Origin: Brevibacterium casei CIP 102111
Lineage (GTDB): Bacteria > Actinomycetota > Actinomycetes > Actinomycetales > Brevibacteriaceae
Direction: 5' to 3'
Length of the DNA: 64,000 bases
Assembly (NCBI RefSeq): GCF_900169275.1
Contig: NZ_FXZC01000007.1
Span: forward strand, 1 to 64,000
A model generated the notes under the pieces. It was not told the DNA's origin and made no database searches. It saw only the letters and a list, made by a program, of their open reading frames with translations. Positions 1-64,000 of the stretch are shown piece after piece; within the stretch, counting starts at the first letter, position 1, and every line of letters starts with the position of its first letter. Position numbers and translations under genes: made by a program.

Positions 1-79
1 GCCGAGTCCAGCGCTCAAGCTGCTCCCGCTCCTCATCCGTCAGGATCAGTTCGGCCTTGGGTCGTCCAGTTCGCGCCAT
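1..79 (-). mobile_element. IS630-type transposase, N-terminal fragment running off the window
   Basis: Reading leftwards from an ATG at 79, the first 26 codons give MARTGRPKAELILTDEERE and continue past the left edge. This N-terminus (a GRP-K-A-x-L-x-L-T-x-E-E-R start) is typical of IS630-family transposases, whose first part is a helix-turn-helix that binds the terminal repeats. The rest of the gene, including the DDE catalytic core, lies outside the window, so intactness cannot be judged. Its place at the edge of the metal-resistance island fits a mobile-element boundary. The family assignment rests only on these residues. Confidence 0.6.
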
Positions 80-479
80 ACTCCAATCCTACAACTTACA
101 GACCGAATTTAAGGCGCAGGACACTAGTCGAGAGGTCGTCTCTCGAGTTGCAGGCGGACCGCGGTCGCAGTGGGGTTCGGCTCGATCCGCTGTACATAGA
201 TATATAGCGAGTCTCATCGCCGTGGATGGTGGACCGCGGTCAGCTCTGCTAGCTCGGCGAGTCCCGAGTGAACAGATCCGGCCCTTCTGAACCGGTCTGT
301 CCTCGTGTCCTGACGTGGTGCTCGCCAATCGACCAAACCGAGATGTCGATGCCAGAACGGCTCCTCTGGCCATCGTCCCTGCCGCCATCCCTGAAGGGGG
401 CAGCATCGTTGCGCCACTGCGCATCGTCGTGCGCCCTGGAACAGCGGTCTGTCGGATTCGCCGGTCGCGGCTCTCTTGT
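80..479. other. Non-coding stretch with short palindromes between IS fragment and merR
   Basis: No convincing gene is seen here. The stretch holds a 7-bp inverted repeat (TCGAGAG at 128-134 and CTCTCGA at 140-146) just outside the transposase start, and two copies of the palindrome GACCGCGGTC at 157-166 and 232-241, 75 bp apart, flanking an AT-rich patch (tgtacatagatatatag). It may contain the end of the insertion sequence. No terminal repeat can be fixed because the other end is outside the window. Confidence 0.4.
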
Positions 480-869
480 CTATACGTACCGGCAGACCTG
501 GTCCGCGCTGCAGGTCTCGGGCTCGGGGTGCGCCGCGTCGTCCCGGAGGTTGGCGATGGTGTCGCGCAAGGCGGTGAGCTGGGCGATCTGCTGCTCGATG
601 TCGCGCAGGCGCGCGTCGAGCAGGTCTCGGACGTGGGCGCACGGGGCGTGGCCGGCGTCGCGGATGTCCACAATCTGGCGGATCTGGGCGAGCGTGAGGC
701 CGGCAGCCTGGCCGCGGTGGACGAAGTCGACGCGCGCGATTGCGTCCGGCGGGTAGTCGCGGTACCCCGACGACGTCCTGTCGGGCGGGGGGAGCAGCCC
801 CTGCTCTTCGTAGAACCTCAGCGTCTTCGCCGTGGTGCCGGCCGCCTCGGCGAATTCCCCGATCCTCAT
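480..869 (-). CDS. merR: MerR-family metal-responsive regulator of the mercury genes
   Basis: This is a 129-residue MerR-type activator. It has an N-terminal winged helix-turn-helix (MRIGEFAEAAGTTAKTLRFYE), a long dimerisation helix, and metal-binding cysteines at positions 77, 120 and 126. Cys77 is at the place where MerR and ZntR have a cysteine and CueR has a serine, which suggests a divalent metal such as Hg(II). The gene is divergent from merA, and a MerR-type operator lies between them at 899-930. The start at 869 was chosen because MRIGEF is the conserved family start. An in-frame ATG at 881 would add four residues. The precise metal is inferred from the neighbours. Confidence 0.85.
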   Translation of the reverse strand: MRIGEFAEAAGTTAKTLRFYEEQGLLPPPDRTSSGYRDYPPDAIARVDFVHRGQAAGLTLAQIRQIVDIRDAGHAPCAHVRDLLDARLRDIEQQIAQLTALRDTIANLRDDAAHPEPETCSADQVCRYV

Positions 870-898
870 GGCCTCCTCCATCCGTGTCGCGGCCGCGC

Positions 899-930
899 TT
901 GACCTTCCCCTGTACTGGAAGGTCCAGTAT
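899..930 (+). promoter_or_regulatory. MerR-type promoter/operator of merA
   Basis: A -35 TTGACC (899-904) and a -10 CAGTAT (925-930) are separated by an over-long 20-bp spacer. The spacer region holds the dyad gACCTTCC...GGAAGGTc (901-924). An over-long spacer carrying a dyad is the signature of promoters untwisted by MerR-family activators. The half-sites ACCTTCC/GGAAGGT look more like CueR-type operators than classical mer operators. It should drive merA and the genes downstream. Confidence 0.75.
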
Positions 931-972
931 GGCTGAGACGGAGCAGAAATCCAAGGACTGACAGGAGCAGCG

Positions 973-2394
973 ATGCCTACCAAGTACGACCTCGCCATCA
1001 TCGGATCCGGAGGCGGCGCGTTCGCCGCCGCCATCCGCGCGACCACGCTCGGCAAGTCGGTGGCGATGATCGAGCGCGGGACCTTCGGCGGCACGTGCGT
1101 GAACACCGGCTGCGTGCCGTCGAAGGCGCTCATCGCCGCCGCTGATGCCCGGCATGTTGCCGTAGACGCCTCGCAGCGGTTCCCCGGCATCGCCACGGCC
1201 GCGGGACCGGTGGACATGCCGACGCTGATTGGCGGGAAGCAGGACCTCGTCGAGGGCTTGCGGGGTGAGAAGTACGTGGACGTCGCCAAGTCGTACGGCT
1301 GGCACGTACGGCAGGGCGAAGCCGCGTTCGCCGGCACCCCTGAAGCTCCGGTCCTCGAGGTCAGGTCTGCCGAGGGCGCTGTCGAGACGATCGAGGCCGC
1401 CCAGTACCTGGTCGCCACAGGCTCACATCCCTGGGCCCCGCCGATCGACGGGCTGGAGGAGGCCGGGTACCTGACCTCCACGACGGCGATGGAGCTGACC
1501 GAGGTCCCCGAGTCGCTGCTGGTGCTCGGCGGCGGATACGTGGCGCTGGAGCAGGCCCAGCTGTTCGCCCGCCTCGGATCGAATGTCACCCTCCTGGTGC
1601 GCTCCCGGCTGGCCTCGAAGGAGGAGCCGGAGGTGTCCAAGGCGCTGGCCGAGGTCTTCGCCGACGAGGGCATCCGGGTGGTCCGCCGAGCGGTCCCGAC
1701 CAGCGTCGCTCGCAGCGCCGACGGGAAGGTCATCGTGGCCGCCGACGTGTCCGGCGGTTCGCAGGAGTTCCGCGCCGACCAGCTCCTGGTCGCGCTCGGC
1801 CGCCGGCCCGTGACCGATGCCTTGAACCCTGAGGCGGTGGAGGTCAAGACCGGCGAATCCGGGCAGATCGTGGTCTCCGACCAGCTGCAGTCCTCGAACC
1901 CCCGGATCTGGGCCGCCGGCGACGTGACCGGGCACCCCGAATTCGTCTACGTCGCCGCCCACCACGGCACTCTGGTCGCCGAGAACGCCTTCGCCGACGC
2001 CGAGAGGTCGGTGGACTATGCCCGGTTGCCGCGTGTGACGTTCACCGGGCCTGCCATCGGCGCGGTCGGCATGACCGAGAAGCAGGTCCTCGACGCAGGC
2101 ATCCGCTGCGACTGCCGGGTGCTGCCGCTGGAGTACGTGCCCCGCGCGCTGGTGAACCGGGACACCCGCGGGTTCATCAAGATGGTCGCCGACGCGGACA
2201 CCGGAGAGATCCTCGGCCTCACCGCCGTTGCCAAGGACGCCGGAGAGCTCGCCGCTGCCGGAGTCCACGTGCTCGGCAAGAGCGTCGCGGAGGTCGCCGA
2301 CGCCTGGGCCCCGTACCTGACCATGGCCGAGGGCATCCGGATCGCCGCCAAGGCCTTCACCGCCGACGTCTCGAAGCTGTCCTGCTGCGCCTGA
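973..2394 (+). CDS. merA: Mercuric reductase
   Basis: This 473-residue flavoprotein reduces Hg(II) to volatile Hg(0) with NADPH in the cytoplasm. It shows the FAD-binding start (LAIIGSGGGAFAAA), the redox pair in GTCVNTGCVPSK (C42, C47), a second NAD(P)H-binding fold around LLVLGGGYVALEQ, and the vicinal cysteine pair near the C-terminus (SKLSCCA, C471-C472) that delivers mercury to the active site of the partner subunit. The separate N-terminal metallochaperone domain (NmerA) of some homologues is absent, as is common in actinobacteria. An SD-like stretch (acaggagcagcg) precedes the ATG. It heads a cluster with merB and membrane redox genes. Confidence 0.96.
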   Translation: MPTKYDLAIIGSGGGAFAAAIRATTLGKSVAMIERGTFGGTCVNTGCVPSKALIAAADARHVAVDASQRFPGIATAAGPVDMPTLIGGKQDLVEGLRGEKYVDVAKSYGWHVRQGEAAFAGTPEAPVLEVRSAEGAVETIEAAQYLVATGSHPWAPPIDGLEEAGYLTSTTAMELTEVPESLLVLGGGYVALEQAQLFARLGSNVTLLVRSRLASKEEPEVSKALAEVFADEGIRVVRRAVPTSVARSADGKVIVAADVSGGSQEFRADQLLVALGRRPVTDALNPEAVEVKTGESGQIVVSDQLQSSNPRIWAAGDVTGHPEFVYVAAHHGTLVAENAFADAERSVDYARLPRVTFTGPAIGAVGMTEKQVLDAGIRCDCRVLPLEYVPRALVNRDTRGFIKMVADADTGEILGLTAVAKDAGELAAAGVHVLGKSVAEVADAWAPYLTMAEGIRIAAKAFTADVSKLSCCA

Positions 2395-2444
2395 CCCGAC
2401 CCGGAAGCAGCACCTGCCCGAACTCAGAAATGGAGGAAACCGAA

Positions 2445-3113
2445 ATGTCCGACCTCAGCACGCAACTGCCCGATCGGCTCAACAGGCCCGAGGAGACCGG
2501 CCTCGACCCCGGCCTGCTGGTCCCGCTGCTGCGGCTGCTCGTCGACGGCGACCCCGTCACGATCGAGCAGCTCGCCACCGCCGCCGGCCGCACCCCTGAG
2601 CAGGCCTGCAACGGACTGGCCGCCGTGCCCGACACTGAGTACGACGACCAGGGCCGCATCGTCGGCCAGGGCCTCACCCTGCGCCCGACCCCGCACCGAT
2701 TCGCCGTGGCCGATCAGGAGCTCTACACCTGGTGCGCCTTGGACACCCTGGTCTTCCCTGGCCTCCTCGACCGGGCGGCCCGCGTGGAGTCTGTCTCCCC
2801 GGCCAGCGGCGAGAGGATCGTCGTCGCCGTCAACGTCGACCCTGCCACCGGCGTCACCCGCGTCGAACCCGCGAGCGCCGTCGTGTCCCTGGTGAACCCG
2901 GAGCAGATCACCTCGATCCGCTCCTCGTTCTGCGACCAGGTGCACTACTTTACATCTGCAGACGACGCCGCCGGATGGCTCGCTGAGCACCCAGGGGCTC
3001 AAGCGGTGCCGGTGATCGAAGCCCATCGGATCGGCATCGAACTCGCTTCCCACCTGCTCGACCGGCTCCGGGCCGACGCCCAGACTGCCGACCGCTGCCA
3101 CCGCTGCTGCTAG
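2445..3113 (+). CDS. merB: Organomercurial lyase
   Basis: This 222-residue enzyme cleaves the carbon-mercury bond of organomercurials and hands Hg(II) to MerA. The catalytic residues are visible: C97 and D100 in LYTWCALDTL and C163 in SSFCDQVHYF, the equivalents of C96, D99 and C159 of the studied enzyme. The N-terminal part is a winged-helix-like domain of about 80 residues. The start at 2445 is preferred because ggagga lies just upstream. The earlier in-frame ATG at 2430 contains that ribosome site and is unlikely. It follows merA by 50 bp in the same transcription unit. Confidence 0.93.
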   Translation: MSDLSTQLPDRLNRPEETGLDPGLLVPLLRLLVDGDPVTIEQLATAAGRTPEQACNGLAAVPDTEYDDQGRIVGQGLTLRPTPHRFAVADQELYTWCALDTLVFPGLLDRAARVESVSPASGERIVVAVNVDPATGVTRVEPASAVVSLVNPEQITSIRSSFCDQVHYFTSADDAAGWLAEHPGAQAVPVIEAHRIGIELASHLLDRLRADAQTADRCHRCC

Positions 3114-3141
3114 CCGGGCCCCGAATGAAACGAGAACACCG

Positions 3142-3435
3142 ATGACGACCAGACGCGACGACCGACCCGGCGGCGGCCTGGTGCTCGGGGCAGGGGTCGT
3201 GCTCCTCATGGCACTGTGCTGCGGTCTGCCGCTGCTCATCGCCGGCGGCGTGCTCGCCGGCCTCGGCGGGATCCTCGCCAACCCCTGTGTGGTAGGCACC
3301 GGCATGGCGCTCGTGGTGCTCGTCGTACTCGCCGCCGCCCACCGCCGGACCCGCAGCGACCGCACCGGCCACGACTGCTGCCCGACCATTGATTCCGATC
3401 ATGCCACCGACACGAAGGAAGACCAGAACCTATGA
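3142..3435 (+). CDS. Small MerT/MerF-like membrane protein of the mercury operon
   Basis: This is a 97-residue protein with two predicted membrane helices (roughly 14-36 and 38-65). It has a vicinal cysteine pair in the first helix (LCCGLPLL), a further cysteine in ANPC at the second, and a cysteine pair in the soluble tail (HDCCP). Paired cysteines in or beside a helix are what MerT and MerF use to pass Hg(II) inwards. The protein is not a clear member of either family by eye, so the transporter role is inferred from these cysteines and from its place between merB and a redox lipoprotein. Its stop overlaps a possible ATG of the next gene at 3432. Confidence 0.6.
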   Translation: MTTRRDDRPGGGLVLGAGVVLLMALCCGLPLLIAGGVLAGLGGILANPCVVGTGMALVVLVVLAAAHRRTRSDRTGHDCCPTIDSDHATDTKEDQNL

Positions 3436-3480
3436 CCACCCCCCCTCACCCGCCGCGCGGCGCTCTCGTTCGCAGGCCTC

Positions 3481-3960
3481 ATGGTCGCAGGACCGCTGGT
3501 CCTGACCGCCTGCGGCAAATCTGACGACGCCGCGCCCACAGCCGATGTCGGCTCGCCCGCGGCCGTGACCAGCATCGACGGCAGGCAGGTCAGCCTGCCC
3601 GCCGCGGGGAAGCCCACCGCGGTGTTCTTCTTCTCTGTCGGCTGCGGCGAATGCGTCGGCGGGGTCCGATCCCTCGGCGAGGCCGCCGCCAGCGCGGAAG
3701 CGAACGGCACCGGTGCCGGATTCCTCGCCGTCGACATGGATCCGCGCGAAACCAAGGAGACTATCGAAGGCTTCATGAAATACGTCGAGGCTGAACGCGT
3801 CCCCGCCGCCATCGACCAGGGCGCAACCCTGTCCCAGCGATTCGACGTCGCCGCGCTATCCACGCTCATCATCGTCGATTCCGACGGCCGGGTGACTTTC
3901 CGCGCCACCGACCCCGACGCTGAGACGATCATCGGCGAGCTCGAAAAGGCCGGGGCCTGA
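3481..3960 (+). CDS. TlpA/ResA-like thioredoxin-fold lipoprotein, signal peptide out of frame
   Basis: This 159-residue thioredoxin-like protein has its redox motif CGEC (C55, C58) in VFFFSVGCGECVGG and a lipobox-like LTAC at its start. The reading frame is open upstream back to a stop at 3433-3435 and would encode PLTRRAALSFAGLM, a twin-arginine type signal. It has no start codon there. An ATG at 3432, overlapping the preceding stop, would supply the start if one C were removed from the run of seven C at 3439-3445. Either this is a one-base frameshift (real, variable, or a sequence error) or translation starts at 3481 with a shortened signal. It sits directly before a CcdA-like gene, its likely electron donor. 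Confidence 0.75.
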   Translation: MVAGPLVLTACGKSDDAAPTADVGSPAAVTSIDGRQVSLPAAGKPTAVFFFSVGCGECVGGVRSLGEAAASAEANGTGAGFLAVDMDPRETKETIEGFMKYVEAERVPAAIDQGATLSQRFDVAALSTLIIVDSDGRVTFRATDPDAETIIGELEKAGA

Positions 3961-3963
3961 GCC

Positions 3964-4881
3964 ATGGGTGGACTCCTTGCCCTCGCCTTCGCTGCCGGAA
4001 TGATCGCCCCGGTCAACCCCTGCGGTCTTGCACTGCTTCCGGCATGGATCACCCACGCGCTGGGCGACGCCGCATCCTCCCCGGCCCCGGTGCGCCTCCT
4101 GCGATCGCTGCGGGCAGGCCTCGCCGTGACAATCGGGTTCGCAGGCACGCTGGCGCTGGCGGGTATCGCTGTGAGTGCCGGAGCGCGGAGCCTGATCCAG
4201 GCCGCTCCAGCACTGGGGCTCGCCGTCGGCGTCGTGCTCGTCCTGTTCGGCGCGGCGATGCTGGCCGGTCGCTCGTTCTCGCTCCGGCTGCCCGGCATCC
4301 CCAGCCGGGTCACGGCGCGTCCGCCGAGCACCGCACGCATGGTCGTCTTCGGGGTCGGCTACGCCGCGGCGTCGCTGTCGTGCACCTTCGGAGTGTTCCT
4401 CGCCGTCGTCGCGCAGGCGCAGGCCACAGCCAGCTTCGCCGGCCTGCTCCTCGTCTTCGCCGTCTACGCCGCGGGATCCGCGAGCGTCCTGCTGCTCGTC
4501 GCCGTCACCGCTGCCGCTGCCGGTACGGCGCTCTCGCGACGCATTGCCTCACTGGCACGCTATGGCCCCAGGGTCACCGCCGCCGTGCTCATCCTCACCG
4601 GGGCCTACCTGGCCTGGTACTGGTACCCGGCCGTCACCGGTGACGCTTCAGCGTTCGGCCGCACCAATGCCGTCGCCGCGGTCGCAACTTCGGTGTCTGA
4701 CTGGGTCCAGGGGCACGTCGGCGTCGTGACCGGAGTGTCCGTCGCGGCCGTGTTCGTCGCGCTGCTGCTCGGAACCCTCGCCGGACGCCGTCCTATGTCC
4801 ATCTGGAAGGCCAATGGAGACTGCTGCGACGCCGAGCAAGCGCACTCTGCCGACGACCGGCCGAGCGCGACGACGGAGTGA
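3964..4881 (+). CDS. CcdA/DsbD-type membrane thiol-electron carrier
   Basis: This is a 305-residue polytopic membrane protein with the paired-cysteine halves of CcdA: C20 in APVNPCGLALLP and C140 in SLSCTFGVFL. CcdA-family proteins move electrons from cytoplasmic thioredoxin across the membrane to extracytoplasmic thioredoxin-like proteins. It starts 3 bp after the TlpA-like gene, so the two very likely work as a pair. A C-terminal tail after the last helix carries an extra cysteine pair (GDCCDAE), which is unusual for CcdA and could bind metal. A cytochrome c role is unlikely in this context. Confidence 0.85.
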   Translation: MGGLLALAFAAGMIAPVNPCGLALLPAWITHALGDAASSPAPVRLLRSLRAGLAVTIGFAGTLALAGIAVSAGARSLIQAAPALGLAVGVVLVLFGAAMLAGRSFSLRLPGIPSRVTARPPSTARMVVFGVGYAAASLSCTFGVFLAVVAQAQATASFAGLLLVFAVYAAGSASVLLLVAVTAAAAGTALSRRIASLARYGPRVTAAVLILTGAYLAWYWYPAVTGDASAFGRTNAVAAVATSVSDWVQGHVGVVTGVSVAAVFVALLLGTLAGRRPMSIWKANGDCCDAEQAHSADDRPSATTE

Positions 4882-5089
4882 GCACGACTCTGCCGGAATC
4901 TGAGGACGATTGACTCGACGTCGTAACTACCGCCGAGCGCCAAAACTACAGCGCCAAGATCATCTGGCGGCGAATATGGCGGGGAAGACTTCCGGCCCGT
5001 ACCGAGAAGGTGAGTGGACGCGACGGACGCCCGCTCATCAGGACAATGATCCGAGTCTCGGTCTTGGACTAGGCGCTCGGCTCGGTCGT
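4882..5089. other. Non-coding or decayed sequence after the mercury cluster
   Basis: No gene is supported here. The open frame reading into the terminus copy at 5,090 has no family resemblance in this part and is probably the decayed 5' portion of the gene whose tail is described there. No terminator with a T-run is visible after the CcdA-like gene. Confidence 0.35.
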
Positions 5090-5463
5090 GCACGACGTGC
5101 ACGTCCAGAAGATCGGCAAAGCTGCGCTGCGGCTGACGCGCGAACAGGCGAGGACATCACCCGGATCTTCGCTGACCACCTGCTCGAATGTGATGGCAAA
5201 CGAAAATGAGGTGTCGAAGCTGGGTCTTCGCAGCAGGGATGTAATGTCCATCCGTCGATGGCAGAGGTTTCCTGGACCGTAGATCGCTTGTGGCCGGCTC
5301 TTTCCTCGACTGCGCCCGTTCCTCTCAGGCTGAAGTCCTGAGGCTCCGTTCTCGTAACATAGGCACTGTACGTCACCACGCCCGCCGGCGTGAATCCGCC
5401 GGTGAACAGTTCAGACCCCTTCGTCACACCTCCCGTAATTCATTGCTCCTATTGTGTGACGCA
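5090..5463 (+). repeat. Integrative-element terminus, copy A
   Basis: This is the first of three related segments that end at mutM sequence. It contains the tail of an open frame ending ITRIFADHLLECDGKRK (stop at 5,207-5,209), then about 250 bp without a gene that share blocks with copies B and C, for example tgaagtcctgagg and gtacgtcac. It ends next to the Gly-Tyr codons of a mutM 3' fragment. The shared peptide (I-x-R/K-I/V-F-x-D-H) appears in copy C as IAKVFTDH followed by a stop, and in copy B as HYHLIEQKAKRR. The ancestral gene would sit where an element recombinase usually lies, but I cannot identify the protein. Confidence 0.6.
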
Positions 5464-5598
5464 GGCTACGGGGTGCACCTTCTGGCTGGCTATGGGATCG
5501 CTCGACACCCGTGCGAGCGCTGCGGAACGCAGATAGTACGGAAGAAGATCATGAACCGATCGAGCCACCTCTGCCCGGTTTGCCAGCTGGAACGATAG
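5464..5598 (+). pseudogene. mutM (fpg) 3' fragment encoding the zinc-finger tail
   Basis: Forty-four codons plus a stop encode the C-terminal part of a formamidopyrimidine-DNA glycosylase. The zinc-finger cysteines are in HPCERCGT and HLCPVCQ and the conserved IMNRSSH lies between. It aligns with the end of the intact MutM at 10,767-11,621 ([21 protein letters not shown]). It begins at the Gly-Tyr codons exactly where copy A of the element terminus ends. There is no N-terminal part, so it cannot make a working enzyme alone. It is best read as the target-site tail left by one integration event. Confidence 0.8.
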
Positions 5599-5793
5599 AG
5601 GCCCTGCTTCACGCGATGAGTGTTGCTTCGACGCGCCTTGATCAATGCACGTAGGCCCCAGCATCGATCGAATACGCCCCGCCGGATGCAAGAACTCGGT
5701 GAAGTAGAACTGAACCGGACTCCGAAGACCGAGGTCGCACTTTCGTGACGAAACATCTCCTGTGGGTGGCGATGTTCAGCTGTTCCAGTTTCA
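5599..5793. other. Short non-coding stretch between mutM fragment and lspA
   Basis: About 195 bp without a supported gene lie between the mutM tail and the convergent lspA stop. This would be the left end of the next element. No strong hairpin or terminator was seen. Confidence 0.35.
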
Positions 5794-6357
5794 TCACGGC
5801 TGGGCATTTCGTACGCGATGATTTTCGCCCGGCCTCGGCGAGGCGAGGTTCAGGCAGACCAGGCCGACACCGGCGACCACGAAGACGTCCGCGATGTTCC
5901 CGACGAAGAGGCTCCCGTAGGCGAGGAAGTCCGTGACGTGCCCTTGACCGATCGCGGGCGGGTTACCGAGCCGGTCGACGAGGTTGCCGACCGCACCGCC
6001 GAGGACCATGCCCAGGGCAAGGCCCCACCGCAAGCCCCGAAGCCGCGCGGCGAACACGACCACCGCCACCGAAGCGAGGACGCCGACGGCCGTGAAGATC
6101 CACGTCGATCCCGCGCCGAGCGAGAACGCGGCCCCGGGGTTGTAGACCAGGGACAGGCCGAACAAGTCGCCGAGCAGCGGGACCCGTTCGCCCGGCGTCA
6201 GCCGCGCGGCCGCGAGGGCCTTCGTCCCCTGGTCCAGAGCGAGGCCGAGCGCGCCGACGGCGAGAGCTGCGCCGACCGCCCGCCGGGTGGGAGGAGGCGG
6301 GGCCTTCTCGTCCGCGACGCCGGCGTCAGCCGTCTCGACGGCATCCGGCACGTTCAC
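5794..6357 (-). CDS. lspA: Lipoprotein signal peptidase (signal peptidase II) of the metal operon
   Basis: This 187-residue membrane aspartic protease removes signal peptides from prolipoproteins. The family motifs are present: NPGAAFS, GNLVDR with the first catalytic Asp, and a later FVGNIADVFVVAG with the second catalytic Asp, across four membrane helices. A GTG start at 6,357 overlaps the cadA stop by 4 bp (GTGA), so translation is coupled. Lead-resistance operons in other bacteria pair a P-type ATPase with an LspA-like protein (PbrC), which suggests this copy serves Pb/Cd resistance rather than general lipoprotein processing. The hydrophilic first 27 residues are longer than usual. Confidence 0.93.
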   Translation of the reverse strand: MNVPDAVETADAGVADEKAPPPPTRRAVGAALAVGALGLALDQGTKALAAARLTPGERVPLLGDLFGLSLVYNPGAAFSLGAGSTWIFTAVGVLASVAVVVFAARLRGLRWGLALGMVLGGAVGNLVDRLGNPPAIGQGHVTDFLAYGSLFVGNIADVFVVAGVGLVCLNLASPRPGENHRVRNAQP

Positions 6358-8264
6358 GAGGCGGTCTTCCTCGTCCTGGCGGCGCGGAGCCCGTTGAGGA
6401 TCACTATCACCTCGGCGATCTCGTGCACCAGCACCACCGCTGCGAGGCCGAGCACGCCGAACAGCGCCAGCGGCAGCAGCGCGGTGATGATCAGCAGGGA
6501 CAGGATGATGTTCTGGTTGATGATGTGCCTGCCGCGGCGGGCGTGGTCGAACGCGCGCGGGAGGAGTCGCAGGTCGTGGCCGGTGAAGGCGACGTCGGCG
6601 GACTCGATCGCGGCGTCGGAGCCGGTCGCGCCCATCGCGATGCCGATGTCCGCGGCGGCCAGGGCGGGGGCGTCGTTGATGCCGTCGCCGATCATCGCGA
6701 CCGAGCCGTGCCTGCCCAGCTCGCTGATCGCGGCGGCCTTGTCCTCGGGACGCAGCTCGGCGCGGACGTCCTCGATCCCGGCCTGCGCGGCCAGCGCCCG
6801 GGCGGTGCGGGCGTTGTCGCCGGTGAGCATCGTCACCCCGACGCCCTGGGCGGCGAGGGTGCGGACCACCTCGGGGACCTCGGGGCGCAGCTCGTCGCGG
6901 ACCCCGATCGCGGCGACCGGGACGTCGTCGCGGTGCACGATCACGACGGTCATGCCCTGCTCCTCCAAGCCCGCGACCTGGTCCTTGAGCGTCCCGGCGT
7001 CCAGCCAGCGGGGGCTGCCGACGGTGACCCGGGCCCCGTCGAGGGTGCCCTCGATGCCGTGCCCGGCCTGCTCGGTCACGTCCAGGGCGGCGGGGGCTCC
7101 GGGCGAGGCGGCGGTGATCGCGGCGGCCAGCGGGTGGGTGCTGTGCTGCTCCAGGGACGCCGCCCACGCCAATGCCCGCGCCTCGTCCACTCCGTCGGCG
7201 GTGAGGACGGCGGTAACGGCGGGCTCGTTGCGGGTGAGGGTGTCGGTCTTGTCGACGGCGACGTGGCGGATCACGCCGAACCGCTCGAACACGGCACCGG
7301 ATTTGATGATCACGCCGAATCTGCTCGCCGAGCCGATCGCGGCGACGACGGTCAGCGGGACGGAGATCGCCAGCGCGCACGGCGACGCGGCGACGAGCAC
7401 CACGAGGGCGCGGGTGATCCACAGCTCCGGGTCGCCCAGCAGCGAGCCGATGACCGCGACGAGAGCGGCGAGGATCAGCACGCCAGGCACGAGCGGCCGG
7501 GCGATGCGGTCGGCCAGGCGGGCACGGTCCCCCTTCTCGGCCTGCGCCTGCTCCACCAGCTCCACGATCGTGGTCAGCGAGTTGTCGGTACCCGCCGCGG
7601 TCGTCTCGACCTCCAGGGCACCGGCAGTGTTGATCGCCCCGGCCGACACCGCGTCGCCGGGCTCGACCTCCACCGGGATCGACTCCCCGGTGATCGCCGA
7701 GGTGTCCAGGCTCGACCGGCCCGTGCGGACGATCCCGTCGGTCGCGATCCGCTCACCCGGACGCACGAGCATCAGCTGACCAACGGCCAGATCCTTCGCG
7801 GCGACCTCCACGGACGCGCCATCCCGCCGGATGGTCGCGGTCTCCGGGACCAGCTTGAGCAGCGCCCGCAGCCCGCCGCGGGCGCGGTCCATCGCCTTGT
7901 CCTCCAGCGCCTCGGCGATCGAGTACAAGAACGCCAGCGCCGCGGCCTCCTCGACGTAGCCGAGGATGACCGCGCCCACCGCGCTGATCGTCATCAGCAG
8001 CCCGATGCCCAGCTTGCCCTTGAACAGCTTGCGGACCGCGCCCGGGGTGAACGTCGACGCACCCAGCAGCAGGCCGATCCAGAACGCCACCAGCGACGGG
8101 ATCTCCGCCCCCGTCCATTCCAGGACCAGGCCCGTGCCGAAGGCGACGCCGGAGAGCACCGGGACCATGATCCCGCGGTCACGCCACCACGGGCGCTCCC
8201 GCTCCTCCTCGGCCTCCTCGCCGACCCGGGTCTCCGGCTCGTCGCACCCGCACGCCGCGCTCAC
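6354..8264 (-). CDS. cadA: Heavy-metal-exporting P1B-type ATPase (Cd/Zn/Pb type)
   Basis: This is a 636-residue efflux ATPase. It has a short cysteine-containing N-terminus (ACGCDE) instead of a full metal-binding domain, the actuator motif TGES (about 192-195), the membrane metal site SPC (C296), the nucleotide-domain HP motif (HSTHPLAAA), GDGINDAPAL, and a late HEIAE in the last helices. The phosphorylation loop reads DKTDTLT (D338), where nearly all P-type ATPases have DKTGTLT. The reading of that codon (GAC) is clear. A GTG start at 8,264 overlaps the cmtR stop (GTGA). Cadmium/lead export is inferred from the CmtR-like regulator, and SPC with HEIAE leaves other divalent metals possible. 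Confidence 0.92.
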   Translation of the reverse strand: MSAACGCDEPETRVGEEAEEERERPWWRDRGIMVPVLSGVAFGTGLVLEWTGAEIPSLVAFWIGLLLGASTFTPGAVRKLFKGKLGIGLLMTISAVGAVILGYVEEAAALAFLYSIAEALEDKAMDRARGGLRALLKLVPETATIRRDGASVEVAAKDLAVGQLMLVRPGERIATDGIVRTGRSSLDTSAITGESIPVEVEPGDAVSAGAINTAGALEVETTAAGTDNSLTTIVELVEQAQAEKGDRARLADRIARPLVPGVLILAALVAVIGSLLGDPELWITRALVVLVAASPCALAISVPLTVVAAIGSASRFGVIIKSGAVFERFGVIRHVAVDKTDTLTRNEPAVTAVLTADGVDEARALAWAASLEQHSTHPLAAAITAASPGAPAALDVTEQAGHGIEGTLDGARVTVGSPRWLDAGTLKDQVAGLEEQGMTVVIVHRDDVPVAAIGVRDELRPEVPEVVRTLAAQGVGVTMLTGDNARTARALAAQAGIEDVRAELRPEDKAAAISELGRHGSVAMIGDGINDAPALAAADIGIAMGATGSDAAIESADVAFTGHDLRLLPRAFDHARRGRHIINQNIILSLLIITALLPLALFGVLGLAAVVLVHEIAEVIVILNGLRAARTRKTAS

Positions 8265-8620
8265 GCGCCCGCTCCAGTCCCGCAGCAGCCCGGCACCGTG
8301 CACTCGGCGTCCACGCACGGCGCGTGCTCGTCCACGGCCAGCGTCACGTCCACCAGCGCCGTGAGCGCCGCCGCGAGGTGCGGGTCGGCGATCTCGTAGC
8401 GCGTCTGCCGCCCCTCGGGCTCGGCGACCACGATCCCGCAGTCACGAAGACAGGTCAGGTGGTTCGACACGTTCGAGCGCGTCAGCTCCAGCTCGCGCGA
8501 GAGCACGGCCGGGTAGCTCGGCCCGTCCAACAGGGTCATCAGGATCCGGGAGCGCGTCGGGTCCGCCATGGCCCGGCCCAGCCGGTTCATGACGTCGAGG
8601 CGAGAAGCAATAGTCAGCAT
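8261..8620 (-). CDS. cmtR: ArsR/SmtB-family Cd(II)/Pb(II) repressor
   Basis: This 119-residue winged-helix repressor matches the CmtR type closely. C57 and C61 lie in the recognition helix (NHLTCLRDCGIV) and C102 in the tail, the same positions that bind Cd(II) or Pb(II) in the mycobacterial protein. Three more cysteines (C107, C112, C113) follow. Metal binding should release DNA and derepress the cmtR-cadA-lspA operon. The ATG at 8,620 has no Shine-Dalgarno sequence. A -10 (TATAGT, minus strand, 8,628-8,633) lies seven bases upstream, so the mRNA is probably leaderless. A CAGC-CATT-GCTG dyad just upstream may be the operator. Confidence 0.9.
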   Translation of the reverse strand: MLTIASRLDVMNRLGRAMADPTRSRILMTLLDGPSYPAVLSRELELTRSNVSNHLTCLRDCGIVVAEPEGRQTRYEIADPHLAAALTALVDVTLAVDEHAPCVDAECTVPGCCGTGAGA

Positions 8621-8627
8621 GCACTGA

Positions 8628-8646
8628 ACTATACAGCAATGGCTGA
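8628..8646 (-). promoter_or_regulatory. cmtR promoter -10 and possible operator
   Basis: On the minus strand TATAGT (8,628-8,633) is placed for a transcript beginning at or near the ATG of cmtR. Directly upstream is the short dyad CAGC-CATT-GCTG (about 8,635-8,646), which would put a repressor across the promoter. This is read from spacing only. Confidence 0.45.
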
Positions 8647-8657
8647 CCTATTGGCTA

Positions 8658-9083
8658 TTACTGATGGGGCACCGGCGCGGTCCGTGCGAAGGCCCGGAAC
8701 GCGCACTCGGACCGGCACTGCTCGTCGCTGTCCGGGCAGTCGTCGACGTGGGCCTGCGCCGCGCTCAGTTGTTCCTGGAGTACGGTCAGGATGCTGATCT
8801 GCCGTTCGACGGCGGCGATCTGCTCGGCCAGCAGCGGCTGCAGCGCGACCTTGACGCCGGTGCAGGTGCCCGTGTCGGCGAGCTCCAAGAGGCGGCGGAT
8901 CTCGGGCAGTTCGAGTCCGAGCCGCTTGGCTGAAGCGATGAAGTCGAGCCGCTCGAGGTGGCCCTCGTCGAAGTCCCGGTATCCGTTCGGGCTCCGGCGC
9001 GCCGCGAGGAAGCCGAGGCGCTCGTAGTAGCGCAGCGTGCTCGCCGGCACTCCGCTGCGCTCGGCGACCTCGGAGATCTTCAT
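8658..9083 (-). CDS. MerR-family metal-responsive regulator
   Basis: This 141-residue MerR-type protein has a typical helix-turn-helix start (MKISEVAERSGVPASTLRYYE), a dimerisation helix, and cysteines at 74, 116, 123 and 127 (TGTCTG and DDCPDSDEQCRSEC). Cys74 lies in the region where divalent-metal sensors have a cysteine. The four-cysteine arrangement differs from the MerR at 480-869, so it probably senses a different ion. It is divergent from the transporter at 9,189, with a MerR-type promoter between them at 9,108-9,139. Its natural inducer cannot be told from sequence. Confidence 0.88.
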   Translation of the reverse strand: MKISEVAERSGVPASTLRYYERLGFLAARRSPNGYRDFDEGHLERLDFIASAKRLGLELPEIRRLLELADTGTCTGVKVALQPLLAEQIAAVERQISILTVLQEQLSAAQAHVDDCPDSDEQCRSECAFRAFARTAPVPHQ

Positions 9084-9107
9084 GCTTCGAGCCTATGCTT
9101 CGCTAGC

Positions 9108-9139
9108 TTGACCTTCAACCCGGGTTCAAGGTCTAACGT
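9108..9139 (+). promoter_or_regulatory. MerR-type promoter/operator of the transporter gene
   Basis: TTGACC (-35, 9,108-9,113) and TAACGT (-10, 9,134-9,139) are 20 bp apart. Between and overlapping them lies the near-perfect dyad GACCTT.AACCCGGGTT.AAGGTC (9,110-9,133), with one unmatched base pair. This over-long spacer with a centred dyad is typical of MerR-controlled promoters. It links the regulator at 8,658-9,083 with the transporter at 9,189. Confidence 0.75.
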
Positions 9140-9188
9140 TTTTCTGTAGGCGGGATTGCCCGCCCTTGCACGTGATGAGGGAGAACAG

Positions 9189-10187
9189 ATGCAGATGAGC
9201 GTGGAATGGATGGAGCGGCACCAGGTCGCGCTCTATGTCGCGGGGCTGGCGATCGGGGCCGTCGTCGGGCTGGCCTGGCCCGTGGTCGCCTACCCGGCCG
9301 AGCTGGCGATCCACCCAGTGCTCGCGCTGCTGCTCTACGCCACGTTCCTCGGCATCCCGTTCGGCAGAATCGGGCACGCCTTCCGCGACTGGCGCTTCCT
9401 CGCCGCGATCCTCGTCGTGAACTTCGTGCTGGTGCCCGCCGTCGTCTGGCTGCTGTCGGGGATCGTGGCCCACGACCAGGTGCTCCTCGTCGGCGTGCTG
9501 TTCGTGCTGCTGACCCCGTGCATCGACTATGTGATCGTCTTCGCCGGGCTTGCCGGCGGCGACGAGGAGAAGCTCTTGGCAGCCGCCCCGCTGCTGATGC
9601 TCACCCAAATGCTCCTGCTGCCGCTGTACCTATGGCTGTTCGTCGGAGCGGAGTTCGTGGGGTCCGTGGAGTTCGCGCCGTTCGTCGAGGCCTTCGTGCT
9701 CATCATCGCCCTGCCCCTCGTGGGCGCGGCGCTGACCCAGCTGTCCGCGGCCAGATCGCGCGCCGCGCGCAGGGTCGAACAGGCGGTCATGGGCGCGATG
9801 GTGCCGCTCATGGTCGCCACGCTCGCGGTCGTCGTCGCCTCGCAGATCGCTGGCGTGAGCGCGCGGCTCGGCTCTCTGCTCCTCGCGGTGCCGGTCTACG
9901 TCCTCTTCGCCGCCGTGATGGTGCCGGTCGGGATGCTGGCGGGCAGAGTCGCGGGCCTCGACGTGCCGGGCAGACGGGCGATCGTGTTCAGCGGCGCGAC
10001 CCGGAACTCACTCGTCGTGCTGCCGCTGGTGCTCGCGCTGCCCGCGGCGTTCGACCTCGCGCCCCTCGTGGTCGTCACGCAGACCCTGGTCGAGCTGGTC
10101 GTCATGGTGGTTTTCGTGCGACTGATCCCGTGGATCATCCGCGTGGCTCACGATCCTGAGATAGGACCGGCGAAGTCCGTGTCGTAG
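9189..10187 (+). CDS. Bile-acid:sodium symporter/ACR3-superfamily transporter (arsenic-resistance type)
   Basis: This 332-residue protein has about ten membrane helices. The motif TPCIDYVIVFAGLAGGD lies at the position where ACR3 permeases have their conserved cysteine segment, and SGATRNSLVVLPL resembles the second crossing helix of the family. It is shorter than and distinct from the ACR3 at 15,297-16,403. Relatives are often labelled arsenic resistance protein. Control by a four-cysteine MerR rather than ArsR makes another ion possible. The start at 9,189 follows gagggagaac. An upstream in-frame start at 9,156 would overlap the promoter region. Confidence 0.75.
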   Translation: MQMSVEWMERHQVALYVAGLAIGAVVGLAWPVVAYPAELAIHPVLALLLYATFLGIPFGRIGHAFRDWRFLAAILVVNFVLVPAVVWLLSGIVAHDQVLLVGVLFVLLTPCIDYVIVFAGLAGGDEEKLLAAAPLLMLTQMLLLPLYLWLFVGAEFVGSVEFAPFVEAFVLIIALPLVGAALTQLSAARSRAARRVEQAVMGAMVPLMVATLAVVVASQIAGVSARLGSLLLAVPVYVLFAAVMVPVGMLAGRVAGLDVPGRRAIVFSGATRNSLVVLPLVLALPAAFDLAPLVVVTQTLVELVVMVVFVRLIPWIIRVAHDPEIGPAKSVS

Positions 10188-10766
10188 AAGCCTCGTGCAA
10201 CGGGGGTGCCGGGATCCCTCAATCAGAGAAGTGCCGAAGGCGGGCCTCGGCTCTCGTCAGGGCGGCCGGCGGGCGTCGCTCAGGTCCCCACTACCACCTG
10301 ATCGAACAGAAGGCCAAGAGAAGGAGAAGTGGAGGCCGGGACTGCTTCGATGGCGAAGGCGTCCTGTGCGCACGGGTCGCGGATGCCCGATCCTTCCTTC
10401 GATCGGGCAGTTGGTAGGTTGACGTCGTGAGGCCGTACTCTGGTGTGGAGGCAGCACACATCATACGCACGTCACTTAGCGGTGAAGTAGCCTCTGACCA
10501 GCGAAAACGCCATCGTCTTACTCTCCCAGTTTTTCAATGTATCTATCGTGGGAAGTAGGGCTACTTAAACATTGCATTAAAGCGGGTCGAAGGAGGCCGT
10601 TCACTCCAATGTCGCGATTGGCAGTGCCGGTCAGCGGGCCGGCGTCAACGAATCATACCCCGGTCTGACTTGGCACGACAGGCTCTGACCAAGCGCCTCG
10701 ATAGCCCGACCTGTTCAGTAGCGCACCGCCGTAGCCCTGGGTCCCGGACACTGCGAGGTGCTACCC
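10188..10766. other. Long intergenic region containing terminus copy B and a mutM upstream leader
   Basis: No gene is supported here. The region holds copy B of the element terminus (10,215-10,566) and then 200 bp before the intact mutM. Beyond the 25-bp end block the frame equivalent to the mutM tail starts Gly-Tyr-Leu but shows no zinc-finger pattern, so the target-site tail present after copies A and C is missing or replaced here. Confidence 0.5.
10215..10566 (+). repeat. Integrative-element terminus, copy B
   Basis: This is related to copy C over more than 300 bp. A 25-bp block is identical at 10,532-10,556 and 18,275-18,299 (it contains gtatctatcgtgggaagt). Further upstream the copies share gtcctgtgcgcacgg, a block around ggccgtactctggtgtg, and gaagtagcctctgacca. 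The decayed reading frame includes HYHLIEQKAKRRR, related to the peptide tails in copies A and C. It has the same orientation as the other two copies, so it is the right end of a separate element placed in tandem. Confidence 0.7.
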
Positions 10767-11621
10767 GTGCCTGAACTTCCTGAGGTCGAGGTCGTGCGCC
10801 GTGGACTCGACGATCATGTCCGTGGCCGGACGATCGCCTCGGCCACTATTCTGCATCCGCGTGCGGCCCGCCGTCATGTGCGCGGTACGGAGGATTTGGC
10901 CGCACGGATGGTCGGGGCGACGATCACGGGGACTGCCCGCCGCGGTAAGTACCTGTGGCTGATCCTGGACGGCGAGGACGCACTACTGGCTCACCTGGGG
11001 ATGAGCGGGCAGATGCTCATCACGTCGCCTGATGCTGCCGTCGCTGCGCACGAGCGGGCGCGGATCACCTTCACCGACGGCGGCCACGATCTGCGGTTCG
11101 ATGACCAGCGCACGTTCGGGCATCTGATGTACGACGAAGGCGGAGCGGTGCTACCCTCGCCGATCGCCCACATCGCGCGGGATCCGTTCGATCCGCTGTT
11201 CGACCAGCCGGCAGCAGTTGCGTTGATCAAGGCCAAAAAAACCGGCATCAAGCGCGTGCTGCTGGACCAGACGGTAGTGTCCGGCATCGGGAACATCTAC
11301 GCCGACGAAGCACTCTGGGCTGCCAAGGTGCACGGGGAGACGGCGGCATCGTCCTTGAGCAAGCCAAGGATCTCAACGCTGATCGATGCTGCGCGCGACG
11401 TCATGGCCGCCGCGCTAAACCAAGGCGGAACCTCGTTCGATTCCCTCTATGTCGACGTGGCCGGCAGCAGCGGTTATTTTGCCCGCAGCCTGAATGCCTA
11501 CGGTCGTACCGGCCAGCCTTGCACGCGCTGCGGGACGCCGATCGTGCGGGAACAATTCATGAACCGCTCGAGCCACTCGTGTCCGATCTGCCAGCGAAAA
11601 TCGACAACGACCCTAGCGTGA
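10767..11621 (+). CDS. mutM: Formamidopyrimidine-DNA glycosylase (intact copy within the island)
   Basis: This 284-residue DNA repair enzyme removes oxidised purines such as 8-oxoguanine and cuts the strand. The start must be the GTG at 10,767, because the catalytic nucleophile is the proline following the initiator ([14 protein letters not shown]). A GTG at 10,758 would bury it. Also visible are the conserved lysine in RRGKYLW, the H2TH domain with [11 protein letters not shown], and the C-terminal zinc finger ([13 protein letters not shown]). It sits between terminus copies B and C, so the island carries its own complete mutM while fragments of other copies flank it. Confidence 0.93.
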
Positions 11622-11716
11622 TGAGGAGTTTGCCTGAGGAGGCCAGGTCACGGACGTTGAGCAGACAGATGTGGAGAAAGTGCTCAGGGCTCCCGCGGAC
11701 GACACAAGCTGTCCGT
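11622..11716. other. Convergent gap between mutM and chrA
   Basis: About 95 bp separate the mutM stop from the convergent chrA stop. No obvious stem with a T-run was found. Confidence 0.3.
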
Positions 11717-12937
11717 TCAGGGCACGAGCGAGAGCAGCACTCCTCCAGCAGCGCCGACGATCACGACGACCCACGGCGGCAGCTTCCACGCGATCAGGAG
11801 CACGAAGCAGACCAGCGCGAGAGCGAACGGGCCGGGGCCAGTGATCGCGGTGGAGAACACCGGGGAGTACAGGGCTGCGGCGAGGATACCGACGACCGCG
11901 GCGTTGGCTCCGCGCATCACGGCCTGGGCCCAGGGGCGCTGGCGCAGCGAGTTCCAGAACGGCAGCACGCCGACCAGGAGCAGGAATCCGGGCAGGAAGA
12001 CGGCGACAAGGGCGATCGCCGCTCCGAGGACTCCGCCGGGCCCAGTGGTCGATGCCGTGCCCAGGAACGCGGCGAAGGTGAACAGCGGCCCGGGCACCGC
12101 CTGCGCAGCACCGTAGCCGGCCAGGAACTGCTGGTCGCCCACCCACCCGGTCTCGACGACTCCGGACTGGAGCAGCGGCAGGACGACATGCCCGCCGCCG
12201 AAGACCAGGGAGCCCGCGCGGTAAAAGGCGTCGAAGAGCGCTAGACCTCCTGAGCCCGTCGCGATCACTGCCACTGGCAGGCCGAGCAGCAGGATCCCGA
12301 ACAGGACCAGGCTCGCTGCGCCGACGCCGCGCCGGACGGGGAAGTGCAGCGCCCCGCCGGTCGCCATGCTCGCAGCACGGCAGAAGAAGTACCCGGCGAC
12401 CGCGCCGAGCGCGATCGCGATGACCTGCCCTGACGATCCGGCCAGCAGCAGGGCCGCGGCCGCGGCGACGGCTGCGATCGACGCGCGCTGCCTGTCGGGA
12501 GCCAGGCTCTTCGCCATCCCCAGGACCGCCTGGGCGACGATGGCGACCGCGACTATCTTCAGCCCGATGAGCAGTCCCTCGGCGACGGGGCCGGTGAACA
12601 GCGACGCCCCGTAGGCGAACGCGACCATCAGCGCCGCCGATGGCAACGTAAAGGCGAGGAACGCCGCCAGCGCGCCGAGGGCCCCGGCGCGGTGCATGCC
12701 GATCGCGAACCCGACCTGGCTCGACGCGGGGCCCGGCAGGAACTGGCAGAGCGCGACGAGGTCGGCGTACTCCCTGTCGTCCAGCCACTTCCGGCGCTCG
12801 ACGGCCTCGGTGCGGAAGTAGCCCAGGTGCGCGATCGGTCCGCCGAAGGAGGTGACGCCGAGCCTGAGGAAGACGCGGAACACCTCCCAGGCGGAGCCTC
12901 CCACGGCTCTCGTCGGTGCGGACACGGCATCAGTCAT
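11717..12937 (-). CDS. chrA: Chromate transporter, long two-domain type
   Basis: This 406-residue membrane protein exports chromate. It is made of two homologous halves, as in long-chain ChrA proteins. The first carries VFLRLGVTSFGGPIAHLGYF and FLPGPASSQ, the second SLVFGGGHVVLPLL and AAQAVPGPLFTFAAFLG. About ten to twelve hydrophobic helices are evident. It overlaps the padR stop by 8 bp and is clearly in one operon with it. The PadR-type neighbour is the likely repressor, in place of the ChrB found in many proteobacteria. Confidence 0.93.
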   Translation of the reverse strand: MTDAVSAPTRAVGGSAWEVFRVFLRLGVTSFGGPIAHLGYFRTEAVERRKWLDDREYADLVALCQFLPGPASSQVGFAIGMHRAGALGALAAFLAFTLPSAALMVAFAYGASLFTGPVAEGLLIGLKIVAVAIVAQAVLGMAKSLAPDRQRASIAAVAAAAALLLAGSSGQVIAIALGAVAGYFFCRAASMATGGALHFPVRRGVGAASLVLFGILLLGLPVAVIATGSGGLALFDAFYRAGSLVFGGGHVVLPLLQSGVVETGWVGDQQFLAGYGAAQAVPGPLFTFAAFLGTASTTGPGGVLGAAIALVAVFLPGFLLLVGVLPFWNSLRQRPWAQAVMRGANAAVVGILAAALYSPVFSTAITGPGPFALALVCFVLLIAWKLPPWVVVIVGAAGGVLLSLVP

Positions 12938-13265
12938 GTTCGGGTTCCTCTCGGGTGAAGATCTGGACGCGCTCCCGCGCTTGGGCGAGCCCTTCGCGTC
13001 CCTTGTCGGTGACGGAGTAGTACTTGCGCACCGTGCGTCCGTCGCGCTCGGAGCGCATGGTCAGATATCCGTCGGCGACCATCCGGCGCAGCATCGGGTA
13101 TAGCGTCCCGGGCGAAAGCCGGTAGCCATGGCCTGCGAGCTCCTCGATCATCCACGCCCCGTAGATCTCCTCCTGCGCTGCGTGGTGCAGGACGTGCATG
13201 CGCACGAGCCCGGACAATAGGTCGTGGTGCTCGAACTCCGTCGAAGCGTCGTCGTTGGACTCCAT
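12930..13265 (-). CDS. PadR-family transcriptional regulator
   Basis: This is a winged-helix regulator of about 111 residues with the PadR core: LSGLVRMHVLH, IYGAWMIEELAGHGYRLSPGTLYPMLRRM and a C-terminal helical arm. It precedes chrA and overlaps it by 8 bp, so control of chromate export is likely. The start at 13,265 (MESNDDAS) is preferred because a promoter (TTGACT 13,302-13,307, TATCGA 13,280-13,285 on the minus strand) overlaps the earlier ATG at 13,280 and would leave it outside the transcript. That earlier start would add five residues. Confidence 0.85.
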   Translation of the reverse strand: MESNDDASTEFEHHDLLSGLVRMHVLHHAAQEEIYGAWMIEELAGHGYRLSPGTLYPMLRRMVADGYLTMRSERDGRTVRKYYSVTDKGREGLAQARERVQIFTREEPEHD

Positions 13266-13279
13266 GTCAGCAACGTGCA

Positions 13280-13307
13280 TCGATATCGACTACAGATAGT
13301 GAGTCAA
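13280..13307 (-). promoter_or_regulatory. padR-chrA promoter
   Basis: On the minus strand a -35 TTGACT and a -10 TATCGA are 16 bp apart. The region contains the palindrome CGATATCG, overlapping the -10, and ctatctgtag nearby, possible sites for the PadR protein. Transcription from here would begin a few bases before the ATG at 13,265, giving a very short or no leader. Confidence 0.5.
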
Positions 13308-13443
13308 GGACTCGGAGTCGCCTGTCTCGATGATTCAACGAACAGCTGAAGTGTCACGAGACGGCGGGGGCTTCTGCTCCGGTGCGAGAAAGTTCGATCC
13401 CCAGCAGCGCGAGCGAACGCCTTTCGTTCTTGCAGAGGTTCGC
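13308..13443. other. Gap between padR promoter and arsenic operon
   Basis: About 135 bp without a supported gene, between the chromate and arsenic transcription units. No clear terminator is seen. Confidence 0.3.
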
Positions 13444-14289
13444 TCAGTCTTCAGATGCGAGCTCCGTGGCGAGCTCGCGGACCTTCCCGAAGATCTCATC
13501 ACGGATCAGGCGCATCCGATCCTCGCCCTCGATGCCCCGCGTCGACGGCTCGTCGATCACCCAGGTCTCGAGGACCCCGGCCATTCCCGGCACGGGCTCG
13601 ACCACGGCTTCCTCGCCGACGACGACGACGCGGTCCACGGAAAGCAGGAGGCCCGGGTCGATCGGCTTCGGGTGCTCGCCGTCCATGCTCGCCCCGACCT
13701 CGGAGACGGACGCGGCGGACATGGCGTTGAGCTCGGACCCCGGGGCCGTGCCCGCGGAGTGGACTTGGACGGCGTCGCCGGCGAGCTTGCGCATGAGCGC
13801 GGCGGCCATCTGGGACTTCCCGCCGTTCTTCTTGCAGACGAACAGCACCGAAGGCTGGCGCTCGTCCTGCTGCTGCGGGGCGGCCGGGGGGAGCAGTTCC
13901 TCGATGAGCGCTTCGATGCGCGAGCGGATCTCGTCGCGGATGGGCCGGACCGCCTCGATGCCCTGCCCTGCCGGGTCCTCGAGCTTCCAGTCCTCGTAGC
14001 GCTTGCCGGGGAAGAACGGGCAGGCGTCGCCGCAGCCCATGGTGATCACGACGTCGGAGTCCTGCACGGCCTCGGTCGTGAGGACCTTGGGCTGCTCGGC
14101 GGTGATGTCGATGCCCTCTTCGCGCATGGCCTCGACCGCGATCGGGTTGATCTGGTCGGCGGGCATCGATCCTGCGGAGCGGACCTCGATGCGGTGGCCG
14201 GCGAGGTCGCGGAGGTAGCCGGCGGCCATCTGGGAGCGTCCGGCGTTGTGGACGCAGACGAACAGGACGGAGGGCTTCTGGTCGGTCAT
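13444..14289 (-). CDS. arsC: Arsenate reductase fused to a second, degenerate ArsC-like domain
   Basis: This 281-residue protein has two low-molecular-weight-phosphatase-like domains. Domain one (about 1-135) has the catalytic loop CVHNAGRS (C12, R18) and the two further redox cysteines C86 and C90 (MGCGDACP), as in thioredoxin-coupled arsenate reductases, which turn arsenate to arsenite. Domain two (about 145-281) has CKKNGGKS, with Lys replacing the loop arginine, and lacks the later cysteines. A Gln/Pro-rich linker joins them. It is the last gene of the trxB-trxA-acr3-arsR/arsC operon. Domain two may be structural or have another role. Confidence 0.88.
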   Translation of the reverse strand: MTDQKPSVLFVCVHNAGRSQMAAGYLRDLAGHRIEVRSAGSMPADQINPIAVEAMREEGIDITAEQPKVLTTEAVQDSDVVITMGCGDACPFFPGKRYEDWKLEDPAGQGIEAVRPIRDEIRSRIEALIEELLPPAAPQQQDERQPSVLFVCKKNGGKSQMAAALMRKLAGDAVQVHSAGTAPGSELNAMSAASVSEVGASMDGEHPKPIDPGLLLSVDRVVVVGEEAVVEPVPGMAGVLETWVIDEPSTRGIEGEDRMRLIRDEIFGKVRELATELASED

Positions 14290-14304
14290 GAGGTTCCTTC
14301 GGTT

Positions 14305-15300
14305 TCAGTCGGTGAGGAGCGTGTCGAGCAGCTTGCGGACACGGGATTCGATGTCGTCGCGGATGGCCGCGACGCCCTCGGGCGAGGCGAGGGCCGGGTC
14401 TCCCACGGCCCAGTCCTCGTAGCGGACTCCGGGGATGACCGGGCACACATCGCCGCATCCCATGGTCACGACCACGTCGGCGGCGCGCACGGCGTCGTCG
14501 GTGAGCGGCTTCGGGAAGCGCTGAGATGCGTCGTCTCCCTCTATCTCCGCGAGCAGGGACCTGACGTGCGGGTGCACGTCCGCGGCCGGGGTAGATCCGG
14601 CCGAGCGGGCGATCACCCGTCCGCCGGAGAGCCGGCTGACCAGGGCGGCGGCGAGCTGGGAGCGGCCGGCGTTCGCGACGCAGACGAACAGCACCTGGGG
14701 TGCGGCGCTCTCGCGGTCTCGGGTGAGGTCGGCCAGGCGCTGCCTCGCGAACCGTTCGGTCAGCGGCACGATGTAGCGGGTGATCTTCGCGCTGCGGGCC
14801 AGTGCGGCGTAGGACTCCCGCACGATGCCAGTCACGGTCTCGGGCGGCAGGGCCGGGGTCGCGGCCGCGAGGTCCGCGGCGAGATGGGCGATCTGCGCGT
14901 CCGTGTCCGCAGGGTCCTCGTCAGGCAGTGCCTCGGGCGCTGCCTCGGCGATGGCCGCCGGCGCGAAGGCGTCCAGCAGTGCGGTCACCGCCGAACGGCG
15001 TGCCGGGTTGATGCGGTACCAGACCCAGGTGCCGCGGCGTTCGGCGTCCAACAGGCCCACGTTCTTGAGGACCTTCAGGTGGTGGGAGACCGTGGGCTGG
15101 GAGACCTCGGCGAGCTCGGCGAGGTCGCACACGCAGGACTCTCCGCGCGGGTCTGCCGCGATCGCCGAGAGCATCCGCAGCCGGAAGGGGTCGCCCAGCG
15201 CCTTCAACGCGCTCGCGACCGTGGCCGCGACCTCAGTGCTGATCGCGTGCGACGCTGTCGGCGCGCACGGCTCGGGCAGCAGGATGTCCTCGCTCATCAT
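14305..15300 (-). CDS. ArsR repressor - ArsC arsenate reductase fusion
   Basis: This 331-residue fusion has an N-terminal ArsR winged helix (about 20-110) with the arsenite-binding pair C56-V-C58 in ESCVCDL and recognition helix VSQPTVSHHLKVL. A helical linker (about 130-195) follows, similar to the helical domain seen ahead of some actinobacterial arsenate reductases. The C-terminal reductase (about 202-331) has the loop CVANAGRS (C207, R213) and later cysteines in MGCGDVCP. The ATG at 15,300 overlaps the acr3 stop, and a second ATG follows at once. One polypeptide would sense arsenite and make it. Confidence 0.92.
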   Translation of the reverse strand: MMSEDILLPEPCAPTASHAISTEVAATVASALKALGDPFRLRMLSAIAADPRGESCVCDLAELAEVSQPTVSHHLKVLKNVGLLDAERRGTWVWYRINPARRSAVTALLDAFAPAAIAEAAPEALPDEDPADTDAQIAHLAADLAAATPALPPETVTGIVRESYAALARSAKITRYIVPLTERFARQRLADLTRDRESAAPQVLFVCVANAGRSQLAAALVSRLSGGRVIARSAGSTPAADVHPHVRSLLAEIEGDDASQRFPKPLTDDAVRAADVVVTMGCGDVCPVIPGVRYEDWAVGDPALASPEGVAAIRDDIESRVRKLLDTLLTD

Positions 15301-16403
15301 GTCCTCGATTCAGTGATGGTTTCAGCGGCGTACGGGTCTGTGCGGAACCATGCGCGGGCGGCCCAGAGCGAGACGTAGACGAGCCCCACCAGGACAGGGA
15401 CCTCGATGAGGGGCCCGACGACGCCTGCCAGCGCCTGGCCGGACGCCGCCCCGAAGGTGCCGATCGCGACGGCGATCGCGAGCTCGAAGTTGTTGCCCGC
15501 CGCGGTGAAGGCCAGGGTCGTCGACCGCGCGTAGCCGAGGCCGATGCCCTTGCCGAGCAGGAGCCCGACGAACCACATCAGGCCGAAGTACACCAGCAGC
15601 GGCAGCGCGATCCGTGCGACGTCCAGCGGCTTGCCCAGCACCGCGTCTCCCTGCAGGGCGAACAGCAGCACGATGGTGAAAAGCAGGCCGTAGAGGGCCC
15701 AGGGACCGACCTTCGGGATGAACTTCTCCTCGTACCAATCCCGTCCGCGCCGCTTCTCGCCGATCCATCGCGAGGCGAAGCCCGCGACGAGCGGCACGCC
15801 GAGGAACACCAGCACGTTCAGCGCGATCTGCCAGACCGAGACCTCCAGCCCCTGAGCATCCAGGCCCAGCCAGCCGGGCAGCACCGTCAGGTAGAACCAG
15901 CCGAGCACGGAGAACATCACGACCTGGAACACCGAGTTGATCGCCACGAGCACCGCGGTCGCCTCGCGGTCGCCGCAGGCGAGGTCGTTCCAGATCACGA
16001 CCATGGCGATGCAGCGCGCGAGGCCCACGATGATGAGGCCGGTGCGGTACTCGGGCAGGTCTGGCAGGAAGATCCACGCGAGGGCGAACATCACGGCGGG
16101 GCCGACCAGCCAGTTCAGCACAAGCGAGGAGGCCAGCAGCTTCTTGTCGCCGGTGACGGCGGCGACCTTGTCGTAGCGGACCTTCGCGAGCACCGGGTAC
16201 ATCATCACCAGCAGCCCGAGCCCGATCGGGACCGAGATCCCGCCGACCTCCAGATGGCTCAGCAGGTCTGACAGTGCAGGGAGGAATCGGCCTAGAAGGA
16301 GTCCCGCGACCATGGCGAGGCCGATCCACAGCGGCAGCCACTTGTCGAGCGTGGAGAGCCGTTTCGGCGCGATGCGGGCAGTAGCAGTGGATGCGGCGGT
16401 CAT
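15297..16403 (-). CDS. acr3: ACR3-family arsenite efflux permease
   Basis: This 368-residue transporter has ten predicted helices. The essential cysteine lies in VGLARCIAMVVIWNDLACGD and the conserved glutamate in AAGNNFELAIAVAI, both hallmarks of ACR3 arsenite exporters. It expels arsenite produced by the two ArsC proteins downstream. The start at 16,403 (MTAASTAT) overlaps the trxA stop by 4 bp, and the 3' end overlaps the next gene, so the operon is tightly coupled. Confidence 0.95.
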   Translation of the reverse strand: MTAASTATARIAPKRLSTLDKWLPLWIGLAMVAGLLLGRFLPALSDLLSHLEVGGISVPIGLGLLVMMYPVLAKVRYDKVAAVTGDKKLLASSLVLNWLVGPAVMFALAWIFLPDLPEYRTGLIIVGLARCIAMVVIWNDLACGDREATAVLVAINSVFQVVMFSVLGWFYLTVLPGWLGLDAQGLEVSVWQIALNVLVFLGVPLVAGFASRWIGEKRRGRDWYEEKFIPKVGPWALYGLLFTIVLLFALQGDAVLGKPLDVARIALPLLVYFGLMWFVGLLLGKGIGLGYARSTTLAFTAAGNNFELAIAVAIGTFGAASGQALAGVVGPLIEVPVLVGLVYVSLWAARAWFRTDPYAAETITESRT

Positions 16404-16726
16404 GCGAGCAGCTCCTCGAGCTTCGCGGCGATGGCAGGCTTCGGATGCGCGCCGATCAGCACATCGACCCGTTCTCCGCCCTTGTAGAAGGCGAGGGTCG
16501 GGATGGATGTCACCCCGGCTGCTGTCACGGTCTCCGGGTTCTGGTCGGCGTCCACCTTGACGATCCGGGCACGACCGTCGTACTCCTCGGCGAGCTGGTC
16601 CAGGATCGGAGCGATCGCCTTGCACGGCCCGCACCAGGTGGCCCAGATGTCGACGATGACAGGTAGTTCCGACTCAGTCACCTCGGCTTGGAAAGTGGAG
16701 TCGGTGACGTGGGCAATGGTGCTCAT
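16400..16726 (-). CDS. trxA: Thioredoxin of the arsenic operon
   Basis: This 108-residue cytosolic thioredoxin has the redox motif WCGPC (C32, C35) and the conserved cis-proline region [13 protein letters not shown]. Coupled with trxB upstream and the arsC genes downstream, it most likely supplies electrons to the arsenate reductases. It overlaps trxB by 4 bp at its start and acr3 by 4 bp at its end. Confidence 0.95.
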
Positions 16727-17697
16727 GCGGAGACCTCCAGGACGGGCTCCGCGTGGGTAGCAGGAGCAAGATTCGACAGGTAGTGCTGGGCGTCCTGCGC
16801 GGCGGCGCAGCCGGTGCCGGCGGCGGTGATCGCCTGCCGGTACGTGTGATCCACCAGATCGCCGGCCGCGAAGACGCCCGGCAGGCTAGTCCGCGTCGAC
16901 GGGTGGGCCACCTGTACATAGCCGTCGGAATCGATGCCGACCTGACCGGCCACGAGTTCGGAGCGCGGATCGTGCCCGATCGCGACGAATACCCCGGTGA
17001 CGTCGAGAGCGCGCTCGGCCCCGCTGGTGGTGTCGCGCAGCCGCAACCCGGTCACTCGCTCGTCGCCGAGGATCTCGGCGACCTCGCTGTTCCATGCCAC
17101 CTCGACCTTCGGGTGCTCCATGACGCGCTGGGCCATGATCTTCGACGCCCGGAACTCGTCACGCCGGTGGACCACGGTCACCTTCGAAGCGAACCGGGCG
17201 AGGAACAAGGCCTCCTCCATCGCGGAGTCTCCGCCGCCGACCACAGCGATCTGCTGATCTCGGAAGAAGAAGCCGTCGCAGGTGGCGCACCAGGAGACGC
17301 CGTGCCCGGACAAACGATCCTCCTCGGGGAGGCCGAGCTTCCGGTAGGCCGAGCCCATCGTCAGGATCACCGCGCGGGCTCGATACGTCACGCCATTCCC
17401 GGTCTCGACCATCTTCACGCCGTCGTCGAGGCTGAGGCGGATCGCATCGTCATAGACGATCTCGGCACCGAAGCGCTCGGCCTGCGCACGCATCGCCTCC
17501 ATCAGCTCCGGTCCCTGGACGCCGTCCACGAAGCCGGGGAAGTTCTCCACCTCGGTCGTCGTCATCAGCGCGCCGCCGGCCGTGACCGAACCGGCGATCA
17601 ACACTGGGGCGAGGCCTGCTCGCGCCGCGTAGACCGCGGCAGTGTATCCGGCAGGGCCCGATCCGACGATGACCAACTCAGTATCTTGATTCGACAT
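16723..17697 (-). CDS. trxB: Thioredoxin reductase of the arsenic operon
   Basis: This 324-residue flavoenzyme transfers electrons from NADPH to thioredoxin. It shows the FAD motif [18 protein letters not shown], the active disulfide CATC (C137, C140), the NADPH motif [14 protein letters not shown], and the C-terminal FAD segment [15 protein letters not shown]. First gene of the arsenic operon. No Shine-Dalgarno sequence precedes the ATG at 17,697, and promoter elements lie within 40 bp, so a leaderless or very short-leader mRNA is likely. A perfect 12-bp inverted repeat overlaps the start codon. Confidence 0.95.
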
Positions 17698-17736
17698 GTT
17701 TCTATATTGAAGGATGTCGAATCAATGGGTCAAGCT
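17686..17736 (-). promoter_or_regulatory. Promoter and inverted repeat at the start of the arsenic operon
   Basis: TTGATTCGACAT (17,686-17,697) and its exact complement ATGTCGAATCAA (17,714-17,725) are separated by 16 bp. One arm includes the trxB start codon. On the minus strand a -35-like TTGACC (17,731-17,736) and AT-rich -10 candidates (TCAATA/AATATA) lie across and between the arms. This is where an ArsR-type repressor, here the ArsR-ArsC fusion, would be expected to bind. Confidence 0.6.
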
Positions 17737-17924
17737 GGCACATGAGGGTTCACTCGATGTTCACCTTGGATGTCGCCGCACCACGCACCCGCCAGGGTTG
17801 GAGCGGCCGCATGGCGGCGTGCATTGGATGCGCCTACGCCCTCAAATCCGGATGACGCACCGCGTTCCTGCACCAGGTGGCCGCATGGCGCAGCCCACGC
17901 ACAGATCGGACCTTTCCCTTGAAC
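17737..17924. other. Non-coding stretch upstream of the arsenic operon
   Basis: About 190 bp lie between the arsenic promoter region and terminus copy C. The open frame running through it is not supported by any family resemblance and seems to be a remnant of the gene whose tail is in copy C. Confidence 0.35.
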
Positions 17925-18301
17925 TCAGTGGAGCGAGGGGAGTGGGCCAATGTCCGGACCGCGCCGCCTCTGACGCGGGAGCGGACGACGTCCATCGCCA
18001 AGGTCTTCACGGACCACTAGCTCGAACAGGACGCCAAAAGAAGAAGCAAGGGTGACCGGGAGTGCGTCATAGGTGACGCAGTGCCCATCCTCGATGGCGG
18101 AGGAGTCCTGTGCGCACGGTCGCGGATGCCCGGTTATACATTCGACCGCGCCGTTGGCATGTTGAAGTCTTGAGGCCGTACTCTGGTGTGTAGGCAACGC
18201 ACGTCGTCCGTACGTCACTTCGTAGTGAAGTAGCCTCTGACCAGCGGATACGTCACCTTTGGAGACCCCCAGTCTTTCAATGTATCTATCGTGGGAAGTT
18301 G
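17925..18301 (+). repeat. Integrative-element terminus, copy C, at the island/chromosome junction
   Basis: This is the third copy of the terminus. A decayed frame reads IAKVFTDH, a stop, then LEQDAKRRSKG, corresponding to IFADHLLECDGKRK in copy A. It shares long blocks with copy B, including the identical 25 bp at 18,275-18,299. It ends exactly where the mutM tail (Gly-Tyr-Phe-Asp-Arg) begins at 18,302. Beyond that lies the chromosomal smc region, so this is the right boundary of the island. Confidence 0.75.
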
Positions 18302-18445
18302 GGATACTTCGATCGGGCGCTGCTCGTCTACGGTCGCGGCGGCCAGGAGTGCGTGCGCTGCGGCGGCGAGATCGTCAAGCTCACCGTCGGCGGACGCGGC
18401 ACCCACTTCTGCCCGCAGTGCCAGAAGGCGCCGCGGTACCGGTGA
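18302..18445 (+). pseudogene. Chromosomal mutM 3' end left behind by island integration
   Basis: Forty-seven codons plus a stop encode [15 protein letters not shown], then zinc-finger cysteines in CVRCGGEI and FCPQCQ. This is the C-terminus of MutM, differing from the island copies. In actinobacteria mutM commonly lies next to smc, which starts 2.1 kb to the right after a divergent transporter gene. The frame is open into the island but has no start or catalytic domain. The matching 5' part is expected left of this window. Confidence 0.8.
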
Positions 18446-18479
18446 GCTGACGTGCGCTCACCTCACGGCCGGGGTCGTC

Positions 18480-20414
18480 TCACGTCCGACGACCGTCCGC
18501 CTCGGCGTCGGGATCATCGGGCTCGTGCCCGATCGGCGGGGGAGCGTCCCCGCCCTTCCCGACCCCGGTCCGGGCCCGGCCGGCCCCCACACGGTCCGAA
18601 CCGTCTGAGCCGTCCGGCCCGTCCCCGTCGGTCGGGACCTGACTGAGCTCCGAGGTCGCCAGACCGAAGGCCTGACCGTCGTACTCGTTGACGCCGGTGG
18701 CCACGGACTGGTCGAGCAGGTGGGTCGCGAGCTCCCGTTGGATGACCAGCGGATCCTGGCAGAGGTCCTTCCACAGCGCGACGCAGAGGAGGAGCATGAC
18801 GATGACGAACGGCAGCGCGGAGACGATCGTGATGTTCTTCAGCCCGTTGAGCGCCTCGGCGGGGTCACTGCCCCCGGCGAGAAGCATGACGGCGGCCACC
18901 GCACCGGTCGCGACACCCCAGAAGATGACGAGCCGCCGGCCCGGTTCGAGGGCACCGTTGGCCGAGAGCGTGCCCATGACGATCGACGCGGAGTCGGCAC
19001 CGGTGACGAAGAAGATCGCGATGAGGATGACGGTGACGATCATGAGGATGATCGCGATGAGATTGGGCAGGGGAAGCGCGCCGAGGAGGTCGAAGAGGAT
19101 CGTGTCCATCTTGATGTCCGGTTCACCGTCGACGATGCTTGCGAGCGCCCTGACCGTGCCCTCACCGCGTTCCGCGCGCTCCTGGATGCCGATGGCGCCG
19201 CCGCCGAAGATCGCGAACCAGATCGTCGAGACGACCGAGGGGACGATGAGGACGCCGGTGACGAACTGGCGCACCGTCCGACCGCGGGAGATACGGGCGA
19301 TGAAGAGGCCGACGAAGGGCGACCACGAGATCCACCATGCCCAATAGAAGACCGTCCACGACGAGAGCCATTCGTTGACGCCGACTCCGTTCGCTGCCGT
19401 CCGTGAGGCCATCTGCGGCAGATCCTCGATGAACGACCCGACGGCGGAGGGGACGACGTTGAGGATGAACAGGGTCGGCCCGCCGATGAAGACGATGAGG
19501 GCGACGATGACGGCGAGGACCATGTTGATGTTCGACAGCCACTGGATGCCCTTCTCCACCCCGGAGACCGCCGAGGCGACGAACGCCGCGGTGAGGATCG
19601 CGATGATGACGACGAGGATGGGGGAGGAGACGTCGGAGAGGATGCCCGCGGTCTCGATGCCGCCGCCGATCTGGATCGCGCCGAGCCCGAGCGAGCACGC
19701 TGAACCGAAGAGGGTGGCGAGGATCGCGAGGATGTTGATGAACTTCCCGCCGATGCCGTTGACGACGCGCTCGCCGAAGAGCGAGGTGAACATCGAGGAG
19801 AAGAGCTGCGAGCGCCCGAGCCGGAACGACCCGTAGGCGACGCCGAGGCCGACGATCGCGTACATCGCCCACGGGTAGAGCGTCCAGTGGAAGAGCGTCG
19901 TGCCCATGGCTGTGCCCATCGCCTCGGCGGTCGAACCGTCGACGGTCGCCGGTGGGGGAGACATGTAGAAGAAGAGGGGCTCGCCCACACCGGAGAAGAC
20001 GAGACCGATGCCCATGCCGGTGGCGAACATCATCGCGATCCACGAGGAGGTCCGGAACTCCGGGGTCTCGCCGTCCTTGCCGAGCGGGATCCGGCCGAAG
20101 CGGCTGACGGCGACGACGATGACGAAGATCGTGAACACGGTGGCGGCGATGACGAAGAGCCACCCGAAGTTGTCCATCACCCCGGTCAGCGCGGCACCGG
20201 CGACGACGCCGAGGCTCTCAGGAGAGATGAACCCCCAGACGACGAAGGCGACGGCGATGAAGCCGGCGGTGAAGAAGACGGTCTTGTCGAGTCCGATCCG
20301 GCGCAGATAGCGCTTCTTCGTCGGCGGGTTCTGCAGATGGGTGATGAGTTCGCGGGTCCTGTCGAAGCCGTTCGTCGCTGAGGTGGTCGTGGACTCGTCG
20401 GGGGAATCGCTCAT
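18480..20414 (-). CDS. BCCT-family betaine/carnitine/choline transporter
   Basis: This 644-residue secondary transporter brings in trimethylammonium compounds such as glycine betaine for osmoprotection. About twelve helices are evident, with the family signature WTVFYWAWWISWSPFVGLFIAR followed by RTVRQFV and the earlier glycine-rich segment FATGMGIGLVFSGVGEPLFF. The start at 20,414 (MSDSPDEST) is preferred. A longer frame reaches into the smc start and is unlikely. The C-terminal tail of about 75 residues is polar and rich in Gly, Asp and Pro, where such tails in relatives sense osmotic stress. It lies between the mutM remnant and smc. Confidence 0.92.
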   Translation of the reverse strand: MSDSPDESTTTSATNGFDRTRELITHLQNPPTKKRYLRRIGLDKTVFFTAGFIAVAFVVWGFISPESLGVVAGAALTGVMDNFGWLFVIAATVFTIFVIVVAVSRFGRIPLGKDGETPEFRTSSWIAMMFATGMGIGLVFSGVGEPLFFYMSPPPATVDGSTAEAMGTAMGTTLFHWTLYPWAMYAIVGLGVAYGSFRLGRSQLFSSMFTSLFGERVVNGIGGKFINILAILATLFGSACSLGLGAIQIGGGIETAGILSDVSSPILVVIIAILTAAFVASAVSGVEKGIQWLSNINMVLAVIVALIVFIGGPTLFILNVVPSAVGSFIEDLPQMASRTAANGVGVNEWLSSWTVFYWAWWISWSPFVGLFIARISRGRTVRQFVTGVLIVPSVVSTIWFAIFGGGAIGIQERAERGEGTVRALASIVDGEPDIKMDTILFDLLGALPLPNLIAIILMIVTVILIAIFFVTGADSASIVMGTLSANGALEPGRRLVIFWGVATGAVAAVMLLAGGSDPAEALNGLKNITIVSALPFVIVMLLLCVALWKDLCQDPLVIQRELATHLLDQSVATGVNEYDGQAFGLATSELSQVPTDGDGPDGSDGSDRVGAGRARTGVGKGGDAPPPIGHEPDDPDAEADGRRT

Positions 20415-20591
20415 GGGTTCGGTTGCCGCGACTGCGCCTCTGTGCGGCGATCCTTCCTTGGTCTCGACGGCGGTGGAGCTTATGCAGGCGGCACCGGATA
20501 GGCGACGTGAGAGGCAGACTACCAAAATGTGTGACGTGGGCAACAGGGTGAGCGGGGCGATGCCCGCAATCCCGCTATGCTTAAGGGCACG

Positions 20592-23500
20592 ATGCATCTC
20601 AAAAGCCTGACCCTGCGCGGATTCAAATCCTTCGCCTCGGCCACGACCCTGAAGTTCGAGCCGGGCATCACCTGCGTCGTCGGACCCAACGGATCAGGCA
20701 AGTCCAACGTCGTCGACGCGCTGTCCTGGGTGATGGGCGAACAAGGCGCGAAGAACCTGCGCGGCGGGAAGATGGACGACGTCATCTTCGCCGGCACCTC
20801 GAAGCGCCAGGCCCTCGGCCGCGCCGAGGTGACCCTGACCATCGACAACTCCGACGGAGCCATCCCCGTCGACTACACCGAGGTGACGATCTCCCGCACC
20901 CTCTTCCGCACCGGTGGCAGTGAATACGCCGTCAACGGGGCACCCGCCCGCCTCCTCGACATCCAGGAGCTCCTCAACGACTCCGGCCTCGGCAAGGAGA
21001 TGCACGTCATCGTCGGCCAGGGCCGCCTCGACGCGATCCTCCATGCCGACCCCATCGAGCGCCGCAGCTTCATCGAGGAGGCCGCCGGCGTCCTCAAGCA
21101 CCGCCGCCGCAAGGACAAGGCCGTCCGCAAGCTCACCGGCCTGCAGACGAACCTCGACCGCCTCGGCGATCTGCGCACCGAACTCAACCGGCAGCTCGGA
21201 CCGCTCGGACGCCAAGCCCAGGCCGCCGCCCGGGCCGCCACCGTCCAGGCCACCCTTCGCGATTCCACCGCCCGGCTGCTGGCCGACGATGCCGTGCGCC
21301 TCCAGGCCTCCCTCTTCGCCGCCTCCGACGGGGGTGGCGACCACACCGAGCGGATCGCCGACCTCGAAGCCCGCCGCACGCAGACGGAATCCCGGCTGAA
21401 CGAGATCGAGACCCGCCTGACCACCGTCGAGGGCGACCTCGAAGCGATGCGAACCGCGGAGTCCCGCACCCAGACCCAGGCCGTGCGCGCCAGCGGCCTG
21501 GCCAGCCGCGCCGGAGACAAGCGCGCCCACCTCCTCTCCGAGGTCACGAGCCTCGGCCGCCGGGAGGGACGCTCACCCGCCGAGCTGCGCAGCCAGGCCG
21601 ACGGCATCAGGGACGAACTCGGCGCCGCCGAGGAGGCCGTCACCGAATCGACGACCGCTCTCGAGGCCGCGAACACCCGCAAGGAGGAGCTCACCGCGGC
21701 CCTGCGGGAGGCCGAGGCCGAGGTGAAGTCCGCGCAGATCGCCATCACCGAGGCGGTGAAGAACCGCTCGACCCTCCACTCCCGCCAGGAGCAGGCACAG
21801 GCCCGCATCACCGACCTCGAATCCCGGATCGAAGCCGGGCGCACCGAGATCACGACGATCGAAGCCCGCCTCGCCGACCGCCGTGAGGCCCTCACCGTGG
21901 CCGAAGACGCGGTCGAGAACGTCGAAGAGGGCGAGAGCACCCTCGATGAGACCTACGAGACGGCGAAGGCCGCCCAGACCGCGCTCGAAGACGCACTCGC
22001 CGAGCAGAAGGCCAGGCGCGCCGACGCGAGCTCGGAGCTCGCCTCTGCCCGGGCCCGAGCGGAGGCGCTCGCCCTGGGCACCGCGCTCGAGGCCGACCTC
22101 GACGACATCGTCTCCTCCGGACTGCCCGGCGTACGGACCGCCGTGACCGAGCGGCTGACCGTGACCACCGGCTATGAGATGGCCGTGGCCGCCGCCCTGT
22201 CGACGACGGTCAGCGGCGTCATCGTCGACTCCCCGCAGGCCGCGCTCACGGTGCTCGACCACCTCGGCGAAGACACGAACGTGTCCCTGACGATCCCGAC
22301 GGGACCCCGCCCCGAACCCGACGGTGCTCCGGGGCTCGCTGAGGCGACCGCCTCGGCGGGGGGATCCGGCAAGGGTGGAGACCAAGCACCGGAGGCGACG
22401 CGCCTCGCCGACGTCGTCGGTGCCGACGATCCCGACCTCGAGGGGCTCGTCAAGTCCGCCCTCTCCTCCGTCGTCTGCACTCCGGATGCGGCCGCCGCGC
22501 TCGCCGTCGTCGACGCGCACCCGCAGCTCACCGCAGTCACCGTCCACGGCGAGGTCATCACCTCGACCAGGGTGAGCCGGACCCGCACCGCCTCGGGCAC
22601 GAGGCTCGCCTCCCAGACGGCGCTCGCCGAGACCGAGGAGACGATCGCCGGCCTCGAGGCGACCGTGGCCGGACTCGACGCGGAGATCACCGCCACCGAA
22701 GCCGAACTCGCCGAGGCGAAGCCCGTCACCGCCGCAGCGCTCGAGGCCCTCCACTCCTCGGACGCGCAGATCATGGCCGCCGCCGAGGAGGTCTCCCGCA
22801 TCGCTGGGGAGATCAGCGCCGACGAGACCCGGCTGGCCCGGGCCGCCGACAACGACGCAGAACTCCACCGCCGACTCGCCGCCTCCCGGCAGGAGGCCGA
22901 CGCCGCCGAGGCGGCACTGGCCGGAGCCGAGGACGTCGACGAGGTCGTCGACACCACCCGCCGCGACGACCTCAGCCGGCAGGTCTCCCAGACCTCTGAG
23001 GACGTCATCGAGACCCGCATCGCGCACAAGTCCGCGACCGACCGGGCGCGGTTCCTCCGCGACCGCGTCGACTCCCTGCTGCGCCAGGCCACCGCCGAGG
23101 AGGCGGCCCGCGAACAGGCCCAGCGGACGATCGCCCGCAAGACCACCGCAGCCGCCTCGGCGCAGGCGATCGCCGAAGTCGCCGAGGAGGCGGCGGCGCT
23201 GGCGACCGCCACGGTGGCCGAGCTCGGGGAGTCCATCGAGGTCCTCGTCACCGAGCGCGCGGGCCTGCGGGAGGAGAAGGGCCGCCTCGGCGAGGAGCTG
23301 AGCACGACGCGGAAGGAACTCGGCAGGCTCAAGGACGCCGCCGCCGAAGCCGAACTCGCGAAGGAGAGGTACAGGCTCAAGCTCGAGGAGATCGAGCACC
23401 GCGCCGAACAGGAGACGGGGCTCTCGATCGAGCGCCTCATCGAGGCCTACGGCCCCGACACCCCCGTTCCCGGGTTCGAAGACGGCGAGGAGGAGCGGCC

Positions 23501-24185
23501 CTACGTCCGCGCCGAGGTCGAGAAGCGGCACAAGGAGGCGACGAAGCAGCTCAACCGGATCGGCACAGTCAACCCGCTCGCGCTCGAGGAGTACGAAGCG
23601 CTCAAGGAGCGCCACCAGTTCCTCGAGAAGCAGATCGCCGACATCGAATCCTCCCGCAAGGACCTCATGCAGCTTGTCGAGGAGGTCGACCGTCACGTCG
23701 AACGCGTCTTCGCCGAGGCCTACGCCGACACCGCGCGCGAATTCGAGGACATCTTCTCCCGTCTCTTCCCCGGCGGTGAGGGACGATTGAGCCTTACCGA
23801 CCCCGACGACATGCTCACCACCGGCGTCGACGTCCACGCCCGGCCCGCGGGGAAGAAGGTCAAGCGGCTGTCGCTGCTCTCCGGCGGGGAGCGCTCGCTC
23901 GTGGCCGTGGCCATGCTCGTCGCGATCTTCAAGGCCCGGCCGAGTCCGTTCTACGTCATGGACGAGGTCGAGGCCGCCCTCGACGACCTCAACCTCTCCC
24001 GCCTGCTCACGGTGTTCCGGGAGCTGCAGGACTCGAGCCAGCTCATCGTCATCACCCACCAGAAGCGGACGATGGAGATCGCCGACGCCCTCTACGGGGT
24101 GACGATGCACGGCGACGGGGTCTCGAAGGTGATCTCCCAGCGGATCCCCTCCCAGTCCGAGCAGTCCGCGCCAGCAGGTCACTGA
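20592..24185 (+). CDS. smc: Chromosome segregation protein SMC
   Basis: This 1,197-residue condensin ATPase organises the chromosome. It has an N-terminal Walker A (GPNGSGKSN), a long coiled coil, a hinge (about 505-650) and a second coil. The C-terminal signature LLSGGERSLVAVAM and Walker B FYVMDEVEAALDD complete the ATPase head. The start at 20,592 (MHLKSLTLRGFKSF) is the conserved family start. Within the hinge there is a Gly/Ala/Glu-rich insertion (about residues 575-600). It is the first forward gene of the chromosomal block. Confidence 0.97.
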   Translation: MHLKSLTLRGFKSFASATTLKFEPGITCVVGPNGSGKSNVVDALSWVMGEQGAKNLRGGKMDDVIFAGTSKRQALGRAEVTLTIDNSDGAIPVDYTEVTISRTLFRTGGSEYAVNGAPARLLDIQELLNDSGLGKEMHVIVGQGRLDAILHADPIERRSFIEEAAGVLKHRRRKDKAVRKLTGLQTNLDRLGDLRTELNRQLGPLGRQAQAAARAATVQATLRDSTARLLADDAVRLQASLFAASDGGGDHTERIADLEARRTQTESRLNEIETRLTTVEGDLEAMRTAESRTQTQAVRASGLASRAGDKRAHLLSEVTSLGRREGRSPAELRSQADGIRDELGAAEEAVTESTTALEAANTRKEELTAALREAEAEVKSAQIAITEAVKNRSTLHSRQEQAQARITDLESRIEAGRTEITTIEARLADRREALTVAEDAVENVEEGESTLDETYETAKAAQTALEDALAEQKARRADASSELASARARAEALALGTALEADLDDIVSSGLPGVRTAVTERLTVTTGYEMAVAAALSTTVSGVIVDSPQAALTVLDHLGEDTNVSLTIPTGPRPEPDGAPGLAEATASAGGSGKGGDQAPEATRLADVVGADDPDLEGLVKSALSSVVCTPDAAAALAVVDAHPQLTAVTVHGEVITSTRVSRTRTASGTRLASQTALAETEETIAGLEATVAGLDAEITATEAELAEAKPVTAAALEALHSSDAQIMAAAEEVSRIAGEISADETRLARAADNDAELHRRLAASRQEADAAEAALAGAEDVDEVVDTTRRDDLSRQVSQTSEDVIETRIAHKSATDRARFLRDRVDSLLRQATAEEAAREQAQRTIARKTTAAASAQAIAEVAEEAAALATATVAELGESIEVLVTERAGLREEKGRLGEELSTTRKELGRLKDAAAEAELAKERYRLKLEEIEHRAEQETGLSIERLIEAYGPDTPVPGFEDGEEERPYVRAEVEKRHKEATKQLNRIGTVNPLALEEYEALKERHQFLEKQIADIESSRKDLMQLVEEVDRHVERVFAEAYADTAREFEDIFSRLFPGGEGRLSLTDPDDMLTTGVDVHARPAGKKVKRLSLLSGGERSLVAVAMLVAIFKARPSPFYVMDEVEAALDDLNLSRLLTVFRELQDSSQLIVITHQKRTMEIADALYGVTMHGDGVSKVISQRIPSQSEQSAPAGH

Positions 24186-24377
24186 TGCCTCGTCGGAGGC
24201 TCCGAACCGGAGATGCTCAGGGGAGTCCCAGGGAATTCTCCAGCAGCCACACGACCCCGGATCGCTCATGCCCTGTGCAGGGACTATAGACTTGTCGGAC
24301 GAAGGAGCACTGTCGGAGAACATGAGGAGCGGGACGTCCATGGCCGAGTCGGCTGAACCACGGGGTGACTGCCCGGC
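24186..24377. other. Intergenic region smc - small membrane protein gene
   Basis: About 190 bp. A TATAGA hexamer near 24,286 could be a -10. No stable terminator with a T-run was found. Confidence 0.3.
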
Positions 24378-24779
24378 ATGAATGCAGTTCTCGTCGTCAT
24401 CGTCGGCCTCGCCATCTCCTTCGCCCTCGCCCTCGTCGTCGTCCTCCTCGTCGCCCTCCCCGGGCTGCGGGCGGAAGGCCGCCTGAAGTACTCCTCTGAC
24501 GTGCAGCGGTTCCGTCTGCCGGGCCAGTGGACCGGCTACGACGACGAAGTCCACGAGTTCTTCGGTCACGACGACGGCACCTCCCACCTCGCCACGCGCG
24601 AGCAGGCGGCCGTCACCGCGATCCGCGACCACTCCTATGTGCTCCGGCCCCAGCCGCGCCGCCATGCGGCCCCGTCGCTGCTCACGGTCAGGCCGCGCAC
24701 CCGCCACTGGAAGATCCCCGAATCGGGCACCGGCTGGCGCACCACCGCCGGTCTGCTCTTCAGCTCCCGCGGCACCTGA
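24378..24779 (+). CDS. Hypothetical protein with one membrane helix
   Basis: This 133-residue protein has a strong N-terminal hydrophobic segment (about 3-29) and a polar remainder containing RLPGQWTGYDDEVHEFFGHDD. No family is recognised. It lies between smc and ftsY in the same direction. The membrane helix with an otherwise soluble body suggests an anchored cytoplasmic protein. Codon use looks like the neighbours, so it is probably a real gene. Confidence 0.65.
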   Translation: MNAVLVVIVGLAISFALALVVVLLVALPGLRAEGRLKYSSDVQRFRLPGQWTGYDDEVHEFFGHDDGTSHLATREQAAVTAIRDHSYVLRPQPRRHAAPSLLTVRPRTRHWKIPESGTGWRTTAGLLFSSRGT

Positions 24780-24852
24780 GACCACACCTCACCGCCGTGG
24801 GCACTGTCCTGCCCTCGCGCGGTCCAGCCCGTGGCACAGTCACGGGGCCCAG

Positions 24853-24870
24853 ACCGTAACGCGTTACGGT
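24853..24870. promoter_or_regulatory. Perfect 18-bp palindrome upstream of ftsY
   Basis: ACCGTAACGCGTTACGGT is a perfect palindrome ending 34 bp before the ftsY start codon and outside any gene. Its length and symmetry are those of a dimeric repressor operator, for instance of the TetR type. No matching regulator is adjacent. Confidence 0.6.
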
Positions 24871-24904
24871 GCACAAGACAGCAGACCAAGGAGGACGTCC
24901 CGCA

Positions 24905-26047
24905 ATGGACCAGCCGATCATCCTGCTCATCGTCGCAGCCATCGTCTTCATCCTCGTCGTGGCGCTGGGCATCAGCCTGCGCATCAACGCCCGACGCAAG
25001 GGGCTCGGCGAGGACCGGTCGATCGACGCCGACTTCACCGGCGAGCTCTCGATCGATGAGATCTCCGAGACCGTCACGAAGGAGAGGGAGAAAGCCGCCG
25101 GCTCCGAGGTTCCCACCGAACCGGCGAGCCGCCTCGTCCGGCTGCGCGAGAGGCTCGCGAAGTCGAACTCCGGCCTCGGCCGTGGTCTGCTCAACCTCCT
25201 CTCCCGCGACACCCTCGACGAGGCGACGTGGGAGGAGATCGAGGACACCCTCATCCTCGCCGACGTCGGCGTCGAACCGACCGCCGAACTCGTCGACACC
25301 CTGCGCGAGCGGGTCAAGGTGCTCGGCACCCGCGACCCCGAGGAGGTCAGGGGACTGCTGCGCGAGGAGCTCGTCAAGCTCGTCGACCCGACGATGGACC
25401 GCGAGCTCGCGACTGCGCACACCGCCGGCGACCCGGCCGTCATGCTCGTCGTCGGCGTCAACGGCGCCGGGAAGACGACGACCGTGGGCAAGATCGCCCG
25501 CGTCCTCGTCGCCGAGGACAAGTCCGTCCTCCTCGGTGCCGCCGACACGTTCCGTGCGGCCGCCGCCGAGCAGCTGACGACGTGGGGCTCGCGTGTCGGC
25601 GTCGAGACCGTCCGCGGCGAGGAGGGTGCCGACCCCGCCTCGGTCGCCTACGCCGCCGTCGAGCAGGGCAAGGCCGAGGACGCCGACGTCGTCCTCATCG
25701 ACACCGCCGGGCGTCTGCAGAACAAGGTCGGGCTCATGGACGAGCTGCGCAAGGTCAAGCGCGTGGCCACCCGTCCCCTCGGGGAGGGCCACGACATCGA
25801 CGAGGTCCTCCTCGTCCTCGATGCGACGACCGGTCAGAACGGGATGCAGCAGGCGAAGGTCTTCGCCGAGGCGGTCGACATCACCGGCATCGTGCTCACG
25901 AAGCTCGACGGCACCGCGAAGGGCGGCATCGTCATCGCAGTCCAGCGGGAGCTCGGAGTCCCGGTCAAGCTCATCGGCCTCGGCGAGGGAGCCGACGACC
26001 TCGCCCCGTTCACGGCCGAGGGCTTCGTCGACGCCCTCCTCGACTGA
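24905..26047 (+). CDS. ftsY: Signal recognition particle receptor
   Basis: This 380-residue GTPase docks SRP-ribosome complexes at the membrane with Ffh. It has an N-terminal membrane helix (about 5-25), an acidic linker, the helical N domain and the G domain with GVNGAGKTTTVGK, DTFRAAAAEQL, DTAGRL and TKLDGTAKGG. The start at 24,905 follows aaggagg at good spacing. An earlier in-frame start at 24,869 lies before that ribosome site and is rejected. An 18-bp palindrome lies just upstream. Confidence 0.96.
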   Translation: MDQPIILLIVAAIVFILVVALGISLRINARRKGLGEDRSIDADFTGELSIDEISETVTKEREKAAGSEVPTEPASRLVRLRERLAKSNSGLGRGLLNLLSRDTLDEATWEEIEDTLILADVGVEPTAELVDTLRERVKVLGTRDPEEVRGLLREELVKLVDPTMDRELATAHTAGDPAVMLVVGVNGAGKTTTVGKIARVLVAEDKSVLLGAADTFRAAAAEQLTTWGSRVGVETVRGEEGADPASVAYAAVEQGKAEDADVVLIDTAGRLQNKVGLMDELRKVKRVATRPLGEGHDIDEVLLVLDATTGQNGMQQAKVFAEAVDITGIVLTKLDGTAKGGIVIAVQRELGVPVKLIGLGEGADDLAPFTAEGFVDALLD

Positions 26048-26280
26048 GGGCCGCGGGCACCCTCGACTGAGGCGGCGACTCTGCCTCTGTCCAGCCGCTG
26101 AGACGGCTTTCAGAACGAGTTCGCGACTGCATTCACCACATCTGACCTGGGATTCCACCTCTCCTGAGGTCCGTGTCACATACTCGAAACATAAGCGAAT
26201 CATTCCTGTGACGTCGCCAGTCGAGACTGGTCTCGTTCGGTTCGAACCGGAGCCGACTGAGACGAATGAGAGACGACGAC
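26048..26280. other. Intergenic region ftsY - amtB
   Basis: About 230 bp. A GTCACA...TGTGAC pair about 40 bp apart near 26,173-26,214 encloses an AT-rich stretch (gaaacataagcgaatcatt), which may be the amtB promoter and a regulator site. No gene is seen. Confidence 0.35.
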
Positions 26281-27501
<1,221 letters not shown>

Positions 27502-27577
27502 CCCGAGACTCCCGTCAGGGGGCCGGTCGGTCTCGCCGGCCGCCTCGACGGGGGAGTACGCCGGAGTGCTCACAGAC

Positions 27578-27617
27578 CACCCCACCCGAGGTCCCAGCAG
27601 ACGACTCGGGTGGGGTG
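27578..27617 (+). terminator. Terminator after amtB
   Basis: A perfect 13-bp stem, CACCCCACCCGAG (27,578-27,590) and CTCGGGTGGGGTG (27,605-27,617), with a 14-nt loop. No T-run follows, as is usual in GC-rich actinobacteria. It separates amtB from ffh. Confidence 0.75.
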
Positions 27618-27713
27618 CTCTGGCGTCGGGGAAGGGGGCCGCGGGATTCGGAGCCTCCCAGGCGGAGTTGTTAGTCTAGAGAGTCGACCATTGCATACGA
27701 AGAAGGCTTGCAC

Positions 27714-29318
27714 GTGTTCAACTCCCTCTCCGACAGGCTCACCGCGACGTTCAAGAATCTCCGCGGCAAGGGCAGGCTCTCGGAAGCCGATGTCGATGCC
27801 ACTATCCGCGAGATCCGCCGCGCGCTCCTCGACGCCGACGTGGCGCTGCCCGTCGTCCGCGCGTTCACGGGGCGGATCCGCGAACGGGCGCTGTCGGAAG
27901 AGGTCTCGGGTGCCCTCAACCCGGGTCAGCAGGTCGTCAAGATCGTCAATGAGGAACTCGTCGGCATCCTCGGCGGACAGACGCGGCGGCTGACCTTCGC
28001 CAAGCGCCCGCCGACGGTGATCATGCTCGCCGGCCTCCAGGGTGCCGGCAAGACGACGCTCGCGGGCAAGCTCGCTCACTGGCTCAAGTCCGAGGGCCAC
28101 CGCCCGATGCTCGTCGCCGCCGACCTCCAGCGGCCCAATGCGGTGGGCCAGCTCCAGATCGTCGGTGAGCGTGCCGGTGCCGTCGTCTACGCGCCCGAAC
28201 CGGGCAACGGCGTCGGCGACCCGGTCAAGGTCGCCACCGACGCCATCGACGTCGCAAAGTCGAAGCTCCACGATGTCGTCATCGTCGACACCGCAGGCCG
28301 CCTCGGCATCGACGAGGAGCTCATGCAGCAGGCCGCGGACATCCGCGCGGCGGTCAACCCCGACGAGGTCCTCTTCGTCATCGACGCGATGATCGGTCAG
28401 GACGCCGTGACGACCGCCGAGGCGTTCCTTCAGGGCGTCGACTTCACCGGTGTCGTGCTCTCGAAGCTCGACGGCGACTCCCGCGGTGGTGCCGCGCTCT
28501 CGGTCGCCGAGGTGACCGGCAAGCCGATCATGTTCGCCTCGACCGGTGAGTCGATGACCGACTTCGAGCCGTTCCACCCCGACCGGATGGCCGACCGCAT
28601 CCTCGACATGGGCGACATCCTCACCCTCATCGAGCAGGCCGAGAAGAACTTCGACGAGAAGGAGACCGCGAAGCTCCAGAAGAAGTTCGAGTCCGGCGAG
28701 GACTTCGACCTCAACGACTTCCTCACCCAGATGGCCGGTCTGCGGAAGATGGGCTCGATGAAGAAGATGCTCGGCATGATGCCGGGCATGAGCCAGTACA
28801 AGGACCAGATCGAGAACTTCGACGAGCGCGAGGTCGACCGGGTCGAGGCGATCGTGAGATCGATGACACCGTACGAGCGCAGCAACCCGAAGGTCCTCAA
28901 CGGATCACGTCGCGCCCGCATCGCCAAGGGCGCCGGCACCACGGTGACCGCGGTCAACCAGCTCATGGAGCGCTTCACGCAGGCGCAGAAGCTCATGCGC
29001 GGCATGGGCCGCGGCGGCGGTATGCCGGGGATGCCCGGGATGGGCGGCATGCCCGGAATGGGCGGACTGCCCGGTGGGGGAGGCCCCAACCGGAAGAAGA
29101 AGGCCGCGGGGAAGAAGAAGGGCCGCAAGGCCGGCCAGTCGGGCAACCCGGCCAAGCGCGCCGAGCAGGCCCAGGCCGCCCAGGACCGGAAGGCGGGGAA
29201 GACGAAGGACCCGGTCGGTTCCGCGTTCGGCGGCGTCGACCTCGGCGGGGATGAGGACTTCGATCTCGCGAAGCTGCCGAAGGGATTCGGCGGCATGTTC
29301 CCAGGTGGAAAGAAGTAG
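27714..29318 (+). CDS. ffh: Signal recognition particle protein
   Basis: This 534-residue SRP GTPase binds signal peptides and 4.5S RNA. It has an N domain, a G domain with GLQGAGKTTLAGK, DTAGRLGID and SKLDGDSRGG, and an M domain with MLGMMPGM and a MRGMGRGGGMPGMPGM methionine/glycine-rich stretch. The basic tail (KKKAAGKKKGRKAG) and acidic end are longer than in most relatives. The start is the GTG at 27,714 (VFNSLSDRL). The TTG at 27,708 is rejected because the family begins at MFNSLSDRL. Confidence 0.97.
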   Translation: MFNSLSDRLTATFKNLRGKGRLSEADVDATIREIRRALLDADVALPVVRAFTGRIRERALSEEVSGALNPGQQVVKIVNEELVGILGGQTRRLTFAKRPPTVIMLAGLQGAGKTTLAGKLAHWLKSEGHRPMLVAADLQRPNAVGQLQIVGERAGAVVYAPEPGNGVGDPVKVATDAIDVAKSKLHDVVIVDTAGRLGIDEELMQQAADIRAAVNPDEVLFVIDAMIGQDAVTTAEAFLQGVDFTGVVLSKLDGDSRGGAALSVAEVTGKPIMFASTGESMTDFEPFHPDRMADRILDMGDILTLIEQAEKNFDEKETAKLQKKFESGEDFDLNDFLTQMAGLRKMGSMKKMLGMMPGMSQYKDQIENFDEREVDRVEAIVRSMTPYERSNPKVLNGSRRARIAKGAGTTVTAVNQLMERFTQAQKLMRGMGRGGGMPGMPGMGGMPGMGGLPGGGGPNRKKKAAGKKKGRKAGQSGNPAKRAEQAQAAQDRKAGKTKDPVGSAFGGVDLGGDEDFDLAKLPKGFGGMFPGGKK

Positions 29319-29473
29319 CCCTTTCTGGCACAATGATCTCTTGTACTTTCGCCTCGGCGCGGGCCCTCTCTTCTGCCTCGAGTCGATAGTCCAGGTCGCA
29401 GACTCCGCCACGTCAACCCCACGACTGTGCGGTGCCTCTGTGCAAACAGAACACAAAAGGAGACACCACTACA

Positions 29474-29947
29474 GTGGCAGTCAAGATTCGTCTGACCCGC
29501 ATCGGCAAGGTCCATGCACCCTTCTACCGTGTCGTCGTCGCCGACTCGCGCACCCGTCGCGACGGTCGCGCGATCGAGGAGATCGGCATCTACCAGCCGC
29601 TCAGCGACCCCTCGGTCATCAAGATCGACTCGGAGCGCGCGCAGTACTGGCTCTCCGTCGGCGCCCAGCCGACCGACCAGGTCCGCAACCTCCTCAAGCT
29701 GACCGGCGACTGGCAGAAGTTCACCGGTGAGGGCGAAGCCGTCAACACCGTCAAGCCGCAGCCGGAGAAGGAAGCCTACGTCGCTCCCAACGCCGACTCG
29801 GTGATCAAGGAAGCCATCACCCAGAAGGGCTCCGGCAAGGCCGACGCCGCTGAGGTCGAGGCTGAGGACACCGCTGCCGACGACGTCGCCAAGGCCGTCG
29901 AGGCCGAGGACGCCGCTCAGGCCGAAGCCGCTGAGGACAACGCCTGA
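29474..29947 (+). CDS. rpsP: Ribosomal protein S16
   Basis: This 157-residue protein begins [27 protein letters not shown], the conserved S16 start, from a GTG at 29,474 after an aaaaggag ribosome site. The S16 fold takes up the first 80-90 residues. The remaining tail is rich in Ala, Glu and Asp, as in several actinobacterial S16 proteins. It heads the rpsP-khpA-rimM-trmD-rplS group. Confidence 0.97.
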
Positions 29948-29948
29948 C

Positions 29949-30179
29949 ATGTTGGCTGATTCGCTCGAACACCTGGTCCGCGGCATCGTCGATCATCCCG
30001 ACGACGTCGCAGTTCGGTCCCGGTCGTCCCAGCGTGGGACGACGCTCGAGGTCCGGGTTCACCCCGACGACCTCGGACGTGTCATCGGCCGCGCGGGTCG
30101 CACCGCGAAGGCCCTGCGCACCGTGATCAACTCCCTCGCCGGCCGTGAGTCGGTGCGGGTGGACCTCATCGAGGCGTAG
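29949..30179 (+). CDS. khpA: KH-domain RNA-binding protein
   Basis: This 76-residue single KH-domain protein starts one base after the rpsP stop. The KH motif is GRVIGRAGRTAKALRTVI. KhpA-type proteins act with KhpB as RNA chaperones linked to cell size and ribosome function. The rpsP-khpA-rimM order is widely conserved. A strong hairpin follows the stop. Confidence 0.93.
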   Translation: MLADSLEHLVRGIVDHPDDVAVRSRSSQRGTTLEVRVHPDDLGRVIGRAGRTAKALRTVINSLAGRESVRVDLIEA

Positions 30180-30191
30180 ACCAACCACCGC

Positions 30192-30227
30192 GAAGGGGAC
30201 GTCGGCCGCGTGCCGGACGTCCCCTTC
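30192..30227 (+). terminator. Terminator after khpA
   Basis: A perfect 12-bp stem, GAAGGGGACGTC (30,192-30,203) and GACGTCCCCTTC (30,216-30,227), with a 12-nt loop and no T-run. It implies that rimM has its own promoter in the following 180 bp. Confidence 0.75.
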
Positions 30228-30409
30228 GTGCATTCACCGCCGAGGCGGGGCTCGGGTCGGTGCCGACGCAACCGCTCGGTCTGAGTCCGCATGGTACGGA
30301 TCGATCCATGCCATGCGGATCGGAACCGAGCGGGTGCAGCCGCAGAGGGTCCCGGCCGGAGAACTACACTGAGTGCTGAACGAGCACTCGCACACGACAA
30401 GGAGCACGC
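30228..30409. other. Leader region of rimM
   Basis: About 180 bp. It contains a repeated GATCGGAACCGAGCGG-like and GGTACGGATCGATCC stretch with weak inverted symmetry and, close to the gene, acaaggagcac as a ribosome site. A promoter is expected but none is clear. Confidence 0.35.
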
Positions 30410-30910
30410 ATGGACTTGGTGGTCGCCCGGCTGGGCAAACCGCACGGCATCAGAGGCGAATTCACCGTCGAGGTCCGCACCGACCGGCCCGACGAGCGGC
30501 TCGTGCCCGGGATGACCTATGCGACCGACCCGGACATCGGCGAACTCACGCTCACGTCCGCCCGCTGGCACCGCGACCGCCTGCTGCTCGCCTTCGACGA
30601 GGTCCCCGACCGGACACGCGCCGAGGAGATCCGCAACACGCTGCTCCTCGCCGAGCAGGACGACGAAGCCGACGACGAAGAGGCGTGGCTGCTCGACGAC
30701 CTCATCGGACTCAAGGCGTTCGTCGGCGATGAGCAGGTCGGCGAGATCGTCGACGTCACCAACGGCACCGCCCAGGACCTCCTCCACCTCAGGCACACCG
30801 ACGGCCACGAGGTCCTCATCCCGTTCGTTACCGAGATCGTCCCCGAGGTCGACACCGACGCCGGACGCATCGCGCTCACCCCGCCGGCCGGCCTCCTCGA
30901 CGCCGAGTGA
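30410..30910 (+). CDS. rimM: 16S rRNA processing protein RimM
   Basis: This 166-residue ribosome-maturation factor assists assembly of the 30S head and binds S19. The N-terminal beta-barrel begins [17 protein letters not shown] and the C-terminal PRC-barrel contains [16 protein letters not shown] and [15 protein letters not shown] short acidic linker ([10 protein letters not shown]) joins them. It overlaps or nearly touches trmD. Confidence 0.95.
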
Positions 30911-30918
30911 GCCCGGGC

Positions 30919-31689
30919 ATGCGCATCGACGTCGTCTCGATCTTCCCCGCCTATCTCGAGGGGCTCAAGCTCTCCCTCATCGGCAAGGCCATCGAGCAGG
31001 GACTCCTCGACCTCACCGTCCACGACCTCCGCGACTTCACGTTCGACCGCCACCGCACCGTCGACGACTCGCCCTACGGGGGCGGGGCAGGCATGGTGAT
31101 GAAGGCCGAGCCGTGGGCACTCGCGCTCGAGCACATCCTCGGCGAGGGGACGGGGGAGGCGACGAAGCCGATCCTCATCGTCCCGAGTCCCGCAGGTGAG
31201 GTCTTCGATCAGCGGATCGCGGAGGAGCTCGCGCACACCGAGCACCTCACGTTCGCGTGCGGACGCTACGAGGGCATCGACCAGCGCGTCCTCGACTGGG
31301 CGGGGCAGTCCTTCGAGGTGCGGCCGATGAGCATCGGCGACTACGTCCTCAACGGCGGCGAGGTCGCCTCGATGGTGATGATCGAAGCGGTCAGCCGGCT
31401 CATCCCCGGCGTCATCGGCAACCCCGAGTCCCTGACCGAAGAGAGCCACGAGGACGGCCTCCTCGAATACCCGATCTTCACCAAGCCCGCCACTTGGCGC
31501 GGCCACGACGTCCCGGAGATCCTGCTCAGCGGCAACCATGCCGCGATCGCCCGGTGGCGACGTGACCGACGTCTCGAACGCACCGCCGAGGTCAGGCCGG
31601 ACCTGCTCACGGGCCTCGGTGACCTCGACGCCCGGGACCGGGAGGTCCTCGATCGGTTTGAGTCCGGGGACGGAACCGTGACAGAATAG
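30919..31689 (+). CDS. trmD: tRNA (guanine-N1)-methyltransferase
   Basis: This protein of about 256 residues is a SPOUT-class enzyme that methylates G37 of tRNAs to prevent frameshifting. Conserved segments are [34 protein letters not shown] and the knot region [11 protein letters not shown]. Start: ATG at 30,919 gives the conserved N-terminus, while a GTG at 30,907 overlapping the rimM stop by 4 bp would add four residues and cannot be excluded. Confidence 0.95.
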
Positions 31690-31860
31690 ATCGTCGCGTT
31701 TGTTGGCATCCACCTGCTTCAGGGGGATGGGTGCCCGAATCGCCCGCCGGATGGACTCCGGCGGCCAGGGGAGCGATCCCGGCAGACGAATCCGATCACC
31801 GGTCAGACCGGTCCGATATGCGTGTCCTCGACCTGAAGCAGAGGCCACAGGAGAAGCACT
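31690..31860 (+). promoter_or_regulatory. rplS leader with hairpins
   Basis: This leader of 171 bp contains a perfect 8-bp stem, CCGCCGGA (31,744-31,751) and TCCGGCGG (31,757-31,764), with a 5-nt loop. Nearby are paired ACCGGT palindromes (about 31,799 and 31,808). A good ribosome site (acaggagaag) precedes rplS. The structured leader could serve autogenous control of L19, but no known leader family was recognised. Confidence 0.4.
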
Positions 31861-32202
31861 ATGCAGAAGCTCGATGTTGTCGATGCAGCCTCGCTGAAGT
31901 CCGACGTCCCCGATTTCCGCCCCGGTGACACCCTCAACGTCCACGTCCGCGTGGTCGAGGGCAGCCGTTCGCGTATCCAGGTCTTCAAGGGCGTCGTCAT
32001 CCGTCGCCAGGGCGACGGCGTTCGCGAGACGTTCACCGTTCGCAAGATCAGCTTCGGCGTCGGAGTCGAGCGCACCCTCCCGGTGCACTCGCCGATCGTC
32101 GAGCAGATCGAGGTCCTCTCCCGCGGCGACGTCCGCCGCGCGAAGCTCTACTACCTCCGCAACCTCCGCGGCAAGGCTGCTCGCATCCGCGAAAAGGCCT
32201 GA
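31861..32202 (+). CDS. rplS: Ribosomal protein L19
   Basis: This 113-residue 50S protein lies at the interface with the 30S subunit. The conserved core is [28 protein letters not shown] and the tail [21 protein letters not shown]. An acaggag ribosome site is well placed. A terminator with T-run lies about 50 bp downstream. Confidence 0.97.
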
Positions 32203-32253
32203 TGACCGTCCGGCTCAGCGCCGCACGGACACGACATGCCGCAGCATGACGAG

Positions 32254-32277
32254 AACGCGACCTCCGGGTCGCGTTTT
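32254..32277 (+). terminator. Intrinsic terminator after rplS, inside the long lepB reading frame
   Basis: AACGCGACC (32,254-32,262), loop tccg, GGTCGCGTT (32,267-32,275), then further T residues (GTTTTCGC). It is one of the few classical stem-plus-T-run terminators in the window. It falls within the first codons of the longest lepB frame, which argues for the later start at 32,290. Confidence 0.7.
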
Positions 32278-32289
32278 CGCATTTCCGGG

Positions 32290-32916
32290 ATGGGGCGAGG
32301 AGGCGCGCGCGAAGGCGGCGCGTCCTCGTCCCGCCGCCTCTCGCCCACGGTGTGGAAGGTCCTCGCCGCCATCGCCGTCGTCATCGTCGTCCTCGGCGCC
32401 TCGGCGCGCGGCTTCGTCATCCAGCGCTTCACCATCCCCAGTGAGTCGATGCAGCCGACCCTCATGGCCGGCGACACGATCTCCGTGTGGCGCCCCGATG
32501 CGCTGGGCGGTCGGATCGACCGCGGCGACATCGTCGTCTTCGACGGACGCGGCTCCTTCGTCGACGACGCCCTGCCCACCCCGCTGCAGAAGATCGGCTC
32601 GTGGGTCGGCGTCGGTCCCCGCGACGTCTACTTCGTCAAACGCGTCATCGCCCTCGGCGGGGACACCGTCGAATGCTGCGATGCGCAGGGCCGACTGCTC
32701 CTCAACGGCGAACCCCTGAACGAGGAGTACGCGCCGCTGCCCGCCTCGGCGACCGAATTCTCCACCCGGATCCCCCAAGGCACCATGTGGGTGATGGGCG
32801 ACAACCGGAACGACTCCGCCGATTCCCGGGCGCTGCTCGGGCGCCCCGGCGGCGGCTTCATCCCCGTCGACCGCGTCATCGGCCCGGTCATCGGTCACGG
32901 CTCCAGCATCGACTGA
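32290..32916 (+). CDS. lepB: Signal peptidase I, first of two tandem copies
   Basis: This membrane serine protease removes signal peptides from exported proteins. It has a short basic N-terminus, one membrane helix (WKVLAAIAVVIVVLGASARGF), the catalytic serine in IPSESMQPTL, and the general-base lysine in FVKRVIALGGD, then GDNRNDSADSR. The start at 32,290 gives 208 residues. The longer frame from 32,236 (226 residues) would begin inside the rplS terminator region. It is followed by a second signal peptidase gene 54 bp on. Confidence 0.9.
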   Translation: MGRGGAREGGASSSRRLSPTVWKVLAAIAVVIVVLGASARGFVIQRFTIPSESMQPTLMAGDTISVWRPDALGGRIDRGDIVVFDGRGSFVDDALPTPLQKIGSWVGVGPRDVYFVKRVIALGGDTVECCDAQGRLLLNGEPLNEEYAPLPASATEFSTRIPQGTMWVMGDNRNDSADSRALLGRPGGGFIPVDRVIGPVIGHGSSID

Positions 32917-32970
32917 TACGCTCGTTCCAGCCACCCCGCGCCGGTCGCGGACCCATGCGAAAGCGAACGA

Positions 32971-33672
32971 ATGACCACCGAACCTCAGCCCTCCCCGCCC
33001 AAGTCGAAGAAGCTCCTGCGCGGCCTTGCCGAGACCGTGGTCATCATCATCATCGCCCTCCTCATCTCCACCGCGCTGAAGACCTGGGTGGTCCGATCGT
33101 TCTACATTCCCTCCGGCTCGATGATGGACACCCTGCAGATCGACGACCGGGTCCTCGTCAACCAGCTCGCCCCCAAGTTCGGCCCGGCCAACCGCGGTGA
33201 CATCATCGTCTTCGACGATCCCGACGACTGGCTCACCGACGCCGAGGTGTCCGCCTACCAGCCCAACCCCGTCCTCGAATTCCTCGGCCTCGCCCCCTCC
33301 GACGCGGGCAACCAGCTCGTCAAACGCGTCATCGGGGTCGGCGGGGACACCGTCGAATGCTGCGACGCCCAGGGGAGGATCCTCGTCAACGGCACCCCCA
33401 TCGAGGAGACGTATCTGCCGCCGGACACTGCGCCCTCCGAGATGGAGTTCTCCGTCACCGTGCCCGAAGGCTCCTACTGGGTGATGGGCGACAACCGGAG
33501 CAACTCCGCCGATTCGCGCTACCACCAGGACACCCAGCCGTTCGTTCCCGCCGAGAACGTCGTCGGCACCGTGTTCTTCGTCAACTGGCCGCTCAGCCAC
33601 GTCCGGTGGGTCTCCACCCCCAAGGACGTCTTCGCAGACGTGCCCGATCCGCAGGGAATCACTGTCAGCTGA
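32971..33672 (+). CDS. lepB: Signal peptidase I, second tandem copy
   Basis: This 233-residue paralogue has a membrane helix (ETVVIIIIALLISTALKTWVV), catalytic serine in IPSGSMMDTL, lysine in LVKRVIGVGGD and the GDNRSNSADSR box. The catalytic neighbourhood differs (SGSMMDT against SESMQPT), so the two enzymes may prefer different substrates. The ATG of rnhB overlaps its stop by one base. Confidence 0.93.
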   Translation: MTTEPQPSPPKSKKLLRGLAETVVIIIIALLISTALKTWVVRSFYIPSGSMMDTLQIDDRVLVNQLAPKFGPANRGDIIVFDDPDDWLTDAEVSAYQPNPVLEFLGLAPSDAGNQLVKRVIGVGGDTVECCDAQGRILVNGTPIEETYLPPDTAPSEMEFSVTVPEGSYWVMGDNRSNSADSRYHQDTQPFVPAENVVGTVFFVNWPLSHVRWVSTPKDVFADVPDPQGITVS

Positions 33673-34412
33673 TGACCGGACGAGGACTGCACGACCTCGG
33701 CGTCGAACGCGCACTCGCCGCCGAGGGGTATGAGATCGTCATCGGCGTCGACGAGGTGGGACGCGGAGCGCTCGCCGGACCGGTGAGCGTCGGCGTCGCC
33801 GTCTTCGAACTCGGCCCCCTGTGCGCCGCCGACGTGCCCGAGGGCATCCACGACTCCAAACAGCTCGACGGTCCCTCTCGGTCGGCGGCGACCGCTCGCG
33901 TCCAGGCATGGGCGCACGCCTCGGCCGTCGGATCGACCCTGCCTGCCGAGATCGACGCCCTCGGGATGACCATGGCCCTCAACCTCGCGGCTCGGCGGGC
34001 ACTCGAGGGTGCGCTCGGCACAGCGTCCGGCGGCCCGGGTGCGGGTGCGTCGTCGCGACCGACGATGATCCTCCTCGACGGCAAGCACGACTGGCTCTCG
34101 GCTCCACTCACGCTCGACTGCCTGGGGATATTCGGGCCCGCCGCCGACATGGAGCTGCCGCCCGTGCGCACCGTGATCAAGGGCGACGGCAGCGTTCCCG
34201 TCATCGCGGCGGCGAGTATCGTGGCGAAAGTGCACCGCGACGAAACGATGATCAGCCTCGCCGAGGCGCACCCGCAGTATGGTTGGGAGTCGAACGTCGG
34301 ATACGGAACCGTTCACCACCGGCAGGCCATCGCCGAGCACGGACCGAGCCTCCACCACCGGATGAGCTTCCGGCTGCACCCCGAGAACGACGCGAAGAGA
34401 GGAACGACGTGA
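33672..34412 (+). CDS. rnhB: Ribonuclease HII
   Basis: This 246-residue nuclease cuts RNA in RNA-DNA hybrids and removes misincorporated ribonucleotides. The active-site motif is GVDEVGRGALAGP (first two acidic residues), with DGKHDW and later AAASIVAKVHRD. A Gly/Ala/Ser-rich insertion (SGGPGAGASS) lies mid-protein. The start overlaps the lepB stop by one base and the end overlaps the next gene by four. Confidence 0.95.
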   Translation: MTGRGLHDLGVERALAAEGYEIVIGVDEVGRGALAGPVSVGVAVFELGPLCAADVPEGIHDSKQLDGPSRSAATARVQAWAHASAVGSTLPAEIDALGMTMALNLAARRALEGALGTASGGPGAGASSRPTMILLDGKHDWLSAPLTLDCLGIFGPAADMELPPVRTVIKGDGSVPVIAAASIVAKVHRDETMISLAEAHPQYGWESNVGYGTVHHRQAIAEHGPSLHHRMSFRLHPENDAKRGTT

Positions 34413-34726
34413 GCACAGACGATCTCGACGACTACGAGGCCCAGCTCGAACTCCAGCTCTACAAGGAGTACCGCGATGTCGTCGGTCTCTTCGCCTACGT
34501 CGTCGAGACCGAACGCCGCTTCTACCTCGCCAACCACGTCGACCTCAAAGCGCACAACGACGCCGGCGACGTCTACTTCGAGCTCACCCTGCGCGATGCC
34601 TGGGTGTGGGACAGCTACCGGTCGGCCAGGTTCATCAAGATGGTCCACGTGCTCACGTTCAAGGACGTCAACATTGAGGAGATCGCCAAGTCCGACCTCG
34701 AGCCGCCGACCTCGATCGGGCGCTGA
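34409..34726 (+). CDS. DUF2469-family conserved actinobacterial protein
   Basis: This 105-residue protein starts VSTDDLDDYEAQLELQLYKE from a GTG overlapping the rnhB stop (GTGA), after a gagagg ribosome site. The sequence FAYVVETERRFYLAN and FIKMVHVLTFKDVNIEEI is strongly conserved in actinobacteria, where it nearly always follows rnhB. Its function is unknown to me. Translational coupling suggests a nucleic-acid-related role. Confidence 0.9.
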   Translation: MSTDDLDDYEAQLELQLYKEYRDVVGLFAYVVETERRFYLANHVDLKAHNDAGDVYFELTLRDAWVWDSYRSARFIKMVHVLTFKDVNIEEIAKSDLEPPTSIGR

Positions 34727-34817
34727 GCCGCCGCTGAACGGAATGCCGTCGGCGCCGAGGCTGACAGCCCTGACTCGTGCGTGATCCGGGTGTGGAGCGT
34801 CGCGCACTCATGTGCTC

Positions 34818-34854
34818 ACGGCCTGTGGAGGCTCAACCGCTGTCCACAGGCCGT
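34818..34854 (+). terminator. Hairpin terminator after the rnhB unit
   Basis: A perfect 12-bp stem, ACGGCCTGTGGA (34,818-34,829) and TCCACAGGCCGT (34,843-34,854), with a 13-nt loop, followed by tctct. It lies between DUF2469 and yraN. The sequence resembles the hairpin at 40,523-40,553. Confidence 0.65.
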
Positions 34855-34900
34855 TCTCTGATGCTTCCAGACGACCACGTGCTGTGGTGGCCTGGACGGC

Positions 34901-35317
34901 ATGGCACGGACGACGAAGACAGGACGGACTGCGCGGCCGACGGACACCCCGACCCGCGGTGACCGTCAGCTCGCCCTGGGCCGGACGGGTGAGGACCTCG
35001 CCGTCGCCCGCCTCGAGGCCGAGGGCATGGTCGTCCTCGACCGCAATGTCAGGTGCCGTGAGGGAGAGATCGACATCATCGCCCGCGACGGAGCGACCAT
35101 CGTCTTCGTCGAGGTCAAGACCCGCCGCACGATGCGGCAGGGCTCACCGCTCGAAGCGATCACGCCGGTGAAGCTGCGTCGGATCAGGATGCTCTCGGGA
35201 CTGTGGCTGCGCGAGCAGGCCGAGTTCTACCCTGCGACCCGCATCGACGCGATCGGCATCGTCATGTCACCGCGCCCGACCGTCACCCATGTGCGCAATG
35301 TGCAGGTCGACGCATGA
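34901..35317 (+). CDS. yraN: UPF0102/YraN-family endonuclease-like protein
   Basis: This 138-residue protein has the Holliday-junction-resolvase-like fold: LGRTGEDLAVARLEAEGM, then the acidic/lysine centre EGEIDIIARDG...FVEVKTRR. Its basic N-terminus is longer than usual. The yraN-comM-dprA order is conserved in actinobacteria, suggesting a role in DNA uptake or processing, but its activity is not established. The stop overlaps the comM start (ATGA). Confidence 0.9.
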   Translation: MARTTKTGRTARPTDTPTRGDRQLALGRTGEDLAVARLEAEGMVVLDRNVRCREGEIDIIARDGATIVFVEVKTRRTMRQGSPLEAITPVKLRRIRMLSGLWLREQAEFYPATRIDAIGIVMSPRPTVTHVRNVQVDA

Positions 35318-36978
35318 GCGAACAGCTGCACATCGTCGATGACCCAGGGGATGACTGCGATGCTGTCGACGCCGACTGGAGCCCCGACGGCGACGAACCA
35401 TTGGGAGTCGAGGACGCGAGGAGTGGCGAGACGACACCGGAGAAGACCGTCGTCGGACGGGCCGCCGCCGTCGCCCTCTGGGGGCTGGCCGGAAAGATCG
35501 TCTCGATCGAAGCCGTCGTCAGCGCAGGTCTTCCCGGCATCGACATCGTCGGCCTTCCCGACGCCTCGGTGAGCGAATCGCGCAAGCGGCTGCGTGCGGC
35601 GCTCGCCTTCCTCGGCATCCCGGTCGCCACCCAGCATCTGACGATCAACCTCACCCCGGGCAGTGTGCCGAAGATCGGCACCGGCTTCGATCTCGGCATC
35701 GCCGTCGCCGTGCTCAAGGCCCGCGGGATCATCAGCTCCGCCGAGACCGAGGCGGTCATCCACTGTGGGGAACTCGGCCTCGACGGCCGCATCCGACCGG
35801 TGAGCGGCGTGCTGCCGAGCCTCCATTGCGGCCTGCTCGCCGGCTTCGACCGATTCGTCGTTCCCGCCGGCAACCGGGCGGAGGCCGCGCTCATCGGAGA
35901 CGTCGATGTCCTCGCGGTGTCCTCGCTGGCCGAACTCGTCAACGCCTACGGCGGCAGCCTCGCCGTTCCCGCCCTGCCACCGGTCGTCGAGGCTCCCGGA
36001 CCGGGAGCGCATCCGACCGAACTCCACGACCTCGCCGAGGTGCAGGGGCAGGATGAGGCTCGGTTCGGGCTCGAGGTCGCCGCTGCGGGCGGTCACAACC
36101 TCCTCATGCGCGGCACCCCGGGCGCGGGGAAGACCCTGCTCGCTCAGTGCCTGCCCGGGATCCTCCCACCGCTCGACGACGCCCAGGCCCTCGAAGTCGC
36201 CGCGGTGCGCTCTCTGCGCGGGGAACTCGTGCCCGGTGAGGAGCTCGATCACCGGCCGCCGTTCGAGGCACCCCATCACCGGAGCACCGCCTCGGCGCTC
36301 GTGGGAGGCAGGAAGCCCGGCACGGTCGGCATCCTCAGCAAAGCCCATCGGGGTGTCCTCTTCATGGACGAGGCGCCGGAGTTCTCCCGGGACGTGCTCG
36401 AAGCGCTGCGGCAGCCGCTCGAGGCCCGTCAGGTCCACATCCACCGGGCCTGGGGGTCGATGGTGTTGCCGGCATCGTTCCAGCTCGTCATGGCCGCGAA
36501 CCCGTGCCCGTGCGGGGCGGGCATGCAGGCGGGCGCGAACACGGTGTGCAACTGCACGCCGATGGACAGACGCCGGTACGGCAATCGCCTCTCCGGGCCT
36601 CTCCTCGATCGTGTCGACCTCCAGCTCGAGCTCTACCCCGTCACTCCGGCCGACCTGCGTCTCGGCGGGGAGCAGGAGTCGAGCGCAGGTGTGGCCGCAC
36701 GAGTCGAGCACGCGAGGCGCGCGCAGGCGGATCGGTATGCGAACTGCGACTGGTCGCTCAATGCGATGGCACCGGGGCCGTGGCTGCGCGACCACTTCGG
36801 GATGCGACCGGCAGCTCTGCGCAGCCTCGACCGCGCGCTCGAGACGGGGAGGATCACGATGCGCGGCTACGACCGAGTGCTCCGGGTCGCCACGACCCTG
36901 ACCGACCTCGCCGGGGCGGAGGCTCCCGACGCCGACCGGATCGCTGCGGCCCTCGCGCTGCGGACCCAGGAGACATGA
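35314..36978 (+). CDS. comM: ComM/YifB-family Mg-chelatase-like AAA+ ATPase
   Basis: This 554-residue hexameric helicase promotes branch migration in natural transformation in some bacteria. It has an N-terminal Lon-like domain (SAGLPGIDIVGLPDASVSESRKR), a Walker A GTPGAGKT, a Walker B GVLFMDEAPEF, a zinc-like cysteine group NPCPCGAG...NTVCNC, and a C-terminal Mg-chelatase segment. An acidic N-terminal extension of about 45 residues is unusual. It overlaps both neighbours by 4 bp. Confidence 0.94.
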   Translation: MSEQLHIVDDPGDDCDAVDADWSPDGDEPLGVEDARSGETTPEKTVVGRAAAVALWGLAGKIVSIEAVVSAGLPGIDIVGLPDASVSESRKRLRAALAFLGIPVATQHLTINLTPGSVPKIGTGFDLGIAVAVLKARGIISSAETEAVIHCGELGLDGRIRPVSGVLPSLHCGLLAGFDRFVVPAGNRAEAALIGDVDVLAVSSLAELVNAYGGSLAVPALPPVVEAPGPGAHPTELHDLAEVQGQDEARFGLEVAAAGGHNLLMRGTPGAGKTLLAQCLPGILPPLDDAQALEVAAVRSLRGELVPGEELDHRPPFEAPHHRSTASALVGGRKPGTVGILSKAHRGVLFMDEAPEFSRDVLEALRQPLEARQVHIHRAWGSMVLPASFQLVMAANPCPCGAGMQAGANTVCNCTPMDRRRYGNRLSGPLLDRVDLQLELYPVTPADLRLGGEQESSAGVAARVEHARRAQADRYANCDWSLNAMAPGPWLRDHFGMRPAALRSLDRALETGRITMRGYDRVLRVATTLTDLAGAEAPDADRIAAALALRTQET

Positions 36979-38204
36979 TGGACGTGACCCCGCAGCGCAT
37001 CGCCGTCGCAGCACTCCTGCGGATCGGCGAACCCGGTGACGGCCTGCTCAAGGCCCTCGTCGATGCCGCGGGCCCTGTGACCGCGGTCGAACTCATCCGG
37101 GCGATCTCCTCCGGGGCGGTCGCGGTCGACGAGGTCGTCGGACGGCTCTCCGCCGAGCTCGGGGACATCACCGGTCAGGGGAGACTCCCCGAGGCGCTCG
37201 CCCGGTGGGCAGTGCGCGCCGCCGACGCCGACGGCGAACACGACCTTGAAGGCATGGCCCGCCTCGGCGGACGTCTCGTCATCCCCACCGACGACGAATG
37301 GCCGACCGCCATCGACGAACTCGGTCCCGCAGCGCCCTTGGGGCTGTGGGTGCGCGGGTCGGCGACCCTGCGCGAGGCGCTTGCGCAGGCGGTCGCCGTC
37401 GTCGGGGCGCGGGCGGCGAGCGGCTATGGGACGAAGTGCGCCTCCGACCTTGCCTGGGATCTCGCCGCCGACGGGTACACCGTCGTCTCCGGGGGAGCCT
37501 TCGGCATCGACGCGGCCGCTCACCGTGCGGCGCTCGCCCGGGAGGGCACGACGGTCGCATTCATGGCCGGGGGAGTCGACCGGTTCTATCCCGCGGCGAA
37601 CTCGGACCTCTTCGCACAGGTGCTCGAGCACGGTCTCCTCGTCTCCGAGACCGCACCCGGGATGACTCCGATGCGCCACCGGTTCCTCCTACGCAACCGC
37701 CTCATCGCCGCCTCGGCGCTTGCCACGGTCGTCGTCGAGGCCGGGTGGCGCAGCGGGGCGCTCAACACCGCCAGGCACGCGCTCGAACTCTCCCGCGTCG
37801 TCGCCGCCTACCCCGGGTCGGTGTACTCGGCGTCATCGGCCGGAACGAACCGGCTCATCCGTCTGAGGGAAGCCGACCTCGTCACCGGCGCCCCCGACGT
37901 CCTCGACCTCGTCCGGCCCGAGGAGCTGCCGTTGGGCGACCTCGGCGGCAGTGCAGCCGGGGATTCCTCTCGAGCTGGTGGGGGTTCTGGAGCGGGCGGC
38001 CGCGATGACCGGGTCGACGACCTCGGCGAACGGGAGCGGATCTGCCTCAACGCGCTCTCGGCGACGAAAGCCCTCGATGTCGGCACGCTTGCGGCCAGAG
38101 CGGGCCTGACGGTGGCCGATGCGCTCTCGGCGCTCGCCCTCCTCGAGATCGAGGGACTGAGCGAACGCGACGGGCCCGGGTGGAAGAAGCTGCGCCGGCG
38201 CTGA
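36975..38204 (+). CDS. dprA: DNA-processing protein DprA
   Basis: This 409-residue protein loads RecA on incoming single-stranded DNA. The Rossmann-like core is present: AVVGARAASGYG, VVSGGAFGIDAAAHRAAL, MAGGVDRFYPAAN and RNRLIAASALATVVVEAG with SGALNTARHA. A Gly/Ser-rich linker (DSSRAGGGSGAGGRDD) leads to a C-terminal winged helix (about 345-409). The start ATG overlaps the comM stop, and a second ATG follows directly. Confidence 0.94.
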   Translation: MMDVTPQRIAVAALLRIGEPGDGLLKALVDAAGPVTAVELIRAISSGAVAVDEVVGRLSAELGDITGQGRLPEALARWAVRAADADGEHDLEGMARLGGRLVIPTDDEWPTAIDELGPAAPLGLWVRGSATLREALAQAVAVVGARAASGYGTKCASDLAWDLAADGYTVVSGGAFGIDAAAHRAALAREGTTVAFMAGGVDRFYPAANSDLFAQVLEHGLLVSETAPGMTPMRHRFLLRNRLIAASALATVVVEAGWRSGALNTARHALELSRVVAAYPGSVYSASSAGTNRLIRLREADLVTGAPDVLDLVRPEELPLGDLGGSAAGDSSRAGGGSGAGGRDDRVDDLGERERICLNALSATKALDVGTLAARAGLTVADALSALALLEIEGLSERDGPGWKKLRRR

Positions 38205-38221
38205 ACGAGTACGCTTGAAGC

Positions 38222-39346
38222 GTGACCTCATCGCCTCGCTTCCCCGAGGTGGTCGACGACTACGCCGACCACCTGCGCGCGCGTGACGTCTCCGCCCATA
38301 CCCGCCGCGCCTACGTCGGTGATGTCGGCGACTTCTTCGCGCACGCCGCCCATCTGCCGGGGCGACGCGCAACCCGGACCCCCGAACAGTCACGGGAGAC
38401 CGACCGGTCACGGAAGACCGACGATTCGGGTGGCGCTGGGTCAGTGGGGTCCGGACGTGGGATCGCCGTGTCCGACATCAGCCTCGACGATCTGCGGTCG
38501 TGGCTCATCGCCCTCGACGATGCGGGAGCGGCGAAGTCGACGGTGGCGCGCAAGATCGCGGCGATCAAATCGTTCTTCTCCTACTGCGTGAGCACCCACG
38601 GACTGCCGTCCAACCCGGCCGCGCGTCTGCGCACCCCGAAGAAGGACTCACGGCTGCCCACCGTGCTCAAACCCCAGCAGGCGGCCGCCCTCGTCTCGGC
38701 AGGACGCAGTGGTGACGGAGGCAATCGGCGGGGAGGAGCCGGGTCGGACCGCGCGCGTGAGGGGGCCGGAGCGACAGCGAGCAGGGGAGCGGGGGCGGAC
38801 TCCCAACAGGATGAGGCCGCAGAGTCTGACGATGACGCTCAGGCGCTGCTCGCCCGGGACGCCGCCATCCTCGAGATGCTCTATGCGACGGCCGTGCGCG
38901 TATCCGAACTCTGCGGCCTCGACCGCAGCGACGTCGACCACCAGCGGTCGATGATCACCGTGCTCGGCAAGGGCGACAAGGAGCGCCGGGTGCCCTTCGG
39001 CGGCCCGGCACGCGATGCCCTCGCGATCTGGCTGAGACTGCGGGAGCGCTTCGCCACCGACAGGAGCGGTGACGCGCTCTTCCTCGGCCTGCGTGGAGGC
39101 CGAATCGGCGCCCGCCAGGTCCGCGAGCTCGTCCACCGCTACGGCGCGAACAACCCCGACGCCCCCGACATCGGACCGCACGGTCTCCGCCACTCGGCTG
39201 CCACGCACATGCTCGACAACGGTGCCGATCTGCGCCAGATCCAGGAGCTGCTCGGGCATTCGACGCTGAGCAGCACGCAGATCTACACCCATGTGTCGAT
39301 GCAGCGCCTGCAGGAGACCTACCGGCAGGCCCACCCGCGGGCCTGA
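38222..39346 (+). CDS. xerC: Tyrosine recombinase XerC-like
   Basis: This 374-residue recombinase resolves chromosome dimers with a partner. The catalytic residues are in [11 protein letters not shown] (Arg), [10 protein letters not shown] (Lys), [12 protein letters not shown] (His-x-x-Arg) and the nucleophile in STQIYTHV. Two low-complexity insertions (about 47-78 and about 160-205) make it longer than the usual 300 residues. The chromosomal position after dprA is normal for xerC, so it is housekeeping and not the island integrase. The start is a GTG. Confidence 0.92.
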
Positions 39347-39372
39347 GCGACTCGCTCACGTCCGGCACGCGC

Positions 39373-40482
39373 TCACTTCCTGAACTCCCAGTGCCATGCC
39401 TCGGGCAGGGACCCTCCCTGCCGTGCCCACGACGGATGCACCCATCCGAACGTCGGAGCGTTCGCCCGCATCCACTGATGCTCGGCACTGCCGAATGAGT
39501 TGATGCCGCCCCCGAGGTCCATCGCGAGCGCCCACCCGTGGTTCGACGTCCCCGGCGTCGCCGCGAGCTTTCCCTTGCGCCGTTTGAGGATGACCTGGGT
39601 GTCGTAGTCCCGGTAGGAGTCGGTGACCGAGATCGGCCTGCCGAACCGCGCGGAGTACGCGTGGGAGAGGCGGTCGAATGCGGCCTGCGCATCGCATCGG
39701 AGCATGTGCCCGGGGGCGGTGGTGAGCGGGCACAGCGCCGAGGCGGGAATGCGCCCATTCCGGTGTCCGCCCCACCCGCCCGCACCCGAATCCGTGTCAT
39801 CGCCGGCCGGCTCTTCGGCCGGCTTGCGTGCGAGCGGCAGCAGGAGGGACGCATCCTGACCGAAGAACGGCGCCGGATCGACATACGCCCGGTCGCTGTC
39901 CTTAGGCCAGACGCCGATGTGGAGGCAGGACTCCTGGCAGTGCGCGCCCGTCGAGACCGTGCCGATCTGCTCACCAGCTGCGAAGCGGTCGCCGACGGAG
40001 GCATCCGAACGCGCCGGTTGGAAGGAGACGACGTGACCGGACTCCGTCGTGATGCTCATCGTCTCGGTGCCCGCCACCGAGCCGCGGAAGCGAATGGTGC
40101 CCGCGGTCGGGGCGCGCACGGGTTCGTCGGGTACGGCCCGGACGTCGATGCCTCTGTGCCCGGCCAGCCATGTCTCCCGCGGCGGATCGAAGGCGGTGAC
40201 GATCTCCATCGCCGGTACCGGCGTGACCCAGGTGGTGCCCGCGGCTCGGGAAGCCTGCGGGGAGGCGTCAGCTGCGCCCACGCCGCCGAGGGCGACGAGA
40301 ACCGCGGTGACGAGGACGCTGATCCACAGCAGCGGCCTGCTCGGCAGGGGACCGGCTTTGCGTCGCCGAGGCGGACGCGCAGACGGACGCCGAGTCGGAC
40401 GGGCCGACAGTCGCCGTCGCGGAAGAGGGGCAGCGCTGCGGTGGGGCGGACGAGTCGATTCGGGAACGGCCATAACGCCCAT
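39373..40482 (-). CDS. Exported protein with M23-like and VanY (M15) peptidase domains
   Basis: This is a 369-residue cell-wall protein. It has a basic N-terminus and a membrane/signal segment (about 50-72), then an M23/LytM-like domain (about 85-210), then an M15 D-Ala-D-Ala carboxypeptidase-like domain (about 265-369). The M15 motifs look intact: SVTDSYRDYDTQ, SNHGWALAMDLGG and AWHWEF. The M23 part keeps HRGIDV but has CLHIGV where HLHFEV-type motifs lie, and lacks the usual histidine after the central strand, so it may be catalytically dead. It is divergent from rpsB and convergent with xerC. Confidence 0.85.
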   Translation of the reverse strand: MGVMAVPESTRPPHRSAAPLPRRRLSARPTRRPSARPPRRRKAGPLPSRPLLWISVLVTAVLVALGGVGAADASPQASRAAGTTWVTPVPAMEIVTAFDPPRETWLAGHRGIDVRAVPDEPVRAPTAGTIRFRGSVAGTETMSITTESGHVVSFQPARSDASVGDRFAAGEQIGTVSTGAHCQESCLHIGVWPKDSDRAYVDPAPFFGQDASLLLPLARKPAEEPAGDDTDSGAGGWGGHRNGRIPASALCPLTTAPGHMLRCDAQAAFDRLSHAYSARFGRPISVTDSYRDYDTQVILKRRKGKLAATPGTSNHGWALAMDLGGGINSFGSAEHQWMRANAPTFGWVHPSWARQGGSLPEAWHWEFRK

Positions 40483-41075
40483 GGAAATCGATGCCGCCGG
40501 TGCTGTCAGCAGAGGATTCTCCGCCTGTGGACGACCATCGGGCGTCCACAGGCCGCGCGCACACGAGTCGGTGCCGCATGCACAGGAGAGAGCACACGAG
40601 TGGGACCACCGGACCCCCGATGGGCCGGGCTCCGCTCACCCTCGCCGGTGCCCCACACCGCGGGGAGGCATGCTGAGCGCAATGCGCGTCCACAGCCGAA
40701 TGCGCACGAGTCGCGGAAGCGGGGAGCCCGCCCGAGAGCGCAGAGGCGACGCGAACCCGACGGCAGCCTCGGCGGGAGGTGGCGCAGCCGCCCGGGCACG
40801 GGACAGGCACACCCGGCGGCCGCCTCGGCGAGGGACATCCTCCGATTGGCGCAGGCTTGGCCACCCGCGATAGACTGCCCTCAGCAGAAGCGTGTCTTCT
40901 GACTACGCGTATCCGATCTCTTCTCCATCCCATGGTGCATGCGTACGCGCATGTGGGTTGGGCGAACCGGGTACCAGGAATCAACCGAAACCGCCATCGT
41001 CGCCGCCAGCCCCGTGTTGGCCGCGAACCATGGCACAACGCACCCGCAGGGTGCACGAGAAAGGAGGGCGTCGGC
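40483..41075. other. Divergent intergenic region with rpsB leader
   Basis: About 590 bp without a supported gene. It contains a perfect 11-bp hairpin (GCCTGTGGACG 40,523-40,533 and CGTCCACAGGC 40,543-40,553). A further gcgtccacag follows near 40,686. An ATGCG-TACG-CGCAT hairpin lies in the rpsB leader near 40,944, and a strong ribosome site AAGGAGG is at 41,061-41,067. Promoters for the peptidase gene and for rpsB should both lie here. The long leader before rpsB may carry autogenous control by S2. Confidence 0.45.
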
Positions 41076-42059
41076 ATGGCCGTCGTCACCATCCGCCAGC
41101 TGCTCGACAGCGGCGTTCACTTCGGACACCAGACCCGTCGTTGGAACCCGAAGATGAAGCGCTTCATCTTCACCGAGCGCAACGGCATCTACATCATCGA
41201 CCTGCAGAAGTCGCTGGGCTACATCGACACCGCGTTCGAGTTCGTCAAGGAGACCGTCTCCCACGGCGGCTCCATCCTCTTCGTCGGCACGAAGAAGCAG
41301 GCCCAGGAATCGATCGCCGAGCAGGCCAAGCGCGTCGGCCAGCCGTATGTCAACCAGCGTTGGCTCGGCGGCATGCTCACGAACTTCCAGACCATCTCCC
41401 TGCGTCTGCGCCGGCTGAAGGAACTCGAAGAGATCGACTTCGACGACGTTGCGGGCTCCTCGCACACGAAGAAGGAACTCCTCATCCTCCGTCGCGAGAA
41501 GGACAAGCTCGAGAAGACCCTCGGCGGCATCCGCGACATGCAGCGCACCCCGTCCGCTGTGTGGATCGTCGACACGAAGAAGGAGCACCTCGCCGTCGAC
41601 GAGGCGAAGAAGCTGGGCATCCCGGTCATCGCGATCCTCGACACCAACTGCGACCCCGACGACGTCACCTACCCGATCCCGGGCAACGACGACGCCATCC
41701 GCTCGGTCTCGCTGCTCACCCGCGTGATCGCCGACGCCGTGGCCGAGGGCCTCATCGCCCGCCACTCCGGCGACGACGAGTCCGGTGAGAAGAACGTCTC
41801 CGCCGTCGAGCCGATGCCCGAGTGGGAGCGCGAACTCCTCGAGGGCAACGCCGCCGAAGCGAACGCCGACGCCGCTGACGCCTCGACCGAAGCCTCCGCC
41901 GCTGCCACCGCAGCCGAGGCCCAGTCCGAGGAGACCACCGCCACCGACGCGACGGACGCCGCCGCCGAAGGTGCCGTCGCCGACGCCGATGCGAAGGCAG
42001 CGGACGCCGAGGGCAAGGCCGCAGCCGCCGACGCTGCCGCTGACTCCACCGAGTCCTGA
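41076..42059 (+). CDS. rpsB: Ribosomal protein S2
   Basis: This 327-residue protein has the S2 core ([53 protein letters not shown]) in the first 255 residues. An extended tail built almost wholly of Ala, Glu, Asp and Thr follows. Such tails occur in actinobacterial S2, but this one is long. The start at 41,076 follows AAGGAGG. tsf follows 33 bp later in the same unit. Confidence 0.97.
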
Positions 42060-42092
42060 TCTCACTCACCTCCACCACCACTAGGAGAAAGA

Positions 42093-42920
42093 ATGGCAAA
42101 CTACACTGCCGCTGACATCAAGGAACTGCGCGAGAAGACCGGCGCCGGAATGATGGACGTCAAGAAGGCCCTCGATGAGGCCGACGGCGACCAGGCGAAG
42201 GCCATCGAGCTCCTCCGTGTGAAGGGCCTCAAGGGCGCCACGAAGCGCGAAGGCCGTGCCACCTCCGACGGTCTCGTCGCCACCTCCGTCGACGGCGGCG
42301 TCGGCACCATGATCGAGCTCGACTCGGAGACCGACTTCGTCGCGAAGTCGCAGCGCTTCATCGACCTCGCCGACGAAGTCCTCGCACTCGCCGTGTCGAA
42401 CAAGTCCGAGTCGGCCGAGTCGCTGCTCTCGGTCGAGGCCGACGGCAAGACCGTCGCCCAGTTCATCACCGAGTCCGGTGCCGCCCTGGGCGAGAAAGTC
42501 GACCTGCGTCGCGTCGGTCGTCTCGAAGGCCAGAAGGTGGAGTCCTACCTCCACCGCACGAACAAGGACCTGCCCCCGCAGGTCGGCGTTCTCTTCGCCT
42601 ACGAAGGCGATGACCAGGCCGTCGCGCACGACGTCGCCGTGCACATCGCCGCCCTCGCGCCGAAGTACTTCTCGCGTGAGGATGTCCCGGCCGAGCTCGT
42701 CGAGAACGAGCGCCGCATCGCCGAGGACACCGCGAAGAACGAAGGCAAGCCGGAACAGGCTCTGCCGAAGATCATCGAAGGCCGCGTCAACGGCTTCTTC
42801 AAGGAGAACTGCCTGCTCGACCAGGGATTCGCCAAGGATCCCAAGCAGACCGTGGGCAAGGTCCTCGAGGCCGCCGGCCTCAAGGCGACCGGTTTCCTCC
42901 GCTACCGCGTGGGAGCCTGA
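42093..42920 (+). CDS. tsf: Elongation factor Ts
   Basis: This 275-residue nucleotide-exchange factor for EF-Tu starts MANYTAADIKELREKTGAGMMDVKKAL and contains the TDFVAK motif (LDSETDFVAKSQRF) that contacts EF-Tu. An aggagaaag ribosome site is well placed. Two terminators follow. Confidence 0.97.
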   Translation: MANYTAADIKELREKTGAGMMDVKKALDEADGDQAKAIELLRVKGLKGATKREGRATSDGLVATSVDGGVGTMIELDSETDFVAKSQRFIDLADEVLALAVSNKSESAESLLSVEADGKTVAQFITESGAALGEKVDLRRVGRLEGQKVESYLHRTNKDLPPQVGVLFAYEGDDQAVAHDVAVHIAALAPKYFSREDVPAELVENERRIAEDTAKNEGKPEQALPKIIEGRVNGFFKENCLLDQGFAKDPKQTVGKVLEAAGLKATGFLRYRVGA

Positions 42921-42935
42921 TCCGCTTGTGATCGC

Positions 42936-42961
42936 TGTGGGGGTCCGTGAGGACCCCCACA
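42936..42961 (+). terminator. First terminator after tsf
   Basis: A perfect 11-bp stem, TGTGGGGGTCC (42,936-42,946) and GGACCCCCACA (42,951-42,961), with a gtga tetraloop. No T-run follows, but a second terminator comes 10 bp later. Confidence 0.75.
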
Positions 42962-42971
42962 GGATCCGATG

Positions 42972-43004
42972 ACGGGGTCGGACCGATGGGTCCGGCCCCG
43001 TTTT
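42972..43004 (+). terminator. Second terminator after tsf
   Basis: A 13-bp stem with one G-U pair (42,972-42,984 with 42,989-43,001), gatg loop, ending in TTTT. It is a classical intrinsic terminator. The tandem arrangement strongly separates rpsB-tsf from pyrH. Confidence 0.85.
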
Positions 43005-43079
43005 CGCTAGACTGACCCAGACGAACCACCCGGATCGGCGCTGCCTGCGGCGGCGCCGAACGCATGGAAGAAGGACCTC

Positions 43080-43832
43080 ATGACATCCACCCCGGTACAC
43101 GAATCGAGCCACGCCAGCCGACCGGTGCGCACGCATCGTCGCCGCGTGCTCCTCAAGCTCTCCGGCGAGGTCTTCGGCGGAGGCAGCATCGGCGTCGACC
43201 CCGACGTCGTCGCTGCCGTCGCCCGGGAAGTCGCCCCCACCGTCGAGGACGTCGAAGTGAGCATCGTCGTCGGCGGCGGCAATTTCTTCCGCGGCGCCGA
43301 GCTCTCCCAGCGCGGCATGGACCGCACGCGCGCCGACTACATGGGAATGCTCGGAACCGTGATGAACTGTCTCGCTCTGCAGGACTTCCTCGAACAGCTC
43401 GGCGTCGACACCCGCGTGCAGACCGCGATCCCGATGTCCCAGGTCGCCGAGTCCTACATCCCGCGCCGGGCGATGCGCCACATGGAGAAGAACCGCGTCG
43501 TCATCTTCGGCGCCGGCGCCGGTCTGCCCTACTTCTCCACAGACACCGTCGCGGCCCAGCGCGCGCTCGAGATCCACGCCGATGAGGTCCTCATCGCCAA
43601 GAACGGCGTCGACGGCGTCTACACCGCCGACCCGAAGCTCGACCCGACGGCTGCGAAGATCGACGAGATCACCTACCAGGAGGCTCTCCAGAAGGGTCTC
43701 AAGGTCGTCGACGCCACCGCGTTCTCCCTCTGCATGGACAACCGGCTTCCCATGCACGTCTTCGGCATGCAGGGTGAGGGCAACCTGCGCAAGGCCATCG
43801 CCGGTGAGAAGATCGGCACACTGGTCAAGTAG
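43080..43832 (+). CDS. pyrH: Uridylate kinase
   Basis: This 250-residue UMP kinase makes UDP. It has [41 protein letters not shown] and the nucleotide site [12 protein letters not shown]. The first 20 residues form a basic, poorly conserved extension. Its own promoter should lie after the tandem terminators. frr follows. Confidence 0.96.
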
Positions 43833-43920
43833 CCCACACCGCACCGGTCCGGGTCAGCAGAAAACCACCTCGGACCCATAGAATGTTCACACAGCTCCAA
43901 TCGACTGAAAAGAGTGTCTC

Positions 43921-44478
43921 GTGATTGAAGAAACACTGGCAGAGGCCAGGGAGAAGATGGACAAGGCCGTGGAATTCACGCAAGAGGACTTTGCGTCGAT
44001 CCGCACCGGCCGGGCCAACCCCGCGCTCTTCGCGAACATCGAGATCGACTACTACGGCGCTCCCACGCCGCTCCAGCAGCTCGCGTCGTTCCAGACGCCC
44101 GAGGCCCGCACGATCCTCGTCACTCCCTACGACCGCGGGACCCTGGGCGACATCGAGAACGCCCTGCGCAACTCCGACATCGGCGCCAACCCCGCCAACG
44201 ACGGCAACGTCATCCGCGTCGTCCTCCCCGAACTCACCGAGGAGCGCCGCAAGGAGTACGTGAAGATCGTCAAGGGCAAGGCCGAGGACGGCAAGGTCTC
44301 GATCCGCAACATCCGCCGCCACGCGAAGGACACCCTCGAGCGGATCAAGAAGGACGGCGAAGCCGGCGAGGACGAGGTCACCCGCTCGATCTCCGAACTC
44401 GACGACATCACGAAGAAGAAGGTCGACGCCATCGACAAGCTGCTCGGCCAGAAGGAAGCCGAGCTCCTCGAGGTCTGA
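43921..44478 (+). CDS. frr: Ribosome recycling factor
   Basis: This 185-residue protein splits post-termination ribosomes together with EF-G. The GTG start yields [19 protein letters not shown]. The signature [12 protein letters not shown] and the C-terminal [15 protein letters not shown] are clear. Its stop shares a base with the cdsA ATG, so the two are coupled. Confidence 0.97.
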
Positions 44479-45485
44479 TGATCGCGTTGACCGGGCCCGA
44501 CCGTCCCACCTCCGATCCGACCCCTGACGAGGGGTCGGATCGGGAGACCGCGGCGACCCCAGAGCCGACACCGTTCCCGAAGCGGCGCGACCTCCGCGGC
44601 ACCGACACGGTCTTCACGCAGGAGACCGCGGCGGTCGAGGTCGAGGTCGAGACGGCGCCTGCACCCAAGGACTACGGCCGGGCCGGCCGCAACCTCCCGG
44701 CGGCGATCGGGATCGGCCTCCTCATCGGCGGGATCGTGCTCGCCTCGCTGATCCTCCTTCCCGAAACCTTCCTCTTCATCATCCTCATCGCGATCGTCGC
44801 CGCGATGTGGGAGCTCGCCAACGCGCTCTCCCGGTCCGGATCGCTCGTCTCCCGCATCCCGACGATGATCTCCGCGGCCTGCATGGTCGTCGCCACGTAC
44901 TTCGGCGGCCGGGAGGCCCTGTGGGTGACGTTCGCCGCAAGCGCCGGGGCCGTCATGCTCTTCACGATGGTCGAGCGGCGCAAGAACGCGGTCAAGGACG
45001 TCTCCCTCTCCCTCTTCGCGCTCACGTACGTCGGCCTCATGGCGTGCTTCGTCGTCTATCTCCTCACCCTGCCCAACGGCAACTTCTACGTCATCATCTT
45101 CCTTGCCAGCGTCGTCGCCTCCGACATCGGCGGCTACGTCTTCGGCGTACTCTGGGGCAGGCATCCCATCGCCCCGCGGATCTCGCCGAAGAAGTCCTGG
45201 GAGGGCTACCTGGGATCCGTCGTCTTCACCACGGCCGTCGCCACGACGCTGGCGATCACCCTCTTCGACGCCCCGTTCTGGACCGGGCTCGTCATCGGCG
45301 TCGTCATCCCCGCGTTCGCCACCCTCGGCGACTTCAGCGAATCGATGATCAAACGCGACCTCCACCTCAAGGACATGGGCACCCTGCTGCCCGGTCACGG
45401 CGGCGTCATGGACCGCCTCGACTCGATCCTCCCGACCGCGCCCGTCGCCCTCGTCCTCTTCTCCTTCCTCCCCGGCTTCATGTGA
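44478..45485 (+). CDS. cdsA: Phosphatidate cytidylyltransferase
   Basis: This 335-residue membrane enzyme makes CDP-diacylglycerol for phospholipids. About eight helices follow a polar N-terminal extension of some 70 residues. The signature lies at the end: SPKKSWEGYLGS, GDFSESMIKRDLHLKDMG and LLPGHGGVMDRLDS with the catalytic acidic residues. The N-terminal extension is Pro/Glu/Thr-rich and not part of the family core. Confidence 0.96.
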   Translation: MIALTGPDRPTSDPTPDEGSDRETAATPEPTPFPKRRDLRGTDTVFTQETAAVEVEVETAPAPKDYGRAGRNLPAAIGIGLLIGGIVLASLILLPETFLFIILIAIVAAMWELANALSRSGSLVSRIPTMISAACMVVATYFGGREALWVTFAASAGAVMLFTMVERRKNAVKDVSLSLFALTYVGLMACFVVYLLTLPNGNFYVIIFLASVVASDIGGYVFGVLWGRHPIAPRISPKKSWEGYLGSVVFTTAVATTLAITLFDAPFWTGLVIGVVIPAFATLGDFSESMIKRDLHLKDMGTLLPGHGGVMDRLDSILPTAPVALVLFSFLPGFM

Positions 45486-45591
45486 GGCTGGGACGGCCGC
45501 CCGGTCGTCGCATCCCCTCGCCGAGGCGATCGCGGGCTCCCGTGTCCCCGACCACACAGCGTCGCCGGGACCGGCATGAGACAATGGGGGA

Positions 45592-46893
45592 GTGATACCT
45601 CCAGCCGGAAGCAGACAGGTCAGGCCCGTCGTCGAACACGCCGACGGGACGACGTCGACGACCCCGATGCGCGACGGTCGCCCGCTGCTCAACTTCAAGT
45701 CCCCCCGCGTCGCCCAACCTCAGCAGCACCTCGCGGACATGACGATGGACGAGCGCATCGAAGCCGTCACCGAGATGGGTCTTCCCGCCTTCCGCGCCAA
45801 GCAGCTCTCCACCCACTACTTCACGCGCTACCACACCGACGTCGAGTCGATGACCGACCTGCCCAAGGATCTGCGCGCACCCCTTGCAGAGCGCTTCTTC
45901 CCTCCGCTGCTCACCGAGGTCAGGCGCCTGACGACAGGCAACGGCGACACGATCAAATTCCTCTGGCGTCTCTTCGACGGTGCGCTCGTCGAATCCGTCC
46001 TCATGCGCTACCGCAACCGCATCACACTGTGCGTCTCGAGCCAGTGCGGCTGCGGGATGAACTGCCCGTTCTGCGCCACCGGCCAGCAGGGTCTGACCCG
46101 GAACATGTCGACGGCCGAGATCGTCGAACAGGTCATCCGCGCCAACCAGGCCATCGCCGCCGGTGAACTCGCACCGTCCAAGCCGAGCGCCGACGCCGAC
46201 GACGAGGTCGCCCTCGGTGCGGAAGCCGACGAGGAGCAGGGCGAGACCCCCGGCGAGTCCGCGACCGACCCGGCAGCCGCCTCGGCGGGAGGACCGGAGC
46301 GGGTGACGAACATCGTCTTCATGGGCATGGGCGAACCCCTGGCCAACTACAAGCGGGTGATGAACGCGGTCCGCCGCTTCGTCGCCCCCGCGCCCGAGGG
46401 CCTGGGCATGTCGGCGCGGCGGATCACCGTCTCGACCGTGGGGCTCGTCCCCGGCATCAACAAGCTCGCCGCCGAGGACATCCCCGTGACCTTCGCGCTC
46501 AGCCTCCACGCCCCCGACGACGAGCTGCGCGACGAGATGATCCCGGTCAACACCCGGTGGAAGGCCGACGAGGCGATCGACGCGGCCTTCAACTACTACA
46601 AGGTCACCGGCCGCCGGGTGAGCATCGAGTACGCGCTCATCAAGGACATGAACGACCACGCATGGCGGGCGGACCTGCTCGCGAAGAAGCTCAACGCCCG
46701 CGGCCGCGGCTGGGTGCACGTCAACCCGATCCCACTCAACCCGACCCCGGGATCCGTGTGGACGGCCTCGGACCCTGCTGTCGCCGACGAGTTCGTCCGC
46801 CGGCTCGTCGACGCCGGCGTGCCGACGACGATCCGCGACACCCGCGGCTCCGACATCGACGGCGCCTGCGGACAGCTCGCCGCCGCCGACTGA
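45592..46893 (+). CDS. rlmN: Dual-specificity RNA methyltransferase RlmN
   Basis: This 433-residue radical-SAM enzyme methylates A2503 of 23S rRNA and A37 of some tRNAs. The cluster-binding motif is CGMNCPFC in [30 protein letters not shown] and the catalytic cysteine in [10 protein letters not shown] are present. An acidic insertion (about 197-235, rich in Ala, Asp, Glu) interrupts the domain between the cluster motif and FMGMGEP. Start: GTG at 45,592 after tggggga. Confidence 0.95.
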
Positions 46894-47022
46894 CGCCTGA
46901 CCCGGCCGAGGCCGGACCCGACCCGGGCCCGAGCCACCGACACTTCGCGCCGCAGCGACTGCGGCGGACCACCGATGCTCGAACTATCATGGTGGAAACG
47001 ACACACTCTGTACGGAGGAATC

Positions 47023-47583
47023 ATGGCGGACACGACGTTCCCCCGCATGTCCGGTTGGAAGAACGGCTACGACCCGAAGCAGGTCGACAGCTTCTTCAAG
47101 AGGGCACGCGAGTCATTCGAACGACCCACGCCGCAGCCCGGCGACCTCGACTCCCGTGCCGTGCGCACGGTCGGCTTCGACCTTGTCCGCAAGGGCTACC
47201 ACGTCGCCGTCGTCGACGCCGCCCTCGACCGCCTCGAGGACGCCTTCGCCAAGCAGGCCCGCGACCGTCTCATCGCCCAGTCCGGACAGGACGCCTGGGT
47301 GCAGGAGCTCACCCGCGTCGCCGCGTCCCTGCGGGGACGCCTCGTCCGTGAGGCGGGGGAGCGCTTCGACAGCCCGCCCGCCGGTGTCATCGGCTACGAC
47401 ATCGCCCAGGTCGACGACATGTGCGAGAAGGTCAACGCCTACTTCACGCAGGGCGTGGCGATGAGCGTCGACCAGGTCCGCAGGGTCCTGTTCAAGACCG
47501 CGAAGGGCAACAAGGCCTACGACGAGGATCAGGTCGATGCCTTCATCGACCGCGTCGTCGAGGTGATGGCCTCCGTTGACTGA
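47023..47583 (+). CDS. DivIVA-domain protein
   Basis: This 186-residue protein contains DivIVA/GpsB-like repeats: FPRMSGWKNGYDPKQVDSFFKRA at the start, a similar segment VRTVGFDLVRKGYHVAVVDAALDRL, and IGYDIAQVDDMCEKVNAYF further on, each resembling the F-x-x-x-x-x-GYD/Y-x-x-x-x-V-D unit. It is likely a cell-wall or polarity-associated cytoplasmic protein. A GGAGGA site (47,014-47,019) sets the start. It overlaps the next gene by 8 bp. Confidence 0.85.
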   Translation: MADTTFPRMSGWKNGYDPKQVDSFFKRARESFERPTPQPGDLDSRAVRTVGFDLVRKGYHVAVVDAALDRLEDAFAKQARDRLIAQSGQDAWVQELTRVAASLRGRLVREAGERFDSPPAGVIGYDIAQVDDMCEKVNAYFTQGVAMSVDQVRRVLFKTAKGNKAYDEDQVDAFIDRVVEVMASVD

Positions 47584-48244
47584 CTTCCACTGGTTCACCA
47601 AGCCCGGTGACGGGACTCCCGGCACCCTCAATCCGGTCTTCGAGATCCTCGACTACCTGATCGTCCTCGGTCGGGCCGACGACACCGTCATCACCGGGGA
47701 CGTCCCGGACACGCCCCTCATCGACGGGCGCGAGGTCACCGATCCGCGCCTGCTCAAGGCACTCGCCGTGCCCGTCGAACTCGACCGCGCCGAGGCGCTC
47801 GACCGCAGCGCGAAGCTCGCCGGAATCCTCCGGACGATGGGAGTCGACACCGGGACGAGCAGGGTGCGCGTCGACGCCGATGTCCCTGCTGTCGCCCGGG
47901 CGCTCAGTGTGCTTGCTGCGATGCGCCTCGGTGTCGTCGTCGACGCCCGCACAGATGGTTCGGAGACCGACCCCGCCGAGGTGCGCATCGTCGCGATCGA
48001 CGCCGACCCGATCGAACCCGGACGGGCCTCGGTCAAGGTCGTGCGTTCGCGCTTCGAGGGCGTCGGTGTGAGCATCGCGGGGGAGACCGCGAACCTCGAC
48101 CAGGCGATGCGGGACTCCCGCGTCGAATCCGCCGAGGTCGCCCCGCTCGACCCGTCTCAGACCCTTGTTCTCACCGACGACGGTCCCCTCAGCGCGGCTG
48201 AGAGCCTGCCCTGGCTCGAGGAGTTCCTCCGCGAACAGAGGTGA
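47576..48244 (+). CDS. Hypothetical protein coupled to the DivIVA-like gene
   Basis: This 222-residue soluble protein has an apparent TTG start overlapping the upstream stop by 8 bp, which gives MTDFHWFTKPG. I recognise no family. It is acidic, with no membrane helix or signal. The tight overlap with the DivIVA-like gene suggests a shared role. A hairpin pair in the convergent gap to the dehydrogenase gene ends its transcription. Confidence 0.75.
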   Translation: MTDFHWFTKPGDGTPGTLNPVFEILDYLIVLGRADDTVITGDVPDTPLIDGREVTDPRLLKALAVPVELDRAEALDRSAKLAGILRTMGVDTGTSRVRVDADVPAVARALSVLAAMRLGVVVDARTDGSETDPAEVRIVAIDADPIEPGRASVKVVRSRFEGVGVSIAGETANLDQAMRDSRVESAEVAPLDPSQTLVLTDDGPLSAAESLPWLEEFLREQR

Positions 48245-48323
48245 ATGCCGACCGCCCCGCACCTCGGCGCCGATGGCGGCGCACAAGGGCGGGGCGGATG
48301 CGACCGGTCGGATGACCAGGTGC

Positions 48324-48346
48324 GCCGGTCGGGGACGCCGACCGGC
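48324..48346. terminator. Bidirectional hairpin between convergent genes
   Basis: A perfect 9-bp stem, GCCGGTCGG (48,324-48,332) and CCGACCGGC (48,338-48,346), with a ggacg loop, next to a longer GC-rich pairing (CCGCCCCGC and GCGGGGCGG around 48,250-48,300). It lies between two convergent genes and could end transcription from both sides. Confidence 0.6.
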
Positions 48347-48353
48347 GCCGACC

Positions 48354-49553
48354 TCAGTTCGCGAAGGCGTTGATCCCGGTCAGGGCCCGGCCGAGCGTGA
48401 GCTGGTGGACCTCATGGGTTCCTTCGTAGGTGAGCACGGTCTCGAGGTTGACCGCGTGGCGCAGCGGCGGGTACTCGCTCGTGATTCCCGAACCGCCGAA
48501 GAGCGCACGCAGGTCGCGGCAGACGTTCATCGCCGTGTCGACGTTGACCATCTTGCCGAGGCTGATCTGTTCGGGGCGCACACCCTTCTCGGAGTCCTTG
48601 AGCTCACCGAGGTGCGCGGCGAGCAGCGTGATCTGCGAGTACTGGCCGAAGGCCTTCGCGAGCTTCTGCTGCGTGATCTGGAATGAGGAGATCGGGCGGT
48701 CGAACTGGATCCGGGTGCCGGTGTACTCGATCGCCGAGAGCAGGGCGTCGCGGGCGGCACCGGTGACTCCGAAGACGATGCCGAAGCGCGCCTCCGACAG
48801 GCACGAGAGCGGAGCCTTGAGGCCCTTGGCCTCGGGCAGCATCGCATCCTCGGGCAGGCGGACGTTGTCGAGGACGATCTCACCGGTGATCGAGGCCCGC
48901 AGGGAGATCTTGCGGTGGATCTCCGGGGTCTGCACGCCCTCGGTGTCCGACGGCACGACGAAGCCGCGGATGACCGGACGGCCCTTGTCGTCGGTCTCCT
49001 CCGTCTTCGCCCACACGACCATGACGTCGGAGACGGGTGAGTTCGTGATCCACATCTTCGAACCGTTGAGGATCCAGTCGGAACCGTCCCTGCGGGCGGT
49101 CGTCTTCATGCCCGAGGGGTCGGAGCCGACGTCGGGTTCGGTGAGTCCGAAGCAGCCGAGTGCCTTGCCGGCGGCCATCTTCGGCAGCCACTCCTCCTTC
49201 TGCGCCTCCGAACCGTAGCGGTGGATGGCGAACATCGCGAGCGACCCCTGGACGGAGACGAGGGAGCGCAGACCCGCGTCGATGGCCTCGAGCTCACGGC
49301 AGGCGAGACCGTACTGGGTGGCGGTCGACCCGCCGCAGCCGTAGCCCTCGAGGTGCATGCCGAGGACGCCGAGCTCCCCGAGGCCCTCAGCGAGTTCACG
49401 GGCGGGAATCGTCGCATCGAGGAAGTAGTCGCCGATCTTCTCGCGGACGTTCTCGTCGAGCCACTTGCGGACGACGTGCGCGAACTCGAGGTCATCGGCG
49501 TCGAAGACCGAATCCAGTCCCAGGATCTCGTCGGGGCTCATCGTTGCACTCAT
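48354..49553 (-). CDS. Glutaryl-CoA dehydrogenase-like acyl-CoA dehydrogenase
   Basis: This 399-residue FAD enzyme oxidises and probably decarboxylates glutaryl-CoA in lysine, tryptophan or aromatic breakdown. It shows CFGLTEPDVGSDPSGMKTTAR, SKMWITNSP, the FAD segment RDLRALFGGSGITSEYP and the catalytic glutamate in TYEGTHEVHQLTLGRALTGI, where the TYEGTH context is that of the glutaryl-CoA subgroup. It stands alone and divergent from dxr. A gagagg ribosome site precedes the ATG at 49,553. Substrate assignment is inferred from family motifs. Confidence 0.9.
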   Translation of the reverse strand: MSATMSPDEILGLDSVFDADDLEFAHVVRKWLDENVREKIGDYFLDATIPARELAEGLGELGVLGMHLEGYGCGGSTATQYGLACRELEAIDAGLRSLVSVQGSLAMFAIHRYGSEAQKEEWLPKMAAGKALGCFGLTEPDVGSDPSGMKTTARRDGSDWILNGSKMWITNSPVSDVMVVWAKTEETDDKGRPVIRGFVVPSDTEGVQTPEIHRKISLRASITGEIVLDNVRLPEDAMLPEAKGLKAPLSCLSEARFGIVFGVTGAARDALLSAIEYTGTRIQFDRPISSFQITQQKLAKAFGQYSQITLLAAHLGELKDSEKGVRPEQISLGKMVNVDTAMNVCRDLRALFGGSGITSEYPPLRHAVNLETVLTYEGTHEVHQLTLGRALTGINAFAN

Positions 49554-49649
49554 CTATACCTCTCTCGCCTTTGATCTGGTGTGCTCCGCCCACGCCGAGA
49601 AGTCCCTTGTCGAGTCATTTCCCAGAGAACTTTGGCATCATCGGTAGGC

Positions 49650-50924
49650 GTGAGCGAACGTAATGTCATTGTAGTCGGGTCGACCGGGTCGGTCGGCACT
49701 CAGGCCCTCGACGTACTGGCCGAGAACGCAACGGATTTCGCAGTCGTCGGCCTTGCCGCAGGGTCCCAGGTCGACCTTCTGCTCACCCAGGCGCTCGACT
49801 TCTCCGTCCCCGTCATCGGGCTGACCTCTCCTCCCGCCGGCGGTGAGGACGACGTGCGGAAACGGTTGTCCGAACTCGCCGCAGACCGCGGAATCGATGA
49901 TCCCGTTCGTGAGATTCATCTGGGGGAGACCGCCGCCGAGGCGGTCGCGAGCCGGTCGGCCGACATCGTCCTCAATGCCGTGACCGGAGCCGCCGGACTC
50001 GGCGCGACGCTCGCGGCGCTCGAGGCCGGCACCGACGTCGCCCTGGCGAACAAGGAGTCGCTCATCATCGGCGGCTCCCTCGTCCTCGACGCCGCCGAGC
50101 GCACCGGCGCCCGCCTCATCCCCGTCGACAGCGAGCACTCGGCGATCGCGCAGGCCCTGCGCTCTGGCACGCACGGCGAAGTCGCCAGGCTCGTCATCAC
50201 CGCCTCGGGCGGACCCTTCCGCGGCATGACCCGGGAAGCGCTGCGCCGCGTCACCCCGGCCCAGGCGCTCAAGCATCCGACGTGGTCGATGGGATCGATG
50301 ATCACGATCAACTCGGCGACGCTCGTCAACAAGGGGCTCGAGGTCATCGAAGCCCATCTGCTCTTCGGCATCGACTTCGACGACATCGAGGTCGTCGTCC
50401 ACCCGCAGAGCCAGATCCACTCGATGGTCGAGTTCACCGATGCCTCGACGATCGCCCAGATCTCCCCTCCGGACATGCGGCTGCCCATCGCCTACGCCCT
50501 GGGCACCCAGGATGACGGCACCACCCGCCGGATCCCCTCGGGTGCCGTGCCGAACAACTGGGGTCAGCCCATGCACTGGTCGTTCGAACCGGTCAACCAT
50601 GTCGCGTTCCCCGCGCTCAGCCTCGCGATCGAGGCGGGGAAGCGGGCCCGGAGCTACCCTGCGGTGTTCAACGCCGCCAACGAGGTCCTCGTCGAGGCAT
50701 TCATCGCCGGCGACATTCCGTTCACCGGCATCGACTCGGGTCTCGAACGGGCCCTGGCCGCCCACGAGCCGGCCTCTGAACACAGCGTGGAGACCGTGCT
50801 CGCCGCCGACGCGTGGGCCCGTGGGTTCGCGCGCGATCACGTCGCCGCACAGACCGGTGACGCACAGCCCGACGCTCAGCCCGCGGTCGTCGCCGCCGGG
50901 CGGTCGAGCGAGGTGAGGCGATGA
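49650..50924 (+). CDS. dxr: 1-deoxy-D-xylulose 5-phosphate reductoisomerase
   Basis: This 424-residue second enzyme of the MEP isoprenoid pathway makes 2-C-methylerythritol 4-phosphate with NADPH. It has an NADPH fold VIVVGSTGSVGTQALDV, ALANKESLIIGG, the metal/active-site region PVDSEHSAIAQAL and ITASGGPFRG, and VHPQSQIHSMVEF. A GTG start at 49,650 gives the conserved N-terminus. The C-terminal tail is extended by about 30 residues. It overlaps rseP by 4 bp. Confidence 0.96.
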   Translation: MSERNVIVVGSTGSVGTQALDVLAENATDFAVVGLAAGSQVDLLLTQALDFSVPVIGLTSPPAGGEDDVRKRLSELAADRGIDDPVREIHLGETAAEAVASRSADIVLNAVTGAAGLGATLAALEAGTDVALANKESLIIGGSLVLDAAERTGARLIPVDSEHSAIAQALRSGTHGEVARLVITASGGPFRGMTREALRRVTPAQALKHPTWSMGSMITINSATLVNKGLEVIEAHLLFGIDFDDIEVVVHPQSQIHSMVEFTDASTIAQISPPDMRLPIAYALGTQDDGTTRRIPSGAVPNNWGQPMHWSFEPVNHVAFPALSLAIEAGKRARSYPAVFNAANEVLVEAFIAGDIPFTGIDSGLERALAAHEPASEHSVETVLAADAWARGFARDHVAAQTGDAQPDAQPAVVAAGRSSEVRR

Positions 50925-52441
50925 CGGTCGTCCTCTTCATCCTCGGGATCGTCCTCTTCCTCATCGGCATCTCGATCTCGATCGCGCTCCACGAGCTCGG
51001 TCATCTCATCCCGGCGAAGCGGTTCGGGGTCAAGGTCACCCACTACATGGTCGGCTTCGGGCCGACCCTGTTCTCGTTCCGCCGCGGTGAGACCGAGTAC
51101 GGGATCAAGGCCCTGCCGCTCGGCGGGTTCATCGCGATGCCCGGCATGTACCCGCCGCTCGAGGCGACGAAGCAGCGGGTGGGCGAGCCGGCCGTCGCCG
51201 GGCGGACCGACGGCGCCGCCGCACAGTCGGGCGACCGCCTCGGCGAGGGGGAGGAGTTCCCCCCGGACACGGTGCCGGATGATGGCCTGGTCACCGATGA
51301 GGACATGCTCGGCGATGCCGAGCGGCGCCCGAAGAAGCGGAAGGGCCGGCTGTTCGAGAACACGATGGCCGATGCCCGGGAGATGTCGAACGACGAGATC
51401 GCACCGGGGGAGGAGCATCGGACGTTCTACGCGCTCAGCGTGCCCAAGCGCCTCGTCGTCATGTTCGCCGGGCCCTTCGTCAACCTCGTCCTCGGGATCA
51501 TCATCATGGCGATCTCGCTCATGGGCATCGGGGTGATGACGCCGACGACGACGGTCGCCACCGTCGTCGAGTGCGCGGTGCCCGCCTCGGAGGCGGCAGA
51601 GCGACCCGCATCACAGAAGAACTCATGCCAGCCCGGCGATCAGCTCACCCCCGCGTGGGAGGCCGGATTCGAACCCGGCGACGAGATCACCGCGGTGGCA
51701 GGTGTCCCGACCGAGAACTGGGATGAGCTCTCCTCGGTCATCAAGGACCACGCCGGCCAGCGCGTCGACGTCGACTTCGTCCGCGACGGGCAGGCGCAGA
51801 CGGTGTCCGTGCCGATCATCGCCCACGAGCGTCCCCGCGTCGACGACCGGGGACGTCCGCTGACGAACCCCGACGGCAGCCCGCAGACCGTGACCGAGGG
51901 CTTCCTCGGCATCGGGCCGGTCCAGGAGCGTCAGCCCCTGCCGCTGGCGGAATTCCCGGGCGCCGTGTGGGATCAGGTCACCGGCGTGTTCAAGGCCATC
52001 GTCACCCTCCCGGTCAAGCTCGTCGACATCGCGCAGGTCGCCACCGGGGCGAAGGAGCGTGACGCCGAGGGTCTCGTCGGCATGGTCGGCGTCGGCCGCG
52101 TCGCCGGCGAGATCGTCTCCACCGATGAGCTCCAGGTCGTCGAGAAGGCCCAGCTCGGCCTCGGGGTCCTCGGCTCCCTCAACATCTTCCTCTTCGCGTT
52201 CAACATGATCCCCCTGCTGCCGCTCGACGGCGGGCACATCGCCGTCGCCCTCTACGAAGGGGCGAGGCGGCGGATCAACCGGTGGCGCGGACGCGGGAAG
52301 ATCGGGCCCTTCGACACGGCGAAGCTGCTGCCGCTCACCTACGTCGTCATCAGCCTCATGCTCGCCATGACGGCACTGCTCGTCTACGTCGACCTCGTCA
52401 AGCCGATCACCCTCGACGCGATCTTCCGTTCGGCCGGGTAG
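50921..52441 (+). CDS. rseP: Site-2 intramembrane metalloprotease (RseP/Rip1 type)
   Basis: This 506-residue protease cleaves membrane-bound anti-sigma factors and other substrates within the membrane. The zinc motif is HELGH in the first helix and the distal ligand region is PLLPLDGGHIAVAL. A PDZ domain lies between (about 240-310, GFEPGDEITAVAGVPTENWDEL). A poorly conserved acidic segment (about 75-160) follows the first helix region and is much longer than usual. The dxr-rseP-ispG order is typical of actinobacteria. Confidence 0.95.
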   Translation: MTVVLFILGIVLFLIGISISIALHELGHLIPAKRFGVKVTHYMVGFGPTLFSFRRGETEYGIKALPLGGFIAMPGMYPPLEATKQRVGEPAVAGRTDGAAAQSGDRLGEGEEFPPDTVPDDGLVTDEDMLGDAERRPKKRKGRLFENTMADAREMSNDEIAPGEEHRTFYALSVPKRLVVMFAGPFVNLVLGIIIMAISLMGIGVMTPTTTVATVVECAVPASEAAERPASQKNSCQPGDQLTPAWEAGFEPGDEITAVAGVPTENWDELSSVIKDHAGQRVDVDFVRDGQAQTVSVPIIAHERPRVDDRGRPLTNPDGSPQTVTEGFLGIGPVQERQPLPLAEFPGAVWDQVTGVFKAIVTLPVKLVDIAQVATGAKERDAEGLVGMVGVGRVAGEIVSTDELQVVEKAQLGLGVLGSLNIFLFAFNMIPLLPLDGGHIAVALYEGARRRINRWRGRGKIGPFDTAKLLPLTYVVISLMLAMTALLVYVDLVKPITLDAIFRSAG

Positions 52442-52529
52442 GTCGGCCGGCGCTGCCCCAGCGGGCGCGCCGCCGGGCCGCAGTCCCAGCCGGTACGCCG
52501 CCCCAGCCGTTAGGCTTCCGGCCGCGGTC

Positions 52530-54005
52530 TCACTCGCTCAGGGTGATCGCCTGGACATCGCCGAGGTGGTCGAGTCGAACGGTGATTGCTGCCCCCTCTG
52601 CCACGGAGACGGTTCCGAGCAGTCGGGTCTCCATCGTCAGGTCGTCGACGGTGACCGGTCGGGTCGCATCGACCCGGTGCGACTCGAGCCAGGCTGCGGT
52701 GCGCTCCCTCCTCTCCTGTCGTGGCTCGTCGAGGTCCATGTTCACCGCGAAGTGCGCATCGGCGAACGCGTCATCCCAGTTCAGGGTCGCGGCCACGGCA
52801 CCGAGGACGGTGCGTCCGGTGCGCGGACCAGGCGGCAGCGGGTGCGTCGGGGCAGGTGCGGTCTCACGCTCGAGCACGGGTGAGGCCCGTGTCACGGGTT
52901 CGTCCCGGCGGAGGCGCGGGATCTCCTCGGCGCGACCGATGGCGGTCAGCCACGCGGCGTCGACGGCGTCGCGGACGATGCGCTCGGCCGGATAATAGGT
53001 CGTGTTGCCGAGGACGACGATGCCGAAGCCGAGGTCGGGGAACCACCGCATGTGCGAGCCGTATCCGGGGTAGCCGCCGGAATGGCAGAGGACACGGCCG
53101 AAGCGGGAGTCCTGCCGGTGCATGAGGCCGTAGCCGTAGTGGACCTCCTCGGTGTGCAGCCGGCTCGTCTCGACGGCGATCGGACGGTGCGGCCGCTGGT
53201 TCGCGGCGAGCACGTGCGACCACGCACCCGGTGCCGTGTTCGCCTCGGCGTCGAGGGCGTCCATGTGGATGGTCATCCACTGGCAGATGTCGTGGGCTGT
53301 CGAGACCATGCCGCCGATCGCCGAGAAGGCGCCCGGCCGCGTCGGGGTCAGTCTGTGCGCTCTGCCGAGCCGGTCGATGCGCAGACCGGGGACGAGGTCG
53401 GGGAAGTCGGCGACATCGAAACCGGTGCGGGGCATCTGCAGGGGTCCGGTCACCTCGGTGGTCACCATCTCCGGGAACGTGCGGTCGGTCACCGACTCCG
53501 CGGCGAGACCGAGGAGCGCGTAGCCGAGGTTGCAGTACTCGAATCCGGTGCCGGGATGAGCGATGGGCACGAGCGGGCGCTGGAGGAAGGTGAGGAAGTC
53601 GAAGCGGCTCATCGACTCCATCCGGTCCGCCCACGGGTCGTCCCTGCCGAATCCCGTGCCCATGGTCAGGCACTCGCGGGCGGTGAGCTCGCCGACGGCG
53701 GTGCCCTTGAGGTCGGGGACCAGGAAGTACATCGGGTAGTCGTAGTTGAGCCCGCCGTTCTCGAGCGAGCCCATGACCGCTGCGGTGAACGACTTCGTCA
53801 TCGAGGCGATCCGGAAGGGACGGTACGGGTTGGTCAGCTTCGCCTCGGCGTGACCGGGCCCGTTCCTCACGACGATGCCGAACGCCATCTCCCCGCCCAC
53901 GGCCGAGAGCTCCCGCTCGGCACGGTGGAGCCGGTCGGCGATGACGTCGAGGTCCGGGCGCGCCGGGGCGATCGTCATGCTCTCCGCCTGCGCCTGTTCG
54001 TCCAT
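52530..54005 (-). CDS. Beta-lactamase-family serine hydrolase
   Basis: This 491-residue protein has the penicillin-recognising fold: SMTK (ASMTKSFTAAV, catalytic Ser and Lys), YCN (FEYCNLGYALLG) and a HSGGYPG motif in the KTG position. It has no clear signal peptide or membrane helix, so it may be a cytoplasmic esterase or peptidase rather than a cell-wall enzyme. A C-terminal beta-domain of about 130 residues follows. It lies opposite to rseP and ispG and interrupts that pair. The natural substrate is unknown. Confidence 0.88.
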   Translation of the reverse strand: MDEQAQAESMTIAPARPDLDVIADRLHRAERELSAVGGEMAFGIVVRNGPGHAEAKLTNPYRPFRIASMTKSFTAAVMGSLENGGLNYDYPMYFLVPDLKGTAVGELTARECLTMGTGFGRDDPWADRMESMSRFDFLTFLQRPLVPIAHPGTGFEYCNLGYALLGLAAESVTDRTFPEMVTTEVTGPLQMPRTGFDVADFPDLVPGLRIDRLGRAHRLTPTRPGAFSAIGGMVSTAHDICQWMTIHMDALDAEANTAPGAWSHVLAANQRPHRPIAVETSRLHTEEVHYGYGLMHRQDSRFGRVLCHSGGYPGYGSHMRWFPDLGFGIVVLGNTTYYPAERIVRDAVDAAWLTAIGRAEEIPRLRRDEPVTRASPVLERETAPAPTHPLPPGPRTGRTVLGAVAATLNWDDAFADAHFAVNMDLDEPRQERRERTAAWLESHRVDATRPVTVDDLTMETRLLGTVSVAEGAAITVRLDHLGDVQAITLSE

Positions 54006-54216
54006 GTGATCAGTGTCTCATCCGGCACTGACACGACGGGGTCGGGGCCGGTGCGGACCGCGCGGCGCTGACAGGCAACGCCCAGGTCGTGAGGGATCCC
54101 ACCGGGGGCGACCGGTCGCGGACGCACCGATCGACCTACAATGAGAATGACTCGTACTATCGGGCCGAGGCGGCTGCGATCCAGCCGCCGACAGCCGAAA
54201 TGAAGGGATCGTCTTC

Positions 54217-55365
54217 GTGACATCGGTCAACCTCGGAATGCCAGCGCCCCCGCCTCCCGTCCTCGCACCTCGGCGGAAGACCCGGCAGATCCACGTCGGG
54301 AAGGTGGGAGTCGGCTCCGACTACCCGATCAGCGTGCAGTCGATGACGACGACGCCGACGACGGACATCAACGCGACCCTCCAGCAGATCGCCGAGCTCA
54401 CCGCCTCGGGCTGTGACATCGTCCGCGTCGCCTGCCCGTCAGCCGACGACGCCGCCGCTCTGCCCGCGATCGCCCAGAAGTCGCAGATCCCCGTCATCGC
54501 CGACATCCACTTCCAGCCGAAGTACGTCTACGCCGCGATCGACGCCGGCTGCGCGGCCGTGCGCGTCAACCCCGGCAACATCCGCAAGTTCGACGACCAG
54601 GTCAAGGAGATCGCGGCCGCGGCCAAGGACGCGGGCACCTCGATCCGCATCGGCGTCAACGCCGGATCGCTCGACAAGCGGATCATGGAGAAGTTCGGCA
54701 AGGCCACCCCGGAGGCGCTCGTCGAGTCCGCCGTGTGGGAGGCCTCGCTGTTCGAGGAGCACGACTTCCACGACTTCAAGATCTCCGTCAAGCACCACGA
54801 CCCGGTGATCATGGTCCGGGCCTACGAGATGCTCGCCGAACGCGGCGACTGGCCCCTCCACCTCGGCGTCACCGAGGCCGGCCCCGCCTTCCAGGGCACG
54901 ATCAAGTCGGCCACGGCCTTCGGCGCCCTGCTCTCGAAGGGCATCGGCGACACGATCCGGGTCTCGCTGTCCGCGCCCCCGGTCGAAGAGGTCAAGGTCG
55001 GCAACCAGATCCTCGAGAGCCTCAACCTCAAACCGCGCAAGCTCGAGATCGTCTCCTGCCCTTCGTGCGGTCGGGCCCAGGTCGACGTCTACACGCTCGC
55101 CGAGAAGGTCACCGCCGGACTCGAGGGCATGGAGGTGCCGCTGCGCGTGGCCGTCATGGGCTGCGTCGTCAACGGACCCGGCGAGGCCCGCGAGGCCGAC
55201 CTCGGAGTCGCCTCCGGCAACGGGAAGGGACAGATCTTCGTCAAGGGCGAGGTCATCAAGACCGTGCCCGAGTCCCTCATCGTCGAAACGCTCATCGAAG
55301 AGGCCATGCGCATCGCTGAGGACTCCGACGTTCCCTCCGGTCCGCCGGAAGTCGTCGTCGGCTGA
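54217..55365 (+). CDS. ispG: 4-hydroxy-3-methylbut-2-en-1-yl diphosphate synthase
   Basis: This 382-residue iron-sulfur enzyme of the MEP pathway acts two steps before isopentenyl diphosphate. Conserved parts are [40 protein letters not shown] and the cluster ligands CPSCGR and [19 protein letters not shown] start at 54,217 follows aaggga. It works with Dxr encoded 3 kb upstream. Confidence 0.96.
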
Positions 55366-55376
55366 GAGATCCCGAT

Positions 55377-56255
55377 GTGTTGAGAATCGCTCCACTCGGG
55401 CATCGGCACACCGCGTGGCTGAAGAGCCAGCTGACCCTCAATCCGTGCGAGAACGTCTACCTGCTCGCGCTCCTCAACGTCACCGGCACCGCGCAGACCG
55501 GGTCCCCGGCGGGAGCCCTCTACGGGGTCTTCGACGGTGACCGGCCGGTCGCCGCGTACTGGGTGGGCGGGAACATCATCCCGGTCGCAGCCACGCCGGC
55601 GACGAACGAGGTGCTCGCGCGCAAGCTCAACGCCGACGGCCGGTCGTCATGCTCCCTCATCGGCCGGCGCGAGGTCATCATGGACCTCGACTCCCGGCTG
55701 AAGTGGGGGAGGCCGCGCGGGGTGCGGGGACGCCAGCCCCTGCTCGCGATCAGCTCCGATCCGCTCGTCGACCCCGACCCGGACGTCCGCCTCGCGACCG
55801 TCGACCAGCTGCCGACGGTGTTCCCCGCCAGCGTCGACATGTTCACCAAGGAAGTCGGCTTCTCGCCCATCGAAGGCGGGGAGTCGAGCTATCTCGCGCG
55901 GGTGCGCGGCATCATCCGCGGCGGGAACTCGTTCGTGCGCATCTCCGATTCCCTGCCCTCCGGCCAGCCCGCGCCGAGGTGGCCGGCCACCGACCGTACC
56001 GAACAGGTCCTCTTCAAAGCCGACATCGGCATCCGCTCACCCCGGATCGTCCAGGTCCAAGGCGTGTGGGTCCACCCCGAGGCGCGCAACCAGGGACTCG
56101 GTGCCGCAGGCATGGCCGCCGTCGTCGTCCAGACCCGCGCTGCCGGGCACCCGACGGTGAGCCTCTATGCCAACGACTACAACGAGGCGGCGCTGCGGAT
56201 GTACCGGCGCGTCGGCTTCGACCAGGTCGGCACCTTCGCGACCGTGATGTACTGA
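55377..56255 (+). CDS. GNAT acetyltransferase with DUF4081-type N-terminal domain
   Basis: This 292-residue protein has an N-terminal domain (about 1-130) with NPCENVYLLALLN, followed by a GNAT fold with the acetyl-CoA site VHPEARNQGLGAAGMAAVV and the C-terminal RMYRRVGFDQVGTFATVMY. It commonly follows ispG in actinobacteria. A GTG start at 55,377 lies 11 bp after the ispG stop. The acceptor is not known. Confidence 0.88.
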   Translation: MLRIAPLGHRHTAWLKSQLTLNPCENVYLLALLNVTGTAQTGSPAGALYGVFDGDRPVAAYWVGGNIIPVAATPATNEVLARKLNADGRSSCSLIGRREVIMDLDSRLKWGRPRGVRGRQPLLAISSDPLVDPDPDVRLATVDQLPTVFPASVDMFTKEVGFSPIEGGESSYLARVRGIIRGGNSFVRISDSLPSGQPAPRWPATDRTEQVLFKADIGIRSPRIVQVQGVWVHPEARNQGLGAAGMAAVVVQTRAAGHPTVSLYANDYNEAALRMYRRVGFDQVGTFATVMY

Positions 56256-56282
56256 CGCGCAGCGCCCGGAGGGTTGCTGAGA

Positions 56283-56690
56283 TCAGCGCTCGGGGCGGCG
56301 GCCGCGGAGCCGGTCGAGGTCCCGGCGGTCCTTCTTCGTCGGCCGTCCCAGCCCCTTGTCGCGCTTGGGGACGAACCCGCGCAGCGCAGGGTCGGGGGCC
56401 GGGGTGAGATCCTCGTAGGCGCCGACGGCGATCGCGGCCCCCGGCCTCGTCGGGAGGATGCCGGTGATCCTCCAGACGAACTCGGTGCCCGCCTTGCGCA
56501 CCCGCACCTCCTGGCCGATCGTCACCTTCTGCGCGGCCTTGACCCGCTGCCCGTCGACCTGGACGTGGCCGCCCCGGCACGCCTGGGTGGCGAGGCTGCG
56601 GGTCTTGAACATCCGCACGGTCCACAGCCACACGTCGATGCGCACCGTCGCGCCCGGTGTCCGGTCAATGTCCACGGCAACCGCCCTCAC
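56283..56690 (-). CDS. S4-domain RNA-binding protein (Hsp15-like)
   Basis: This 135-residue protein starts with an S4 RNA-binding motif: [34 protein letters not shown]. Hsp15-like proteins bind 50S subunits carrying stalled nascent chains. The C-terminal tail is very basic ([17 protein letters not shown]). It overlaps the regulator gene upstream by 4 bp (ATGA). Confidence 0.9.
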
Positions 56691-57418
56691 TGCGCATGGA
56701 TGCCGACTCCCGGCCCGTCGAGACCGCCCCTGGAGTCCTGCCGCAGGGCGATCTCCGAGCGCCTCGTGAACGTCTGCGCCGGCCGGCCCCGCCCCTGGGT
56801 GACCGCGCGGCCGGTGGCGTCGAGCAGCGGCAGCATCGTGCGGCGGAACGTATCGGCCTGCAGCTCCTCGCCGGCGACGACCTCGTGGAGGCTGCGCAGC
56901 TGACGCAGCGAGAACTCCTCGGGCAGCAGCCCGAAGGGGTCGGGTGTGCGCTCGTGGAGGGCGCGGAGCCGGTGGACGGCGACGCGGACGATCTCCTGGT
57001 GCTCGTCGCTGAGCTCGGCGACCGTGTGCACGGGCACGAGTTTGCGGGGCACGCCCTCGTCCCCACCGGCGACGCTCCCGTCGTCGGCGCTCTCACCGAG
57101 TCCGACATCGGCGGCCGAGAGGACGTCGAGGTGGGCCACGGAGATCACCCAGCCCCGATCGTCGCGGTCGGGCTGGTCGAAGACGTGGAGCTGGACGGGG
57201 GAGCGGTCGACGAGCTGAGCCTTCTCCCGCAGGCACCGGGCGACCGCCTCGGCGAGACGCTCCTGCGGTCGGAGGATCGACCCGGGAAGCTGCCAGCGTC
57301 CGTCGCGGGAGAGGGTGAGGAGCACGTGGAGCCCACGGTCGGGCACGGGGCAGAGGACGGCAGTGTCGACGGCGACCGAGGGCCGGGGGAACTGGGACAG
57401 CTGGGTGGTGTCAGGCAT
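56687..57418 (-). CDS. NrtR-like regulator with a degenerate Nudix domain
   Basis: This 243-residue protein has an N-terminal Nudix-like domain (about 14-140) and a C-terminal winged helix (about 178-243, [28 protein letters not shown]) typical of NrtR, regulators of NAD or pentose metabolism. The Nudix box reads [24 protein letters not shown], so the second half of the REUXEE motif is lost and hydrolysis is unlikely. A polar insertion ([15 protein letters not shown]) lies between the domains. The start at 57,418 ([10 protein letters not shown]) is preferred over a longer form. It is divergent from proS. Confidence 0.82.
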
Positions 57419-57610
57419 GCTCTTCACGATCGGGTCAACGGAATCGACAGCGCTGACCAGTCTAGTTGGCTCCCGATCCACCGGAGAAAACGGTCCAGCT
57501 CACCTGTCGGACTCGCACCGCCGGACGGGGACGGCCAGGCGAATGGACGCACGCGCACGCGGGCGGATAGTCTTCGATCTGTCACCCGAGTCGCCCAAGG
57601 AGATACGCCC

Positions 57611-59521
57611 ATGGCCCTGCGCATGTCGTCGCTGTTCGTCCGGACCCAGAAGGAAGACCCGGTCGGCGCCGAAGTCGCCAGCCACAAGCTCCTCCACCGC
57701 GCCGGCTACATCCGCCGTTCGGCCCCCGGCATCTACACGTGGCTGCCGCTCGGACTCGCCGTGCTCGGGAAGATCGAGGCGATCGTGCGCGAGGAGATGG
57801 CCCGCGCCGGGTCGCAGGAAGTCCACTTCCCCTCCCTCCTGCCCGCCGAGGTGTACAAGCAGTCCGGGCGCTGGGAGGCCTTCGGTCCCGACCTCTTCAG
57901 CCTCCAGGACCGGAAGAAGAACGACTACATCCTCGCGCCCACGCACGAGGAGTTCTTCACCCTCCTCGTCAAGGACCTCTACTCCTCCTACAAGGACCTT
58001 CCGCTCTCGCTCTACCAGATCCAGACGAAGTACCGCGACGAGGCCCGCCCCCGCGCCGGTCTCCTCCGCGGGCGCGAGTTCATCATGAAGGACGCGTACT
58101 CCTTCGACATCGACGACGCCGGACTCGACGCCTCCTACGAGGCGATGCGGGTCGCCTACCTCCGCGCCTTCGCCCGCCTCGGCCTGCCCTGCCTGCCGGT
58201 CAAGGCGACCCCGGGTGCGATGGGCGGATCGGGCACCGAGGAATTCATCTACCCCTCCGAAGTCGGCGAGGACACCTTCGTCCGCTCGGCCGGCGGGTAC
58301 GCCGCCAACGTCGAGGCCGTGACCTCGATCGTCCCCGATCCGATCCCGTTCGACGGCATCCCCGCCGCCCATGTCGAGGACACCCCGGACACCCCGACGA
58401 TCGAGACCCTCGTCGCCGCCGCCAACGCCGACCACCCCCGCGAGGACCGCGAGTGGACCGCCGCGGACACGCTGAAGAACGTCGTCTGCGCGCTCACCCA
58501 CCCCGACGGCACCCGCGAGGTCATCGTCATCGGCCTGCCCGGCGACCGCGAGGTCGACCTCGACCGCGCCGCCGGCACCGGGATGCTCAGCACCGGCGAG
58601 GTCGACCTCGAGGCCGCCACCGCCGAGGACCTCGCGATGCACCCCGAACTCGTCAAGGGCTACATCGGCCCCGGCCTCGACCTCGACCACCCGGTCCTCG
58701 GCCTCGAGGGCTCGACGAAGCTGCGCTACTTCCTCGACCCCCGCATCGTCCCCGGCACCCGGTGGATCACCGGGGCCAACGAGCACGGAAAGCACGTCTT
58801 CGACCTCGTCGCCGGCCGTGACTTCGTCTCCGACGGCACGATCGAGGCCGCCGAGGTCGTCATCGGCGACCCCGCCCCCGACGGCTCCGGACCGCTCGAA
58901 CTCGCCCGCGGCGTCGAGATCGGCCAGATCTTCAAGCTCGGCCGCCGCTACGCCGAAGCCCTCGACCTCACCGTCCTCGACCAGAACGGGAAGACGGCGG
59001 CCGTGACGATGGGCTCCTACGGCCTCGGCGTCACCCGGGTCATGGCGTGCATCGCCGAGGAGTACCACACCGAGGCGGGCCTCCTCTGGCCCCAGCACCT
59101 CGCCCCGGCCGACGTCCACATCATCGCCGCCGGCAAGGGTGAGGACATCGCCGAGGCGGCTGAGGCGCTCACCGCCGACCTCGAGGCCGAGGGGGTCAGC
59201 GTCCTCCTCGACGACCGCACGAAGGTCTCGCCCGGGTTCAAGTTCGCCGACGCCGAGCTCATCGGCATCCCCACGCTCATCGTCGTCGGCCGGGGCCTGG
59301 CCGACGGGGTCGTCGAGGTCCGTGACCGCTTCGCCGACGACAAGCGTGAGCTTCCCCTCGCCGAGGTGGTCCCGACCACCGTGGCGAACGTCCGTGCCGC
59401 CTACGCCCGGGCTGCCGCCGCCGGCGACGCCGCCGTCGTCGAGGACTCGATCGAGGCCGCGATCGACGACGCCGAGGCCGCCGCCGCGAGCGCCCAGGCC
59501 GAGTCCGCACCGAAGGCATGA
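57611..59521 (+). CDS. proS: Prolyl-tRNA synthetase
   Basis: This 636-residue class II synthetase is of the bacterial type, with a large insertion between motifs 2 and 3. Motif 2 is [27 protein letters not shown], and motif 3 has [16 protein letters not shown]. The insertion (about 220-390) is the editing-domain type that clears Ala-tRNA(Pro). The C-terminal anticodon domain ends in an Ala/Glu-rich tail. The start at 57,611 has aaggaga in front. A very long upstream extension of the frame is a shadow of the opposite-strand genes. Confidence 0.97.
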
Positions 59522-59531
59522 CCGGGCGCCG

Positions 59532-60341
59532 ATGAGCGAGGTCCTCACCGGCGGCATCGACGTCACCCTCGTCATGCTCCTGTGGCTGCTCGCCGCGGGA
59601 GCCCTGGCCGGGTGGATCGACGCCGTCGTCGGCGGTGGGGGACTCATCCAGCTCCCGGCGCTCCTCCTCGTCCCGGGAATGACCCCGGTCCAGGCGGTCG
59701 CGACGAACAAGGTCGGGTCGATCGCGGGGACGACCGCCTCGGCGGTGACGTACCTCAGACGGATCACCCCGGACCGGTCCGCGACGATCCCCGCCGCGGC
59801 CACGGCCTTCCTCGGCGCCGTCCTCGGGGCCAAGCTCGCGACCCTCGTCCCCGCGGGTCTCTTCACCCCGATCATCCTCGCAGCCCTCATCGGGGTGGGG
59901 CTCTTCACCCTGCTCAACCCCAGCCTCGGCGCCGATGTCAGTCTCCGCTACGGGGAGACCTCGAAGCGCCACCATGCCCTGTCGTGGCTCATCGGGCTCA
60001 TCATCGGCGTCTACGACGGAGTGCTCGGCCCCGGCACCGGGTCCTTCCTCGTCATCGCCTTCGTCTCGATCATCGGCTTCTCGTTCCTCCAGGCCTCGGC
60101 GACGGCGAAGGTCGTCAACTGGGCGACGAACTTCGGGGCACTCGTCTACTTCGTCCCCGACGGCCAGGTCGTCTGGCTGCTCGGACTCGTCGTCGCCGCC
60201 GGCAACGTCGTCGGAGGGATCATCGGCGCGCGCACCGCGATCGCGAAGGGCTCGGGGTTCGTGCGCATCGTCTTCGTCGTCGTGGTCTCGGCGATGATCC
60301 TCAAACTCGGCTCCGACGTCGTCTCCGACCTCATCCGGTAG
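59532..60341 (+). CDS. TauE/SafE/TSUP-family membrane transporter
   Basis: This 269-residue protein has about eight helices and the two repeated family motifs: GWIDAVVGGGGLIQLPALLL with ATNKVGSIAGTTAS, and YDGVLGPGTGSFLVIAF with ATAKVVNWATNFGALVYF. TSUP proteins move sulfite, thiosulfate, sulfoacetate or similar anions. The start lies 10 bp after proS. The substrate cannot be told. Confidence 0.92.
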   Translation: MSEVLTGGIDVTLVMLLWLLAAGALAGWIDAVVGGGGLIQLPALLLVPGMTPVQAVATNKVGSIAGTTASAVTYLRRITPDRSATIPAAATAFLGAVLGAKLATLVPAGLFTPIILAALIGVGLFTLLNPSLGADVSLRYGETSKRHHALSWLIGLIIGVYDGVLGPGTGSFLVIAFVSIIGFSFLQASATAKVVNWATNFGALVYFVPDGQVVWLLGLVVAAGNVVGGIIGARTAIAKGSGFVRIVFVVVVSAMILKLGSDVVSDLIR

Positions 60342-60385
60342 GGGAGCGCCGCAGCGGGCAGGAGGCGCGCGTGACTGATGTCCGC

Positions 60386-61405
60386 CTAGCCGATGGCCTT
60401 GAGGGCGTGCGCGTCGACGCCGAGGACGTCGGCACCGGTGAGCGCCCGGGCGACCCACAGGGAGCGGGCGGCATCGGCGAGGGACTCCGCAGTGCCGCCG
60501 CGGGCAGAGCGGAGGTACCAGAACATGTTCGTCACCTCACGGGCGACCGCCGCACCGATGCCGTACTGCGGATCGATGCCGGCATGGCGGGCGAGGTCGG
60601 CGGCGAAGCCGCGCAGCCAGGCCGCCTGCTCCCGGGGGATGCGGGAGGGGATCTCGGCCAGCCGATTCCACAGGACGGGGGCGATCGTGTACGCCGTCGG
60701 CCCCGACAGCGGCTGCGGGTCGATCGCCTTCCACGTCGAGACGCCCGAGGCGTCGGGGTTGCCGGCAAGGATGTTGTAGTAGTGGAGGTCGGCGTGGATG
60801 AGCCAGTTCTCCTCCGAGGTCGCGAGCGTGTGCATCCAGGTGCGGGCATGGGCGAGGACGTGGGCGTCCTCGCGCACGGTCTGCGACCATCCGCTCAGCA
60901 GCGTCGCATCGGCCTCGAACGTCGACAGCCAGCCCGCGGCCATGTCCTGGACGCGCATGAAGTCGGGCCCGGCGGGGATCTCCAGGGACTTCTGCAGCGC
61001 ACCCCACACCGGCGGCACCTCGGCGAGGGGGAGCACGGAGAGGTTCGCCTTCGTCCGCAGCCGCTCCTGCAGGGTGACCCGGAAGCTGCGGTCGTCGCGG
61101 ATCACCCGCACCGCTCCGTGCCCGTTCCACATCTTCAGCGCCCGCAGCGCCTGCGCGTGCGCGGCCGTATGCGCCGAGGTGGGGGCCGCGAACCGAAGCA
61201 CGCCTTGGTAGTTCTCCTGGGTGAGGACGGGGATGACGAGACTCTCGCATCCGGCCCAGGGGGCGCCGGGGACCTCGTCGAAGCGCAGATTCCACCGCTC
61301 ACCCAGCTCATGGGCCATGAAGTCGAGGGCTGCGACCCAGGCGTCGGTGCGCGCGGTGCCGATGATGTCGCGCGTCGACCGGTAGAGGACGGGCGGGACC
61401 CTCAC
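60386..61405 (-). CDS. Aminoglycoside/hydroxyurea phosphotransferase-family kinase
   Basis: This 339-residue protein has a kinase-like fold with the catalytic segment LIHADLHYYNILAG and the metal-binding WKAIDPQPLSG, as in the APH(6)/hydroxyurea phosphotransferase group. The usual N-terminal ATP motif is weak. A GTG start at 61,405 overlaps the stop of the upstream lipoprotein gene (GTGA). Its natural substrate is unknown, and an antibiotic-resistance role is only a family-level possibility. Confidence 0.85.
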   Translation of the reverse strand: MRVPPVLYRSTRDIIGTARTDAWVAALDFMAHELGERWNLRFDEVPGAPWAGCESLVIPVLTQENYQGVLRFAAPTSAHTAAHAQALRALKMWNGHGAVRVIRDDRSFRVTLQERLRTKANLSVLPLAEVPPVWGALQKSLEIPAGPDFMRVQDMAAGWLSTFEADATLLSGWSQTVREDAHVLAHARTWMHTLATSEENWLIHADLHYYNILAGNPDASGVSTWKAIDPQPLSGPTAYTIAPVLWNRLAEIPSRIPREQAAWLRGFAADLARHAGIDPQYGIGAAVAREVTNMFWYLRSARGGTAESLADAARSLWVARALTGADVLGVDAHALKAIG

Positions 61406-62358
61406 GTCCCGGCCTTCGGCGACTCCGGCCCGGCGTCATAGGTGTAGCGCAGCGGCTGCGGTGCGGCGAAGGCCTCCCTGGCCCGCGCCGACTCCCACAC
61501 CCGCAGGGCCGCGGCCGGATCGGTGCGCAGCCACGGCAGCAGCGAGGCGGCGACCGCGTCCTCGAGGGAGAGGGCGAGCTGCGCGGCCGACTCCGCATCC
61601 GTCGGGCTCGGATCGAGCTTCCAGGCCGGGGCGTCGGGGCCGGCCGCCTTCTCACCGAGGTTCTCGAGCATCTCTCCGACCAGCGATCCGAGCGATTCGA
61701 GCCGGTCGAGGGCGCTCTGCCGCTCTCGGGACTTCCGGTCGAAGTGCACGGCGAGGCGCTCGTAGCCGTACGCGGCGGCGCGGGCCTGATCGAGGATCGT
61801 GTTCCAGTCCTTCGCCCCGCCGTCCTGACCGGGGGAGGAATCCGGGGCCGCCTCGGCGGGGGTGGCCCGGGCATCGTCGTCGGCATCGGCGAAGGCCTCG
61901 CGGAGGCGTTCCTCGGCGCCCTCACGGATCTCTGCGCGCACAGTTCCCGCGGTGAGCGCGCACCCGGTGGCGACGTCGGTGAGGACGGGGATGAGACCCG
62001 AGCCGAGCTGGGAGACGGCGTCGAAGACGGCCGTGGACACCGCCTCGGCGGCATCGAGGAAGGAACGGGGCTGCTCCGTGGGGGGAGGTTCGGTCGCGAA
62101 CTCGCTCGGCGGGGCCCAGACGGGACCGATCGCGTCCCGGAGCTTCTGCAGGTCCTCACCGGCGGTCTCGGGATCGCCGTCGGTCACCGACGCCTCGGCG
62201 AGGATCCGGGCGATGCGGTTGCGCAGCTCCTGGGAGGCATCGAGCGTCGGGATCTCCGGGGGAGTGTCGAGGCGCAGTCCGCACCCGGAGAGGAGGCCGA
62301 GCCCTGCCCCCGCCGCGCCGACGATGAGGACGGAACGACGGGTGAGGGGAGAACGCAT
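61402..62358 (-). CDS. Tat-type lipoprotein, DUF4439-like
   Basis: This 318-residue exported protein starts MRSPLTRRSVLIVGAAGAG and has a lipobox LLSGC, so it is an anchored lipoprotein with a twin-arginine signal. The body is helical, with PPTEQPRSFLDAAEAVSTA and a C-terminal segment (about 195-305) resembling the ferritin-like DUF4439 domain. The middle is acidic and poorly conserved. The start at 62,358 was chosen for the signal peptide. The upstream in-frame codons are not needed. The function is unknown. Confidence 0.8.
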   Translation of the reverse strand: MRSPLTRRSVLIVGAAGAGLGLLSGCGLRLDTPPEIPTLDASQELRNRIARILAEASVTDGDPETAGEDLQKLRDAIGPVWAPPSEFATEPPPTEQPRSFLDAAEAVSTAVFDAVSQLGSGLIPVLTDVATGCALTAGTVRAEIREGAEERLREAFADADDDARATPAEAAPDSSPGQDGGAKDWNTILDQARAAAYGYERLAVHFDRKSRERQSALDRLESLGSLVGEMLENLGEKAAGPDAPAWKLDPSPTDAESAAQLALSLEDAVAASLLPWLRTDPAAALRVWESARAREAFAAPQPLRYTYDAGPESPKAGT

Positions 62359-62512
62359 AGGGCAATCGTAGCGGATGCTTAACCTTCGCCCGGGGTCTCG
62401 CATAGGGTGGGATGCACCGGTGACGGGACCGGCTCGGCGGCCCTCGGAAACGAGGGCGGGACGGCTCCCGATCGGTGTGGTCAGCAGTCGTCACGAGAGG
62501 AACGGAGAGAGC

Positions 62513-62977
62513 ATGGACGAGGACGTCGCACGGATCGAGGCGCTGCTGAGGGAGCCCCTGGCCGAGGCCGGGTTCCACCTCGAGACCGTCAAGGCCGTCG
62601 CCGCGGGACAGCGGCGCACGCTCACGGTCGTCGTCGACCTCGACGAGTCGACCGCGGAGCCGATGTCGATGGACAAGATCGCTGAGTCCACGCGCATCGT
62701 CGGCGATGCCCTCGACTCCGTGGAGGTCTTCCGCGACAAGCCCTACCAGCTCGAGGTGACGAGCCCCGGAGCGACCCGGAAGCTCGAACAGCCGCGTCAC
62801 TTCCGGCGGGTGCTCGGGCGCCGGCTCGAGGTGAGCACGAAGAAGGAGAGCTTCAAGCTCGACCTCGAGGAGGTCGCCGACGACGCGATCAGCGGTACCG
62901 ACCCCGCCCGGCGGGAGAAGCGGACGGTCGGCCTCGGCGACATCGTCAAGGCCCAGGTGGAGCTGAAGTTCCGGTGA
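62513..62977 (+). CDS. rimP: Ribosome maturation factor RimP
   Basis: This 154-residue 30S assembly factor has LREPLAEAGFHLETVKAV, the strand-rich RRTLTVVVDLDE and the conserved YQLEVTSPGATRKLEQPRHFRRVLGRRL. The start at 62,513 follows ggagagagc. It precedes nusA, the usual actinobacterial order. Confidence 0.94.
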   Translation: MDEDVARIEALLREPLAEAGFHLETVKAVAAGQRRTLTVVVDLDESTAEPMSMDKIAESTRIVGDALDSVEVFRDKPYQLEVTSPGATRKLEQPRHFRRVLGRRLEVSTKKESFKLDLEEVADDAISGTDPARREKRTVGLGDIVKAQVELKFR

Positions 62978-63033
62978 GGGCAACTGCGATACACTGGTTC
63001 GCCTGATAAGTGAACACCGACAATTCAATGCGT

Positions 63034-63064
63034 CAGGCGGTCAGCGGCACGACCGCACCGCCTG
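63034..63064 (+). promoter_or_regulatory. Nested hairpin in the nusA leader
   Basis: CAGGCGGT (63,034-63,041) pairs with ACCGCCTG (63,057-63,064), and inside it GCGG (63,044-63,047) pairs with CCGC (63,053-63,056) around a cacga loop. It lies 21 bp before the nusA start. It may be a terminator/attenuator between rimP and nusA or an mRNA control site. No T-run follows. Confidence 0.55.
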
Positions 63065-63085
63065 GGGCCGGAGAGGATAAGGGCC

Positions 63086-64000
63086 ATGGATATCGATCTC
63101 GATGTTCTGCGCGTCATCGAACGTGAGCGCGAGATTCCGTTCGACACTCTGATCGAACTCATCGAGCAGGCGCTCTTCCTTGCCTACCAGAAGACCGAGG
63201 GCGCGTGGCCCGATGCCCGTGCCGAACTCGACAAGTCCACCGGAGAGGTGCGCATCTGGGCGGTCGAATTCGACAACGACGACAATCCCATCGGCGAATT
63301 CGACGACACCCCCTCAGGCTTCGGACGCATCGCCGCGCAGACCGCGCGCCAGGTCATCCACCAGCGTCTGCGCGATGTCGAGGACGAGACCCTGCTCGGC
63401 TCCTTCAAGGGGCGGGAGGGAGAGATCGTCTCCGGCACCATCCAGCAGGGTCGGGACCCGCAGATGGTCCAGGTCGACCTCGGCGAGGTCGAAGCGGTGC
63501 TGCCCCCGCACGAGCAGGTGCCCGGCGAGGAGTACAAGCACGGCACCCGTCTGCGGGTCTACATCGCCGACGTCCACAAGGGACCCAAGGGCACCTCGGT
63601 GACCGTCTCGCGCACCCACCCGAACCTCGTCCGCCGGCTCTTCGCCCTTGAGGCGCCCGAGATCGCCGACGGCACCGTCGAGATCGTCTCCCTCGCCCGA
63701 GAGGCGGGCCACCGCACGAAGCTCGCGGTCCGCGCGACGAAGCCCGGCGTCAACGCGAAGGGCTCGTGCATCGGCGAACTCGGCTCCCGTGTGCGTGCGG
63801 TGATGAACGAGCTCGGGCAGGAGAAGATCGACATCGTCGACTACAGCGACGACCCGGCGAAGTTCGTCGCCCACGCGCTCTCCCCGGCGAAGGCCACCCG
63901 CGTCGACATCCTCGACGCCGGCAGCCAGGAGTCCCGGGCCGTGGTCCCGCGCGACCAGCTCTCGCTCGCGATCGGCAAGGAGGGCCAGAACGCGCGCCTG
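63086..64000 (+). CDS. nusA: Transcription termination/antitermination protein NusA (partial)
   Basis: From ATG 63,086 the first 305 codons are within the window and the gene runs off the right edge. The N-terminal domain starts MDIDLDVLRVIEREREIPFD. An S1 domain follows (GEIVSGTIQQGRDPQMVQVDLG) and then the first KH domain (VNAKGSCIGELGSRVRAVMNELGQEKIDIV). The second KH domain begins at LSLAIGKEGQNARL, where the window ends. NusA binds RNA polymerase and modulates pausing and termination. Confidence 0.95.
   Translation, partial: MDIDLDVLRVIEREREIPFDTLIELIEQALFLAYQKTEGAWPDARAELDKSTGEVRIWAVEFDNDDNPIGEFDDTPSGFGRIAAQTARQVIHQRLRDVEDETLLGSFKGREGEIVSGTIQQGRDPQMVQVDLGEVEAVLPPHEQVPGEEYKHGTRLRVYIADVHKGPKGTSVTVSRTHPNLVRRLFALEAPEIADGTVEIVSLAREAGHRTKLAVRATKPGVNAKGSCIGELGSRVRAVMNELGQEKIDIVDYSDDPAKFVAHALSPAKATRVDILDAGSQESRAVVPRDQLSLAIGKEGQNARL

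Follow-up and report, generated by a model that had tools for sequence, protein, structure and literature searches.

A TlpA-like lipoprotein and a CcdA-like membrane protein in an actinomycete mer operon, candidate partners in Hg(II) acquisition

A tlpA-ccdA gene pair is part of a mer operon in Brevibacterium casei CIP 102111: a divergent merR is followed by merA, merB, a gene for a two-transmembrane (two-TM) MerT/MerF-like protein, tlpA and ccdA. All of them lie in the window, the stretch of 64,000 nucleotides analysed here. We propose that the MerT/MerF-like, TlpA-like and CcdA-like proteins may together be the part of a Gram-positive type mer operon that acquires Hg(II), a reading to which sequence comparison gives roughly even odds (a probability of about 0.5). 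Hg(II) handling is favoured by three features: the lipoprotein lacks the cis-proline, the CcdA-like protein has a Cys-Cys (CC) tail, and no MerP over cut-off was found.

Gene organisation and linkage to mer genes

The merR-type regulator (480-869, reverse strand) matches Pfam MerR_1 above its cut-off (70.6 bits) and stays below the cut-offs of all NCBIfam equivalogs, with CadR-PbrR the best (101.5 of 151.45 bits) and MerR at 85.8 of 150.85. Between it and merA lies the palindrome ACCTTCC-N8-GGAAGGT (902-923), the presumed operator of a MerR-family regulator: it is perfect, is the sole match in the window at up to one mismatch, and never occurred in 100 shuffles. A sigma-70 scan 5' of merA found no site.

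Five genes then run on the forward strand, separated by 35, 28, -4 (counted from the ATG at 3432) and 3 bases. They encode the mercury(II) reductase MerA, which ends in Cys-Cys-Ala (973-2394; TIGR02053, 545.7 bits, cut-off 454.45), and the organomercurial lyase MerB, which ends in CHRCC (2430-3113; NF009710, 271.3 bits, cut-off 193; NF033555 also over cut-off). Next come a 97-residue two-TM protein with two CC pairs (3142-3435), recognised as MerT/MerF-like by its conserved cysteines and by hhalign, and the TlpA-like lipoprotein, whose thioredoxin-fold body spans 3481-3960 (Pfam Redoxin, 35.5 bits, cut-off 26.6). The last is a mer-type CcdA-like membrane protein of 305 residues (3964-4881). 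Profile matches and conservation rule out chance reading frames, and the arrangement described in the earlier note is all present: a CGEC thioredoxin-fold lipoprotein and a CC-tailed CcdA-like protein after merA-merB and a small CC membrane protein. The adjoining reverse-strand stretch of the window (5797-9083) holds genes for lipoprotein signal peptidase II (Peptidase_A8, 96.4 bits), a P-type metal ATPase, a second MerR-family protein and a CmtR-type Cd/Pb regulator (NF047906 over cut-off).

Scanning genome contigs for CcdA relatives with short exact peptide patterns, which favour close relatives, gave 57 loci. Fifty-four of them adjoin merA or merB (MerA at least 59% or MerB at least 47% identical to those of the window). 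The other three comprise two contig ends that leave the TlpA match preceded by no more than about 1.1 kb of DNA (L037, L038) and a protein only 28% identical (L059). The co-occurrence with mer genes that the earlier note had put forward is thereby borne out: mer genes accompany the pair elsewhere, mer-type CcdA proteins group in the tree described below, and the pair is not found mainly beside cytochrome c genes.

The association of the pair with merA is not universal. MerA exceeded its cut-off in 32 of 394 actinomycete genomes. The sample comprised 41 merA places (39 over cut-off and two partial ones below it), each viewed over at most about 8 kb on either side and several cut by contig ends. 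TlpA-like and CcdA-like genes are nearby at 15 of these places and the pair is missing at 26, under a rule that allowed at most 4 kb between the MerA frame and TlpA and 5 kb between it and CcdA, and that leaves L106 narrowly outside; a MerT-like gene occurs at 20. Two more merA places in the window's own genome, L100 (G000:C5) and L101 (G000:C13), lack the pair; their MerA is 72% and 81% identical to that of the window. Judging by reading frames, the merA of L100 is seemingly followed directly by transposase-like genes and that of L101 by just a short merB piece. Plasmid pACHL02 of Pseudarthrobacter chlorophenolicus (L093) carries two TlpA-CcdA pairs of the window's clade and several MerT-like small proteins; merA was not seen there within 12.7 kb.

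The TlpA-like lipoprotein and its cis-proline position

AlphaFold2 predicts a confident thioredoxin fold for the lipoprotein (mean pLDDT 87.3, residues 1-22 low), for which Foldseek ranks StoA and ResA-type proteins first. The CxxC of this fold is a CGEC motif (residues 55-58; 3643-3654) with both cysteines invariant in 29 of 29 alignment rows. The cis-proline that faces the CxxC in TlpA/ResA proteins is replaced by Ser127 (3859-3861): when its profile is aligned with thioredoxin folds of solved structure, the Ser of LSTLI comes to stand opposite the Pro found in Etrx2, StoA and ResA-type proteins (IPTEY, IPTSF and LPTSF).

Close relatives share this loss. Of the close frames from the window and the genome contigs that have the column, which L021 lacks, 56 of 56 are non-Pro there, a set that includes many identical proteins and amounts to 35 distinct ones. 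At other mer loci the residue is Ser, Gly, Glu or Asp, Glu being that of both staphylococcal plasmids and Asp that of Paenibacillus. Pro is retained in the mer members L102, L106 and L112, in both TlpA-like proteins of L109 and in the non-mer L095, while L097-L099 have Thr in the column and Pro one residue earlier. Since deeper mer branches keep the cis-proline, a redox pair may have come first. The controls were thioredoxin folds that adjoin canonical CcdA or are fused to it: all 26 (from 32 control loci; seven are domains within the CcdA-like frame) have Pro, with a possible bias from the search profile, whose nine proteins were all Pro; a first look with the mer profile, less biased on this point, gave Pro in 10 of 10. 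The Trp that precedes CxxC is a weaker feature: the window's lipoprotein lacks it, but so do nine of the 26 controls.

Two sources, both citing Su et al. 2007, connect this proline with metals: the cis-proline possibly prevents metal binding to CxxC (PMC2757866), and human TRX1 mutated at this residue can acquire an Fe-S cluster (PMC8161271).

The gene of the window's strain is disturbed at its 5' end (3432-3480). The earlier note had tlpA start at 3432; an ATG is present there, overlapping the stop of the upstream gene, but the TlpA body is in another frame, the break lying at a run of C (3439-3445). The frame of the signal peptide opens directly after a stop and offers no ATG, GTG or TTG before 3481, so that its Arg-rich start is lost. 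With the 5' end out of frame, the window's copy may be defective and its lipoprotein improperly made. The chance that tlpA is broken and the module incomplete in this strain is somewhat below even, and this reading is compatible with any of the functional readings below. In its favour, the same break occurs in Brevibacterium sp. XM4083 (L003), all six proteins of which are 100% identical to those of the window. On the other side, an assembly error or slippage at the homopolymer is possible, and the remaining frame is open with a product 99-100% identical to intact relatives; tlpA is intact in the near-identical copies L004 and L005, the latter from Glutamicibacter nicotianae NBRC 14234.

The two membrane proteins and the missing MerP

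The 'CcdA-type' identity comes from relatives annotated as CcdA, two conserved TM cysteines and the tree: no Pfam family matched the protein at E<=1, DsbD_TM included, a model that finds two other CcdA loci in the same genome. As in CcdA/DsbD carriers, one cysteine lies in TM1 (Cys20, in VNPCG; 4021-4023) and one in TM4 (Cys140, in LSCTFG; 4381-4383), both invariant in 29 of 29 rows. The context of the second is SCTFG or close to it in the mer type versus mostly PCxGP in canonical CcdA. Window-type proteins continue with a further hydrophobic segment at about residues 252-272 and then basic residues; in the window's own protein this extension (4717-4827) comprises a segment at 252-270, basic residues and Cys287-Cys288 (4822-4827). 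There are probably seven TM segments, and the positive-inside rule would place the C-terminal end in the cytosol. The AlphaFold2 model (mean pLDDT 57) is too poor for a fold search, and a PDB sequence search with the CcdA profile gave no match at E<=1.

The tail carries a CC pair in 39 of 48 distinct complete mer-type CcdA proteins and lacks it in nine, this set being defined by E<=1e-60, at least 270 residues and Cys at position 20, which excludes the shorter staphylococcal types by design. Canonical CcdA has no CC within 80 residues after the domain (0 of 32). The CC pair, not tail length, is distinctive: four controls (L002, L150, L158, L163) have long tails with more hydrophobic segments. 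Two staphylococcal members and one from Paenibacillus (219-226 residues) have no C-terminal extension. The fragments L058 and L059 were omitted from the CcdA alignment. We also considered an origin of the tail from the MerT-like protein and do not claim it: the window's own tail scored 10.7 bits, under the 99th percentile of shuffles (12.2), and the best three of 29 tails reached 25.0, 24.8 and 22.7 bits, where the top score among 5800 shuffles was 23.6.

A tree built from 62 cores puts the 32 mer-labelled rows on one side of a weakly supported branch (84/41; 83% of 200 bootstrap trees), a label that includes L093 (without a merA seen in 12.7 kb) and L109 (with merB and no gene annotated merA). 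With the non-mer sister L095 included on the mer side, support is 96/89. Mer-type rows group together across Actinomycetota, Bacillota and others.

The neighbour at 3142-3435 has the architecture of MerT/MerF: two TM segments, a CC pair in TM1 (codons 3217-3222) and another in the tail (3376-3381). In its family C26 and C27 are invariant (18 of 18), C79 and C80 at least 90% conserved. No Pfam or NCBIfam Mer transporter model was listed for it at E<=1; hhalign related the family to MerF (90.5%), to a staphylococcal homologue (97.6%) and to the MerT of pI258 (95.8%, 36 columns), and the family also finds annotated Leisingera merT-family and merF frames (E 0.0027 and 0.0012). A PDB search with the MerT-like profile gave four matches (E 0.0017 to 0.45), to cytochrome c oxidase polypeptide 4 and a peptidoglycan recognition protein, which we judged unrelated; MerF was not among them.

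In the textbook picture Hg(II) enters through MerP and MerT, MerP being an HMA-fold protein. The MerP and MerT models exceeded their cut-offs in none of the 32 actinomycete merA genomes, the MerP cut-off being strict, and weaker HMA-type matches occur in 31 of the 32. By our reading, many of these belong to, or adjoin, frames as long as those of metal ATPases. Of those we noticed, the closest to a merA is a 99-residue frame about 3.5 kb away (G298:C13, 38.5 bits), which adjoins an 872-residue frame that also matches.

Proposed role and comparison with known systems

Hg(II) capture is favoured over a pure electron relay by the MerT-like importer next door, by the empty slot of MerP and by a change in the TlpA-like protein of the kind expected of a metal-binding thioredoxin fold. 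From the cis-proline loss and the gene context we infer that the lipoprotein may be a MerP-like Hg(II) carrier. Standing in for MerP at the cell surface, it would hold Hg(II) between the CGEC thiolates, unshielded by a cis-proline, and pass it to the paired membrane cysteines of the MerT/MerF-like protein, the CcdA-like protein or both; the CcdA-like protein may also keep the lipoprotein dithiol reduced with cytosolic electrons. If the tails of the two membrane proteins lie in the cytosol, as the positive-inside rule would have it, their CC pairs would then give Hg(II) to MerA, itself CC-ended.

Such a module gains from the mer linkage of the pair (54 of 57), from the contrast between close frames and controls at the cis-proline (56 of 56 lost, 26 of 26 kept) and in the CC tail (39 of 48 versus 0 of 32), from the lack of MerP and MerT over cut-off and from its retention in pI258 and Streptomyces. 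Public records already name such proteins 'mercury transporter': a table in a 2025 review lists actinomycete proteins with TrxA or CcdA regions under that name or as 'mercury resistance operon ORF3' (PMC12195606). Against it, no redox cysteine has been lost, and structurally the closest proteins, StoA and ResA, are reductases. The cis-proline persists in L102, L106, L112 and both proteins of L109, or lies one residue earlier (L097-L099); the CC tail is missing in nine of 48 proteins and in the tail-less staphylococcal and Paenibacillus CcdA; 26 of 41 merA places do without the pair. The MerP count, too, depends on a strict cut-off with weaker HMA-type matches in 31 of 32 genomes, and one Leisingera operon has merP and CcdA together.

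The earlier note had put forward a thiol relay that could keep mercury-handling cysteines reduced or repair proteins damaged by Hg(II); none of the observations speaks for repair. In a reductant relay, the CcdA-like protein would feed cytosolic electrons to the lipoprotein and MerT-like or other surface thiols would be kept reduced under Hg(II) stress, no Hg(II) passing through the pair. We consider this relay a serious possibility, short of probable. It agrees with the conserved CxxC and TM cysteines, with a fold closest to StoA/ResA, with the cis-proline of deeper mer members and with the Leisingera operon, where CcdA accompanies merT, merP and merF without a TlpA, as if it could serve MerP. 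The relay is at odds with the cis-proline loss in the window's clade and the shifted context of the second cysteine, and electron transfer would hardly need a CC tail. The pair has kept every redox cysteine, but cis-proline loss, CC tail and lack of a MerP point more towards handling of Hg(II) itself. Capture and relay could both be true at once, because a dithiol outside the cytoplasm can bind Hg(II) only in its reduced form. The Leisingera case would also fit MerP and TlpA as interchangeable partners, a single case that the relay fits equally.

A bolder version of Hg(II) capture, which we consider unlikely, has cis-proline loss turn the CxxC into an Hg(II) site, making a MerP from a TlpA. 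The CcdA scaffold would then move Hg(II) inward by its ancestral dithiol exchange, using the TM cysteine pair, the extra C-terminal helix and the CC tail.

If the lipoprotein does fill MerP's place, it would be a natural counterpart of the engineered cis-proline loss that lets a metal cofactor into thioredoxin; the CcdA may then be an electron carrier put to use for a metal.

That the pair are envelope or cytochrome c thiol housekeeping genes merely travelling with mer is very improbable: relatives are annotated 'cytochrome c biogenesis protein CcdA' and the non-mer sister L095 adjoins a gene annotated as cytochrome c oxidase assembly protein, but the mer linkage, the grouping of mer-type CcdA across phyla and the two other CcdA proteins in the genome, which match the canonical Pfam model as the mer one does not, speak against it and rule out plain cytochrome c maturation.

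The novelty of the pair is limited to the Gram-negative picture. Its absence from the classical mer gene set, as claimed in the earlier note, holds for the Gram-negative set and fails for Gram-positives: Staphylococcus aureus pI258 has the order merR, TlpA, CcdA, MerT, merA, merB, a second S. aureus plasmid has merR, small CC protein, TlpA, CcdA, merA, and tblastn with the staphylococcal mer CcdA matched 52 plasmid records, 35 of them from Staphylococcus. Deletion work on pI258 has reportedly been done; in the open literature searched we found no experiments on the TlpA/CcdA pair of a mer operon, and older work may exist. In Streptomyces longwoodensis, merA-merB are divergent from a row of genes for an ArsR-type regulator, a small CC protein, a thioredoxin-like protein and CcdA. 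This order suggests what the 'merT' and 'merP' of S. lividans, described as carrying merAB and merRTP (PMC5312570), may be: the small CC protein and the thioredoxin-like protein, respectively. The word thioredoxin does not occur in a survey of merP, merT, merC, merF and others (PMC3466566).

Variants of the cluster were also seen. The S. longwoodensis plasmid (L062) has a vitamin K epoxide reductase family gene after ccdA (7006-7641) and a second mercuric reductase downstream. In an alphaproteobacterial plasmid of Leisingera aquaemixtae (L096), merT, merP, merF, merA and merB precede a CcdA of the window's kind, and no TlpA match was found in the cluster. In pDrdI of Deinococcus wulumuqiensis (L109), CcdA stands between the two cis-proline-containing TlpA-like genes, beside merB and a gene annotated lpdA.

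Compared with ResA, StoA and TlpA oxidoreductases, the lipoprotein has the same membrane-anchored CxxC thioredoxin fold and a CcdA partner, and differs in lacking the cis-proline and the Trp before CxxC. It resembles MerP in proposed role alone: the folds differ (thioredoxin versus HMA), and the lipoprotein matches Redoxin, not an HMA model. Likewise, the CcdA-like protein has its two TM cysteines where CcdA/DsbD carriers have theirs, and is unlike them in the lack of a Pfam match, the altered second-cysteine context and the CC-bearing C-terminal extension. The two-TM neighbour shares with Gram-negative MerF/MerT the two TM segments and both CC pairs, but remains under the Pfam thresholds. Another parallel is Scs (suppressor of copper sensitivity), in which a DsbD-like membrane protein and thioredoxin-fold partners (ScsB/ScsC/ScsD) serve metal tolerance; it differs in acting on copper and in being Gram-negative.

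The closest systems are Gram-positive. S. longwoodensis combines the same small CC protein, thioredoxin-like protein and CcdA in a mer cluster, with a divergent layout and an ArsR-type regulator where the window has MerR and a single direction of transcription. As in the window, pI258 clusters a TlpA-like protein without cis-proline (Glu instead) and a CcdA-like protein with merR, a two-TM CC-pair MerT, merA and merB; it differs in gene order, in a TlpA-like protein that retains the Trp before CxxC and in a CcdA of 226 residues without C-terminal extension or CC tail.
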